NCBI GenBank assembly: GCA_021804825.1
Contig: JAJZGX010000009.1
Span: 1 to 44,357 of the forward strand
DNA length: 44,357 bases
Direction: 5' to 3'
Origin: Pseudomonadota bacterium
GTDB lineage: Bacteria; Pseudomonadota; Alphaproteobacteria; Rhizobiales; Beijerinckiaceae
The notes beneath the pieces are model-generated. The model was not told the DNA's origin. It did no database searches and saw only the letters and a program-made list of their open reading frames with translations. A program made the position numbers and the translations under genes. Shown here in pieces: positions 1 to 44,357 of the stretch (positions are counted from its first letter, which is position 1; every line of letters starts with the position of its first letter).

Positions 1-870
1 GAACAGCCCGCTGGACCCCAGAACCTCGCGAAACACCGCCTTGTCGGGTGCAATCACCTGTAGTCCGGCATATTGGGCCTCCAGCAAGGGCAGACCCAGA
101 CCCTCGTCATGGGCTGTCGAAATCAGGGCATCGGCGTCGCCTAGCAGTTCGCGCACCCGCTCCAGCGGTTGATAGCCGTGGAGGGTGACGCCCGGAACCT
201 TGGCCAAAGCCGCCATATCGACGCCCCAGCCGGGCCGTCCGACAATATCCAGACGCGCGCCCGTATGTCCTTGCCGGTGCAGGGCGGCGAGGATGGCGGC
301 GGCGGCATCGAGATTTTTGCGCGGCTCCAGCGTGCCTAGCGCAATCAGCCGCAGCCCGCCGTCTTGACGTGGCGACCGCGGGGCCTCGGCCAGCCCAAAG
401 ACATCACGCACCTTGGGGCGATAGAGGTGGATCTCGGCGTCGCGCCGACAGAACGCTCGCAAGGCGGTGGCTGTGGTCTGCGAATTGACCAAAAAGCGCG
501 GCAAATGGCGCACGGCGAGCGCAAAAGGCAGCCTCATCGCCAGCTTGGCACGGATGTTGAGATCCTGCGGGCGGGTCAGCAAAAACAAGTCGTGAATGTA
601 AGGCAGCACCCGCGCGCCGAACAGGGTTGAAAGCGGCGCGGGCGGAAAGCCCGGGCAGATCAGCAAGGCAGACGGGTTCAGGGCGAGACGTGATGGCAAA
701 TCAAGGTTCTGGCGGCACATCATGCCAAGGCGCGTGGCGGCCTCGATCGGCTGCACCTGCAACGGCATCAAGGCGTCCTGCGAGAACAGCTCAAGGGTTA
801 TGCGCTCAAGCCCCGTGACATGGCGCCCGCAATGCGTCTGATCAATGTAAATGGTACTTGGCGCTGTCAC
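1..870 (-). CDS. Glycosyltransferase family 4 protein, 3' end cut by the window edge
   Basis: The minus-strand frame is open from 870 to the edge, giving 290 codons without a stop. It opens with a strand like the N terminus of GT4 enzymes (STIYIDQT, then TGLERI), has the nucleotide-sugar site LGTLEPRKN near residue 180, and the EGLGLPLLE stretch (EX7E catalytic motif) close to the edge. GT-B enzymes of this kind add a sugar from a nucleotide donor to a lipid-linked glycan at the inner membrane. The start is a GTG at 870 with AGGA six bases upstream; no in-frame ATG fits. It follows the polymerase gene on the same strand by 35 bases, so it is probably the next cistron of an exopolysaccharide operon. 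It resembles the glycosyltransferase at 41608-42900 in its N terminus and motifs. Sugar specificity cannot be told. Confidence 0.85.
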   Translation of the reverse strand, partial: MTAPSTIYIDQTHCGRHVTGLERITLELFSQDALMPLQVQPIEAATRLGMMCRQNLDLPSRLALNPSALLICPGFPPAPLSTLFGARVLPYIHDLFLLTRPQDLNIRAKLAMRLPFALAVRHLPRFLVNSQTTATALRAFCRRDAEIHLYRPKVRDVFGLAEAPRSPRQDGGLRLIALGTLEPRKNLDAAAAILAALHRQGHTGARLDIVGRPGWGVDMAALAKVPGVTLHGYQPLERVRELLGDADALISTAHDEGLGLPLLEAQYAGLQVIAPDKAVFREVLGSSGLF

Positions 871-905
871 CTGGCATCCTGACGCAAGTCGTCGGTTGCT
901 TCGTG

Positions 906-2237
906 CTACGCCAATGAAGTTGATGCTTGGTAACGGGGTCGTTGAAATACCAGCACCATTGCCACGACCAGCGCAAATTCGGTGGTCTTGGCCGAGAGAC
1001 TGACGGACGTGGTGGCCACCAGAAAAAAATAGATGAACACCAGCCAGCTCGCCTTGCGGGCATGGCGGATGATGTCCAGGCAAAATGCTGCCAAACCAGC
1101 GAAGAAAACCAAGCTTACAAGGATGCCATAGGTCAGAAAGAACGAAATCCACAGGCTTTCGAGGCCATATCTGCTGCCATCGAGAACCTCCAGTCCTTTG
1201 ACGATCTGCTGGTCGGGGGCAAGCCAGAGCTGCGCCCAGGGCACGGCGGCCATGATGTGCAGCAGCGACAGCCGCGCGCTGGCGCTGCCATTGTCGTTAA
1301 CGAAGCGTTCAGCAAACCGGTTGAAATAACCAAGGTAGCCGATGAACCCGGTGGCTACCATTGTCATGACGACCAGCATCAGGGTTGCCAGCCACACGCC
1401 AGCCGGAAAGCGGCGGCCCTGCAGCAGCGATCGCCCGCCGCCCCAGGCTGCGACAAGCAGGAATGGCACGAGCAGTGTTGTCGCGGCGCGCGCGCCAAAG
1501 GCGACAAGCGCGGCCATTTGCAAGGCCATGGCAAAGGGCCGCAATGCGGGTTTCATGGCGCCAAGCCTGCCAAAGCTCATCAAGATGATATACGTGCCGG
1601 TCAGCACGCCATTGACCAATGGATGACCGAAAAGCGCTGTGGCGCGCCAGTCATGGGTGACGACATATGTGCCTGCCACATAAGGCGTCAGGCGGTGGCC
1701 GGTGATGTTCTCAAACAAGGCCAGCATGGCATTTGCGGCAAACATGACATGAAACAGCAACTCCAGCCGTCGCAACTGGGCGGCGTCGGCATTTATCAGC
1801 AGGATGCTGAGCGCGATGGGCAACAGAAAGGTGTCAATCACTGGGCTAAAAGGCAGATGCTGCACCAGCACGATCTGCGCCACCAGCAAACCACCGGTCA
1901 GACAGAACCAGAGGGAGCCATTCTGGCGAGCAATGATGGAATTGATTCGCCGCCAGGGTGCCGGGCTGACACCAAGCTGCACCAGCAAGGCGAGCAGAAT
2001 CACATAGGTCGCGGGGTGAATTTTGCCGAGCAGCGAGCCGCCGGGTCGCTCATAATGCAAGCCCATGGCGTCGAGCGCCATGGCCGACAGGCTCAAGGCC
2101 AGCAACATGCCGATGAACACCAAGGCATCGACGATTTTGGTCACAGTGCTATCGCGCTGCATGGACCGCAGGCGCTGCTGGAAAAGCGCCCCGAGGGTTG
2201 CAAGCGGCGACGGAAGCCTGATCGGTTGCGCGTCCAT
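906..2237 (-). CDS. VpsF/Wzy-like polysaccharide polymerase or O-antigen ligase family membrane protein
   Basis: A 443-residue polytopic membrane protein with roughly ten to twelve hydrophobic segments, the first near residue 37 (DALVFIGMLLALSLSAMAL), and a longer periplasmic-type loop in the second half. Composition and topology fit the O-antigen ligase/Wzy-type polymerase superfamily, and the opening resembles VpsF-family exopolysaccharide proteins. Such proteins join lipid-linked repeat units in the periplasm. The ATG at 2237 lies three bases after the stop of the GumC-like gene, so translation is probably coupled. Position between a co-polymerase and a glycosyltransferase supports a polymerase role. 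A ligase function cannot be excluded, since this superfamily diverges strongly and no catalytic residue can be assigned with confidence. Confidence 0.8.
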   Translation of the reverse strand: MDAQPIRLPSPLATLGALFQQRLRSMQRDSTVTKIVDALVFIGMLLALSLSAMALDAMGLHYERPGGSLLGKIHPATYVILLALLVQLGVSPAPWRRINSIIARQNGSLWFCLTGGLLVAQIVLVQHLPFSPVIDTFLLPIALSILLINADAAQLRRLELLFHVMFAANAMLALFENITGHRLTPYVAGTYVVTHDWRATALFGHPLVNGVLTGTYIILMSFGRLGAMKPALRPFAMALQMAALVAFGARAATTLLVPFLLVAAWGGGRSLLQGRRFPAGVWLATLMLVVMTMVATGFIGYLGYFNRFAERFVNDNGSASARLSLLHIMAAVPWAQLWLAPDQQIVKGLEVLDGSRYGLESLWISFFLTYGILVSLVFFAGLAAFCLDIIRHARKASWLVFIYFFLVATTSVSLSAKTTEFALVVAMVLVFQRPRYQASTSLA

Positions 2238-2240
2238 GGC

Positions 2241-4337
2241 TCAGGCAGCCAGCACCGCAGCAGGATCAATGAGCCATACGCCGCCGAGCCGATCAGGCGA
2301 GACATCGAGATGGCGCAAGGCCCGCGACAAGATTGCCGGGTCGTTCTGGTCGGCGGTGGCGATGAAAATCACCCGGTCGACGCGGTCGGCAAGATCGCCC
2401 TGCTGATCATCTTCGGCGAGTTGTCCGGTTTCAAAAATCACCAGATCGAAATTATTGGTGAAACCCTCGATCGTGGCTTGAGGCTGCGACATGGCTGCCA
2501 GCGCGGCACTTTCCGCCCGCAGCATCGGCACGATCCGCACCAGAGGCGATGATTTCAGCGCGTAGCAAGGCCGCAGCTTGCCCGCCAGCACCAGCGGCAT
2601 GCCGCTCGCCCGGCTCAATCTGGCCGTATAGGCTGACACAGCGCGCTCGGCCTCGATCACCAGGACACGCATGCCGCGGGCAGCACCAGCCTCGGCGAGT
2701 TCAAGCGCGGCGAGACTTTGCGCTGCTTGCGGCGACAAGGCGGACACCATCAGCGATAACAGGCTGGATGAATGTTCGGCAGCAGCCTGCTCGGCCAGAA
2801 TGTCGTCGAGCATCTGTTGTAGGCTGCGCTCCTGCAGGCTCGCCTCGGAGAGGGGCACATCCGCAGGCTGCTGCGGCGCGGCGGTGGCATCATTGCTGGG
2901 CGCCAAGGCCGGCGTTTGTGCGTCGGGGCGAGAGGCCGCGGCGACGGCCAGCATGTGTCCGAGCAAGGCCAGAGCCGCACCAAGAAACAGGCCCGTGACC
3001 AAAGCCAATCCCAGGATCAGCTTTTTGGCCGGTGCTGCCGGATAAAGCGGCGGCGTTGCCGGGCTGATGACGCGCGCCAGCTGGCCTTGAACCGGCGCAT
3101 CGGCCAGGGAATCGCGTGCCCGCAGGAAGCGCTGGTAGACGGCGCGGCGCGCATCGACATCATTTTTGAGTTGCAGGGCCTGCACCGAATTGGCCGAAGA
3201 TCTGGCACTGTCGGTTTTCAGAGCCGCGACCTGAGCCTTGGCAGACGCCTCGCTGGCACGCGCTTCCTGATATTGGCTGGCAGCATTGTCGGCAATGCGC
3301 TTCAATTCATTGCTGATCAGGCCTGAAATGGTGCGAAGCTGGCTCTGCGACTGGATGTAGGCCGGATTTCGCGGCCCCAAAGTTGCGTGGTACATCGCCT
3401 CTTGGCGCGCCACATCGGCATATTGGGTGCGCAATTTGTCGATCAGCGACGATTTAAGCGCGGCACTCAAAGTGCCCACGCCATGCCCGGAGGCCACCAC
3501 CTGCTCAACCTGCTGAAAGCGTGCCTTGGCTGCCGCTGTTTTGGCGTGGGCATCGCTGAGAATTTTTGCGGCATTGCCCAAGTCGACCTCGCCGAGCGGC
3601 TTGCCATCGGCGTCATAAAGCTGATGGCTCGCCCGCCAGGCCTCGTAGTCTGAATCAGATTGGAGAAATTGCTGGCGCAGGCGACGAATGCGCGTGTCGA
3701 TGGCAATGGCATCGGCTGCCGCGCGGGCATCGCGGGCTTGCTGCTGATCTTCAAAATAAGCGGCAACCAGCGCATTGGCGAGCTGCGCTGCTGCATCGGG
3801 ACTGCGCGCTGCGACGCTTATGTCGATGACATTGCTCTGGTCTTGATGACCGACGGCGACATCCTTGGCGAGTGCAGCGGCCAGAGCCGTGGTCCTTGCA
3901 GCATTATCAGGCGCTGCCGATGACCGTGAAATCAAGGATTTCAAGCGGCCGATCAGGCCGGGCGGGGCGTTGAAAGCCGGGTCACTGGCGAGGTGCTGGC
4001 TTTTGACGACGCGGGCCAGCACCGATGTCGAGGTCAGGATGCGTACCTGGCTATTGATCAGCGCCGTATCCTGCCCGCCTTGCGCGACAACGCCCGGGTC
4101 GGCACCGAGGGGGGCGCGGATCGTCGGGTCGATCAACAGCGATGTCGTGGCTTTGTAAGTGGTTGGCGTCAGCGCAATGACCACCAGTCCGAGGGCTGTG
4201 GTGGCCAGCACGCTGACAAGGACGGTGCGGGCGCGGGCACGCAGAACCCGCGCCATGTCAATGAGATCCAGCCCATCGCCAGGTCTTGCCGCCATGGCGG
4301 ACGACTTTGCCACACTCACTTCGGCAGTCACGTGCAT
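2241..4337 (-). CDS. GumC/Wzc-like polysaccharide co-polymerase with a degenerate BY-kinase domain
   Basis: A 698-residue protein with a Wzz-type N terminus (first membrane segment at about 35-60, followed by the typical YKATTSLLIDP strand), a long coiled-coil periplasmic region (about 190-400) and a second membrane segment near 440-465. These proteins control chain length and couple polymerisation to export. The cytoplasmic C terminus (about 520-698) keeps the fold pattern of bacterial tyrosine kinases, but the P-loop position reads SALSPQAAQS instead of GXXGXGKS/T, Walker A' ends IEAE and Walker B reads VIFET. There is no C-terminal tyrosine cluster. Kinase activity is therefore unlikely. 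I chose ATG 4337 because GGAAAGAG precedes it; a TTG at 4352 is possible. It is the first gene of the visible operon. Confidence 0.88.
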   Translation of the reverse strand: MHVTAEVSVAKSSAMAARPGDGLDLIDMARVLRARARTVLVSVLATTALGLVVIALTPTTYKATTSLLIDPTIRAPLGADPGVVAQGGQDTALINSQVRILTSTSVLARVVKSQHLASDPAFNAPPGLIGRLKSLISRSSAAPDNAARTTALAAALAKDVAVGHQDQSNVIDISVAARSPDAAAQLANALVAAYFEDQQQARDARAAADAIAIDTRIRRLRQQFLQSDSDYEAWRASHQLYDADGKPLGEVDLGNAAKILSDAHAKTAAAKARFQQVEQVVASGHGVGTLSAALKSSLIDKLRTQYADVARQEAMYHATLGPRNPAYIQSQSQLRTISGLISNELKRIADNAASQYQEARASEASAKAQVAALKTDSARSSANSVQALQLKNDVDARRAVYQRFLRARDSLADAPVQGQLARVISPATPPLYPAAPAKKLILGLALVTGLFLGAALALLGHMLAVAAASRPDAQTPALAPSNDATAAPQQPADVPLSEASLQERSLQQMLDDILAEQAAAEHSSSLLSLMVSALSPQAAQSLAALELAEAGAARGMRVLVIEAERAVSAYTARLSRASGMPLVLAGKLRPCYALKSSPLVRIVPMLRAESAALAAMSQPQATIEGFTNNFDLVIFETGQLAEDDQQGDLADRVDRVIFIATADQNDPAILSRALRHLDVSPDRLGGVWLIDPAAVLAA

Positions 4338-4450
4338 CGCTCTTTCCGTCAACAGCCGCGCAGCGCGACCTCAGGGAACCGATGCCTTGTGTACTATCGA
4401 AAGTCCTAACCAATCATTTACCATAAATCATGAATTTTGATTTCGCCTTA

Positions 4451-5287
4451 TCAAACAAGCTTGTCGGCAAGTATTTGATCCATGCTGCGGGCCGGTTCTG
4501 CACAACCAGCAGTTCCAACAACGCGCGCCGGAACGCCAGCAACAGTTGTATTGGCTGGGACGGCGGCCAATACAACCGAGCCTGAAGCAATACGTGCGCA
4601 ATGGCCGATTTCGATGTTGCCCAGCACCTTGGCTCCGGCGCCAATCAGCACGCCATGGCGGATTTTCGGATGACGGTCGCCGGTCTCCTTGCCGGTGCCG
4701 CCGAGCGTGACATTCTGCAGGATCGAGACATCATCTTCGATCACGCAGGTCTGGCCGACCACGATGCCGGTGGCATGATCCATGAAGACCCCCTTGCCGA
4801 TGACGGCAGCGGGGTTGATATCGCATTGAAACACCTCCGAACTGCGGCTTTGCAGCCAGAGGGCAAGATCGCGGCGCCCGGATTTCAGCAGGTCATGGGC
4901 CAGCCGATAGGTTTGCAAGGCATGGAAGCCCTTGAAATACAACACTGGCTCCAGCGCGCGGGTGCAGGCGGGATCGCGATCGACAACGGCGATAAGATCA
5001 GCACGGAAGGCTGCGCTCAAGCCCGGATCGCGTGCCAAAAGATCCAAATACGCATGGCGGATGGTGTCGCCCGGCACATCTGCATGATGCAGCCTGGCGG
5101 CGACCCGATGAATGATCGCCGCATCAAGGGTTTCATGGTGCAGGATGCTGGCGAGGATGAAGCCGGACAGATCCGGTTCGCGTCGCAACACATCTTCCGC
5201 CTCGCGACGCATCCGCGCGAAAATCGGATCGACCCGGCCAAGGCCAACTACATTTTCTGCGCCCGGCAGAGTGGTTTTTACGCTCAT
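4451..5287 (-). CDS. cysE: Serine O-acetyltransferase
   Basis: A 278-residue protein with the alpha-helical N-terminal serine acetyltransferase domain (about 25-130) followed by the left-handed parallel beta-helix of hexapeptide repeats (about 165-260). The conserved segment FMDHATGIVVGQ carries the catalytic His-Asp region, and IGAGAKVLGNIEIG shows the hexapeptide pattern. CysE makes O-acetyl-L-serine from serine and acetyl-CoA in the cytoplasm, the first step of cysteine synthesis, and is usually feedback-inhibited by cysteine. The ATG at 5287 is preceded by GGAG. The gene stands alone between the polysaccharide genes and a hydrolase on the same strand. No regulatory site was recognised. 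Confidence 0.95.
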   Translation of the reverse strand: MSVKTTLPGAENVVGLGRVDPIFARMRREAEDVLRREPDLSGFILASILHHETLDAAIIHRVAARLHHADVPGDTIRHAYLDLLARDPGLSAAFRADLIAVVDRDPACTRALEPVLYFKGFHALQTYRLAHDLLKSGRRDLALWLQSRSSEVFQCDINPAAVIGKGVFMDHATGIVVGQTCVIEDDVSILQNVTLGGTGKETGDRHPKIRHGVLIGAGAKVLGNIEIGHCARIASGSVVLAAVPANTTVAGVPARVVGTAGCAEPARSMDQILADKLV

Positions 5288-5329
5288 TGTCGCTCCTCAG
5301 GCAGTCTGTTGGGGCATTATAGGCCCGAA

Positions 5330-6100
5330 TTATGACAGTTGGCTGTTCAAAAATTCGACAACAGCCGCCTTAAAATTCTTGTCGCCCACTGCAAGATTGT
5401 GATCACGGCCCAAAATATCCAGTGCTTGACCGCGGATAAAGAGCTTCGCCAAAGCATGGGCGTCGCCCGCGACCGGATCGAGCGTGCCGACCGCGACCAG
5501 CACCGGGCAGGTGATACTGGCGATCTGGGCCGGTGTCAGCACTTGGCGCGAGCCGCGAATGCAGGCGGCAAGGGCCGGGCGATCCGCCCCGGTGCGCTCG
5601 GCAAAGGCACGAAACATGCGTTGCATCGGGTCGGCGAGATCATCGAGCCGGGCCGCCTCCATGGCATCGGCAATGCCCATGGGCAGGCCGACACCTTCCA
5701 CCAGATGGATGCCAAGACCGCCCAGAACCAGACGTCGCACCGTGCCAGGAGCTTGCAGCGCCATGAAGGCGGAAATGCGCGCGCCCATGGAATAGCCCAT
5801 CACATCCGCCTGAAGAATGCCGAGATCGTCGAGGAGCCGCAGGGCATCACCCGCCATGCGCGGTGTCGCATAGGCTTCCGGTGTCGCGGGCTTGGCGCTG
5901 GCCCCATGGCCGCGATTGTCGAGGGTAATGACGCGCCGCCCACTCTGGCTGAGCAACCCGACCCAGCCCGGTTGTTTCCAATTCACAAGGGCGCTGGAGG
6001 CAAATCCATGCACCAGAATGACAGGCGGCCCGTTCACTTCGGCTGCGGGTGGCGTGTCGGTATAGGCCAGTTCGAGCCCATCGGAAATAAATGTCGGCAT
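5330..6100 (-). CDS. Alpha/beta fold hydrolase
   Basis: A 256-residue alpha/beta hydrolase. ILVHGFASS (about 28-36) forms the oxyanion-hole strand, MGYSMGAR holds the nucleophile Ser104, GTLDPVAGD near residue 205 supplies the acid and GRDHNLA near residue 235 the histidine, so the triad is complete. There is no signal peptide, so it should be cytoplasmic. Possible activities include esterase, lactonase or C-C bond hydrolase; the substrate cannot be inferred from sequence. It lies 42 bases upstream of cysE on the same strand and is divergent from the zf-CHCC gene, with about 105 bases of shared upstream region. Confidence 0.9.
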   Translation of the reverse strand: MPTFISDGLELAYTDTPPAAEVNGPPVILVHGFASSALVNWKQPGWVGLLSQSGRRVITLDNRGHGASAKPATPEAYATPRMAGDALRLLDDLGILQADVMGYSMGARISAFMALQAPGTVRRLVLGGLGIHLVEGVGLPMGIADAMEAARLDDLADPMQRMFRAFAERTGADRPALAACIRGSRQVLTPAQIASITCPVLVAVGTLDPVAGDAHALAKLFIRGQALDILGRDHNLAVGDKNFKAAVVEFLNSQLS

Positions 6101-6205
6101 GTTCGAGATTCCGCGGCGATTGAGTTATGTGCACCCCTACACAAGCCTGCTGGCTTTCTCTATAGAGAACGCGGAGTCGCTGGTTGGCACATCAAGGACG
6201 GAACC

Positions 6206-6451
6206 ATGGCGCACGGTGCAACACCGCATTTTCATAACCAGCCGGGGCTGGCCAAGGTCAGGGTCGGTGCACGTGAATTCATGTGCATCGGGGCGCTGCC
6301 GCCCTTTGACCACCCGCATATTTTCATCGACATGGGGAGTGGTCATGACGCCATTTGTCCCTATTGCTCGACGCATTATGTGTTTGATGGCGCGCTGGGC
6401 GCGCACGCCGACCCGCAAAGCTGCGAAGTGCCCGGAGGGGTGTTTCCTTGA
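6206..6451 (+). CDS. zf-CHCC zinc-finger protein (NDUFS6-like)
   Basis: A short protein of 81 residues starting at ATG 6206. It has the zf-CHCC pattern: Cys27, His36 or His38, and CPYC (Cys51, Cys54), followed by STHYVF. In mitochondria this domain is the zinc-binding complex I accessory subunit NDUFS6, and many alphaproteobacteria carry a free-standing homologue whose role is less clear. The stop codon overlaps the TTG start of the downstream monooxygenase gene (TTGA), so the two are probably co-translated. Only this C-terminal part of a much longer open frame is coding: the upstream stretch overlaps the hydrolase gene on the other strand and its promoter region. Confidence 0.85.
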   Translation: MAHGATPHFHNQPGLAKVRVGAREFMCIGALPPFDHPHIFIDMGSGHDAICPYCSTHYVFDGALGAHADPQSCEVPGGVFP

Positions 6452-7650
6452 GCGAATTGTCACTCGGCATTGCGGGTGGCGGTATTGCCGGGCTGAGTGT
6501 GGCATTGGCGCTGGCGCAAATCGGGCATAAAGTTGCCGTTTATGAGCGCGCGCCGGAGTTTTTGTCGCTCGGCGCCGGGGTGCAACTAGGCCCCAATGCC
6601 TGCCGCATATTGGCGCAACTCGGCCTGCTCGATCATGTCAGCAAGGTGGCCATCAAGCCGCAGCATTTGTTCATTCATCGTGGCAGTGACGGGGCCGTAT
6701 TGGTCGATCTGCCATTGCAGACGCTGGCAACGCAGCGCTGGAATTCGGCAAGTCTGGTGATTCATCGCGGTGACCTGCATGGCGCCTTGCTTGAGGCGGC
6801 GCGGGCCAATCCCCGGATCAGCATCAGCAATGGCGCGCGGCTTGTCGATGCGCACGATATGCGTCTTGGTATCGACCTGCACCTTGATATCAACGGTGCG
6901 ACGGAAATCCGGCACCATGACGCGCTGGTGGCTGCCGATGGCGTCGGCTCGCAGTTGCGTGGCCGCTTCGATGGCGGGCGCGGCTTGCGCGATACGCAGC
7001 GGATCGCATGGCGGGCCGTGGTGCCGGCTGGCGATGCGCCGGCCTTTGCCCGAAGCGCCTCGACGCATTTGTGGCTAGGCGCAGCAGCGCATCTGGTGCA
7101 TTACCCGCTCAGCGGCGGCACGCTCATCAATGTGGTCGCGACCACCTCGGCCATGGCGAAACGATTGGTCGCCGGTGATTATGACGCCGCCAGTGATGAC
7201 GCCGATTCGCAGCGGCATCTGGCGCAATCCTTCGAAAATTTCTCCAAGGAAGCCAAGCAATTGCTGGCAGCGGTGACAAGCTGGCGAATGTGGCCGCTGT
7301 TTGATGCCGCGCCCTTGTCCTGTCTGGCACATGGTCATATTGCCTTTGCAGGCGATGCCGCGCATCCCATGGTGCCGTTTCTGGCGCAGGGCGCGTGTCA
7401 GGCGATCGAGGATGCCGGGGCGTTGGCCGCGAGTTTCAAGCGCCATCCCCAGCAGCCGCGGGAAGCGCTGGCGGCCTATAATGGGTTGCGGCTGGCCCGC
7501 GCCTCGCGGGTGCAAGCTGCTTCGCGTCGTCAGGCGACGATTTATCACCTCTCAGGCTTTCCCGCTCAAGCCCGCGATCTGGCGATCCAGACCCTCGGGC
7601 CGATGGGCATGGCACGCGGGCTGGACTGGCTCTATGGCGCCGCTGCCTGA
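6448..7650 (+). CDS. FAD-dependent monooxygenase (salicylate hydroxylase/UbiH-like family)
   Basis: A 400-residue flavoprotein aromatic hydroxylase. The N terminus has the Rossmann motif GIAGGGIAGLSVA for FAD, a central segment VAADGVGSQLRG matches the DG motif that contacts FAD and NAD(P)H, and FAGDAAHPMVPFLAQGA is the second FAD-binding GD motif near residue 300. These enzymes hydroxylate an aromatic ring or oxidatively decarboxylate salicylate-type substrates using NAD(P)H and O2. The start is a TTG at 6448 inside the stop of the preceding gene, with the purine-rich ribosome site GGAGGGG (6434-6440) before it. No ring-cleavage or aromatic uptake gene is adjacent, so the substrate is unknown. 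Tight coupling to a zf-CHCC gene is unexplained. Confidence 0.88.
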   Translation: MSELSLGIAGGGIAGLSVALALAQIGHKVAVYERAPEFLSLGAGVQLGPNACRILAQLGLLDHVSKVAIKPQHLFIHRGSDGAVLVDLPLQTLATQRWNSASLVIHRGDLHGALLEAARANPRISISNGARLVDAHDMRLGIDLHLDINGATEIRHHDALVAADGVGSQLRGRFDGGRGLRDTQRIAWRAVVPAGDAPAFARSASTHLWLGAAAHLVHYPLSGGTLINVVATTSAMAKRLVAGDYDAASDDADSQRHLAQSFENFSKEAKQLLAAVTSWRMWPLFDAAPLSCLAHGHIAFAGDAAHPMVPFLAQGACQAIEDAGALAASFKRHPQQPREALAAYNGLRLARASRVQAASRRQATIYHLSGFPAQARDLAIQTLGPMGMARGLDWLYGAAA

Positions 7651-7687
7651 GCAGCGATGGTGACAATCCCGGGCAAGGCATGACGCC

Positions 7688-8734
7688 TCAGGCCTTGGGC
7701 AGCACCAGCACACCCGCTTCTCCTTGTGCCGTGCCATAGAGCAGGCGGCTGCCGGTTGTCTCCCAGGCCAGCGCGGTGATGGCGCCTTCGGCATCGCCGC
7801 TGTGGCGGGCGCGCACCAGCAATTCAGCAGCGTCGGTCAAGCGGCACATCATGATCCAGCCATCCTCGTAACCGATGGCGACCACCAGCGCCTTGGGATG
7901 GAACGCCACGCAGGTGACCTTGGCCGGGCGCACGCCGCATTCGCGCGGGGCCTTGCCCATCGGGCCATCGCGGCCCTGAAACGGCCAGACGATGCAGGCT
8001 TCGGCGCCTGAGGTCGCCAGCCATTGCCCGTCACCAGACCATGACAATGAGCGGGTCTTGGCCGGGTAGCCCGACATGCGCATGTCTTTGCGGTCATCGA
8101 TGCGCCAGCCGTGCAAGGCGTTTTCCTGCATTGACGTCACCACAAAGCGGCCATCCGGCGACAGCGTGACATCGATATGCGCGCCTTTCCAGGGCAAGAC
8201 GTCAGGCGCTGCGGCGGCGTTGGGGAACCACAGCGCGACTCCGTTATATTGCGAGGCGGCAATCCGGTAGCCCTTCGGCAGGAAGGCAACCCCGCGCGCC
8301 ACAGAGGCCAGCGACGTGCTCTTGACGACGCCATCGCGGTCTCGCGCCCGCAGATTGCGCCCGCAGGCCCAGGCGATCGTGCCATCGGCCCGCGCTGCCA
8401 CGGCATCGATCCAGGTGCCTTTTTCATCGGCGATGCCGTGGCTGGAGCCATTGGCGGCGATGACGACGATGCGGCCATCATCGCCGCCAGTCACCAGTTT
8501 GCCCGGCATAAGCGCATAGCAGAGCACACTGCCATCGGGATGGGCGTCGATCGCCAGGCTGCCGCCTTCATGCCACAGGCGTGCGCGGCCGTTGCCCAAT
8601 GCCAATGTCGGCACACCATCAAGAAAGGCTGCGCCAATGACATGCGCGCCGGTATCGTCGCCAAGATCAAGCGCCGTGACAAAATCGGTGAGCGAGGAGT
8701 TGAGCGCCATGGTTTGTATGAGCTTTCTGGTCAT
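7688..8734 (-). CDS. WD40 repeat protein
   Basis: A protein of about 348 residues built of WD40-type blades: recurring segments such as IDVTLSPDGRFVVTSMQENALHGW, where SPDGRFV is the typical turn, and LSWSGDGQWLATSGAEACIVW, spaced about 40 residues apart across the whole length. It would fold as a beta-propeller of about seven blades, a binding scaffold rather than an enzyme. No signal peptide is visible. The start may be ATG 8734 or ATG 8710 (MALNSSL), and neither has a strong ribosome site. It follows the TetR gene by 25 bases on the same strand, so the two may be co-transcribed. The partner protein is not evident from the neighbourhood. Confidence 0.82.
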   Translation of the reverse strand: MTRKLIQTMALNSSLTDFVTALDLGDDTGAHVIGAAFLDGVPTLALGNGRARLWHEGGSLAIDAHPDGSVLCYALMPGKLVTGGDDGRIVVIAANGSSHGIADEKGTWIDAVAARADGTIAWACGRNLRARDRDGVVKSTSLASVARGVAFLPKGYRIAASQYNGVALWFPNAAAAPDVLPWKGAHIDVTLSPDGRFVVTSMQENALHGWRIDDRKDMRMSGYPAKTRSLSWSGDGQWLATSGAEACIVWPFQGRDGPMGKAPRECGVRPAKVTCVAFHPKALVVAIGYEDGWIMMCRLTDAAELLVRARHSGDAEGAITALAWETTGSRLLYGTAQGEAGVLVLPKA

Positions 8735-8759
8735 GGGTGGAAATGCGGCCGTGATACCT

Positions 8760-9359
8760 TCATGTGCTTGGGGCGATCACGTCCTTGATGATGGCAGCTG
8801 CGCCGTCAAGCAGGGTTGTGGTGGCGAGCTCCGGGCTGGCGATGAATCCGGCGGCCTCCAGACTGGCGACCCCATGCGCCAAGGCCCAGATTTTCAAGCC
8901 GAGGGCTTCCTGCTGCAACGATGTCAATTGCGCGCTCACGAGCATGGCGGCAATGCCGGAACTGAAAGCAGCATGGGCATTGTCGCCGAGCATGGCGGCA
9001 GGACGTGCCGAAAACATCGCCTGATAGAGTCCGGGTGCCTGACGGGCAAAAGCCAGATAGGCGCGCCCCATGGCGGCAAAGGCATCAAAGGGTTGGGGCG
9101 CGGAGGCGGCTGCGGCGGCAAGATCATCGGTGAAACGGCTGAAGCCCTGGCGGGCCAATTCATCAACCAGCGCCTGACGGTCGGAGAAATGCCGATAGGG
9201 CGCGGCTCCGGTCACGCCGACGCGCTTGGCGGCTTCGGCAAAGGTCAGGCCGCCAAGCCCGCGCTCGGCCACGAGTTGATCGGCTGCGTCGACCAGGGCC
9301 TGCCGCAGGTTGCCATGATGATAGGGGCGCGATGCCGAAGATCCGAAGGGGTTGCGCAT
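8760..9359 (-). CDS. TetR/AcrR family transcriptional regulator
   Basis: A 199-residue regulator. The N-terminal helix-turn-helix is clear: LRQALVDAADQLVAERG, then LTFAEAAKRVGVTGAAPYRHFSD, in which the second part is the recognition helix and the YRHF turn. The C-terminal half (about 85-195) resembles the WHG-type ligand-binding domain of this family. TetR proteins usually bind an operator as dimers and leave it when a small ligand binds. Its likely target is its own operon with the WD40 gene at 7688-8734, but no convincing palindromic operator was found upstream of 9359. The ligand is unknown. Confidence 0.9.
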   Translation of the reverse strand: MRNPFGSSASRPYHHGNLRQALVDAADQLVAERGLGGLTFAEAAKRVGVTGAAPYRHFSDRQALVDELARQGFSRFTDDLAAAAASAPQPFDAFAAMGRAYLAFARQAPGLYQAMFSARPAAMLGDNAHAAFSSGIAAMLVSAQLTSLQQEALGLKIWALAHGVASLEAAGFIASPELATTTLLDGAAAIIKDVIAPST

Positions 9360-9402
9360 GGCTCAGGTCAAAAGCACAGAATGGATTCTGGAACAACTGC
9401 GC

Positions 9403-10971
9403 TCAAAACAGCTGGCCCTGTGGCTTGGCTTTGGCGGCGGGCGAAGACGTACTGCCGCTCTTGTCGGCATGACGCTCGACGCGCGCTGCAATCTGCCCGT
9501 CGGCAAATTCCACGTTGAGCAATGTGCCGGGGGTCGCGGCGGCAACCTTGCTCACAAGCGTGCCGTTGGGGCGGCGCACCAAGGCAAAGCCGCGGCTCAG
9601 GACCATGCGGTGATCCAGCGAATTCAGCAGCGCGGCCAAGCCCTGAAGTTTGCGTCTGTGGGTCATCTGGCGCTCGCCGATCACGCGGGGCAGCCGCTCG
9701 GCCTGCTGTTGCCAACGGCGACGCGCCGCAAGCTGCCGTTCACGCTCCAGCACCAGACGCGCCGCCAGCGCCTTTTTGAGAGATTTTTCGAGCCCGTCAA
9801 TTCTGGTGCGCCGCCGCATCTGCGCCTCGGTCAAGGCGCGGGCGCAGCGCTGGCCGAGCGCTTCGACTTTGGCCTTTGCAAGCGCTAGACGCACCCGCGG
9901 CGATTGCGCTGCCAGCCTTGGTGCAAGGCGTCCAAGCGCGAAGCGCAGCCGCGAGGCCTTGTCCTTCAGACCCGAACTCAGGCGTCCGGCTTGGTGGTCA
10001 AGCCGCTGGCGCCGCTCGGCCATCATCCGGTCGGCATCCGGCATGGCTCTGACCAGTGCCCGCAGGGCGATGCGCGCCTGTTGGCGAAAACGCGTCATGC
10101 CGTTGAGGCGCCGTTGATCCAGCCCGCGCAGCAGCGCCAGTTGATCGAGCCGGACCGGCACCGCTTTTTCTGCCGCAGCCGTCGGGGTTGGTGCCCGCAA
10201 ATCGGCGGCAAAATCGATGAGGGTCGTATCAGTCTCGTGGCCGACGGCTGAAATCAGCGGAATCTGGCTCGCGGCCGCAGCGCGCACCACGATTTCTTCG
10301 CTGAAACCCGCTAGATCCTCGAGCGAACCGCCGCCACGCGCGACAATGATCACGTCGGGTCGCGGCACCGGGCCGTCCGGCAGCAGGGCATTGAAGCCTT
10401 CGATGGCCGCCGCAACTTCGGCCGCACAGGTCTCGCCCTGGACTCGCACCGGCCAGACCAGCACATGGCGCGCAAAGCGTTCGCCGAGGCGATGAATGAT
10501 GTCACGAATGACCGCGCCGGTGGGCGAGGTAATGACACCGATGATCTGCGGCAGGAAGGGCAAGGGGCGCTTGCGGGCCACATCGAACAGGCCCTCGGCG
10601 GCAAGGCGGCGGCGGCGCTCTTCCAGCACCAGCATCAATGCGCCTTCACCCTGCGGCTCCAGCGCCTCGATCATCAGCTGATAGGAAGATTTTCCGGCAT
10701 AAGTGGTGACCTTGCCGGTGGCGATCACCTGCAAGCCCTCCTGCGGCTTGAATTTCAGCCGCGCAAATACGCCTTTCCAGATGACGGCATCAATTTTCGC
10801 GCCTTCGTCCTTCAGCGAGAAATAGGCATGGCCGGAGGAATGCGGCCCGCGATAGCCGGTGATTTCGCCGCGCACGCGCACATGGCCAAAGCGCTCTTCG
10901 ACTGTGCGTTTGAGCGCGCCGGACAGGTCGCTGACGCTGAGCTCTTCGATATTTGCGAGGGGCTCGGGCAC
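9403..10971 (-). CDS. xseA: Exodeoxyribonuclease VII large subunit
   Basis: A 522-residue protein with an N-terminal OB-fold for single-stranded DNA (about 1-105, including VRVRGEITGYRGPHSSGHAYF), then the catalytic core with IGVITSPTGAVIRDI and the conserved ARGGGSLEDLAGFSEE segment, and a long coiled-coil-forming arginine-rich C-terminal region (about 290-450). With the small subunit XseB it degrades single-stranded DNA to oligonucleotides in repair. The start is GTG 10971, three bases after the stop of the preceding minus-strand gene. No xseB is present in the window. The length is somewhat larger than the E. coli protein (about 456), owing to the C-terminal coil and tail, as is common in alphaproteobacteria. 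Confidence 0.95.
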   Translation of the reverse strand: MPEPLANIEELSVSDLSGALKRTVEERFGHVRVRGEITGYRGPHSSGHAYFSLKDEGAKIDAVIWKGVFARLKFKPQEGLQVIATGKVTTYAGKSSYQLMIEALEPQGEGALMLVLEERRRRLAAEGLFDVARKRPLPFLPQIIGVITSPTGAVIRDIIHRLGERFARHVLVWPVRVQGETCAAEVAAAIEGFNALLPDGPVPRPDVIIVARGGGSLEDLAGFSEEIVVRAAAASQIPLISAVGHETDTTLIDFAADLRAPTPTAAAEKAVPVRLDQLALLRGLDQRRLNGMTRFRQQARIALRALVRAMPDADRMMAERRQRLDHQAGRLSSGLKDKASRLRFALGRLAPRLAAQSPRVRLALAKAKVEALGQRCARALTEAQMRRRTRIDGLEKSLKKALAARLVLERERQLAARRRWQQQAERLPRVIGERQMTHRRKLQGLAALLNSLDHRMVLSRGFALVRRPNGTLVSKVAAATPGTLLNVEFADGQIAARVERHADKSGSTSSPAAKAKPQGQLF

Positions 10972-10974
10972 GGG

Positions 10975-12174
10975 CTACATCAACCCGCGTCGCGGGGGCA
11001 ATTGCGACGGCGCCAGGCGCATCGCATCGAGCCGCGCCAGTTGGGGCTCAGACTCAAGCCCGGCCTGATGGCGCGCCAAGACCTGCAAAGGCATGGGGCC
11101 GATAAAAATCTGGCGGGTGGGCACAGCGACATAGGCTGTCACCGCCTCGGCGCCAGCCCATTGCGCCGGATCATCGGCAATGACGATGTGCAGGGCTTGC
11201 CCGGCGGGGGTGATCAGGCACAGGCCATATTCCTTGCCGAGCGCGCCCAGCACCAGAGTCCAGGCGCCGCTAAAACCCAACTGGGCGGACGAGCAGCCCC
11301 ATGCCACGCTGGCGCTTTCGAGACCCTCCGCAAGGTGGCCACTTTGCACGTGCGGGCTGGCACTCCAGAAATTGCGGCGCAATTGCCGGGCGTGACTCGT
11401 GCGCATGAAGGACGGGCCGAACAGCCGCCGCCCGAGCGACAGTGCCAGCTTGTTCAAAAATCGCTGCGGCCCGCGCTGCGCCAGATCAGAGTGCAGGGTC
11501 AGGCGGCCATGATGGGCCGCGCGGAACCATTCCTGCTGGCGCGGCGCGAACAGGCTGTCGAAGGCAATCGAGCCGGACTGGCTGGAACTGACATTCTGGT
11601 TGGCATTGATGATGAAGCGGCGGGCGTGGGGGAAATAGGCGGCAACCGAGAGATTGGCGACTTGCGACCAATAGGCGCTGGCATCGGCAAGGCGCAGGGT
11701 GACGGCACCGGCATCGACGGCGCTGGGCAGAGCGTCGGCGCCGACGCGGCCAGCCCAAGCCGCTTCACGATGGCGGTGAACATGGAAAATCTGTTCACCG
11801 GCCAGGCCGGCCCAGCGCTCGCAAAAACTATCGTCGTCGCTCTGATAATCGGCAGCCACACCGAGATAGGTCAAGGGCGCTGCCAAGGGTGTGTCGCGGT
11901 CAAGGAATGACAAGGCCGAGCGCACCTGCTGGCTTTGCATCGACCAGTTCTTCAGAAAGACACTGTCAATCGAATCATCACCGAGCCGAGCGCAGGTGGC
12001 GCAGAAGGCATTGGTTCGAAACAGCGCAGGCGCATGTTCGCCGCCGAGCAGGCGCGGCCACAGGGGCGGCGGATCAAGGCTTTGCGTGCTGATCGGCTGG
12101 CCGCAGGCCGGGCAATTGCCTTGCGAAACCGCTTTGCCCGCATCGCGGGCCGGCGATGCAAAATGCTCTTGCAT
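10975..12174 (-). CDS. Hypothetical protein with an N-terminal Cys4 zinc-ribbon-like motif
   Basis: I do not recognise this 399-residue protein as a named family. From the ATG at 12174 it has CPACG near residue 20 and CATCARLGDD about 40 residues later, four cysteines that could bind one zinc ion. The surroundings of the second pair (EHAPALFRTNAFCATC, then DSIDSVFLKNW) recall the layout of HNH-type domains, but the catalytic histidines are not convincing. The remaining 300 residues are soluble and mixed alpha/beta, with no repeats or membrane segments. A TTG at 12201 is an alternative start. It is immediately upstream of xseA on the same strand (three-base gap), so the pair is likely co-transcribed. 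A nucleic-acid role is only a guess from this position. Confidence 0.75.
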   Translation of the reverse strand: MQEHFASPARDAGKAVSQGNCPACGQPISTQSLDPPPLWPRLLGGEHAPALFRTNAFCATCARLGDDSIDSVFLKNWSMQSQQVRSALSFLDRDTPLAAPLTYLGVAADYQSDDDSFCERWAGLAGEQIFHVHRHREAAWAGRVGADALPSAVDAGAVTLRLADASAYWSQVANLSVAAYFPHARRFIINANQNVSSSQSGSIAFDSLFAPRQQEWFRAAHHGRLTLHSDLAQRGPQRFLNKLALSLGRRLFGPSFMRTSHARQLRRNFWSASPHVQSGHLAEGLESASVAWGCSSAQLGFSGAWTLVLGALGKEYGLCLITPAGQALHIVIADDPAQWAGAEAVTAYVAVPTRQIFIGPMPLQVLARHQAGLESEPQLARLDAMRLAPSQLPPRRGLM

Positions 12175-12326
12175 TCCATGCTGCTGGGTAATGTCCTGCA
12201 AAGCCGCGCGGCCCCCTCTTGCGAAGCCCTGTTCCTACACGAAACGCTTCCCGCTGGCCAACAATTCGCAACCGCTGGCGCCATCGCATTGTGCTGGAAT
12301 TGCTTGGGCTTCAGGTGAAGATGGCT

Positions 12327-12402
12327 TGGCTCCCCGAGCAGGGCTCGAACCTGCGACAATTCGATTAACAGTCGAATGCTCTACCAGCTGAGCTATCGGG
12401 GA
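12327..12402 (-). tRNA. tRNA-Asn (anticodon GUU)
   Basis: Read on the minus strand, this 76-base stretch folds as a complete cloverleaf: acceptor arms TCCCCGA and TCGGGGA, D-loop AGCTCAGCTGGTAGAGC, anticodon loop CTGTTAA giving GUU, T-arm GCAGGTTCGAGCCCTGC, discriminator G and an encoded CCA end. It sits between the Cys4 protein gene and matB. Confidence 0.97.
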
Positions 12403-12509
12403 TCAGACCAAGGTGGCGAGGTCTATAGCAAGGCCCTCGGAAATTGCAAAGCGGAATTGGGTGAATTACCGAATAAATGCGATAATTCTTGCCGGAGCGG
12501 CTTGCGCGC

Positions 12510-14036
12510 TCAGGCGGTGTAAAGGGCAGCATAGGTTTGGCGAAGCACATTTTTTTGCACCTTGCCCATGCTGTTGCGCGGCAAATCATCCACCAGAATG
12601 ATGCGTTTGGGGCATTTGTAGGCGGCCAGCCTTGTCTTGAGTCCGGCCAGCATGGCGTCTGATTTCAGCATGGCCCCCGGCCGGGCGACCACAATCGCCG
12701 TGACGCCTTCGCCAAGGTCAGGGTGAGCCACGCCGATGACCGCGCTTTCAAGCACGCCAGCAAGCGCGTCGATCTCGCTTTCGACTTCCTTGGGATAGAC
12801 ATTGAAGCCACCCGATATCACCAGATCCTTGCCGCGTCCGATGATGTGCAGGTAATTCTGCGGGTCGATGAAGCCCAGATCGCCGGTCATGAAATAGCCA
12901 TCGGCGCGGAATTCCTCGCGGGTCTTGTCCGGCATGTTGAGGTAGCCGCTGAACACATTGGGGCCGCGCGCTTCAACAACCCCAATCTCGCCTTGCGGCA
13001 GCAAAGCCCCGGTGGCCGGTTCGGCAATGCGGATCGCGACATCCGGCAGGGGAAAGCCCACAGTGCTCGGCCGCCGCTCGCCGTCATAGGGGTTCGAGGT
13101 GATCATGCCGGTTTCGGTCATGCCGTACCGCTCCAGGATGGCATGGCCGGTCCTGGCTGAAAATTCACGGTGTGTTTCAGCCAGCAAGGGGGCCGAACCA
13201 GAAATGAACAGCCGCATGTTGGCGCTGACGGCGTGATTGAGGCCGGGGTGGGCGACCAGTCTGGTGTAGAAGGTCGGCACGCCCATGAGGCTGGTCGCGC
13301 CGGGCATCAGCGCCAGCACCTCATTGACATCAAAACGCGGCAAAAACAGCAGCTTGGCTTGCGCCAGCAGGGCAACATTGATCGCCACGAACAGGCCGTG
13401 GGTGTGGTAGATCGGCAGGGCGTGGATCAGCACATCGTCGCGCGAGAAGCGCCAGAGCCCACAAAGCGCCGCGGCATTGCTGGCTAGATTGGCATGTGAC
13501 AGCATCGCGCCTTTCGAGCGCCCGGTCGTGCCCGACGTATAAAGCAAGGCGGCGAGATCGTTCGGCCCACGCGCGACATTGGCGAAGGAAGGGCTCTGGC
13601 CAGCGGCATGTTGCGTGAGGCTGCCTTCGCCCGCCGCATCCAAAGTCCAGCAATGCGCGACCGCGGCACTGGCGGCCGCTGGCTTCAACTCATCGAGCCG
13701 GGCCGGATCGCAGACAAATACGCGCGGCTTTGCGTCGCCCAGGAAATAGCTGATTTCGGGTGCGGTGTAAGCCGTGTTGAGCGGCAGGAACACCGCCCCG
13801 GCGCGCAGGCAGGCGAGCATGAGCAGCACAGCTTCGGGAGATTTTTCGATCTGGACGGCAACGACGGCGCCCGGAACCACCCCGGCTGCGACGAGCGCAT
13901 GGGCGATCTTGGCGCTGCGGGTCTGCAGCGCACCGAAGGTCAGATCGCGTCCCGGCCCGGCAGCGATGAATACCCGTTCTTGGTCAAGGCTTTGCGGCAG
14001 GAGCTGGTCAAATAAATGATTGCTCACGCGCCTCAT
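12510..14036 (-). CDS. matB: Malonyl-CoA synthetase
   Basis: A 508-residue acyl-CoA synthetase of the ANL superfamily. The phosphate-binding loop LLYTSGTTGRSKGA is near residue 170, HALPIYHTHG near 212 and YGMTETGM near 300 follow the family order, and TGDLGFID, GFNVYP and PRNSMGKVQ carry the hinge and the C-terminal catalytic lysine. The HALPIYHTHGLF segment and the overall sequence fit the MatB group, which activates malonate, or methylmalonate, with ATP and CoA in the cytoplasm. The ATG at 14036 overlaps the stop of the preceding gene (ATGA), so translation is probably coupled; a GTG at 14027 is an alternative. No malonyl-CoA decarboxylase (matA) or malonate transporter lies next to it, so substrate preference remains inferred. 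Confidence 0.88.
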   Translation of the reverse strand: MRRVSNHLFDQLLPQSLDQERVFIAAGPGRDLTFGALQTRSAKIAHALVAAGVVPGAVVAVQIEKSPEAVLLMLACLRAGAVFLPLNTAYTAPEISYFLGDAKPRVFVCDPARLDELKPAAASAAVAHCWTLDAAGEGSLTQHAAGQSPSFANVARGPNDLAALLYTSGTTGRSKGAMLSHANLASNAAALCGLWRFSRDDVLIHALPIYHTHGLFVAINVALLAQAKLLFLPRFDVNEVLALMPGATSLMGVPTFYTRLVAHPGLNHAVSANMRLFISGSAPLLAETHREFSARTGHAILERYGMTETGMITSNPYDGERRPSTVGFPLPDVAIRIAEPATGALLPQGEIGVVEARGPNVFSGYLNMPDKTREEFRADGYFMTGDLGFIDPQNYLHIIGRGKDLVISGGFNVYPKEVESEIDALAGVLESAVIGVAHPDLGEGVTAIVVARPGAMLKSDAMLAGLKTRLAAYKCPKRIILVDDLPRNSMGKVQKNVLRQTYAALYTA

Positions 14037-15022
14037 GCTCCGCTGACGGCAAATTGGCCGGTACGGCGGAAGCGCGCCAGGTAGGTCGGGACGATGGCTG
14101 CGATGGTTTCAGGCTCAATGCCGACACCCTGCAAGGTGCGCTTGTCAGCAAGTGCTGCGCCCGAGACGATATTATCGGATTTCAGCAAGGTCACCTGATC
14201 GCGGGTCATGGCGAGCATGGGCGGGAACAGGCCAAGCGACAGTGCACCGGCGATTTCGGTGCTGCGGGCCATCAAACTGGCGAGGCCGAACGGCATCGGC
14301 GCCAGCAGACGGCGACGCCCCGTCACCTCGCAAATATAGGCGAGAAGCTCGTGGAAGGTTTTGATTTCAGGCCCGCCAAGTTCATAGACCGTGCCGGATG
14401 TGACTTGGCCTGCCGCGGCCTTGGCAATAAATTTTGCGACATCGCCGACATAGACCGGCTGAAATTTCGTGTGGCCGCCGCCAATGAGCGGCAGGGCCGG
14501 AAACAGCCGCGCCATGGCGGCAAAGCGATTGAAGAAATCATCCTCGGGCCCGAAGACCAGCGAGGGCCGGGCAATCACGGCACTGGGGACAGTTTCCAGC
14601 ACCGCGGCTTCGCCTTCGGCCTTGCTGCGCGCATAGGCCGAAGCCGCATTGGGGTCGGCACCTATGGCCGAGACATGCACCAGATTCGTGATTTTGGCGG
14701 CCTTGGCCGCATCGGCCAGCGCCGCCGCGCCAAATCTGTGAATGCCGTCGAATGTCTGGCGCCCCGAGGGCGCGAGGATGCCGGTCAGATTGACGACAGC
14801 CTGTGCGCCGCGCATCGCCGCGGCCACGGAATCGGGGTAGCGCATATTGGCTTGCACGGTGCAGATCTGACCCGCCGTGCCAAGCGTCGGCAAGAAAAAC
14901 GCGAGTTCAGGGCGGCGCGAGGCTACCCTTATGCGCCAGCCGTCCAAAGCCAGCGTCCGCACCACATGACGCCCAACAAAGCCCGAGCCGCCAAACACCG
15001 TGATAAGCCGCGTCGTGTCCAT
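14033..15022 (-). CDS. Complex I NDUFA9-like NAD(P)-binding protein
   Basis: A 329-residue atypical short-chain dehydrogenase. The N terminus has the Rossmann motif FGGSGFVGRHVVRTL, and the downstream VNLTGIL and HVSAIGADPNAASAYARSKAEGE segments match the NDUFA9-like group. In mitochondria NDUFA9 is a complex I accessory subunit; in alphaproteobacteria the homologue is usually a stand-alone gene and its exact job is not settled. The usual Tyr-X3-Lys catalytic pair is present as YARSK, so enzymatic activity is possible. It precedes matB with a four-base ATGA overlap. Nothing links these two functions, so the coupling may reflect genome compaction only. Confidence 0.88.
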   Translation of the reverse strand: MDTTRLITVFGGSGFVGRHVVRTLALDGWRIRVASRRPELAFFLPTLGTAGQICTVQANMRYPDSVAAAMRGAQAVVNLTGILAPSGRQTFDGIHRFGAAALADAAKAAKITNLVHVSAIGADPNAASAYARSKAEGEAAVLETVPSAVIARPSLVFGPEDDFFNRFAAMARLFPALPLIGGGHTKFQPVYVGDVAKFIAKAAAGQVTSGTVYELGGPEIKTFHELLAYICEVTGRRRLLAPMPFGLASLMARSTEIAGALSLGLFPPMLAMTRDQVTLLKSDNIVSGAALADKRTLQGVGIEPETIAAIVPTYLARFRRTGQFAVSGA

Positions 15023-15155
15023 GCCTTGATCGCCTTATTCTGCTCAAAACCGAGGTATGCCCGCTTTAGCTGCTGGCACGCCGCCTGTATAGCTGGTTCA
15101 AGGTGCAATGAAGCAGATTGACAAGCTTTGGCGGCGCCTTTAGGGGAGCCTTGTC

Positions 15156-15240
15156 GCCCTGGTGGCGGAATTGGTAGACGCGCTGGTTTCAGGTACCAGT
15201 CTTGCAAGAGGTGGAGGTTCGAGTCCTCTCCAGGGCACCA
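15156..15240 (+). tRNA. tRNA-Leu (anticodon CAG)
   Basis: An 85-base class II tRNA with acceptor arms GCCCTGG and CCAGGGC, a D-arm GCGGAATTGGTAGACGC, anticodon stem CTGGT/ACCAG with loop TTCAGGT giving CAG, a variable arm typical of leucine tRNAs (CTTGCAAGAG), T-arm GGAGGTTCGAGTCCTCT and an encoded CCA. It stands alone between the minus-strand NDUFA9-like gene and the plus-strand opgC-like gene. Confidence 0.97.
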
Positions 15241-15383
15241 AATTCCCAAAGATATCGCATTGTTACATGATGCACTGGCGCATGGTCGGCGGTGGATGGC
15301 AGCTTTGCGCTCACGTCGCCCGCTTGCGTTAATACCCAAACGCGGTAAGAATCACCCTAGGCTCATCGTGTCGCCAGAGATTC

Positions 15384-16484
15384 ATGCCCCGTCCTGCTAA
15401 TGCTATAGATTTCTGGCGCGGATGCGCGCTCGTGACGATTTCGATCGATCACGTGCCCGGCAACCTTTACGTCAATTATACCCTCCATAATTTTGCGTTG
15501 TCGGATGCTTCCGAGGTGTTCGTGTTCCTCGCCGGATGGGCCATGCGCCTCGTCGCCGATGGCAGCGCTGCCAGAAGCAATCCGGTGGCAGCCAACTGGC
15601 GGCTGGTGCGGCGATCCGGCAGGCTTTACGTCTCGCAGATCGTGTTCAGCCTGCTGGCGCTGGCGATCCTGGCGCTTGGTGCCGTTGTGCTGAACGCGCC
15701 GTTTCTCTACGACTGGAACGCCGCCGGGACGGTATTTGCCGATCCGGTGCGTGGGCTCATCGGCCTTGCTACCTTGCTGACGCAGCTTGGCTATTTCAAC
15801 ATCCTGCCGCTCTATGTGATCTTGATGCTGATGGCGCCCGTGATGATCGCCATATACCGGCGCCATCCCATGCTGTTGCTGCCGGCCTCCATGGCGCTTT
15901 ATGCGGTGGTGCTCGCGGCGCGGTTCAATTTGCCCAACTGGCCGGCGCCGGGGGCCTGGTTTCTCAATCCCTTCGCCTGGCAACTGAACTTCGTTCTGGG
16001 GTTCAGCATTGCCGGCAAGACCGGGATCGGGGCCTTCGCGCGCCGCTTCCGCTGGCCGCTGTTTGTGGTCAGCCTGCCGATTCTTGCGCTGGGATTGCTG
16101 GCCTCGCAGACGCATTTCGCGCCAATATCACCGCAAACGCCATGGATTCGCCTGTTTGTTGCCTTCAACAAAACCTACGAATCACCGGCGCGGCTGATCA
16201 ATATGCTGGCGCTGGCGGCGGTCGTGCCCGGCATATTTGAGGCGCTGCACCGGGTGATCGCACCCGTCACCAGCGCTTTTGCCAAACTGGGGCGCAATTC
16301 GCTCAGTGTTTTTTGTGTCGGCTCGCTTGCCAGCCTCGTTGGCCAAATCTATCGCTATGTGGTTGGCGGCGGTGCGCTTAATGATACGCTCATCCTTGTA
16401 TGCACTTTTCTCGTTTTGTGGATTACCGCATGGTACACAGAGGATCTATCACCGCGCTGGTCCTGGCGCTGGCCTTCGCGCTAG
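15384..16484 (+). CDS. OpgC-family membrane acyltransferase
   Basis: A 366-residue protein with about ten membrane segments. The start carries the OpgC signature: FWRGCALVTISIDHVPG near residues 9-25 and LSDASEVFVFLAGWAMR near 38-54, where the His and the acidic/Ser residues correspond to the acyltransferase-3-like core. OpgC proteins transfer succinyl groups to periplasmic glucans across the inner membrane, but the family in alphaproteobacteria is wide and its substrates are mostly untested. The last 55 bases overlap the signal-peptide region of the following SGNH hydrolase gene. No opgGH glucan synthesis genes are in the window, so the acceptor is open; a polysaccharide from the nearby loci is possible. 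Confidence 0.85.
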   Translation: MPRPANAIDFWRGCALVTISIDHVPGNLYVNYTLHNFALSDASEVFVFLAGWAMRLVADGSAARSNPVAANWRLVRRSGRLYVSQIVFSLLALAILALGAVVLNAPFLYDWNAAGTVFADPVRGLIGLATLLTQLGYFNILPLYVILMLMAPVMIAIYRRHPMLLLPASMALYAVVLAARFNLPNWPAPGAWFLNPFAWQLNFVLGFSIAGKTGIGAFARRFRWPLFVVSLPILALGLLASQTHFAPISPQTPWIRLFVAFNKTYESPARLINMLALAAVVPGIFEALHRVIAPVTSAFAKLGRNSLSVFCVGSLASLVGQIYRYVVGGGALNDTLILVCTFLVLWITAWYTEDLSPRWSWRWPSR

Positions 16485-17221
16485 CACCGGCAGCACGCGC
16501 GCAGGCGCCGGTGGCCGCGGCTGCGGCATTTTCCGCCTCCTGCGCCGTTCCTGACGCGGATGTGGCGACATCGGGATCGCTGGCCGGTCTTGGCGCCAAG
16601 CTCAAGGCCGGTGATCCGGTCAAGATCATGGCGATAGGTTCGTCCTCGACCGTCGGCATCGGCGCATCCAGCCGCAATCATGCCTATCCCAGTGATCTCA
16701 GCGGCATTCTCGCCAAGGCGCTGAAGGGGTCGCATATCGAGATCATCAATCGCGGCGTGTCGGGCGAAGTGGCGGCGACGACCGCACAGCGCATCCGCGA
16801 CGAGGTCGATGTCGAACGGCCGGATTTGCTGTTGTGGCAGCTTGGCACCAATGATGCCCTGAGCCGGGTGCCACCCGACCAGTTCGCCGAGACGGTCAAC
16901 ACAACCCTCGACTGGCTGAAAGAGAACAAGATCGATGTGGCGCTGATCGGGCTGCAATATACCTCGAAACTGGCGCGCGATGCCAATTACATTGCCATTC
17001 GCGACACCTTGTTCAAAATCGCCAAAGACCGCCATATTCTCTACATTCGTCGCTATGCGGCGATGAAATTCATCGCCCGCACGCGCGCGAAGCTAAGGCT
17101 TCTGAGCCCAGATCAGTTCCATCTCAATGATCTCGGCTATGAATGCATGGCCGAACAGGTCGCTCATGCCGTGGTCGCCAGCCTGTTCGTCAAGCGCTTC
17201 CGCCCCGGCGCCGCCAAGTGA
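16430..17221 (+). CDS. Secreted SGNH/GDSL hydrolase family protein
   Basis: A 263-residue protein with an N-terminal signal peptide (VLALAFALAPAARAQ, predicted cut after the ARA-Q region) followed by an SGNH fold. Block I is AIGSSSTVG with the nucleophile Ser, block II has the glycine in RGVSGEV, block III is LGTNDA with the Asn, and block V is DQFHLND with the Asp-His pair. Such proteins are esterases or O-acyl transferases of carbohydrates or peptidoglycan. ATG 16430 is chosen because it directly begins the signal peptide; an ATG at 16400 would add ten residues. It overlaps the opgC-like gene by 55 bases, so translation is probably coupled. The two may act on the same glycan, one adding and one removing or moving acyl groups. 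Confidence 0.87.
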   Translation: MVHRGSITALVLALAFALAPAARAQAPVAAAAAFSASCAVPDADVATSGSLAGLGAKLKAGDPVKIMAIGSSSTVGIGASSRNHAYPSDLSGILAKALKGSHIEIINRGVSGEVAATTAQRIRDEVDVERPDLLLWQLGTNDALSRVPPDQFAETVNTTLDWLKENKIDVALIGLQYTSKLARDANYIAIRDTLFKIAKDRHILYIRRYAAMKFIARTRAKLRLLSPDQFHLNDLGYECMAEQVAHAVVASLFVKRFRPGAAK

Positions 17222-17333
17222 GCCGCGCAGGGATCGCATAATTCATACCGCGCCGCGCCGGTTGCCTTTTGCGTGCGGGCAATGATACCCATATAGGAAG
17301 ACAAAGATTAACTGCAGCCTCAGGGAGGCCGCC

Positions 17334-20300
17334 ATGGCATCCGATCATGTTGATGATGCTCCGCAATCCCACAATGTGTCGCTGGCCGACAAATACGATC
17401 TGACGCAGGATCGGGTTTTTCTGTCGGGCACGCAGGCGATCGTGCGCCTGCTGTTGATGCAAAAGGCGATTGACAGCGCTGCCGGGTTGAACACGGCTGG
17501 GTTTGTATCGGGCTATCGCGGCTCGCCGCTCGGTGGGCTTGATTATCAGTTGCAGCGTGCGAAAGCGGCGTTTGAAAAGGCGCATATCGTCTTTACGCCC
17601 GGGCTCAACGAGGATTTGGCGGCGACGGCAATCTGGGGCGCGCAGCAGGCCGAAATGCGCGGCGAGGGCCGCTTTGATGGCGTGTTTTCCATCTGGTATG
17701 GCAAGGGGCCGGGGGTTGATCGCTCGGGAGACGCCTTCCGCCACGCCAATCTGGCGGGCACTTCGCGCTATGGCGGCGTGCTGGCACTGATGGGCGATGA
17801 TCATACCGCCGAATCATCCACGACGGCGCACCAGTCCGAGTTTGATCTGCTCGACAAGATGATGCCGATCCTGTCACCCGCAGGCGTGCAGGAATTGCTG
17901 GATTTCGGGCTGATGGGCTTTGCGCTCAGTCGTTTTGCCGGGGTCTGGGTTGGGCTGAAGGCGATGAAAGACACGGTCGAATCGACAGCCTCGGTGTCAG
18001 GTGCGCTGGGGCGGTTCGTGACCCGCGTGCCGGAAGATTTTGTCATGCCGCCGGGCGGGCTGAACATCCGTCCGCGCGATGGCATTCTGGAGCAGGAAGC
18101 GCGGCTGCAGGAATACAAGCGCCAGGCCGTTGTGGCATGGCTGAAAATCAATCGCCTCAACCACATTGTCATGTCGGGGGGGCCGCATGCCCGTATCGGC
18201 ATTCTGACGGCCGGCAAATCCTATCTCGATGTCCGACAGGCGCTTGATGACCTTGGCATTGACGAGGTGCGTGCCAATGGGCTTGGGCTGCGGGTGATGA
18301 AGCTCGGCTGCCCGTGGCCGGTGGTGCCAGATGAGTTGATGAGCTTCGCGCAGGGGCTGGAACTCATCATCGTCGTTGAGGAAAAGCGTTCGCTCATTGA
18401 AGTGCAGGTTCGTGAGGAGCTTTATGGCTCCGCGTGCCAGCCCGTTGTCATCGGCAAGCATGATGAGCAGGGCGCCTGGCTGTTCCCGGTGAAGGGTGCG
18501 CTCGATGCCAATGACATTGCCATTGCCATCGGCAGCAGGATTCTGGCGCGCACGCCCGATGCCGAGGTTGCGGCCGCGGTGGCGCGCCTGAAGGTGGCGC
18601 AGGTGGCGCTGGCAGAAACGCGCGATGCCGGGGTGCGCATTCCGTATTTCTGCTCGGGCTGCCCGCATAATTCCTCCACCAAGGTGCCGGAGGGCGCGCG
18701 CGCCTATGCCGGCATCGGCTGCCATTACATGGCGCAATGGATGGACCGCTCCACGGATGGCTACACGCAGATGGGCGGCGAGGGCGCCAACTGGATCGGC
18801 GAAGCGCCGTTCTCGAAGCGCGGCCATGTGTTCCAGAACCTTGGCGATGGCACCTACAATCATTCCGGCATTCTGGCGCTGCGCTTTGCCGTGGCGGCGG
18901 GCACCCATATTACCTACAAGATCCTGTTCAATGATGCGGTGGCGATGACCGGCGGCCAGCACCATGAGGGCGGCCTGACGGTTGCCAAAGTGGCGGCGCA
19001 GGTCGTGGCCGAGGGCGCCAAACGTCTCGTGGTTGTGACCGACGAGCCGGACAAATATGCTGGCGGCGGCGGCTTGCCCGGCGGCACAAGCGTGTTCCAC
19101 CGCGATGATCTGATGGATGTGCAGCGCCAGCTGGCCGATGTGCCCGGCGTCAGCGTGATGATTTATGACCAGACCTGCGCTGCCGAGAAGCGTCGTCGCC
19201 GCAAACGTGGCGAGATGATCGATCCCGACAAGCGGGTGATCATCAATGAGCTGGTCTGCGAGGGTTGCGGTGATTGCGGCGTCGCCTCCAATTGTGTTTC
19301 GGTGCAGCCGCTCGACACCGAATTCGGGCGCAAGCGCAAAATCGACCAATCGAGCTGCAACAAGGATTTCTCCTGCGTCAACGGCTTTTGTCCGTCTTTC
19401 GTCACGGTGACCGGTGCGCGCATCAGGAAGGCCGAGGCACGGCCGATGCTGGCATCGCCCGACGCGGATTTGCCAGAGCCGCAACGCCGCCAGATCTCGC
19501 CCGATCGGCCTTTTGGCATTCTGGTCAATGGTGTGGGCGGCACTGGCGTGGTTACGATTGGTGCCATTCTCGGGATGGCCGCGCATATCGAGGGCCTCGG
19601 GTGTGGCATGATCGATATGGCGGGCCTCGCGCAGAAAGGTGGCGCGGTGTACAGCCACGTCAAACTGGCGACCACGCCGGAGGGCATTCATGCCATTAGG
19701 GTGGCGGCGGGTGAGGCCGATCTGGTGCTCGGCTGCGATCTGGTCGTTTCTGGTTCCAAAAAGGTGCTGGCGAGTGTGCGCCACGGCGAAACCGCACTGG
19801 TGATCAACACCGCGGAAGTCTATCCGGGCGATTTTGCGCGTAACGCCGATTATGCGTTGCCGGGTCTGCGCATCAAGCAGGCGCTCGAGGCTTCGGGCGC
19901 GGGGGCGATGCATCTCATCGATGCTGGAACCATGGCCACGGCCTTGCTTGGCACCTCGATTGCCGCGAACATGTTCATGCTCGGCTTTGCCTGGCAACAG
20001 GGCTATGTGCCGCTGGCGGCTGCTTCGCTGGAACAGGCGATCACGCTGAATGGTGAAGCCGTGGCGATGAATTTGGCAGCTTTTGCATGGGGACGGCGCG
20101 CTGCGCATGATCCGCAGGCGGTGGCTGCCGAAGTCGCCAAGGCGCTGCCGCCTTCGCCTGCGCGCCAGATCTCCACCAGTCTGGATGACATGATCGCACG
20201 GCGCACGGCATTTCTCGCCGCCTATCAAAATGCTGCCTATGGCGCGCATTATGCGGCGCGGGTGGCGATGGTGCGCGCCACCGAACAGCATATCATGCCA

Positions 20301-20840
20301 AACTCGACCGCCCTTACGGAAGCGGTGGCGCGGTATTTGTTCAAGCTCATGGCCATCAAGGATGAATATGAAGTGGGACGGCTCTACAGCAACGGCGCTT
20401 TCGCGCGGCAGCTCGCCGACACGTTCTCCGGTGATTTGAAACTCAACTTCCACCTTGCACCGCCGCTGCTCGCCCGAGAGGGCGCGGATCATCACCCGCG
20501 CAAGATCACGCTCGGAGGCTGGATGATGCCGATGTTTGGCTTGCTCGCCAAAGCCAAAGTGCTGCGCGGCACGCCGCTTGACCTGTTCGGGCGCTCGCCC
20601 GAGCGCCGGGCCGAGCGGGCGCTGCTGGCTGAATATGAGGTGTTGCTCGACGAACTCATTTCCAATCTTTCGGCGGAAAACCATGTGCTTGGCGTGGCGC
20701 TGGCCAGCCTGCCCGAAAAAATCCGGGGCTTTGGCCACGTCAAGGCCAAAAACATGGCGAGCGTGGCGGGCGAGCGGGCAAAGCTGCTGGCGCAATGGCG
20801 CAGCGGCGGTGTGCCGATGCGGGCGGCGGCTGCGGAATAA
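17334..20840 (+). CDS. Fused indolepyruvate ferredoxin oxidoreductase (IorA-IorB type)
   Basis: A very large 1168-residue 2-oxoacid:ferredoxin oxidoreductase in which the subunits are fused. The N-terminal half holds the pyrimidine-binding domain (GFVSGYRGSPLGGLD near residue 57) and the thiamine-diphosphate domain with CSGCPHNSST and GEGANWIGEAPF. A Cys-rich motif near residue 640 (VCEGCGDCGVASNC) probably binds a [4Fe-4S] cluster. The C-terminal gamma-type domain begins with GILVNGVGGTGVVTIG. This family converts aryl or branched 2-oxoacids to acyl-CoA with reduction of ferredoxin. Fused forms occur in proteobacteria and are usually linked to amino-acid breakdown, including phenylpyruvate. 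It is a single gene here, with no adjacent ferredoxin. A long open frame on the opposite strand is a composition artefact. Confidence 0.9.
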   Translation: MASDHVDDAPQSHNVSLADKYDLTQDRVFLSGTQAIVRLLLMQKAIDSAAGLNTAGFVSGYRGSPLGGLDYQLQRAKAAFEKAHIVFTPGLNEDLAATAIWGAQQAEMRGEGRFDGVFSIWYGKGPGVDRSGDAFRHANLAGTSRYGGVLALMGDDHTAESSTTAHQSEFDLLDKMMPILSPAGVQELLDFGLMGFALSRFAGVWVGLKAMKDTVESTASVSGALGRFVTRVPEDFVMPPGGLNIRPRDGILEQEARLQEYKRQAVVAWLKINRLNHIVMSGGPHARIGILTAGKSYLDVRQALDDLGIDEVRANGLGLRVMKLGCPWPVVPDELMSFAQGLELIIVVEEKRSLIEVQVREELYGSACQPVVIGKHDEQGAWLFPVKGALDANDIAIAIGSRILARTPDAEVAAAVARLKVAQVALAETRDAGVRIPYFCSGCPHNSSTKVPEGARAYAGIGCHYMAQWMDRSTDGYTQMGGEGANWIGEAPFSKRGHVFQNLGDGTYNHSGILALRFAVAAGTHITYKILFNDAVAMTGGQHHEGGLTVAKVAAQVVAEGAKRLVVVTDEPDKYAGGGGLPGGTSVFHRDDLMDVQRQLADVPGVSVMIYDQTCAAEKRRRRKRGEMIDPDKRVIINELVCEGCGDCGVASNCVSVQPLDTEFGRKRKIDQSSCNKDFSCVNGFCPSFVTVTGARIRKAEARPMLASPDADLPEPQRRQISPDRPFGILVNGVGGTGVVTIGAILGMAAHIEGLGCGMIDMAGLAQKGGAVYSHVKLATTPEGIHAIRVAAGEADLVLGCDLVVSGSKKVLASVRHGETALVINTAEVYPGDFARNADYALPGLRIKQALEASGAGAMHLIDAGTMATALLGTSIAANMFMLGFAWQQGYVPLAAASLEQAITLNGEAVAMNLAAFAWGRRAAHDPQAVAAEVAKALPPSPARQISTSLDDMIARRTAFLAAYQNAAYGAHYAARVAMVRATEQHIMPNSTALTEAVARYLFKLMAIKDEYEVGRLYSNGAFARQLADTFSGDLKLNFHLAPPLLAREGADHHPRKITLGGWMMPMFGLLAKAKVLRGTPLDLFGRSPERRAERALLAEYEVLLDELISNLSAENHVLGVALASLPEKIRGFGHVKAKNMASVAGERAKLLAQWRSGGVPMRAAAAE

Positions 20841-20899
20841 CGCGTGCCGCCGGCCCGGTTTTTGTCACGACACTTGGTTGATTTCATGCAGCCCCTTGA

Positions 20900-22012
<1,113 letters not shown>

Positions 22013-22025
22013 GGCCAGGGACACA

Positions 22026-22053
22026 GCGCGGCAGTTTCGGCTGCCGCGCATTT
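22026..22053 (+). terminator. Hairpin after ilvC, likely terminator
   Basis: GCGCGGCAG and CTGCCGCGC form a nine-pair stem with the loop TTTCGG, beginning 13 bases after the ilvC stop, followed by ATTTC. The U-tract is short. A second stem (GGCCG/CGGCC, 22057-22071) follows directly. As the next gene is convergent, the pair may end transcription of ilvC. Confidence 0.5.
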
Positions 22054-22153
22054 CGAGGCCGCGTCGCGGCCATCAAGGTGCGAACAGGTCGTGGGTCATG
22101 ATCCGCTCGAACCGCTCTGGCTTGCGTCAGTCCCAAGCGTGGGCGACGGCGCG

Positions 22154-22660
22154 CTAGGGTTTGGCGGCCACGGCGATGCGGGTGTTGGCGTGTGGCGCAT
22201 TGCTGATCTGCAAGATCACATGGGTATCGGTCAGTTTGAAACGGACAGATTTCCGAACACCGGGGCAATTTTTTTGCCCTGAAAAATCAATCGATTTGAG
22301 GCTTTTGCCGTTTTCGACGATGTCGATCCACGCCTCGTTGGCAAGGGCGATCTGGTAGACCCCCGGCTTTGGAAGCCCCTGAAGCGTCAAAATCGCCCCA
22401 AAGCGGCCGGGCAGCGGTGCACGTTCCGGCGGCGCTGCAAAATGTAGCTGCGCATCGGGCGCAAGCGCAACCTTGAAGCCTTTGGGCGCAAGCGCGAAAC
22501 TGTCGCCGGACTTCAAAGCCCCGGTGCTAGCCAAAATCCACCCGCGCTCGCGGGTAATGTCCCATTTGAAGTTCGCGCAGTTTGTCGGCGCCTGAGCGTG
22601 CGCGACTCCGATGGTCAGAGCCAGAATTCCCACAAGAGCAGCGTGCCAGCTTTTCAACAT
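22154..22660 (-). CDS. Small secreted protein of unknown function
   Basis: A 168-residue protein from ATG 22660. It begins with a clear signal peptide (LVGILALTIGVAHAQ, cut expected after AHA), so it should be periplasmic or secreted. The mature part is beta-rich, with two cysteines (NCANFKWDITRE and KNCPGVRK) about 110 residues apart that could form a disulfide. Segments such as FALAPKGFKVALAPDAQLHFA and GVYQIALANEAWIDIVENG suggest a beta-sandwich. I do not recognise a named family. It is convergent with ilvC and lies upstream of hemN on the same strand, separated by about 155 bases. A longer frame reaching 22765 exists, but the signal peptide supports the shorter start. Confidence 0.75.
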   Translation of the reverse strand: MLKSWHAALVGILALTIGVAHAQAPTNCANFKWDITRERGWILASTGALKSGDSFALAPKGFKVALAPDAQLHFAAPPERAPLPGRFGAILTLQGLPKPGVYQIALANEAWIDIVENGKSLKSIDFSGQKNCPGVRKSVRFKLTDTHVILQISNAPHANTRIAVAAKP

Positions 22661-22817
22661 GGGACCTCGCTTGAAGGATACCGTCATATTTGTTCGGATA
22701 TAACGATAGGAGAACCTTCGGCGACAATCAACCCTCATGGGTATAGCGCCGCTGGGCGCGCCCACCCATCAATTTCTGGTGAGACGCGCGACTGGCGGGT
22801 TGCCACCGAGGTGTGGC

Positions 22818-24197
22818 CTAAACTGCCCGCGCAAATCGTTGGGGGGTCGCCGCTTTCCCGAGATAGGCATCAAAACATGCTGCAACCTGGCGCATGAAGG
22901 GGCGGCCCTGTTCGGTAATCTGCCAACGGCTGCCATGGTGCGCAACAAAGCCGTCGGCTTCGAGCGCCTTCAGCGTCGACAGCGCGCCATCCAGTGCATC
23001 GGGGCGACCAAGGTAATGGCGGGAACTGGCTTCGAGATCGACTTCGTCGCCGCACATGACCTGTTCGATCACCGACCGGCGCAACCGGTCGTCGGTGCTC
23101 AGGGCAATGCCGCGCGTCACGGCAAACCGATCCGCCTCGATTGCAGCGGTATAATCGGGCACACGCGTCGCATTCTGGGCATAGCCCTGATGCAGGCTGC
23201 CGATGGCGCTGGCGCCAATGCCAATCAGAGCCGGGGCCGAATCAGTGGTATAGCCCTGAAAATTGCGATGCAGCGCACCGGCCTCGGCTGCCACGCTCAG
23301 AGCATCGCCGGGCAGGGCGAAATGATCAAGCCCGACCGCAATATAACCACCCTCGCGGCGCAGCGTCTCTCTTATGGCTTCCTGCTGGGCAAAACGCCCC
23401 ATGGCGTCCGGCAAGGCGCTGCTCGGAATCAGCAACTGGTGCTTTTTCATCCACGGTACATGGGCATAGCCGAAAACCGCAATGCGCTCGGGCGCCAGTT
23501 CAAGCACTGATTGTGCTGTGGCGCGCACACTGGCCACGGTTTGATGCGGCAGGCCGTACATCAGATCGAGGTTGACCGAGGCTATGCCGATGCCGCGCAG
23601 CTTGTTGAGGCAGGCGCGGGTCTCGGCCAGGCTCTGCGTGCGGCCGATGGCTTGCTGCACTTCGACGTTGAAATCCTGAACGCCCAGGCTGGCGCGAGTA
23701 ATGCCCATGGCCTTGAGGGCCGGCAGACGATCTTCCGGCAGATTAACGGGATCAATCTCTATGGCAACTTCGGCATCGGCTTCGAGGTCAAAGTGCTGGC
23801 GCACGGTTGCCATGATTTCAACCAGCGATTCGGCCGACAGGCTGGTGGGTGTGCCGCCGCCCCAATGGATTTGCGCCACGCGAGCACGCCCCGGCAAAGC
23901 GGCGGCCACCATGCCGATCTCGCGTATCAGCAGCTTGGCATAGGCGAGCCGTGACGAGGCGAGGCGCACCACGCCGGTGTTGCAGCCGCAATAATAACAG
24001 AGTCGGTCGCAGAAGGGCACATGCAGATAAAGCGACAGGGGCTGATCCAACGAGGTCGCCTGCAACCATTGCGCATAGACTTCCGATCCGACTTTCGTGC
24101 TGAAGTTCGGCGCGGTGGGATAGCTCGTATAGCGCGGTATATTGCCATCATAACGGGCAATCAGCGCTGACAGGTTGGGCGAAGCATCATGGGACAT
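22818..24197 (-). CDS. hemN: Oxygen-independent coproporphyrinogen III dehydrogenase
   Basis: A 459-residue radical SAM enzyme. VPFCDRLCYYCGCNTGV gives Cys63, Cys67 and Cys70 for the [4Fe-4S] cluster plus Cys72, the pattern of true HemN. IHWGGGTPTSL and the C-terminal HemN domain (about 370-450) follow. It converts coproporphyrinogen III to protoporphyrinogen IX without O2, supplying heme for the nearby oxidase under low oxygen. It is divergent from ccoN with 267 bases between them. A FixK/FNR box is centred 41.5 bases upstream of the A of the start codon, with TAAATT at -12 to -7, and no Shine-Dalgarno sequence precedes the ATG, so the mRNA may be leaderless. Confidence 0.95.
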   Translation of the reverse strand: MSHDASPNLSALIARYDGNIPRYTSYPTAPNFSTKVGSEVYAQWLQATSLDQPLSLYLHVPFCDRLCYYCGCNTGVVRLASSRLAYAKLLIREIGMVAAALPGRARVAQIHWGGGTPTSLSAESLVEIMATVRQHFDLEADAEVAIEIDPVNLPEDRLPALKAMGITRASLGVQDFNVEVQQAIGRTQSLAETRACLNKLRGIGIASVNLDLMYGLPHQTVASVRATAQSVLELAPERIAVFGYAHVPWMKKHQLLIPSSALPDAMGRFAQQEAIRETLRREGGYIAVGLDHFALPGDALSVAAEAGALHRNFQGYTTDSAPALIGIGASAIGSLHQGYAQNATRVPDYTAAIEADRFAVTRGIALSTDDRLRRSVIEQVMCGDEVDLEASSRHYLGRPDALDGALSTLKALEADGFVAHHGSRWQITEQGRPFMRQVAACFDAYLGKAATPQRFARAV

Positions 24198-24231
24198 GCT
24201 GGCAATTTAGCCCTGTGCCCGGCCGGTGGCT

Positions 24232-24245
24232 TTGACGCGGATCAA
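24232..24245. promoter_or_regulatory. FixK/FNR box upstream of hemN
   Basis: TTGA-CGCGGA-TCAA matches the TTGA-N6-TCAA consensus at both half-sites. The centre is 41.5 bases upstream of the first base of hemN, the usual class II activator position if transcription starts at the ATG. The minus-strand sequence TAAATT occupies the -10 position (24204-24209). Confidence 0.85.
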
Positions 24246-24380
24246 ATGCCGCGGCGACGGCCCAAGTGTCAAACTGTCGCAAGGCTTGGCGGCCGTTGCC
24301 GAAACCGCCGGAGTTTCAGACATCTGCGGTTCAACTGCGACATAGATGCGGCAATTTCGCGGCAGCGATTGCGGCCGGAC

Positions 24381-24394
24381 TTGATCTCGATCAA
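24381..24394. promoter_or_regulatory. FixK/FNR box upstream of ccoN
   Basis: TTGAT-CTCG-ATCAA is a match to the full FixK consensus, including the inner T and A. Class II spacing predicts a start near 24429, and TAAAAC lies at the expected -10 position (24417-24422), about 36 bases before the ccoN ATG. Confidence 0.9.
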
Positions 24395-24464
24395 AGACGC
24401 CACTTTACCTGCATTCTAAAACTCGAGGCGATGTTTCCGCTGGGGTTCGGAGAAGGTGAGCAAA

Positions 24465-26123
24465 ATGCAGCAGAGAGTCTCGAAGAAAATCACAACCGGC
24501 GAGCTCATCGGCTTTGTGCTGCTGGCGGCCTTTGCGGTTTTTGCAACCTTTGTGTCAGCCAAAGCATGGACGCCGGCCTATGCGTTTCAGACCAGCATCA
24601 TGGCCTGGACCGCCGCCGTGTGCGCGTTCCTGGTAATCAGGAATTATTATAACCGTCCGGCGGAACTGCCGCCGCGCGAAATCGACGGCAAGCCGAATTA
24701 TTACCTTGGGCCTGTGCGGTTCCTGACGGTGGCTTCCATTGTCTGGGGGCTGATCGGCATGTCGATCGGCCTTTATATTGCCCTTGAGCTGGCCTACCCG
24801 CATCTGAATTTCGTCCATTACATCAATTTTGGACGGCTGCGGCCTTCCCATACCAATTCGGTGATCTTCGGATTTGGCGGCAATATCCTGATCGGAACGT
24901 CGTTTTATGTCGTGCAACGCACGTCACGGGCGCGGCTTGCCGGTTATCTGTCGCCGTGGTTCATCGCCGTCGGCTATAATCTGTTCCTCGTCCTGGCCAT
25001 CTCCGGCTATCCGCTCGGTATCACCGCCTCCAAGGAATATGCCGAGCCGGAATGGTATCAGAAGCTGCTGCTGACCGTCGTCTGGGTCACTTATCTGTTC
25101 GTGTTCGTCGGCACGCTGCTGCGCCGCGCCGAACCGCATATCTATGTGGCGAACTGGTTCTATCTCTCCTTCATTCTGACCATTGCGGTGCTTCACCTGT
25201 TCAACAGCCCGACGGTGCCGATCTCGCCGTTCTCGTCGAAATCCTACATCGTGTGGAGTGGTGTGCAGGATGCCATGTTTGAGTGGTGGTACGGCCATAA
25301 CGCCGTGGCATTCTTCCTGACGGTGCCATTCCTGGCGATGATGTATTATTTCGTGCCGAAACGCGCCAACCGGCCGATCTATTCCTATCGGCTGTCCATT
25401 GTGCATTTCTGGGCGCTGATCTTCATCTATATCTGGGCCGGCCCGCATCACCTGATCTACACCGCCTTGCCGGACTGGGTTCAGACTTTGGGCATGGTGT
25501 TTTCGATCGTGCTGTGGATGCCGTCATGGGGTGGCATGATCAACGGTCTGATGACGCTGTCAGGGGCCTGGGACAAGCTGCGCACGGATCCGGTGCTGCG
25601 CATGATGGTTGTGGCGCTCGCCTTCTACGGCATGGCGACATTCGAGGGGCCGGTCATGGCCATCAAGGAAGTCAATGCCCTCACCCATTATACTGACTGG
25701 GTCATTGGCCATGTGCATTCGGGCAGTCTCGGCTGGGTCGCCTATATTTCCTTCGGCGCGATCTACTGCATGGTGCCCTGGCTGTGGAATCGGCGCGAGC
25801 TCTACTCGCTCAAGCTGGTCAACTGGCACTTCTGGATATCGACCATGGGTATCGTGGTTTACATCTCCTCGATGTGGGTTGCCGGCATCATGGAAGGCCT
25901 GATGTGGCGCTCCTACAACAAGCTGGGCTTTCTGCAATATTCCTTTGTGGACACGGTTCAGGCGGTGCATCCCCTCTATGTCCTGCGCGCTCTTGGCGGT
26001 GCCATGTTCCTCACCGGTGTTCTGATCATGGTTTACAACCTGTGGATGACGATCACGGTGGATGAACTCAGCTTAAACCAAGCCGGTAGCCCGGGTGCTC
26101 CCGCACTCGTCCCCGCTGAGTGA
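24465..26123 (+). CDS. ccoN: Cytochrome c oxidase cbb3-type subunit I
   Basis: A 552-residue heme-copper oxidase subunit with about twelve membrane helices. The metal-binding histidines are visible: His129 in RPSHTNS and His418 for low-spin heme b, His278 in WWYGHNA plus His328 and His329 in GPHHLIY for CuB, and His416 in GHVHSG for heme b3. This is the catalytic, proton-pumping subunit of the high-affinity oxidase that reduces O2 to water at micro-oxic levels. I chose ATG 24465, eight bases after GGAGAAGG; a GTG at 24456 would overlap that site. It opens a cluster of eight genes and has a consensus FixK box 71 bases upstream. Confidence 0.97.
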
Positions 26124-26135
26124 GGAATTCAAAAA

Positions 26136-26870
26136 ATGTCCTTGATGTCCAAACACTATATTCTGGAAAAGAATGTCATCTTCCTCGCTGTCGCTGCGGT
26201 TCTGGCTGTGGCCATCGGCGGGCTGGTCGAGATCGTGCCCCTGTTTTATGTCAAGGGCACCATTGAAAAGGTCGGCTCGATCCGGCCTTACACGCCGCTC
26301 GAACTGGAGGGCCGCGACATTTACGTGCGTGAAGGCTGCTATCTCTGCCATTCGCAGATGATCCGGCCGTTGCGCGACGAGGTGGAGCGTTATGGCCATT
26401 ATTCGCTGGCCGCCGAGAGCATGTATGATCATCCGTTCCAGTGGGGTTCCAAGCGCATTGGCCCCGATCTGGCGCGCATTGGCGGCAAGTATTCCGATGA
26501 CTGGCACCGCCAGCATCTGAAGGATCCGCGCTCGGTGGTGCCGGAATCGATCATGCCGCGGTTCGGCTTCCTGTTCCGCACCACTCTCGACACCAGCGAC
26601 ATTGTCGCCAAGATGAAGGTGCAGCGTCTGCTGGGGACACCTTATACGCAGGCCGATATTGATTCTGCCAAGAAGGACATCGTCACACAGGACACCGATA
26701 ACAGCGATGGTGCCGCAGATCTCGCCAAGCGCTATCCCGGTGCGACTTCGCGCGATTACGCAGGTATTCCTCGCCATGTGACCGAGGCTGATGCGCTCAT
26801 TGCCTATCTTCAGATGCTCGGCACTGAAGTGAATTTCAAAACCTATGATGACAAAGCCAACATTCGATGA
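26136..26870 (+). CDS. ccoO: Cytochrome c oxidase cbb3-type subunit II (monoheme)
   Basis: A 244-residue membrane-anchored cytochrome c. One N-terminal helix (about 14-36) is followed by a periplasmic domain with the heme motif Cys68-Tyr-Leu-Cys71-His72 ([17 protein letters not shown]), typical of Cco[11 protein letters not shown] probably includes the axial methionine. It passes electrons from CcoP to the catalytic subunit. It begins 12 bases after ccoN with GAGGAA before the ATG. Confidence 0.97.
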
Positions 26871-26879
26871 GAGCGTGCC

Positions 26880-27041
26880 ATGACCCCAAATGCAACCCTT
26901 GAGCATATAGGCAGCATCGCCCGGACTGTCGGCATGCTCTACGCCGTCGCGGTCTTCACAGTTGCCGTCGTGTTTGCCATGTGGCCTTCGCGCAAAGCTG
27001 AATATGAGGCGATTGGACGTTCGCCGCTGGATGAGGAGTGA
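26880..27041 (+). CDS. ccoQ: Cytochrome c oxidase cbb3-type subunit IV (CcoQ/FixQ)
   Basis: A 53-residue protein with one membrane helix (about 18-35, MLYAVAVFTVAVVFAMW) followed by the PSRKAEYE segment that marks CcoQ: a positively charged end and an acidic tail (SPLDEE). It stabilises the assembled oxidase and aids the attachment of CcoP. It lies between ccoO and ccoP, nine bases after the first and six before the second, as in the usual ccoNOQP order. Confidence 0.92.
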   Translation: MTPNATLEHIGSIARTVGMLYAVAVFTVAVVFAMWPSRKAEYEAIGRSPLDEE

Positions 27042-27047
27042 GGGCCC

Positions 27048-27938
27048 ATGTCAATGAACAACACGCCTCATGCCGACCATGAGGTCGACAGCTTTACGGG
27101 CGTTTCAACCACCGGCCACACTTGGGACGGCATCAAGGAGTTGAACAACCCGCTGCCGCGCTGGTGGTTGTGGACGTTCTATATCTGCATCGTCTGGGCC
27201 ATTGGCTATTGCTTTGCTTACCCGTCGATTCCACTCATCAATGGCGCGACCACCGGATTTCTGGGCTGGCATTCACGCTCGGCTGTGGTGCAGAGCCTGA
27301 CGGATCTGCAGAAAACCCGCGGGGCCTTGATGGAGACCCTAGCCAGCACGCCGCTTGACCAGATCGAACAGAAGCCGGAGCTTCTGGCCTTTGCACGCGC
27401 CGCAGGTGCCGCGGCCTTCGCCAATAATTGTGCGCCGTGCCATGGCGCAGGCGGCCAGGGTTCGCCAGGCTATCCCAATCTGAATGCCAACCGCTGGCTG
27501 TGGGGCGGCACGCTCGATGATATCTATCAGACCATCCTGCATGGCGCACGCTCGGGCGATCCCAAGGGCCATCAGGGTTCCATGCCGGATTTCGGCAAGG
27601 CGGGCATTCTGACACAGCCGCAAATCGAGCAGGTCGCCAATTACGTGCGCTCGCTATCCGGCCTCAAAACCGAAGCTGGCGCTGACCTTGGTGCCGGTGC
27701 CAAGATTTTCGCCGACAATTGTTCTCCCTGCCATGGCAAGGATGCCAAGGGCAACATCAAGATCGGTTCGGCCAATCTCACCACCAAGATCTGGCTTTAC
27801 GGCTCGGCTCTCAAGACCATCGAGGCCGGCGTCACCAATGGTCATGGCGGCGTGATGCCCTATTGGGGCGGTCGTCTCGACAATACGACGATCAAGGCTT
27901 TGGCGGTGTTCGTCCATACGCTGGGTGGCGGGCAATAA
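27048..27938 (+). CDS. ccoP: Cytochrome c oxidase cbb3-type subunit III (diheme)
   Basis: A 296-residue diheme cytochrome c. An N-terminal helix (about 39-63, preceded by the conserved TGHTWDGIKELNNPLPRWW) anchors it, and two class I cytochrome domains follow with heme motifs Cys128-Ala-Pro-Cys131-His132 and Cys224-Ser-Pro-Cys227-His228. Methionine ligands are likely in GSMPDFG (Met178) and GVMPYWGG. It receives electrons from soluble cytochromes or other periplasmic carriers. In this window the HiPIPs at 38085-38702 are possible additional donors, but this is inference. The start ATG 27048 follows GAGGAG and is six bases after ccoQ. Confidence 0.96.
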   Translation: MSMNNTPHADHEVDSFTGVSTTGHTWDGIKELNNPLPRWWLWTFYICIVWAIGYCFAYPSIPLINGATTGFLGWHSRSAVVQSLTDLQKTRGALMETLASTPLDQIEQKPELLAFARAAGAAAFANNCAPCHGAGGQGSPGYPNLNANRWLWGGTLDDIYQTILHGARSGDPKGHQGSMPDFGKAGILTQPQIEQVANYVRSLSGLKTEAGADLGAGAKIFADNCSPCHGKDAKGNIKIGSANLTTKIWLYGSALKTIEAGVTNGHGGVMPYWGGRLDNTTIKALAVFVHTLGGGQ

Positions 27939-27967
27939 TTGCCCGCGCCAACGAGGATAGTTCAGAT

Positions 27968-29443
27968 ATGACACTCCCCAATGCCAATGGGCATCCCGTC
28001 CTTGAAACGGGTGGCGACGACGATGTGATCGAGGGGCCGCTTTACGCCCCCGGCAAGCGGTTGTTTCCTCAGGCGGCACATGGACGGTTCCGCAATATCA
28101 AGTGGCTGATCCTGGTCATTACACTTGGCATTTATTACGGCCTGCCGTTCCTGCGCTGGAACCGTGGCCCGGGTGAGCCCAGCCAGGCTGTTCTGGTTGA
28201 TCTGGCGCATCGGCGGTTTTATTTCTTCTTCATCGAGATTTGGCCGCAAGAATTATATTACGTCGCCGGGCTGCTGATTTTGGCGGCATTGATCCTGTTT
28301 TTGATGAATGCGGTCGCGGGCCGGGTCTGGTGCGGCTATCTTTGCCCGCAGACCGTCTGGACCGATCTGTTTTATGCTGTTGAGCGGCTGGTCGAGGGCG
28401 ATGCGCGTCGTCAGCACCAGAGGCAGGCCGAAGGCTGGACTTTCAACAATATCCTTCATACCGGCTACAAGCACGCCCTGTGGCTGGCGATAGCCTGGTG
28501 GACGGGTGGCGCCTGGGTGCTGTATTTTGCGGACGCGCCCACCCTCGTGCATGAACTGGCAACCTTTCAGGCACCGATGGTCGCCTGGTCGTCGATTGCG
28601 GTTCTGACCGTGCTGACCTACCTTCTGGCCGGTTTCATGCGCGAGCAGGTCTGCATTTACATGTGCCCGTGGCCGCGAATCCAGGCGGCGCTGACCGACG
28701 AAGACGCATTGAACGTCACCTATCGTTATGACCGGGGCGAGCCACGCATGTCGCTCAAGACCGGACTCGCGGCGCGCGACCATGGTCAATCGGCAGGTGA
28801 TTGCATCGATTGCAATCAGTGCGTCGCGGTGTGTCCTACCGGTGTCGATATTCGTCACGGTTCGCAACTCGGCTGCGTGCAGTGCGGTCTTTGTATCGAT
28901 GCCTGCGATACCGTCATGGACAAGATCCATCGGCCGCAAGGCCTGATCGCCTATGACAATGAGAACAATATCAAGCGGCGTCTGACGGGCCAGCCGGCGA
29001 TTTATCGGATCGTCCGGCCACGCACCATTCTTTATACTATTGTCATTGTTCTGATTGGTTCCGTCATGCTGACACGGCTTGTCACGAGGCCGACGGATGG
29101 CATTACCATCGCGCATGATCGCAACCCGCTCTATGTGACGAATGCCGATGGCACGGTGCGCAACGCCTATACGGTGCAGGTCGTCAACGAGCAGGACAAG
29201 GCCCGGCTCCTGAATTTCTCGGTGCGGGGCCTCGCCGGCGCGCAGGTGCAGGTGATCGGCGTTGAGGGGTCTGGGCCGACTTTCCCCATCAAGGTCGATA
29301 GCGATGATACGCGCGACCTTCGCGTCATTGTCACCGGCCCCCTGACAACGCCGAAACACGCCAGCATCAAGGTGACATTCAGCGTCACCGACCCGCTGCG
29401 CAAAACGACCATGTCGGCGACCGATAATTTCAAGACACCCTGA
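27968..29443 (+). CDS. ccoG: cbb3 oxidase assembly protein CcoG (FixG/RdxA)
   Basis: A 491-residue membrane protein with about five helices and two [4Fe-4S] ferredoxin motifs: Cys279/282/285/289 and Cys303/306/309/313. WCGYLCPQTVW and CIYMCPWPRIQ are two further conserved Cys-containing segments near the membrane helices, and an Ig-like C-terminal domain (about 390-490) faces the periplasm. CcoG is thought to reduce Cu(II) to Cu(I) for insertion into CcoN. A longer open frame starts inside ccoP, but ATG 27968 with GAGG upstream is the natural start. Confidence 0.95.
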   Translation: MTLPNANGHPVLETGGDDDVIEGPLYAPGKRLFPQAAHGRFRNIKWLILVITLGIYYGLPFLRWNRGPGEPSQAVLVDLAHRRFYFFFIEIWPQELYYVAGLLILAALILFLMNAVAGRVWCGYLCPQTVWTDLFYAVERLVEGDARRQHQRQAEGWTFNNILHTGYKHALWLAIAWWTGGAWVLYFADAPTLVHELATFQAPMVAWSSIAVLTVLTYLLAGFMREQVCIYMCPWPRIQAALTDEDALNVTYRYDRGEPRMSLKTGLAARDHGQSAGDCIDCNQCVAVCPTGVDIRHGSQLGCVQCGLCIDACDTVMDKIHRPQGLIAYDNENNIKRRLTGQPAIYRIVRPRTILYTIVIVLIGSVMLTRLVTRPTDGITIAHDRNPLYVTNADGTVRNAYTVQVVNEQDKARLLNFSVRGLAGAQVQVIGVEGSGPTFPIKVDSDDTRDLRVIVTGPLTTPKHASIKVTFSVTDPLRKTTMSATDNFKTP

Positions 29444-29457
29444 AGGAGGGTCAACCC

Positions 29458-29997
29458 ATGAGCCAGAAGCTGCCTGACGCGCCCAAGTCCACGGATCGCG
29501 GATTCCGGTTGACAGGGTGGAGCGTGTTGTTGATGTTTGTGGCGTTCTTTGGCACCGACATCGCCATGAATGTTTATATGGCGACCCGAGCGATCAGTAC
29601 CTTTAGCGGCGAAGTGGCGTCAGATCCCTACAAGCGCGGTTTGAATTATGACAAGGAACTGGCTGCGGCACGCGCACAACAGGCTCTGAACTGGAAAGTG
29701 ACCATGACCTTCTCTCCTGGAAGCAATGGCAAGGATCGGGTTCAAGTGACGGCCCATGACGCCTCGGGTCAGGTCATTGAAGGACTGACCGGGGAGATTG
29801 CGCTCGACCATCCGTCGGATATGCAGTTCGATACCAGGCTGGCGCTGGCTGCGGTGGCTCCTGGTGTTTATCAGGCTGAGTTCACGCCGCATATGCGCCG
29901 GGCACGCGTCATTCTCAACCTCAGCCGTGGTGGTCAGCGCATGTTCCGCTCGGTCAATCATGTCGCCCTGCCGGGAGCTGAGACCAGCCATGGCTGA
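29458..29997 (+). CDS. fixH: FixH family cbb3 assembly protein
   Basis: A 179-residue protein with one N-terminal helix (about 20-42, LTGWSVLLMFVAFFGTDIAMN) and a periplasmic domain with the FixH pattern (DPYKRGLNYDKELAAARAQ, then a beta-sandwich region). FixH is needed for oxidase maturation, probably together with the copper pump FixI, and its exact role is not fully known. A strong ribosome site (GGAGGG) precedes ATG 29458. The stop overlaps the ccoI start by eight bases. Confidence 0.92.
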   Translation: MSQKLPDAPKSTDRGFRLTGWSVLLMFVAFFGTDIAMNVYMATRAISTFSGEVASDPYKRGLNYDKELAAARAQQALNWKVTMTFSPGSNGKDRVQVTAHDASGQVIEGLTGEIALDHPSDMQFDTRLALAAVAPGVYQAEFTPHMRRARVILNLSRGGQRMFRSVNHVALPGAETSHG

Positions 29998-32227
29998 AAC
30001 AGCCGACATGTCGCATTTCGTCAGGTCGCGGGGTGGCCACGACCAAATGGAAGCGGCTGTCGAAGGGATTCACTGCGCCGGCTGCCTGTCGCGCATTGAA
30101 AAGGGTATCCAGACATTGCCGGGGGTGACGTCGGCCCGGGTCAATTTCACCCAGAAGCGCTTGAGCGTGGAGTGGGGGGAAGGCAGCGCCGACCCCAGCG
30201 CCGTGCTCGGCAAGCTCAATCAACTGGGCTATCGAGGCCATGCCTTTGCGCCCGCAGCCGTCGAGGCCGATGAAAAGGCGCGCGGCGACATGCTCGCGCG
30301 GTCGCTGGCGGTCGCGGCTTTCGCCATGATGAATGTGTTGCTGCTGTCGATTTCAATTTGGGCCGGGGGCATGTCAAATGACACGCGCAACCTGTTCCAT
30401 GCGATTTCCGCGGTGATCGCCATCCCTTCGATCGCTTATGCGGGACGGCCATTTTTCAATTCTGCCGCGCGGGTGCTGCGCCATGGTGGCTTGAACATGG
30501 ATGTGCCGATCTCGGTCGGTGTGCTGCTGGCAACGGGTTTGTCGGTGGTGGAGACCTTGCGGCATGCGCGCGAGGTCTACTTCGATTCCGTGTTGATGTT
30601 GCTGATGTTTCTGCTTGCCGGGCGGGTTCTGGATCAGGCCATGCGGCGCAAGATGCGCAGCGCCGCGGTGAACCTCGCCGCCTTGCGGGCGCTCAATGCC
30701 GAACGTATCGAGGCCAATGGGCAGGTGACCACAGTGCCGGTCGAAGCGCTGCTGCCGGGTGACTGCGTCATTGTGCGGCCGGGCAACCGCATCCCGGCAG
30801 ATGGTGTGGTGACGCTGGGCCAATCGAGCATCGATGCCAGCCTGGTGACCGGCGAGACTGTGCCACAGGATGCGACAGCGGGGAGTGCGGTTTATGCCGG
30901 CACGCTCAATGGCGAAGGCCAACTGACCCTGAGAGTGCGGGCGGCGACAGGCGACAGCCTGATGGATGAGATCGAGAAACTGATTGCTGCTGCTGAGACG
31001 GCGCGGTCAGGCTACCGCCATCTCGCCGACCGGGCTGCGGCACTTTATGCGCCGGTGGTGCATCTTGCTGCGCTGCTGACCGGTCTCGGCTGGTATTTTT
31101 TCGGCCATATGAGCCTGCATGATGCGCTTGTCGCGGCCATTTCGGTGCTGATCATCACCTGCCCCTGTGCGTTGGCTTTGGCGGTGCCAGCGGTTCAGGT
31201 GGTGGCTTCCGGCGCCCTGTTCCGCGCCGGAATCATCCTTCGCCATGGCGATGCGATCGAGCGCCTGGCGGCGGTTGATACGGTGGTGTTTGACAAGACC
31301 GGCACATTGACCTTGCCGGAGCCGCAAGTGATGCCGACCGACCTTGCCGCCGGAATGGTACAGGCAGCGGCCCGACTGGCGCTTTCGAGCCACCATCCGC
31401 TGGCGCGCGCCTTGGCGCGACTCAGCCTCGAGCGCGCGCCCTGCACCGACGCGGCGGAAACCGCTGGTCAGGGCGTCAGTGGCACCATTGATGGCAAGAG
31501 CGCCCGGCTCGGGAGCCCTGCCTTCTGTGGCTTGGTGGCAACTGCAACGGTTGCGGATGATGCCAAAGCCTCAGTGCTGGCGTTCCGCTGGGGTGAGGAA
31601 ACAGCACTGATTCCCATCCGGCAGGCGCTGCGGGCTGACGTGCCGCAAGTGGTGCAGGCTTTGCGGGATATGGGGCTGGCGCTGATGATCGTTTCGGGGG
31701 ATCGCGCAGGCCCGGTGCAGGCCGTGGCGGAATCACTGGACATCGCCGATTGGCGGGCCGGGGTACGGCCAGCCGACAAGGTGGCGCTGCTTGAGGAACT
31801 GGCACGCCAGGGCCACAAGGTGCTGATGGTCGGCGACGGACTCAATGATGCCGCGGCGCTGGCCAGCGCGCAGGCCTCGCTTTCGCCTGTGAGCGCCTCT
31901 GACATCACTCAGGCGGTTGCTGATGGCATATTCACCGGCGACAAGCTGACGCCCGTGCGCGAGGCTCTGCGGGTCTCACGGCGCAGCGCCCGTCTTATTC
32001 ACCAGAACCTCGGTCTTGCCGCGCTCTATAACATGATTGCGGTTCCCCTCGCTGTGATGGGCCATGTCTCGCCCTTGATGGCCGCCATCGCCATGTCGGT
32101 ATCGTCGATTCTGGTGACTGTGAATTCGTTGCGGGCGAAAGGCGGGCTCCTCAGCGCCTTCGTCGCCGACGAGAAAGATGATACAAGTGCTTCGGAGCTA
32201 GCGCTCTCCGGGCTGACGTGCTGTTGA
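29990..32227 (+). CDS. ccoI: Copper-transporting P1B-type ATPase for cbb3 assembly (FixI/CcoI)
   Basis: A 745-residue P-type ATPase. An N-terminal heavy-metal domain has GIHCAGC (Cys29, Cys32), the transmembrane metal site is Cys391-Pro392-Cys393 in TCPCALALAVP, the phosphorylation motif DKTGTL is at Asp435 and the hinge GDGLNDAAAL is near residue 620. It exports Cu(I) to the periplasm for the CuB centre of CcoN. Context (fixH before, ccoS after) marks it as FixI/CcoI rather than the general copper detoxifying CopA. I chose ATG 29990, which overlaps the fixH stop; an open extension upstream lies within fixH. Confidence 0.95.
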   Translation: MAETADMSHFVRSRGGHDQMEAAVEGIHCAGCLSRIEKGIQTLPGVTSARVNFTQKRLSVEWGEGSADPSAVLGKLNQLGYRGHAFAPAAVEADEKARGDMLARSLAVAAFAMMNVLLLSISIWAGGMSNDTRNLFHAISAVIAIPSIAYAGRPFFNSAARVLRHGGLNMDVPISVGVLLATGLSVVETLRHAREVYFDSVLMLLMFLLAGRVLDQAMRRKMRSAAVNLAALRALNAERIEANGQVTTVPVEALLPGDCVIVRPGNRIPADGVVTLGQSSIDASLVTGETVPQDATAGSAVYAGTLNGEGQLTLRVRAATGDSLMDEIEKLIAAAETARSGYRHLADRAAALYAPVVHLAALLTGLGWYFFGHMSLHDALVAAISVLIITCPCALALAVPAVQVVASGALFRAGIILRHGDAIERLAAVDTVVFDKTGTLTLPEPQVMPTDLAAGMVQAAARLALSSHHPLARALARLSLERAPCTDAAETAGQGVSGTIDGKSARLGSPAFCGLVATATVADDAKASVLAFRWGEETALIPIRQALRADVPQVVQALRDMGLALMIVSGDRAGPVQAVAESLDIADWRAGVRPADKVALLEELARQGHKVLMVGDGLNDAAALASAQASLSPVSASDITQAVADGIFTGDKLTPVREALRVSRRSARLIHQNLGLAALYNMIAVPLAVMGHVSPLMAAIAMSVSSILVTVNSLRAKGGLLSAFVADEKDDTSASELALSGLTCC

Positions 32228-32239
32228 GGGTGATGTGCC

Positions 32240-32398
32240 ATGTCGATCTTGCTGATGATGGTGCCCGCTGCGCTTGCCTTGGGGTTGATGGGACTGGGCG
32301 GCTTCATCTGGAGCCTTAAACACCGCCAGTTTGAGGACCCGGAAGGGGCAGCCCTGCGCATCCTCACCGACGATGATATCGAGAACCAAGGCCACTGA
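32240..32398 (+). CDS. ccoS: cbb3 oxidase maturation protein CcoS
   Basis: A 52-residue protein with one membrane helix (about 3-25, MVPAALALGLMGLGGFIW) and the CcoS signature after it: FIWSLKHRQFEDPEGAALRIL, where QFEDPEG is the conserved core. CcoS is required for insertion of heme b and CuB into CcoN. It ends the cluster 12 bases after ccoI. Confidence 0.93.
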   Translation: MSILLMMVPAALALGLMGLGGFIWSLKHRQFEDPEGAALRILTDDDIENQGH

Positions 32399-32752
32399 TC
32401 GCGTTTTGTCACATGAAGCGCTGCTGGCTTTGCCCTCGCCCTGCGTGGCATCGAGCCGCCTCTGGCATTGGCGCGAGGGGCTTGGCATCATACCAAAATG
32501 CGCCTTGAATTGATGGGCAACGCGGCATTTTTCGATTGGTGCCCGGCACAAAAGCGGGCCGAGTGGCGAGGCCGCAGCCTTGCAATGTTCAAGTCTGAAC
32601 TGTTGCCATTGTGCAACACGCGAAACATGACCAGCGCAAAGCTGATCACAATGCCGAGAGGTGCCTTGCAAGGCGTGGCGAGAAATGATTGAAATCGCTA
32701 CACGAATCTGACGCTTTCTTCTGTCTCCCCCTTCTTGACCTCAGGAATTCCC
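32399..32752. other. Intergenic region without a recognisable gene
   Basis: About 350 bases between ccoS and the outer-membrane protein gene. Short open frames on both strands have no recognisable domain or good ribosome site. CCCTCG near 32430 and CGAGGG near 32475 could pair over a long loop, and no U-tract terminator or FixK box was seen. It may hold the promoter of the next gene. Confidence 0.5.
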
Positions 32753-33466
32753 ATGCAACGCAAATTCCTTGCGACGGTGATATTTTCGGCATTCGCGCTC
32801 GGAAGCGCCTATGGGGCGGATTTACCGACACGAGATCATGCTCCTGTCTTGAAGGGCCCGAGTGCTGTCGCCCCGGTTTTCTCGTGGGCGGGATTTTATG
32901 CCGGAGCAGATGCCGGCTATGTCAACAGTTTCGCGCATACAGTGTTCCTGAATGCGGGCAATCCCGTCTATTCCACCGACGCCAACGGTGCGACGCTTGG
33001 ATTGCTGGCTGGGTATAATTTCCAGCATGGCAACCTGGTTTTCGGGCTTGAAGGCGACGGCGCTCTGATGTCGGGGGCCGGCTCCAAATTTCCTGCCAAT
33101 CCAGTCGGGACCATAACTCTGCACGCGCGCGAAGATGCTTCGGGGCATATCCGCGCACGATTTGGCTATGCTTTCGGTCCTGCGCTGCTTTATGCCGCAG
33201 GCGGTTTGAGCCTGGCCGATGAGAAATTGAGTTTGACGGGCGTTGGCGTGCCGACTTTGACGATCACGAAAACGATGTTGGGCTATAGTGTCGGGGCAGG
33301 TGCCGAATATGCGTTTGCACCGCACTGGATCGGACGGCTCGAATATATTCACGATGAGTTCGGGTCGAGATTCTTCGATTATGGTGCGTTGAATGTGGCC
33401 TATACGAACCGCACTGCGCAACTCCGCGACGATTTGGTGCGCGCCGCACTGATTTGCAAGTTTTGA
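32753..33466 (+). CDS. Omp25/Omp31-like outer-membrane beta-barrel protein
   Basis: A 237-residue protein with a signal peptide (FLATVIFSAFALGSAYGA, cut before DLP), then the motif FSWAGFYAGADAGYV that opens the eight-stranded barrels of the alphaproteobacterial OMP_b-brl family, and a final phenylalanine (LICKF) typical of outer-membrane proteins. LLAGYNFQHGNLVFGLEGD and VGAGAEYAFAPHWIGRLEYIHD are further family-type strands. Such proteins are mostly structural. ATG 32753 follows AGGA by six bases. It sits between the oxidase cluster and fixL without clear functional connection. Confidence 0.88.
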   Translation: MQRKFLATVIFSAFALGSAYGADLPTRDHAPVLKGPSAVAPVFSWAGFYAGADAGYVNSFAHTVFLNAGNPVYSTDANGATLGLLAGYNFQHGNLVFGLEGDGALMSGAGSKFPANPVGTITLHAREDASGHIRARFGYAFGPALLYAAGGLSLADEKLSLTGVGVPTLTITKTMLGYSVGAGAEYAFAPHWIGRLEYIHDEFGSRFFDYGALNVAYTNRTAQLRDDLVRAALICKF

Positions 33467-33596
33467 ACAGATTTGAAGTCGCGGCGCTTTATGGCGCCAC
33501 ATGATGCTTTGAGCGCCAGGGCAAGGGGTGCTCGCGCGCCTGCGGGCGGTGTGGTCAAGGCCGATATTGGCGGCGTCATCTGATGTTCTGGCATTG

Positions 33597-33610
33597 GTCA
33601 CAAAAGTGAC
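33597..33610. promoter_or_regulatory. Palindrome upstream of fixL
   Basis: GTCAC-AAAA-GTGAC is a perfect inverted repeat with five-base arms, 55 bases before the fixL ATG. Position fits an operator of the fixLJ promoter, but it does not match the FixK consensus and could be chance. Confidence 0.3.
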
Positions 33611-33664
33611 AGATGGGTTTTGCCGCGTTATGACCGTGCTGTGGTCTTCGCGAGATATTAGTGC

Positions 33665-35170
33665 ATGTCCGGGCAAAACTCCTCATCTGATCGTCTGTCG
33701 GCCTGCCTTGACCTTGCCTCTGAGGCTTTTGTCGGCGTGAATGCCGATCAGCAGATCAGTGCCTGCAATCACGCCGCAGAACGATTGTTCGGTGTCACCG
33801 CCAAACTCGCCCTTGGCCAGCCGCTTGGCTGGTTGCAGCCGCATAATCCTGATGCAATGCCCTCGCTCGTCAAGCTGGTGACGCAACCCGACATGGCAGG
33901 GTCACCCATGCACAAATGCCGCGCGGAAGACGGCCGGACGCAGGATTTGTCCGTTCGATGTGCAACCCTTGCGGACGGCGGTGCCATGCTGTGCTTCGCA
34001 CCGGGCCCGGTAGCGTCGCAAAATCAGGGAATCGAGGAACGCGAAGCTCACATCAATTCCGTGCTGGCGACGGTGCCTGACGCCATGATCGAAATCGACA
34101 CGGCCGGGGTCATTCAAGCGTTCAGCACGGCGGCAGAACGGCTTTTTGGATTCAGGCGCGAAGACATAGTGGGGCAGAACATTTCCAAGCTGATGCCGGA
34201 GCCATATCGCACGCATCATGACCGGTATCTTGAGCATTATCTCGCGACCGGCGAGCGGCGGATCATCGGTATCGGCCGCGTGGTCGTCGGCCAGCGGGCT
34301 GATCTTTCGACATTTCCGATGGAACTGACGGTCGGCGAGGTGCACACCGGCTCAAAGCATTTTTTCATCGGCTTCGTGCGCGACATCACTGAACGGCAGG
34401 AAGTGCGCAAGCGGTTGCAGGAATTGCAATCCGAACTCATCCATATGTCGCGCATCACCACGCTCGGAGAAATGGCTTCAACCCTTGCTCATGAAATCAA
34501 CCAGCCACTCTCAGCCATCGCCAATTACCTGCAAGGGGCACAAAAGCTGATTGCCGACGGGGACAGCGAGGCCTTGCCGCGTGCGGCGGACGCACTGGGG
34601 CGGGCGACCCGGCAGACGCTGCGTCTTGGTGAAATCATCCGCAACATGCGCGGGGTGGCGGCGCGTGGCGAGGTCGGCCGCCAAAACGTCGAGGTTGCCT
34701 CGATGATCGAGGAAGCCTGCGCGCTGGCTCTCGTCGGCGCGGCCTCGCAAAGCGTGCGCGTGAGCTTTGAAATTGCCGCCGATTTGCCGCCGGTCCATGC
34801 CAACGCCATACAGATTCAGCAGGTATTGCTGAATCTGGTGCGCAATGCGATGGACGCGATGGAAGCGACGAGCCCGAAACAGATGAACGTCGCGGCGCAG
34901 CTGCTCTCGCCTGATCGGGTGATCATCAGCGTCAGCGATACCGGCCCCGGCCTCGATCCGGACGCCTCGGATCATTTGTTTCAGTCGTTTTTCACCACCA
35001 AACCCGGCGGCCTTGGCGTCGGTCTGTCGATTTCGCGAACCATTGTCGAGGCCCATGGTGGCCGGATTTTCTTCACGCCCCTGACGCCGCAAGGCGCGAA
35101 ATTCAGCTTCACGCTGCCCCTTCCGTCCAAGGTCGATGACGCTGCGGCAAGGTCAAGACATGATCCATGA
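33665..35170 (+). CDS. fixL: Oxygen-sensing heme-PAS histidine kinase FixL
   Basis: A 501-residue soluble sensor with two PAS domains (about 15-110 and 128-245) and a kinase core. The second PAS is the heme domain: His185 in THHDRYLEHY fits the proximal heme ligand, and IIGIGR places Arg205 as the residue that contacts bound O2 (Arg220 in Bradyrhizobium FixL). The kinase has the H-box LAHEINQPLS (His276), the N-box NLVRNAMDA, DTGPG and GLGVGLSISR. FixL autophosphorylates when O2 leaves the heme and passes the phosphate to FixJ. There are no membrane helices, as in Bradyrhizobium-type FixL. Its end overlaps fixJ by 11 bases. The distal-pocket position corresponding to His214 is Arg199 here. 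Confidence 0.95.
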   Translation: MSGQNSSSDRLSACLDLASEAFVGVNADQQISACNHAAERLFGVTAKLALGQPLGWLQPHNPDAMPSLVKLVTQPDMAGSPMHKCRAEDGRTQDLSVRCATLADGGAMLCFAPGPVASQNQGIEEREAHINSVLATVPDAMIEIDTAGVIQAFSTAAERLFGFRREDIVGQNISKLMPEPYRTHHDRYLEHYLATGERRIIGIGRVVVGQRADLSTFPMELTVGEVHTGSKHFFIGFVRDITERQEVRKRLQELQSELIHMSRITTLGEMASTLAHEINQPLSAIANYLQGAQKLIADGDSEALPRAADALGRATRQTLRLGEIIRNMRGVAARGEVGRQNVEVASMIEEACALALVGAASQSVRVSFEIAADLPPVHANAIQIQQVLLNLVRNAMDAMEATSPKQMNVAAQLLSPDRVIISVSDTGPGLDPDASDHLFQSFFTTKPGGLGVGLSISRTIVEAHGGRIFFTPLTPQGAKFSFTLPLPSKVDDAAARSRHDP

Positions 35171-35759
35171 TCCCGTCATTCATCTGGTGGATGATGATGC
35201 CGATGTGCGCCATGCGCTGGCCTTCGCCCTGACGACGTCAGGCTGGGCCGTCCGGGTCTATGCCAGCGCCGAGGCGTTTCTGGCGTCATGGCCCGGCACC
35301 CAGGCCGGCTGTCTGGTCGCGGATTTGCGGATGCCTGGCATGGATGGGCTGGAATTGATCCAGCACCTGCGCGCGCTCGATCCTGATTTCCCGGCTATCA
35401 TGATGACGGGGCATGGCGACATAAGGCTGGCCGTGGCCGCCATGAAAGCCGGGGCCAGCGATTTCATCGAGAAACCGTTTGATGACGCCACGCTGCGCAC
35501 AGCCATCGGCGAGGCCATCGGCAAGGCAGGCAACAAAAGCGAACAGCCCGTTGCCGATCGGCCGGATGCCGGACGGCGCGAGCGGCTTACCCAGCGGGAA
35601 AATGAAGTGCTTGACGGGCTGCTCGATGGCCACTCCAACAAGACCATTGCCTTGGCGCTTGGCATCAGCCCGCGCACGGTGGAAACCCATCGCGCCAGCA
35701 TCATGATGAAAATGGCGGTCAAGAGCCTGCCGGAACTGGTGCGCGCCTGCATAGTTTGA
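35160..35759 (+). CDS. fixJ: Response regulator FixJ
   Basis: A 199-residue regulator: receiver domain (about 4-120) with the acidic cluster Asp11-Asp13, phosphoacceptor Asp55 in CLVADLRMPGMDG, Thr83 in MMTGHGD and Lys105 in IEKPFD, then a LuxR-type helix-turn-helix (LTQRENEVLDGLLDG, NKTIALALGISPRTVETHR). Phosphorylated FixJ activates fixK and, in some species, fixT. ATG 35160 is chosen, within the 3' end of fixL; a GTG-type extension to 35136 is less likely. Operon structure with fixL is evident from the overlap. Confidence 0.95.
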   Translation: MIHDPVIHLVDDDADVRHALAFALTTSGWAVRVYASAEAFLASWPGTQAGCLVADLRMPGMDGLELIQHLRALDPDFPAIMMTGHGDIRLAVAAMKAGASDFIEKPFDDATLRTAIGEAIGKAGNKSEQPVADRPDAGRRERLTQRENEVLDGLLDGHSNKTIALALGISPRTVETHRASIMMKMAVKSLPELVRACIV

Positions 35760-35868
35760 GGCGCGGAGGCAAGAATGCGTGCGCGGCATGACTTAAGTCA
35801 TTCGCTGCCAACGACGCACCGCTTAAATTGCCAGCTCCACACAAATCGGGACAATTGCGGAAAAACCA

Positions 35869-36264
35869 ATGGCTGTTCGATCCAGCGGATCACTGGTGCA
35901 ATTGGCTTGCGGGCAAGATGAGCTTGCCTCCTCGCTGCGGTTCGTGCTGGAAAGCGACGGCTACAAGGTCGCTGCCTTTTCCACGGTGGAAGCTGCCTGT
36001 GCCGCGCCGCGCGATACGACCGCTCTCTGTCTGGTGGCGCATTTGCCAGTGGTCTGCACCATGGATCGCCTCTGCCCCTGTTCTGCCATGAAGCAGGAAC
36101 TGGCCGTGCCGTTGATTGCCATCCTCGACGATCCGTCACCGCCGCAATTGACCTGCTGCCTGCTGCGGCATGCCTGCGCCCGGCTCACCATGCCACTGCT
36201 CGGGGGCAGTTTGCTGGCGGCGGTGCAAGCCTGCCAAGATGAGCCGCGAATCTCACATCCGTAA
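35869..36264 (+). CDS. Cysteine-rich degenerate receiver protein, FixT-like candidate
   Basis: A 131-residue protein that can be aligned by eye with the FixJ receiver: QLACGQDELASSLRFVL matches HLVDDDADVRHALAF, and CLVAHLP matches CLVADLR, so the phosphoacceptor Asp is replaced by His58 and the acidic cluster is lost (CGQ). The Thr and Lys positions are also replaced (Leu and Met). It has ten cysteines (14, 44, 54, 63, 69, 71, 96, 97, 103, 122), far above the local average. FixT of Sinorhizobium and Caulobacter is a receiver-like inhibitor of FixL; the Caulobacter protein has been reported to bind an Fe-S cluster. Location between fixJ and fixK supports a FixT-type role, but direct homology is not shown. 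ATG 35869 follows GGAAA. Confidence 0.7.
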   Translation: MAVRSSGSLVQLACGQDELASSLRFVLESDGYKVAAFSTVEAACAAPRDTTALCLVAHLPVVCTMDRLCPCSAMKQELAVPLIAILDDPSPPQLTCCLLRHACARLTMPLLGGSLLAAVQACQDEPRISHP

Positions 36265-36285
36265 TATCCCTGAGGAACCCTACGA
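36258..36285. promoter_or_regulatory. Possible FixJ-binding region upstream of fixK
   Basis: The sequence TCCGTAATATCCCTGAGGAA (from 36258) resembles the GTAATTTCCCTTA-type FixJ sites of rhizobia, and lies about 70-95 bases before the fixK start. The match is partial and made from memory, so confidence is low. Confidence 0.3.
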
Positions 36286-36351
36286 ATAGGCAGCGTCGGC
36301 TGCGCAATTTATGTTGCCCTCGTTGCGGCCATTGTGGGGAATGATGCGGAT

Positions 36352-36981
36352 ATGTCTTATCTTTCAATCCAGGGAAATGTCGACCCGCGGGCGCGCTCAT
36401 CCTATCCCTTTTTGCGGGCTCCGGTTCGCCATGCCAATACGACGTTGCGGTTCGAGCGCGAGCAAGTGATTTGCCTGCCTCCCGATGCAGCGCAGGTGTT
36501 CAAAATCATTTCGGGCTGGGTGCGGCTGGTGCAGGACCTTGCCGACGGGCGGCGCCAGATCGTCTCGTTTCACGGCAAGGGCGATTTCGTCTGGTGCATG
36601 CGCAACGCATCGGTCTCGATTTGCGCCGAAGCCATTGAAGAAACTCTGCTGATTTGCGCCGATGGCATCAGCAAGGAAGAAATGCATCAGGCGGCATTGC
36701 AGCAAATGGTTGAAGCACAGAAGCATGTGTTGCTGCTGAGCCAACGTAGTTCCGATGAAAGGGTGGCAAGCTTTCTTCTGGATATGCAGCGCCGGATGGG
36801 CTCTTCACGGATATTTTCCCTGCCCATGAGCCGGGCGGATTTTGCTGCATTCGTTGGCATGAAGATCGAGACCATCTCGCGCTGTCTGTCCAGCCTGCAA
36901 CAACGTGGCCTCATCCGTCTGCACGGGCTGCGCGGGGTCGAAATACCAGCACGCGCCGCGCTCGAACGGCTTTTGCAGTGA
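36352..36981 (+). CDS. fixK: Crp/Fnr family transcriptional activator FixK
   Basis: A 209-residue regulator with a cyclic-nucleotide-binding-like beta-roll (about 28-120), dimer helix and C-terminal winged helix-turn-helix. The recognition helix reads KIETISRCLSSLQQ: Glu173, Ser176 and Arg177 form the E-XX-SR pattern of proteins that bind TTGA-N6-TCAA. The N-terminal cysteine cluster of FNR is absent, so it should not sense O2 itself, as is typical of FixK. Cys178 directly follows the Arg. ATG 36352 is preferred; a GTG at 36334 is possible. Boxes of the right kind precede hemN, ccoN and the first HiPIP gene in this window. Confidence 0.92.
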   Translation: MSYLSIQGNVDPRARSSYPFLRAPVRHANTTLRFEREQVICLPPDAAQVFKIISGWVRLVQDLADGRRQIVSFHGKGDFVWCMRNASVSICAEAIEETLLICADGISKEEMHQAALQQMVEAQKHVLLLSQRSSDERVASFLLDMQRRMGSSRIFSLPMSRADFAAFVGMKIETISRCLSSLQQRGLIRLHGLRGVEIPARAALERLLQ

Positions 36982-37002
36982 ACATCAACTGCGCAGCGAA
37001 AG

Positions 37003-37018
37003 GTCGTTGCGCAACGAC
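37003..37018. repeat. Perfect 16-base palindrome after fixK
   Basis: GTCGTTGC followed directly by its reverse complement GCAACGAC, 21 bases after the fixK stop. It lies between convergent genes and may act in transcript ending or as a protein-binding site. Confidence 0.5.
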
Positions 37019-37020
37019 GC

Positions 37021-37040
37021 ATGAGGCAAGCTTGCGTCAT
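37021..37040. repeat. Second palindrome after fixK (20 bases, one mismatch pair)
   Basis: ATGAGGCAAG/CTTGCGTCAT is an inverted repeat with one mismatched pair, starting two bases after the first palindrome. Together they occupy most of the first 40 bases of the convergent fixK/DUF167 interval. Confidence 0.45.
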
Positions 37041-37115
37041 CACAATTGACCCGGCCCAACGGTGTGGCCGTATTTCGATTTTCTGGCCAAAACCAAGCCC
37101 GGTGGGCGCGAAGCT

Positions 37116-37481
37116 TCAGGGTGGCGGCGGTTCAAGCTCGACAAGTTGCAGCGCGAGGCTGTCCGGATCACCGGCAACGACCAAGGTCTTGATGCGAGCG
37201 GTCGCGCCCGCAACAAGTCTGACGGAGGAAGCGGGGCGTCGGAAAAATGCCGCAAGCAGGCGTTGCAGGGCCACATTGGCCTGGCCATCCTCCGGCACAG
37301 CCCGCACCCGCGCCTTGAGCACCTGGCGGCCATCAGCCAACAAGGCCACGCCTTCGACCTTGTCACTGGCACTGCGCGGAGTGAGGCGCACATGCAGCTC
37401 CAGCCCGGTGGCCGTGCGTCGCCAGGCGGCTTCGCCCGGCGGGCTCGCTATGGCAGGCATCGGCGCTTGCGGCTTTTTCAT
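37116..37481 (-). CDS. DUF167 (YggU) family protein
   Basis: A 121-residue protein with the YggU pattern: LELHVRLTPRSASDKVEG near residue 28, LKARVRAVPEDGQANVALQRLLA near 55, and LVAGATARIKTLVV near 90. The fold is a small alpha/beta domain found across bacteria and archaea, often next to genes for cell division or proline synthesis, and its function is not established. Here it is convergent with fixK and has no clear partner. It ends in ELEPPPP. Confidence 0.9.
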   Translation of the reverse strand: MKKPQAPMPAIASPPGEAAWRRTATGLELHVRLTPRSASDKVEGVALLADGRQVLKARVRAVPEDGQANVALQRLLAAFFRRPASSVRLVAGATARIKTLVVAGDPDSLALQLVELEPPPP

Positions 37482-38084
37482 CTACAATCCTGCGGATAAG
37501 GGGTTCAGCCAAACGATGTATTTGGCTCGCTCTGACAACGGGCCGTAAAGCAAAGCAAGGGGATCCGTGTGTCAGTGGCACCTTGAACAAGCTTCGTTGC
37601 TTGCTATCACACGGCCTTGGGTTGTGTCAGCTCGCGCCACGGTTGGGCATACGAATAGAATGGCAAAACCCTCCCATGTTTCACGGTCTTTGGCGGCGAC
37701 ATTTTGCTGCACCTGACCGCCAATGGCGCTTGCGCACGGCGCGCTTCCGGGGCAAACTGAAGCTACAGTGCTTCGTCAATCATGCGTGTTGTCTTGTTTG
37801 AGTCATCCTTTCTATCTATAGAATCGCCAGAGACGTGCGACCAAACCGCGCTTTTCTTAAAATAAGTGGTGAAAATTCAGTGAAACTATAGTAGAATGCA
37901 AGAACGGAAGCCGCGAATTGAAGCGAAGGCGGAGGCAACGGCGCGGCGCCGGGCCTGTAAAGTCCAGAATCGTTGCGAATCGCCGGGCGTATGGCGGCGG
38001 TTTGACTTCGATCAATGACAGTCCAGGCATATTTTTGCGAGTATGTGCCCCGTGTCCAGCGCTTCCGCATGACAGGAGATAACC
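37482..38084. other. Long intergenic region upstream of the HiPIP genes
   Basis: About 600 bases without a convincing gene. Short open frames (for example 37583-37801) lack domains and ribosome sites. An AT-rich stretch from 37801 to 37900 includes the inverted repeat TTCTA-TCTA-TAGAA. The last 90 bases hold the FixK box and promoter of the HiPIP gene. A small RNA cannot be excluded. Confidence 0.5.
38002..38015. promoter_or_regulatory. FixK/FNR box upstream of the HiPIP genes
   Basis: TTGAC-TTCG-ATCAA matches TTGA-N6-TCAA at both half-sites, 70 bases before the ATG of the first HiPIP gene. Class II spacing predicts a start near 38050; a -10-like GTATGT (38041-38046) lies close to the expected place but not exactly on it. 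Confidence 0.8.
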
Positions 38085-38345
38085 ATGACCAGAATTTTGG
38101 ATATCAATAATATGAGTCGCCGCAAGCTGTTGCTGACCGCCGCTGTGGCTGTGCCGGTCACTGCCTTGGCGTCGCTGACGGCAGAAGCCAAGGTCGCCCC
38201 GGGTTCGGTGATGTATCAGACCAAGCCGAAGGACGGGCATGACTGCAAAGCCTGCAAGCTCTTTGAGGCCCCCGGTTCCTGCAAGCAGGTTTCCGGAACG
38301 ATCAGCCCGAATGGCTGGTGCATGCTGTGGTCGCCGAAAGCCTGA
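38085..38345 (+). CDS. High-potential iron-sulfur protein 1, Tat-exported
   Basis: An 86-residue protein with a twin-arginine signal (SRRKLLLTAAVAVPVTALA, cut near residue 35) and a mature part of about 50 residues. Cysteines 54, 57, 66 and 79 have the spacing C-X2-C-X8-C-X12-C, with a Tyr (Tyr44) before them and the ending NGWC. This is the small HiPIP layout, as in PioC of Rhodopseudomonas palustris and Iro of Acidithiobacillus, which carry electrons from Fe(II) oxidation in the periplasm. The [4Fe-4S] cluster is inserted in the cytoplasm, in line with Tat export. A FixK box precedes it. A paralogue follows 84 bases downstream. Confidence 0.9.
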   Translation: MTRILDINNMSRRKLLLTAAVAVPVTALASLTAEAKVAPGSVMYQTKPKDGHDCKACKLFEAPGSCKQVSGTISPNGWCMLWSPKA

Positions 38346-38355
38346 GCCAGTTCAA

Positions 38356-38391
38356 GCGTTGCAGGGCGGGCAAAAGGCTGCCTTGCAACGC
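38356..38391 (+). other. Stable hairpin between the two HiPIP genes
   Basis: The arms 38356-38371 and 38376-38391 pair over 16 positions with two G-U pairs and a single mismatch, around an AAAA loop. No U-run follows, so it is more likely an mRNA-stabilising or processing element than a terminator. It starts ten bases after the first HiPIP stop. Confidence 0.6.
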
Positions 38392-38429
38392 CATTTGGCA
38401 CAAGGAAGACTGAATGCATGGAGGCATTC

Positions 38430-38702
38430 ATGGTCAAGATTCTTGATAACAACTCCATCAGCCGTCGCAACCTCTTGCTGACGGCTGCCGTCGCTGCCCC
38501 CAGCGCGGCGCTGATGGGCATGGCGGCCAAGGCGGCACAGGTGACGCAAGCTTCGGTCAATTACCAGAATTCATCGAAGGACGGGCATTCCTGTTCCAAC
38601 TGCAAGCTGTTCGTTGCACCGTCTTCCTGCAAGATCGTTGCGGGCAAGGTGAGCCCAGGCGGCTGGTGTGAGCTATGGAACGACAGACCGGGAACTAATT
38701 GA
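38430..38702 (+). CDS. High-potential iron-sulfur protein 2, Tat-exported
   Basis: A 90-residue paralogue of the preceding gene: the signal (SRRNLLLTAAVAAPSAALMG) and the mature motif match closely, with Tyr45 and Cys55, 58, 67 and 80 in the same C-X2-C-X8-C-X12-C spacing, and GGWC near the end. The tail is longer (ELWNDRPGTN). ATG 38430 with GGAGG five bases upstream gives an N terminus like that of HiPIP 1; ATG 38418 is also possible. Two copies suggest a gene duplication, perhaps with different redox potentials or partners. It lies 59 bases before the porin-cytochrome gene and is probably co-transcribed with it. Confidence 0.9.
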   Translation: MVKILDNNSISRRNLLLTAAVAAPSAALMGMAAKAAQVTQASVNYQNSSKDGHSCSNCKLFVAPSSCKIVAGKVSPGGWCELWNDRPGTN

Positions 38703-38761
38703 CGAGTATGCAGGCAGGGCTGATTCGCGCTGCGGTACATGCATATTTTTGGAGGGGTATA

Positions 38762-40141
38762 ATGACAAAATTCATAGACAATATCTGGCGTGCGGTCGCG
38801 CGGCGGAAGGTGTTGATCGGCACATTCTCGCTCGCCGCTTCAGCACTGGTCGCTTCGTCCATGCCAGCTTCGGCGCTGCCGAGTTTTGCTCGTCAGACTG
38901 GGCAGCCTTGCGCGGCTTGTCATACAGCGTTTCCTGAGCTGACGCCTTTCGGTCGCCGCTTCAAGCTGAATGGCTACACCCTGTTTGGTGCAGACAAGAC
39001 CAGTTCGATGCCGCATGTGGCCATGATGCTGATGCCGACCTTCACCCATACGGGTGTCGCGCAGGATGCACCTCCGGCGCCGCATACAAAAACCAATGAC
39101 AACCTGATTTTGCAGCAGGCCAGCCTGTTCTACGGCGGCCAGATATTCGGCAAGCTCGGTGCCTTCATTCAGGCGACCTATGATCGCGCCACGGGTCGCA
39201 CACTGCTCGACAATACCGATGTTCGCTATGCTGACAATACCAAGCTGTTCGGGCAGGATTTGCTGTACGGCTTTGACTTCAACAATTCGCCAACCGTGCA
39301 GGACGTGTGGACCACCACGCCGGCTTGGGGCTTTCCCGAAGCTGCGCCGACACTGGCACCGCAATTTGCGCCGCCGGGCACGCTGATCGAGGGTGCCTTG
39401 TCAGGCAAAGTGGCGAGCGCGGGTTTTTACACCTTCTGGAATGACATGGCCTATTTCGAGATTTCTGGTTACCAGATGCTCAGCAAGGGTCAAGAACGCG
39501 CGCTTGGTGAGCCGGATTCGGCAATTTCGGATGGGTTGAAAGGCGTTGCGCCCTATTGGCGTATCGCGTTCGAGCCGGATTGGGGTCCCAATTCCTGGGA
39601 AATCGGCACGTTCGGCATCGATGCCCATATTCATCCGATGCGGGTTTCGACCTTTGGTTCCGATCATTACACCGATATCGGCTTTGATACCCAGTATCAG
39701 TATAATGGCGACAAGAACTCGTTCACGGTGCGTGCATCGGATATTTTCGAGCATCAGCATCTGGCCTCGACCTTCAACCAGGGTGGCTCGACCAACCTGA
39801 ACAATACGCTGCGCAGCTTCAAAATGGTCGGTTCCTGGGTATATGATCATACCTACAGCCTCTCGGCGGAATATTTTGACGTGGCGGGCAGTTCTGACGC
39901 GGGCCTTTACAGCGGCAATTCGGTGGTCAATTCACCCAATGGACGTGGCATGATCTTTGATGCGGCCTATCTGCCCTTCAGCCATGGTGGCCCCAAATTC
40001 TGGCCATGGGCTAATGCCCGCATCGGTATCAGCTATACGCACTTCCTGCAGGTCTATGGCGGCACCACCAACTTTGACGGTGCCGGCCACGATGCCAAAG
40101 GTAATGACGTCACTTTCCTCTATAGCTGGATTGCTTTCTGA
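38762..40141 (+). CDS. Cyc2-like monoheme porin-cytochrome (outer membrane)
   Basis: A 459-residue protein. A signal peptide (to about residue 38, ending MPASA) leads into LPSFARQTGQPCAACHTAF with a single heme motif Cys50-Ala-Ala-Cys53-His54, then LTPFGRRFKLNGYTL. This N-terminal motif recalls that of Cyc2-type iron oxidases, in which a small cytochrome plugs an outer-membrane barrel. The following 390 residues are rich in alternating, aromatic-bounded strands (SAEYFDVAGSS, YTHFLQVYGG) and end in a phenylalanine (SWIAF), as expected for a barrel. A broader group of barrel cytochromes of unknown role shares the motif, so iron oxidation is not proven. The start ATG 38762 follows GGAGGGG. It follows two HiPIP genes and ends at a strong terminator. 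Confidence 0.78.
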   Translation: MTKFIDNIWRAVARRKVLIGTFSLAASALVASSMPASALPSFARQTGQPCAACHTAFPELTPFGRRFKLNGYTLFGADKTSSMPHVAMMLMPTFTHTGVAQDAPPAPHTKTNDNLILQQASLFYGGQIFGKLGAFIQATYDRATGRTLLDNTDVRYADNTKLFGQDLLYGFDFNNSPTVQDVWTTTPAWGFPEAAPTLAPQFAPPGTLIEGALSGKVASAGFYTFWNDMAYFEISGYQMLSKGQERALGEPDSAISDGLKGVAPYWRIAFEPDWGPNSWEIGTFGIDAHIHPMRVSTFGSDHYTDIGFDTQYQYNGDKNSFTVRASDIFEHQHLASTFNQGGSTNLNNTLRSFKMVGSWVYDHTYSLSAEYFDVAGSSDAGLYSGNSVVNSPNGRGMIFDAAYLPFSHGGPKFWPWANARIGISYTHFLQVYGGTTNFDGAGHDAKGNDVTFLYSWIAF

Positions 40142-40195
40142 GGGTCTGGTGATGCAACTGCCGGGATGACCCGGCCGCTGAAAGCCAATAAAAGC

Positions 40196-40226
40196 GTGGG
40201 CAGCCCTGATCGGCTGCCCACTTTTT
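40196..40226 (+). terminator. Rho-independent terminator after the porin-cytochrome gene
   Basis: GTGGGCAGCC and GGCTGCCCAC form a perfect ten-pair stem with a six-base loop, followed directly by TTTTT. It lies 55 bases after the stop codon and closes the HiPIP/porin-cytochrome unit. Confidence 0.93.
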
Positions 40227-40420
40227 CATGGCTTTGCCGCAGAGGTTTCGGGTTCGGACGCGACCTGTCTGGCATGATCCCGCCTTGCCCTCGTGCCGCG
40301 CCTTGGCGATGTGGCATTTACGCCACAGTCCATGGCATAGGTTGCGATGGTCCGTGGTGACCGTTGAAAATGCAACCATTTGTGTTAGAAGTCTTTGGGG
40401 TGTTCATCAGGATATACGGA

Positions 40421-41599
40421 ATGAAAATGCCGAAAGCCGGTATTCTGGCCGGTTGTGCCGCTGTCGCCCTCGGCCTTTCCGGCTGTTCCGCCCTTCCCGA
40501 ATCAGGTCCCAGCACATCGGCGGTGAATGCGGCCGCATCGGACACGGCTACCCAAAACGCAACCTATGCGATGATCGACATAAATGGCGATGTGGCGCGG
40601 CTGGCCAGCCAGCATCTGCCGCCCAGCATGTTTCGCTCGTTCAGCGACCATCGTGGTTCAGTCGACCCAAGAATAGGCGTCGGCGATCAATTGGTGGTGA
40701 CCATTTGGGAATCAGGGCCGGGCGGCTTGTTTTCGTCGCAGGTCGTGCCGGGCATGCCGAGCACCGGTGCCAGCAGTGTGACACTGCCGGCGCAGGTCGT
40801 CGGGCGGGATGGCCGAATCAGCGTGCCATATGCCGGGACGATTCCGGTGCTGGGGCGCACGCCGCTCGAAATCCAGACCGCAATCATTCGTGCGCTGCAT
40901 GGCAAGGCCATTCAGCCGCAGGCCCTTGTGACCCGTCCCGTTCAAGCCAGCAGCACGGTCACCGTCACAGGTGATGCGGTCGGCAATGCCATTCTGCCGC
41001 TTTCGCCCAAAGGCCAGCGCCTGCTGGATGTCATTGCTCAGGCTGGCGGTATCAGGGGCATTGCCGCTGATGCGATGGTGAAATTGTCGCGTGGCGGTCA
41101 TACCGAGGAAGTTCGCTTCAACCGCATCGTCAATGACCCGCACCAGAATGTCTTTGTGCGGCCCAATGACATTGTCACCGTCAATCGTGATCCACGGGTG
41201 TTCATTGCACTGGGGGCAACAGGTGCCAATGCCCAGGTGCCGTTCGACGCTGATAGTTTGTCGCTCAGTGATGCGCTCGGCAAGATTTATGGCCTGCAGG
41301 ACCAACGCTCGGATGCACGCGGCGTCTTTCTGTTCCGGCGCGTGCCCTACAACATTGCCAGAGTGCTGCTTCCTGGCAATCCGCTGGTGGTGCGCGGGCG
41401 TCTGACGCCTGTCGTGTTCCGGCTCGACATGGACAAGCCCGACAGTCTGTTCGTCGCGCAGAATTTCCCGATTTTCAATCACGATGTGCTTTATGTCTCG
41501 AATGCGCCATTCGTGGACGTGCAGAAAGTTGTCGGGGTGTTCAATTCGCTGTCGTCACCGGTGGCGACCACGGCCGGTCTCAAGACCGCGCTGAAATAG
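40421..41599 (+). CDS. Wza-like polysaccharide export lipoprotein
   Basis: A 392-residue protein with a lipoprotein signal (LGLSGC, lipid-modified Cys expected near residue 22), then a Poly_export domain (about 80-180, IGVGDQLVVTIWE and GRISVPYAGTIPV) and two SLBB-like segments (VTVTGDA and FIALGATG). Wza-type proteins form the outer-membrane channel for exopolysaccharide or capsule. ATG 40421 follows AGGA. It is convergent with the glycosyltransferase gene (eight-base gap), so the two are not in one operon, but both may serve the same polymer. Confidence 0.9.
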   Translation: MKMPKAGILAGCAAVALGLSGCSALPESGPSTSAVNAAASDTATQNATYAMIDINGDVARLASQHLPPSMFRSFSDHRGSVDPRIGVGDQLVVTIWESGPGGLFSSQVVPGMPSTGASSVTLPAQVVGRDGRISVPYAGTIPVLGRTPLEIQTAIIRALHGKAIQPQALVTRPVQASSTVTVTGDAVGNAILPLSPKGQRLLDVIAQAGGIRGIAADAMVKLSRGGHTEEVRFNRIVNDPHQNVFVRPNDIVTVNRDPRVFIALGATGANAQVPFDADSLSLSDALGKIYGLQDQRSDARGVFLFRRVPYNIARVLLPGNPLVVRGRLTPVVFRLDMDKPDSLFVAQNFPIFNHDVLYVSNAPFVDVQKVVGVFNSLSSPVATTAGLKTALK

Positions 41600-41607
41600 T
41601 GCCGGGA

Positions 41608-42900
41608 TCAGGGTCTGGCGACAAATGCCATGACCTGGCGCATGTGGTCGCTCCAGCGCGCGGGCGTGACTTGGGCCGATTTGCCGCGAAGTTCCTGTGC
41701 GAGCGGGTCTTGCGCAGCAGTGAGGCGTTCGATGGCGGCGATCCAGCCGGGCCCATCGAGGGGATGCAGCAAGAGCGCCGCCGATGCCGCGACTTCGCGA
41801 TGAACGGCAATATCGGACGCCACGACCGCCGCGCCGCAGGCCTGTGCTTCCAAAACCGGCAGCGAATAGCCTTCGACCAGTGAGGGCGCCAGCACGCCGC
41901 GCGCCCCCGCCATGAGCGCAGCGAGGCCTGAATCCGACAGGCCGGATATTTCCATGACATGCGAAGCAAGGCGCGGCGAACGCTCGAGCATGGCTATGAT
42001 ATTCTGATTTTCCCAGCCGCGATGGCCAACCAGCAGCAGCCGCGGCGCCGCCATGCCGTGGCGTTCAATAAGCCTGCGCCATATTTCCAGCAGGAAGGCC
42101 AGATTCTTGCGCGGTTCCAGAGTGCCGACGCATAGAAAATACGGCGGCACGTGCCGGGGGGCATCTTGGCTGGCGGCGGCGGCAAAAGCAGCCTCGATAC
42201 CGAGCGGTGCGACCAGAATGGGGGGGGACTCCAGCTTCAGGGCGGCCCAATGATGTTCGACGCGCGCCCGCGTGAAATTGGAATTGACTATGAGCCGCGC
42301 CCCAAGCGCCGCGGCACCCTTCAGGCGCGCCTCGTGCTGGCGGGCTGCTCCGGGCCGACAAAATTCGGGATGATCCATCGGGATGACATCATGCAGCAAC
42401 AGCGTGACCTCTATGCGGTGTCGGCTGGCCCAGGCGAAGCGTTGCGGATGGTCGATCTGCAAGTGAGACACGTTCAGATAGCGGCGGTCATCGGCTGGCG
42501 TGGCCAGTTCGCGGCGCAGAACCTGCGGGGACAGCACGATATCGGCCAGAGCAGAACCGGCCGAACGCGCGCCCATGCCGTGAGCCTTGGCGCCCTGCGC
42601 CCGGTGCACGCGCGTGCGCGAGGGATCGGGGTCGCGCCAGAGCCAGATCTCGACGTCTTTGAGCACGGCGTCCTCGGTGGCCGGTGCGCCAAGGTTCCAA
42701 TTGGCATGAATGCGCTTGAACAGGTTTTGCGCGCGGTTTGGCGGCAACATGCCGGAAACGCGGGGCAGCGTTGCTATAAATGCGGTAGCATTATCGTGCG
42801 ACAAATGCTGCGCATAGGCCCATTCGACACGGTCGATCCCCGTTGGGGCCGAACGCCAAGACCTTGCGTAAATCCTTGTTATATCGATATAATATTTCAT
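41608..42900 (-). CDS. Glycosyltransferase family 4 protein
   Basis: A GT-B glycosyltransferase of about 430 residues. The N terminus (KYYIDITRIYARSW, then TGIDRV) resembles that of the left-edge enzyme, CVGTLEPRKNLAF is the donor-binding motif near residue 255 and EGYSLPVLE is the EX7E motif near 345. ATG 42900 is preferred; a TTG at 42915 is possible. It likely adds a sugar in polysaccharide assembly; the sugar is unknown. It is divergent from the KpsS-like gene with about 155 bases of AT-rich shared upstream region. Confidence 0.88.
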   Translation of the reverse strand: MKYYIDITRIYARSWRSAPTGIDRVEWAYAQHLSHDNATAFIATLPRVSGMLPPNRAQNLFKRIHANWNLGAPATEDAVLKDVEIWLWRDPDPSRTRVHRAQGAKAHGMGARSAGSALADIVLSPQVLRRELATPADDRRYLNVSHLQIDHPQRFAWASRHRIEVTLLLHDVIPMDHPEFCRPGAARQHEARLKGAAALGARLIVNSNFTRARVEHHWAALKLESPPILVAPLGIEAAFAAAASQDAPRHVPPYFLCVGTLEPRKNLAFLLEIWRRLIERHGMAAPRLLLVGHRGWENQNIIAMLERSPRLASHVMEISGLSDSGLAALMAGARGVLAPSLVEGYSLPVLEAQACGAAVVASDIAVHREVAASAALLLHPLDGPGWIAAIERLTAAQDPLAQELRGKSAQVTPARWSDHMRQVMAFVARP

Positions 42901-43057
42901 GGAAAAATCGCTCAACTGTAGCCTGATAGTGCAATATCCTACGACATGATGACTATTGCTATATAAATCAGCGTAATAAACAGACCTTATAAGGTTGTAA
43001 GTTCCTTGAAAACGTGTTTAATCCTCTTTTACCTTTTCTGTTTGAGAGGGACTGGGT

Positions 43058-44344
43058 ATGCGGCGCATTTTCTGCGTTGGGTCGCCGTTTGGCTTGTTTT
43101 TTAGAGATTTTTCATTGGCATTGGAAAACGCGGGTTGCAAGGTGCATCGCGTTGTTTTTGATGCCGGGGATTTTGCCGCAACGCGCGCCCGCAACCGCAT
43201 CGTTTTCGCGGGCGGGCCCGAGGAATGGCCGCGCTTTGTCGACACCATGCTGCGCCGATTCAAGATCGATGGTGTGATCACCTTCAACGATGCGCATTAT
43301 CGTGAAGCCGGGGCGCTGGCGGCAGCGAAACAACTCGGCATCAGAAGCTACGTGCTTGAGCATGGTTATCTGCGGCCGCACTGGATCACCTTCGAGCGGG
43401 AAGGTGTCAATGCTCATTCCAAGCTTCCGCGGGACATCGAATTCTATCGACGCCAGAACGCGGCGGCGCATGACAGCGTGGCGTTCCCGTTCAAATTGCG
43501 TGGTGTCGTGCTGAATACGATGGCGCATTTTGCTTGTGCGATCGCGGGGGCACCGTTGTTGCGTTACGATTCCAGATATTACGGCGATCCAGTCAGCCGT
43601 CAGGCGCTCGGCTATGCGGGTGAAATCGTGCGGCGTTGGGTGCGCCCCGGTTCGGGCGAGGTTGTCGCGCTGGACGCGCTCAAACATGGTCCAGGCAAAG
43701 TGCATCTGTGCCTGTTGCAGAAGCCGGGCGATGTGCAATTGCTCAAACATTCGAGGTTTGGCGGCAATCTCGCTTATCTTGGTGCCGTCTTGCAGTCCTT
43801 CGCCACTTCGGCGCCGCCGGAAGATCGTTTGATCGTCAAGCAACATCCGCTCGACTATGGCAAGGAAAGCTCGGAATCCTTCGTCAAGCGGCTTGGCGGC
43901 GAGCTTGGCATCGCGGACAGAATTACGTTCATTCGCAATATCAGCATTGAAAAGGTCATGCCGCTCATTGCCACGGCGGTGACCATCAACAGCACGGCAG
44001 GGCTGGCTTGCGTCATGGCCAACAAGGCCGTCAAATGTCTGGGCGATGCAATCTATGATTTTGAAGGGTTGACGTTTCAAGCGCCGCTGGATGATTTCTG
44101 GAAAGAGGGTGCAGCCGCAGCGCCGGAAGACATTGCTCATTTTGTCAATTATTTGAAAGCGACGTCGCAATTCAGCGGTGGCTTCGAGACGGCTTCGGCG
44201 CGCAAGGTGCTTATTCCGGCGCTGGTTCAGGCGATCATGAAGGACTCACTGGTGCGCCACGCCGCACCGGTGGCGATCCCGGCACCGGTTCCGAAGTTCA
44301 TCGCAGCGACAGAAGCGAAAATCGCCGCAAGCGGCATCAATTAA
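43058..44344 (+). CDS. KpsS-like capsular polysaccharide synthesis protein
   Basis: A 428-residue protein whose opening (RIFCVGSPFGLFFRDFSLAL) and central blocks (CLLQKPGDVQLLKHSRF, LIVKQHPLDYG, TINSTAGLACVMANKAVK) fit the Capsule_synth family, which includes KpsS. KpsS and KpsC add the Kdo linker that anchors group 2 capsules to lipid. It is a soluble protein without a signal peptide. No kpsC is visible before the window ends, 13 bases after the stop. The exact reaction here is inferred from family resemblance. Confidence 0.82.
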   Translation: MRRIFCVGSPFGLFFRDFSLALENAGCKVHRVVFDAGDFAATRARNRIVFAGGPEEWPRFVDTMLRRFKIDGVITFNDAHYREAGALAAAKQLGIRSYVLEHGYLRPHWITFEREGVNAHSKLPRDIEFYRRQNAAAHDSVAFPFKLRGVVLNTMAHFACAIAGAPLLRYDSRYYGDPVSRQALGYAGEIVRRWVRPGSGEVVALDALKHGPGKVHLCLLQKPGDVQLLKHSRFGGNLAYLGAVLQSFATSAPPEDRLIVKQHPLDYGKESSESFVKRLGGELGIADRITFIRNISIEKVMPLIATAVTINSTAGLACVMANKAVKCLGDAIYDFEGLTFQAPLDDFWKEGAAAAPEDIAHFVNYLKATSQFSGGFETASARKVLIPALVQAIMKDSLVRHAAPVAIPAPVPKFIAATEAKIAASGIN

Positions 44345-44357
44345 CAATCTTTGGACG

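What the first reader, a model, noticed from the sequence alone, without database searches (positions are those of the whole stretch)
38002..40226. Oxygen-regulated HiPIP-HiPIP-porin-cytochrome module, candidate Fe(II) oxidation or electron-uptake system
Two tandem Tat-exported HiPIPs with the same C-X2-C-X8-C-X12-C spacing as I recall for PioC are followed by an outer-membrane protein with one CXXCH in a Cyc2-like FARQTGXXCXXCH context and a probable barrel. A FixK box precedes the unit and a strong terminator closes it. In known systems a HiPIP accepts electrons from an outer-membrane conduit (PioC from PioAB), or is a proposed carrier in iron oxidation (Iro). A Cyc2-like conduit with paired HiPIPs beside cbb3 oxidase and FixLJK is a combination I do not know as a described system. 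It would link an extracellular donor to the low-oxygen oxidase.
Basis: partly seen in the sequence, partly recalled or inferred. Interest (0 to 1): 0.88.

Follow-up and report, generated by a model that had tools for sequence, protein, structure and literature searches.

The report
Oxygen-controlled Cyc2 conduit with HiPIP carriers
A bacterium carries three neighbouring genes that look like a low-oxygen wire moving electrons, probably from dissolved iron, through its outer membrane, with small iron-sulfur proteins in the place where relatives keep a cytochrome.

Summary
In detail: two Tat-type HiPIPs (38085-38345, 38430-38702) precede a 459-aa protein (38762-40141) with one CXXCH, behind a FixK box and before a strong terminator. 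The third protein meets the published sequence criteria for Cyc2 and is predicted as a 16-strand porin (pLDDT 89; Z 22 to OmpC). Its cluster could not be fixed against a biochemically tested Cyc2.

(1) HiPIP-Cyc2 linkage recurs: a HiPIP lies within 6 kb of Cyc2 in 29 of 70 assessable loci, 22 of them within 0.8 kb, in both orientations. (2) So does the FixK/FNR box: 15 of 33 close-homologue promoters against 3 of 435 other promoters, and 8 of 24 against 10 of 246 in a second set. (3) Of loci without HiPIP, 30 of 39 have a CXXCH protein nearby; three diheme ones tested best match A. ferrooxidans Cyc41/Cyc1. HiPIP seems to fill the Cyc1 slot, though tree-corrected counts are too few to prove it.

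FixLJK and CcoI beside the unit were seen in only one of 80 other loci. FixK control of the HiPIP-bearing pioABC operon is a precedent. Donor, electron direction and activity are untested.

The parts
38002..38015 (.). FixK/FNR-type box TTGACTTCGATCAA, centred 76 bases before hipA
   Evidence: 3 sites in window, 0.51 expected; kept in sister species L012; enriched in homologous promoters
38085..38345 (+). hipA: Tat-type HiPIP, 86 aa, CX2CX8CX12C
   Evidence: Pfam HIPIP 19.7 bits, below cut-off 22; Iro model 60.1 bits, below cut-off 100
38356..38391 (+). intercistronic hairpin, 14-pair main stem, no T run
   Evidence: z -5.2 for the 90-base spacer; stem kept and loop changed in L012
38430..38702 (+). 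hipB: Tat-type HiPIP, 90 aa, CX2CX8CX12C
   Evidence: 28.4 bits; Iro model 65.6 bits, below cut-off 100; PioC E 2e-6; model, residues 41-80 at pLDDT about 90
38762..40141 (+). cyc2-type gene: 459-aa predicted outer-membrane porin with one N-terminal c-type heme motif
   Evidence: motif; 16 strands; porin fold; trees; no Pfam, NCBIfam or PDB sequence match
40196..40221 (+). intrinsic terminator closing the unit
36334..36981 (+). FixK-like Crp/Fnr regulator, probable reader of the box
   Evidence: best match NF050806 119 bits, below its cut-off of 300
35136..35759 (+). FixJ-like response regulator
   Evidence: NF006900 244.9 bits, cut-off 255
33665..35170 (+). FixL-like PAS sensor kinase
   Evidence: NF041777 481.5 bits, cut-off 850
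24456..27938 (+). ccoN, ccoO, ccoP of the cbb3 oxidase, candidate electron sink
   Evidence: TIGR00780, TIGR00781, TIGR00782, all above cut-off
24232..24394 (.). two further TTGAN6TCAA boxes (24232, 24381) in the hemN-ccoN gap

Best explanation
This is a low-oxygen-induced outer-membrane electron conduit. A Cyc2-type porin-cytochrome takes electrons from an extracellular donor, most likely Fe(II), on its single heme and passes them to Tat-exported HiPIPs in the periplasm. The HiPIPs do the job that the diheme c4 cytochrome Cyc1 does in A. ferrooxidans, and hand the electrons on to the cbb3 oxidase (direct or through a c-type cytochrome). FixLJ-FixK switches the unit on together with cbb3 when oxygen falls. 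Shown here: gene content, motifs, predicted barrel, box and its conservation, HiPIP linkage. Inferred: heme insertion, electron direction, donor, HiPIP as direct acceptor, FixK as the regulator.
For: Cyc2 signature and length and a predicted 16-strand porin. HiPIP within 6 kb of cyc2 in 29 of 70 assessable loci, 22 within 0.8 kb, 8 co-directional and 14 divergent. In 100 related genomes 6 of 7 with cyc2 also have HiPIP and every HiPIP hit in those six lies beside cyc2, against 9 of 93 without cyc2 (Fisher 2.7e-5). Box in 15 of 33 close-homologue promoters vs 3 of 435 others; second set 8 of 24 vs 10 of 246. CXXCH proteins near cyc2 in 30 of 39 HiPIP-less loci vs 8 of 26 HiPIP loci (Fisher 3e-4); 8 of these scanned are Cytochrom_C and the three diheme ones tested match PDB 1h1o best, which is Cyc41 of A. 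ferrooxidans (PMC10879576; Cyc1 per PMC8406198). Form I RuBisCO large subunit, aa3 and cbb3 oxidases, no reaction centre in the genome. pioABC is a FixK-controlled precedent.
Against: No member of this clade is shown here to oxidise iron; several nearest named hosts (Methylocapsa, Methylocella) are, as I recall, methanotrophs not known for it. TTGAN6TCAA is also read by FNR and, as I recall, NO-responsive relatives, so FixK is not proven. The box is absent from the Methylocapsa and Methylocella loci L018, L019, L020 and from L023, L025, L082 although HiPIP is adjacent. Outside the close clade the HiPIP link is rare: 1 of 12 distinct loci in L121-L134 and 0 of 10 in L169-L178. With tree correction the HiPIP/cytochrome exclusion has only 6-7 independent pairs: right direction in about 3-4, wrong in about 0, sign test p 0.125-0.25. 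Lineages with both exist (Bradyrhizobium, Rhodoblastus acidophilus). HiPIP potentials in print (about +450 to +633 mV) are high for feeding cbb3 near neutral pH.
Confidence: 0.58

Rival explanations
1. The same conduit runs outward: at low oxygen the cell disposes of respiratory electrons through HiPIP and Cyc2 onto Fe(III) or another extracellular acceptor.
For: Low-oxygen control fits an electron sink. In A. ferrooxidans the rus-operon proteins and Cyc1B/Cyc2B rise during anaerobic growth with Fe(III) (PMC7735108, passages), and PMC10715153 treats Cyc2B as an Fe(III)-reduction protein (passages).
Against: HiPIPs are high-potential carriers (+450 to +633 mV), so outward flow is favourable only with acidic Fe(III); PioC and Iro are proposed for inward flow.
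Confidence: 0.2
2. General extracellular electron uptake (electrodes, humics, mineral-bound iron) or oxidation of a donor other than dissolved Fe(II), with iron only one of several donors.
For: Cyc2 function outside tested members is explicitly unsettled (PMC8406198 section 13); many hosts here are not known iron oxidisers.
Against: The three Cyc2 proteins tested so far oxidise Fe(II), per the same section; the Cyc1-like proteins in HiPIP-less relatives point to the iron pathway.
Confidence: 0.13
3. A protective or assembly role: the HiPIPs and the heme porin remove Fe(II) or reactive species at the outer membrane and feed no energy metabolism.
For: Small, facultative module, present in 7 of 100 related genomes; no Pfam or NCBIfam family names the barrel.
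Against: Shares the FixK-type box with cbb3; relatives pair cyc2 with electron-transfer c4 cytochromes; the genome has RuBisCO.
Confidence: 0.09

Closest known systems
Cyc2 fused cytochrome-porin (A. ferrooxidans Cyc2, Mariprofundus Cyc2-PV1, Leptospirillum Cyt572)
   Same: Single N-terminal CXXCH in the AXPXFAR[QK][TY] ... PXL context, over 365 aa, predicted 16-strand porin
   Different: Periplasmic neighbour is HiPIP, not Cyc1/c4 or rusticyanin; placement against a tested Cyc2 not done
pioABC of Rhodopseudomonas palustris TIE-1
   Same: Outer-membrane conduit plus PioC-type HiPIP in one unit under a FixK box (PMC3050613, PMC6831781, passages)
   Different: Decaheme PioA and porin PioB are replaced by one monoheme porin; no photosynthetic reaction centre in this genome
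cyc2-cyc1 pairs of Acidithiobacillus and other acidophiles
   Same: HiPIP-less relatives of this clade have cyc2 beside diheme c-type proteins related to PDB 1h1o
   Different: The window has no CXXCH protein next to cyc2; HiPIPs occupy that position
Iro of Acidithiobacillus
   Same: HiPIP with matching cysteines; best NCBIfam hit
   Different: 60-66 bits against a cut-off of 100; in print Iro lies downstream of the pet operon (PMC10654088), not beside cyc2

Membership tests
Cyc2 | AXPXFAR[QK][TY] upstream of CXXCH, PXL downstream (PMC8406198) | tested here: met
   ALPSFARQT, CAACH, PEL. Motif read from passages.
Cyc2 | at least 365 aa and one CXXCH | tested here: met
   459 aa, one CXXCH
Cyc2 | outer-membrane beta-barrel of 16 strands | tested here: met
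   Predicted: (16 strands); porin matches, best Z 22.0, rmsd 3.7 over 305 residues
Cyc2 | export signal | tested here: inconclusive
   N-terminal helix then SALP seen by eye and; no signal-peptide program was available
Cyc2 | placement in Cluster 1, 2 or 3 with a tested member | tested here: inconclusive
   in a 64-row clade (98) apart from two divergent types that I take for zetaproteobacterial; no named tested Cyc2 was in the set
Cyc2 | Fe(II) oxidation with suitable potential | not testable with these tools
   needs protein
HiPIP (PF01355) | profile match above cut-off and four spaced cysteines | tested here: met
   HipB 28.4 bits over 22; HipA 19.7, below; both CX2CX8CX12C
Iro (NF041615) | score above equivalog cut-off 100 | tested here: not met
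   60.1 and 65.6 bits
Pio system | decaheme PioA with porin PioB in the unit | tested here: not met
   The unit holds one CXXCH in all; PioA was not sought elsewhere in the genome
FixK regulon | TTGAN6TCAA in the promoter | tested here: met
   38002-38015
FixK regulon | adjacent FixL, FixJ, FixK above NCBIfam cut-offs | tested here: not met
   Best matches, all below cut-off: 481.5/850, 244.9/255, 119.4/300
FixK regulon | FixK binds and activates the promoter | not testable with these tools
   needs binding and expression assays

The most novel reading that the evidence does not exclude
HiPIP is the dedicated periplasmic partner of a FixK-controlled Cyc2 in a clade that includes Methylocapsa, Methylocella, Methylocystis, Rhodoblastus and unnamed relatives, replacing the c4 cytochrome Cyc1. 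If so, many methylotrophic and phototrophic Alphaproteobacteria not known as iron oxidisers carry a hidden micro-oxic iron-oxidation or electron-uptake route, and the disputed role of Iro-type HiPIPs is answered by gene linkage.
Probability: 0.4. Interest if true: 0.8.

Novelty: new variant of a known kind. Interest (0 to 1): 0.66.

Why it matters
The role of HiPIP in iron oxidation is described in print as unresolved or unknown (PMC10715153 and PMC4725956, passages). A HiPIP that is repeatedly linked to cyc2, in both orientations, and found mostly where the usual cytochromes are missing, gives a direct hypothesis that can be tested with purified proteins and in cultured relatives. The recurring FixK/FNR box says when to look: at low oxygen. 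It would also widen the set of organisms to test for iron oxidation to acid-bog methanotrophs and their kin.

Tried and rejected
Rejected or weakened: (1) That FixLJK/cbb3 proximity is itself the conserved feature: seen in 1 of 80 other loci. (2) That paired HiPIPs define the system: only the window and L012. (3) That HipA or HipB is an Iro equivalog: below cut-off. (4) That the box result is a coding-versus-intergenic artefact: the first test used mostly coding background, so I repeated it with other genes' promoters from crude gene calls; the enrichment stayed. (5) Solved structures by sequence or profile: no Cyc2 relative, only actin-like matches at E about 0.5.

Led nowhere: rusticyanin (TIGR03095) in 16 chosen genomes gave only weak hits in one (G755), none over cut-off, so no rus operon could be used as a named Cyc2 anchor. 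AMO/PmoA (PF02461) was not found in G000-G002, but the control rang in none of 14 genomes, so this is inconclusive. Rfam found nothing at gathering scores in 33000-42000. The plasmid search gave Cyc2-type genes in 9 records. Weak cyc2 hit G077 (E 3.9e-4; no CXXCH flagged in its frame) was dropped from the 8 of 100 to give 7. The genome-contig scan kept the best 80 of 165 relatives, so frequencies are for that set; its search patterns contain the motif itself, which makes motif conservation in that set partly built in. Of 81 tree rows 11 had a contig edge within 900 bases of cyc2 and were set aside; 'no HiPIP' means none in the DNA held. Two duplicates and one edge case were dropped; the divergent (zeta-like) group there had the box in 0 of 7. 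Among more distant loci of the first set the box is in 4 of 43 promoters vs 13 of 637. L037 counts as 'with CXXCH' through a 98-aa frame that is probably spurious. Foldseek TM-scores to porins are modest (0.36-0.47 by query length).
Full report
What is there. The unit runs from a FixK-type box (38002-38015) through hipA (38085-38345), hipB (38430-38702) and a Cyc2-type gene (38762-40141) to a terminator (40196-40221). Both HiPIPs have SRR leaders and CX2CX8CX12C; 27 of 29 HiPIP genes found in related loci share that spacing. HipB is over the Pfam cut-off, HipA just under. PioC is the best solved relative of HipB. The Iro model is the best NCBIfam match to both but far below its cut-off.

The barrel protein. 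It has no match in Pfam, NCBIfam or, by sequence, the PDB. It carries ALPSFARQT-GQP-CAACH-TAF-PEL, that is, the AXPXFAR[QK][TY] and PXL pattern that Keffer et al. call unique to Cyc2 (PMC8406198, passages). With 78 homologues as alignment AlphaFold2 gives mean pLDDT 89.1, pTM 0.83 and 16 strands, the number stated for Cyc2-PV1 in the same paper. Foldseek finds porins (best E 7e-8) and VIA-align gives Z 22.0 to OmpC over 305 residues.

Where it sits. In 100 related genomes 8 matched; one weak match without the motif was dropped, leaving 7. A scan of one genome per species gave 165 relatives, of which the best 80 were kept. The nearest are MAGs of Hyphomicrobiales (REEB77, REEB78), then Methylocapsa, Methylocella, Methylocystis and Rhodoblastus. 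In the tree the window lies in a 23-row clade (SH-aLRT 99): HiPIP nearby in 17, none in 3, unknown in 3. In a wider tree with proteins from class and phylum samples (12 of 385 and 87 of 398 genomes with a match; 65 of the 87 in one family by my count) it stays in a 64-row clade apart from two divergent types, which I take for zetaproteobacterial Cyc2 from their motif and genome size; that label comes from no call.

HiPIP linkage. With a HiPIP profile, 29 of 81 rows (window included) have a HiPIP within 6 kb of cyc2, 41 have none in the DNA held and 11 are at contig edges. In 22 the distance is under 0.8 kb: 8 co-directional, 14 divergent. A change of orientation with linkage kept argues against mere inheritance of one gene order. 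In the 100 relatives HiPIP occurs in 15; 6 of the 7 cyc2 genomes have it, and all 8 HiPIP hits in those six lie beside cyc2; 9 of the 93 others have it (Fisher 2.7e-5, not tree-corrected).

A partner swap. Using crude gene calls, a CXXCH protein under 450 aa lies within 2.5 kb of cyc2 in 30 of 39 assessable HiPIP-less loci and in 8 of 26 HiPIP loci (Fisher 3e-4). Eight of these proteins, chosen from HiPIP-less loci, are all Cytochrom_C by Pfam. Three of the diheme ones were compared with the PDB, and 1h1o was the best match each time, E 5e-30 to 2e-26. 1h1o is Cyc41 of A. ferrooxidans (PMC10879576), equated with Cyc1 in PMC8406198. So close relatives of the window gene have the cyc2-cyc1 arrangement, and the window clade has HiPIP in that place. 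With tree correction there are 6-7 independent contrasts; the cytochrome goes the opposite way in about 3-4 and the same way in about 0, which cannot reach significance. Some lineages have both.

Low-oxygen control. The window's three TTGAN6TCAA sites are all in intergenic promoter positions; the whole genome has 52 against 6 for the reversed pattern. Across loci the box is in 15 of 33 close-homologue promoters against 3 of 435 other promoters (Fisher 1e-16), and in 4 of 43 against 13 of 637 in more distant ones. Promoter boxes fit TTGAYN4RTCAA in 18 of 21 cases against 17 of 32 elsewhere (p 0.014). These counts are not tree-corrected. The box does not tell FixK from FNR. Several HiPIP-linked loci (L018, L019, L020, L023, L025, L082) lack an exact box.

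Physiological setting. The genome and two congeners encode RuBisCO (3 of 3; the large subunit of G000 scores 791 bits against 438), with a following ORF that looks like the small subunit but has no NCBIfam match at 1e-10. They have one aa3-type and one cbb3-type oxidase gene each (types for G000), PQQ alcohol dehydrogenases and no photosynthetic reaction centre (0 of 3). A chemolithoautotrophic or methylotrophic life with CO2 fixation is possible.

How it most likely works. Fe(II) or another outside donor reduces the Cyc2 heme; a HiPIP takes the electron in the periplasm, as PioC is proposed to do for PioAB (PMC6831781, passages); the end acceptor at low oxygen is cbb3. FixLJ-FixK would make the conduit only when abiotic Fe(II) oxidation is slow and cbb3 is present. 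The strong hairpin between hipA and hipB (z -5.2; stem kept in L012) may set the ratio of HipA to HipB-Cyc2; this is a guess. Outward flow to Fe(III) is the main rival: in A. ferrooxidans the same class of proteins rises during anaerobic Fe(III) reduction (PMC7735108, passages).

What is known. Cyc2 homologues in Alphaproteobacteria are in print: Acetobacteraceae with neighbouring mono- or diheme cytochromes (PMC10715153, passages) and Hyphomicrobiales in a sequence network (PMC10654088, passages). FixK control of pioABC is in print (PMC3050613, passages). I found no description of a HiPIP-cyc2 gene pair or of a FixK/FNR box before cyc2 in my searches; for most listed papers I saw only the listing, and subscription journals and supplements are not in the library. 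Hence: a new variant of a known kind.

Noticed in passing
window 38356-38391: Very stable hairpin between hipA and hipB, no T run, stem conserved in L012 with a changed loop; candidate processing or stability element.
   Followed up: partly
window 35869-36264: 131-aa ORF between fixJ and fixK with no Pfam match; by eye it resembles a degenerate receiver domain.
   Followed up: no
L092 11890-14186 and Acidiphilium plasmid hits: Plasmid-borne Cyc2-type gene followed by a c-type cytochrome in Acidithiobacillus ferrooxidans YQ-N3; the Acidiphilium cryptum JF-5 hit has the same score: possible horizontal spread.
   Followed up: partly
L093 5809-9579: Methylocystis sp. MJC1 plasmid: Cyc2-type gene annotated 'hypothetical protein' followed by three c-type cytochromes.
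   Followed up: partly
L074, L077, L078, L080, L085, L090: In Roseateles, Thauera, Azoarcus, Paucibacter and a Zoogloeaceae MAG, FixL/FixJ-like two-component genes lie 0.6-3 kb before cyc2, a different regulatory link.
   Followed up: no
L062: Bradyrhizobium erythrophlei GAS478 has two cyc2 loci (L061, L062), each with a HiPIP about 1.1-1.4 kb away on the other strand.
   Followed up: no
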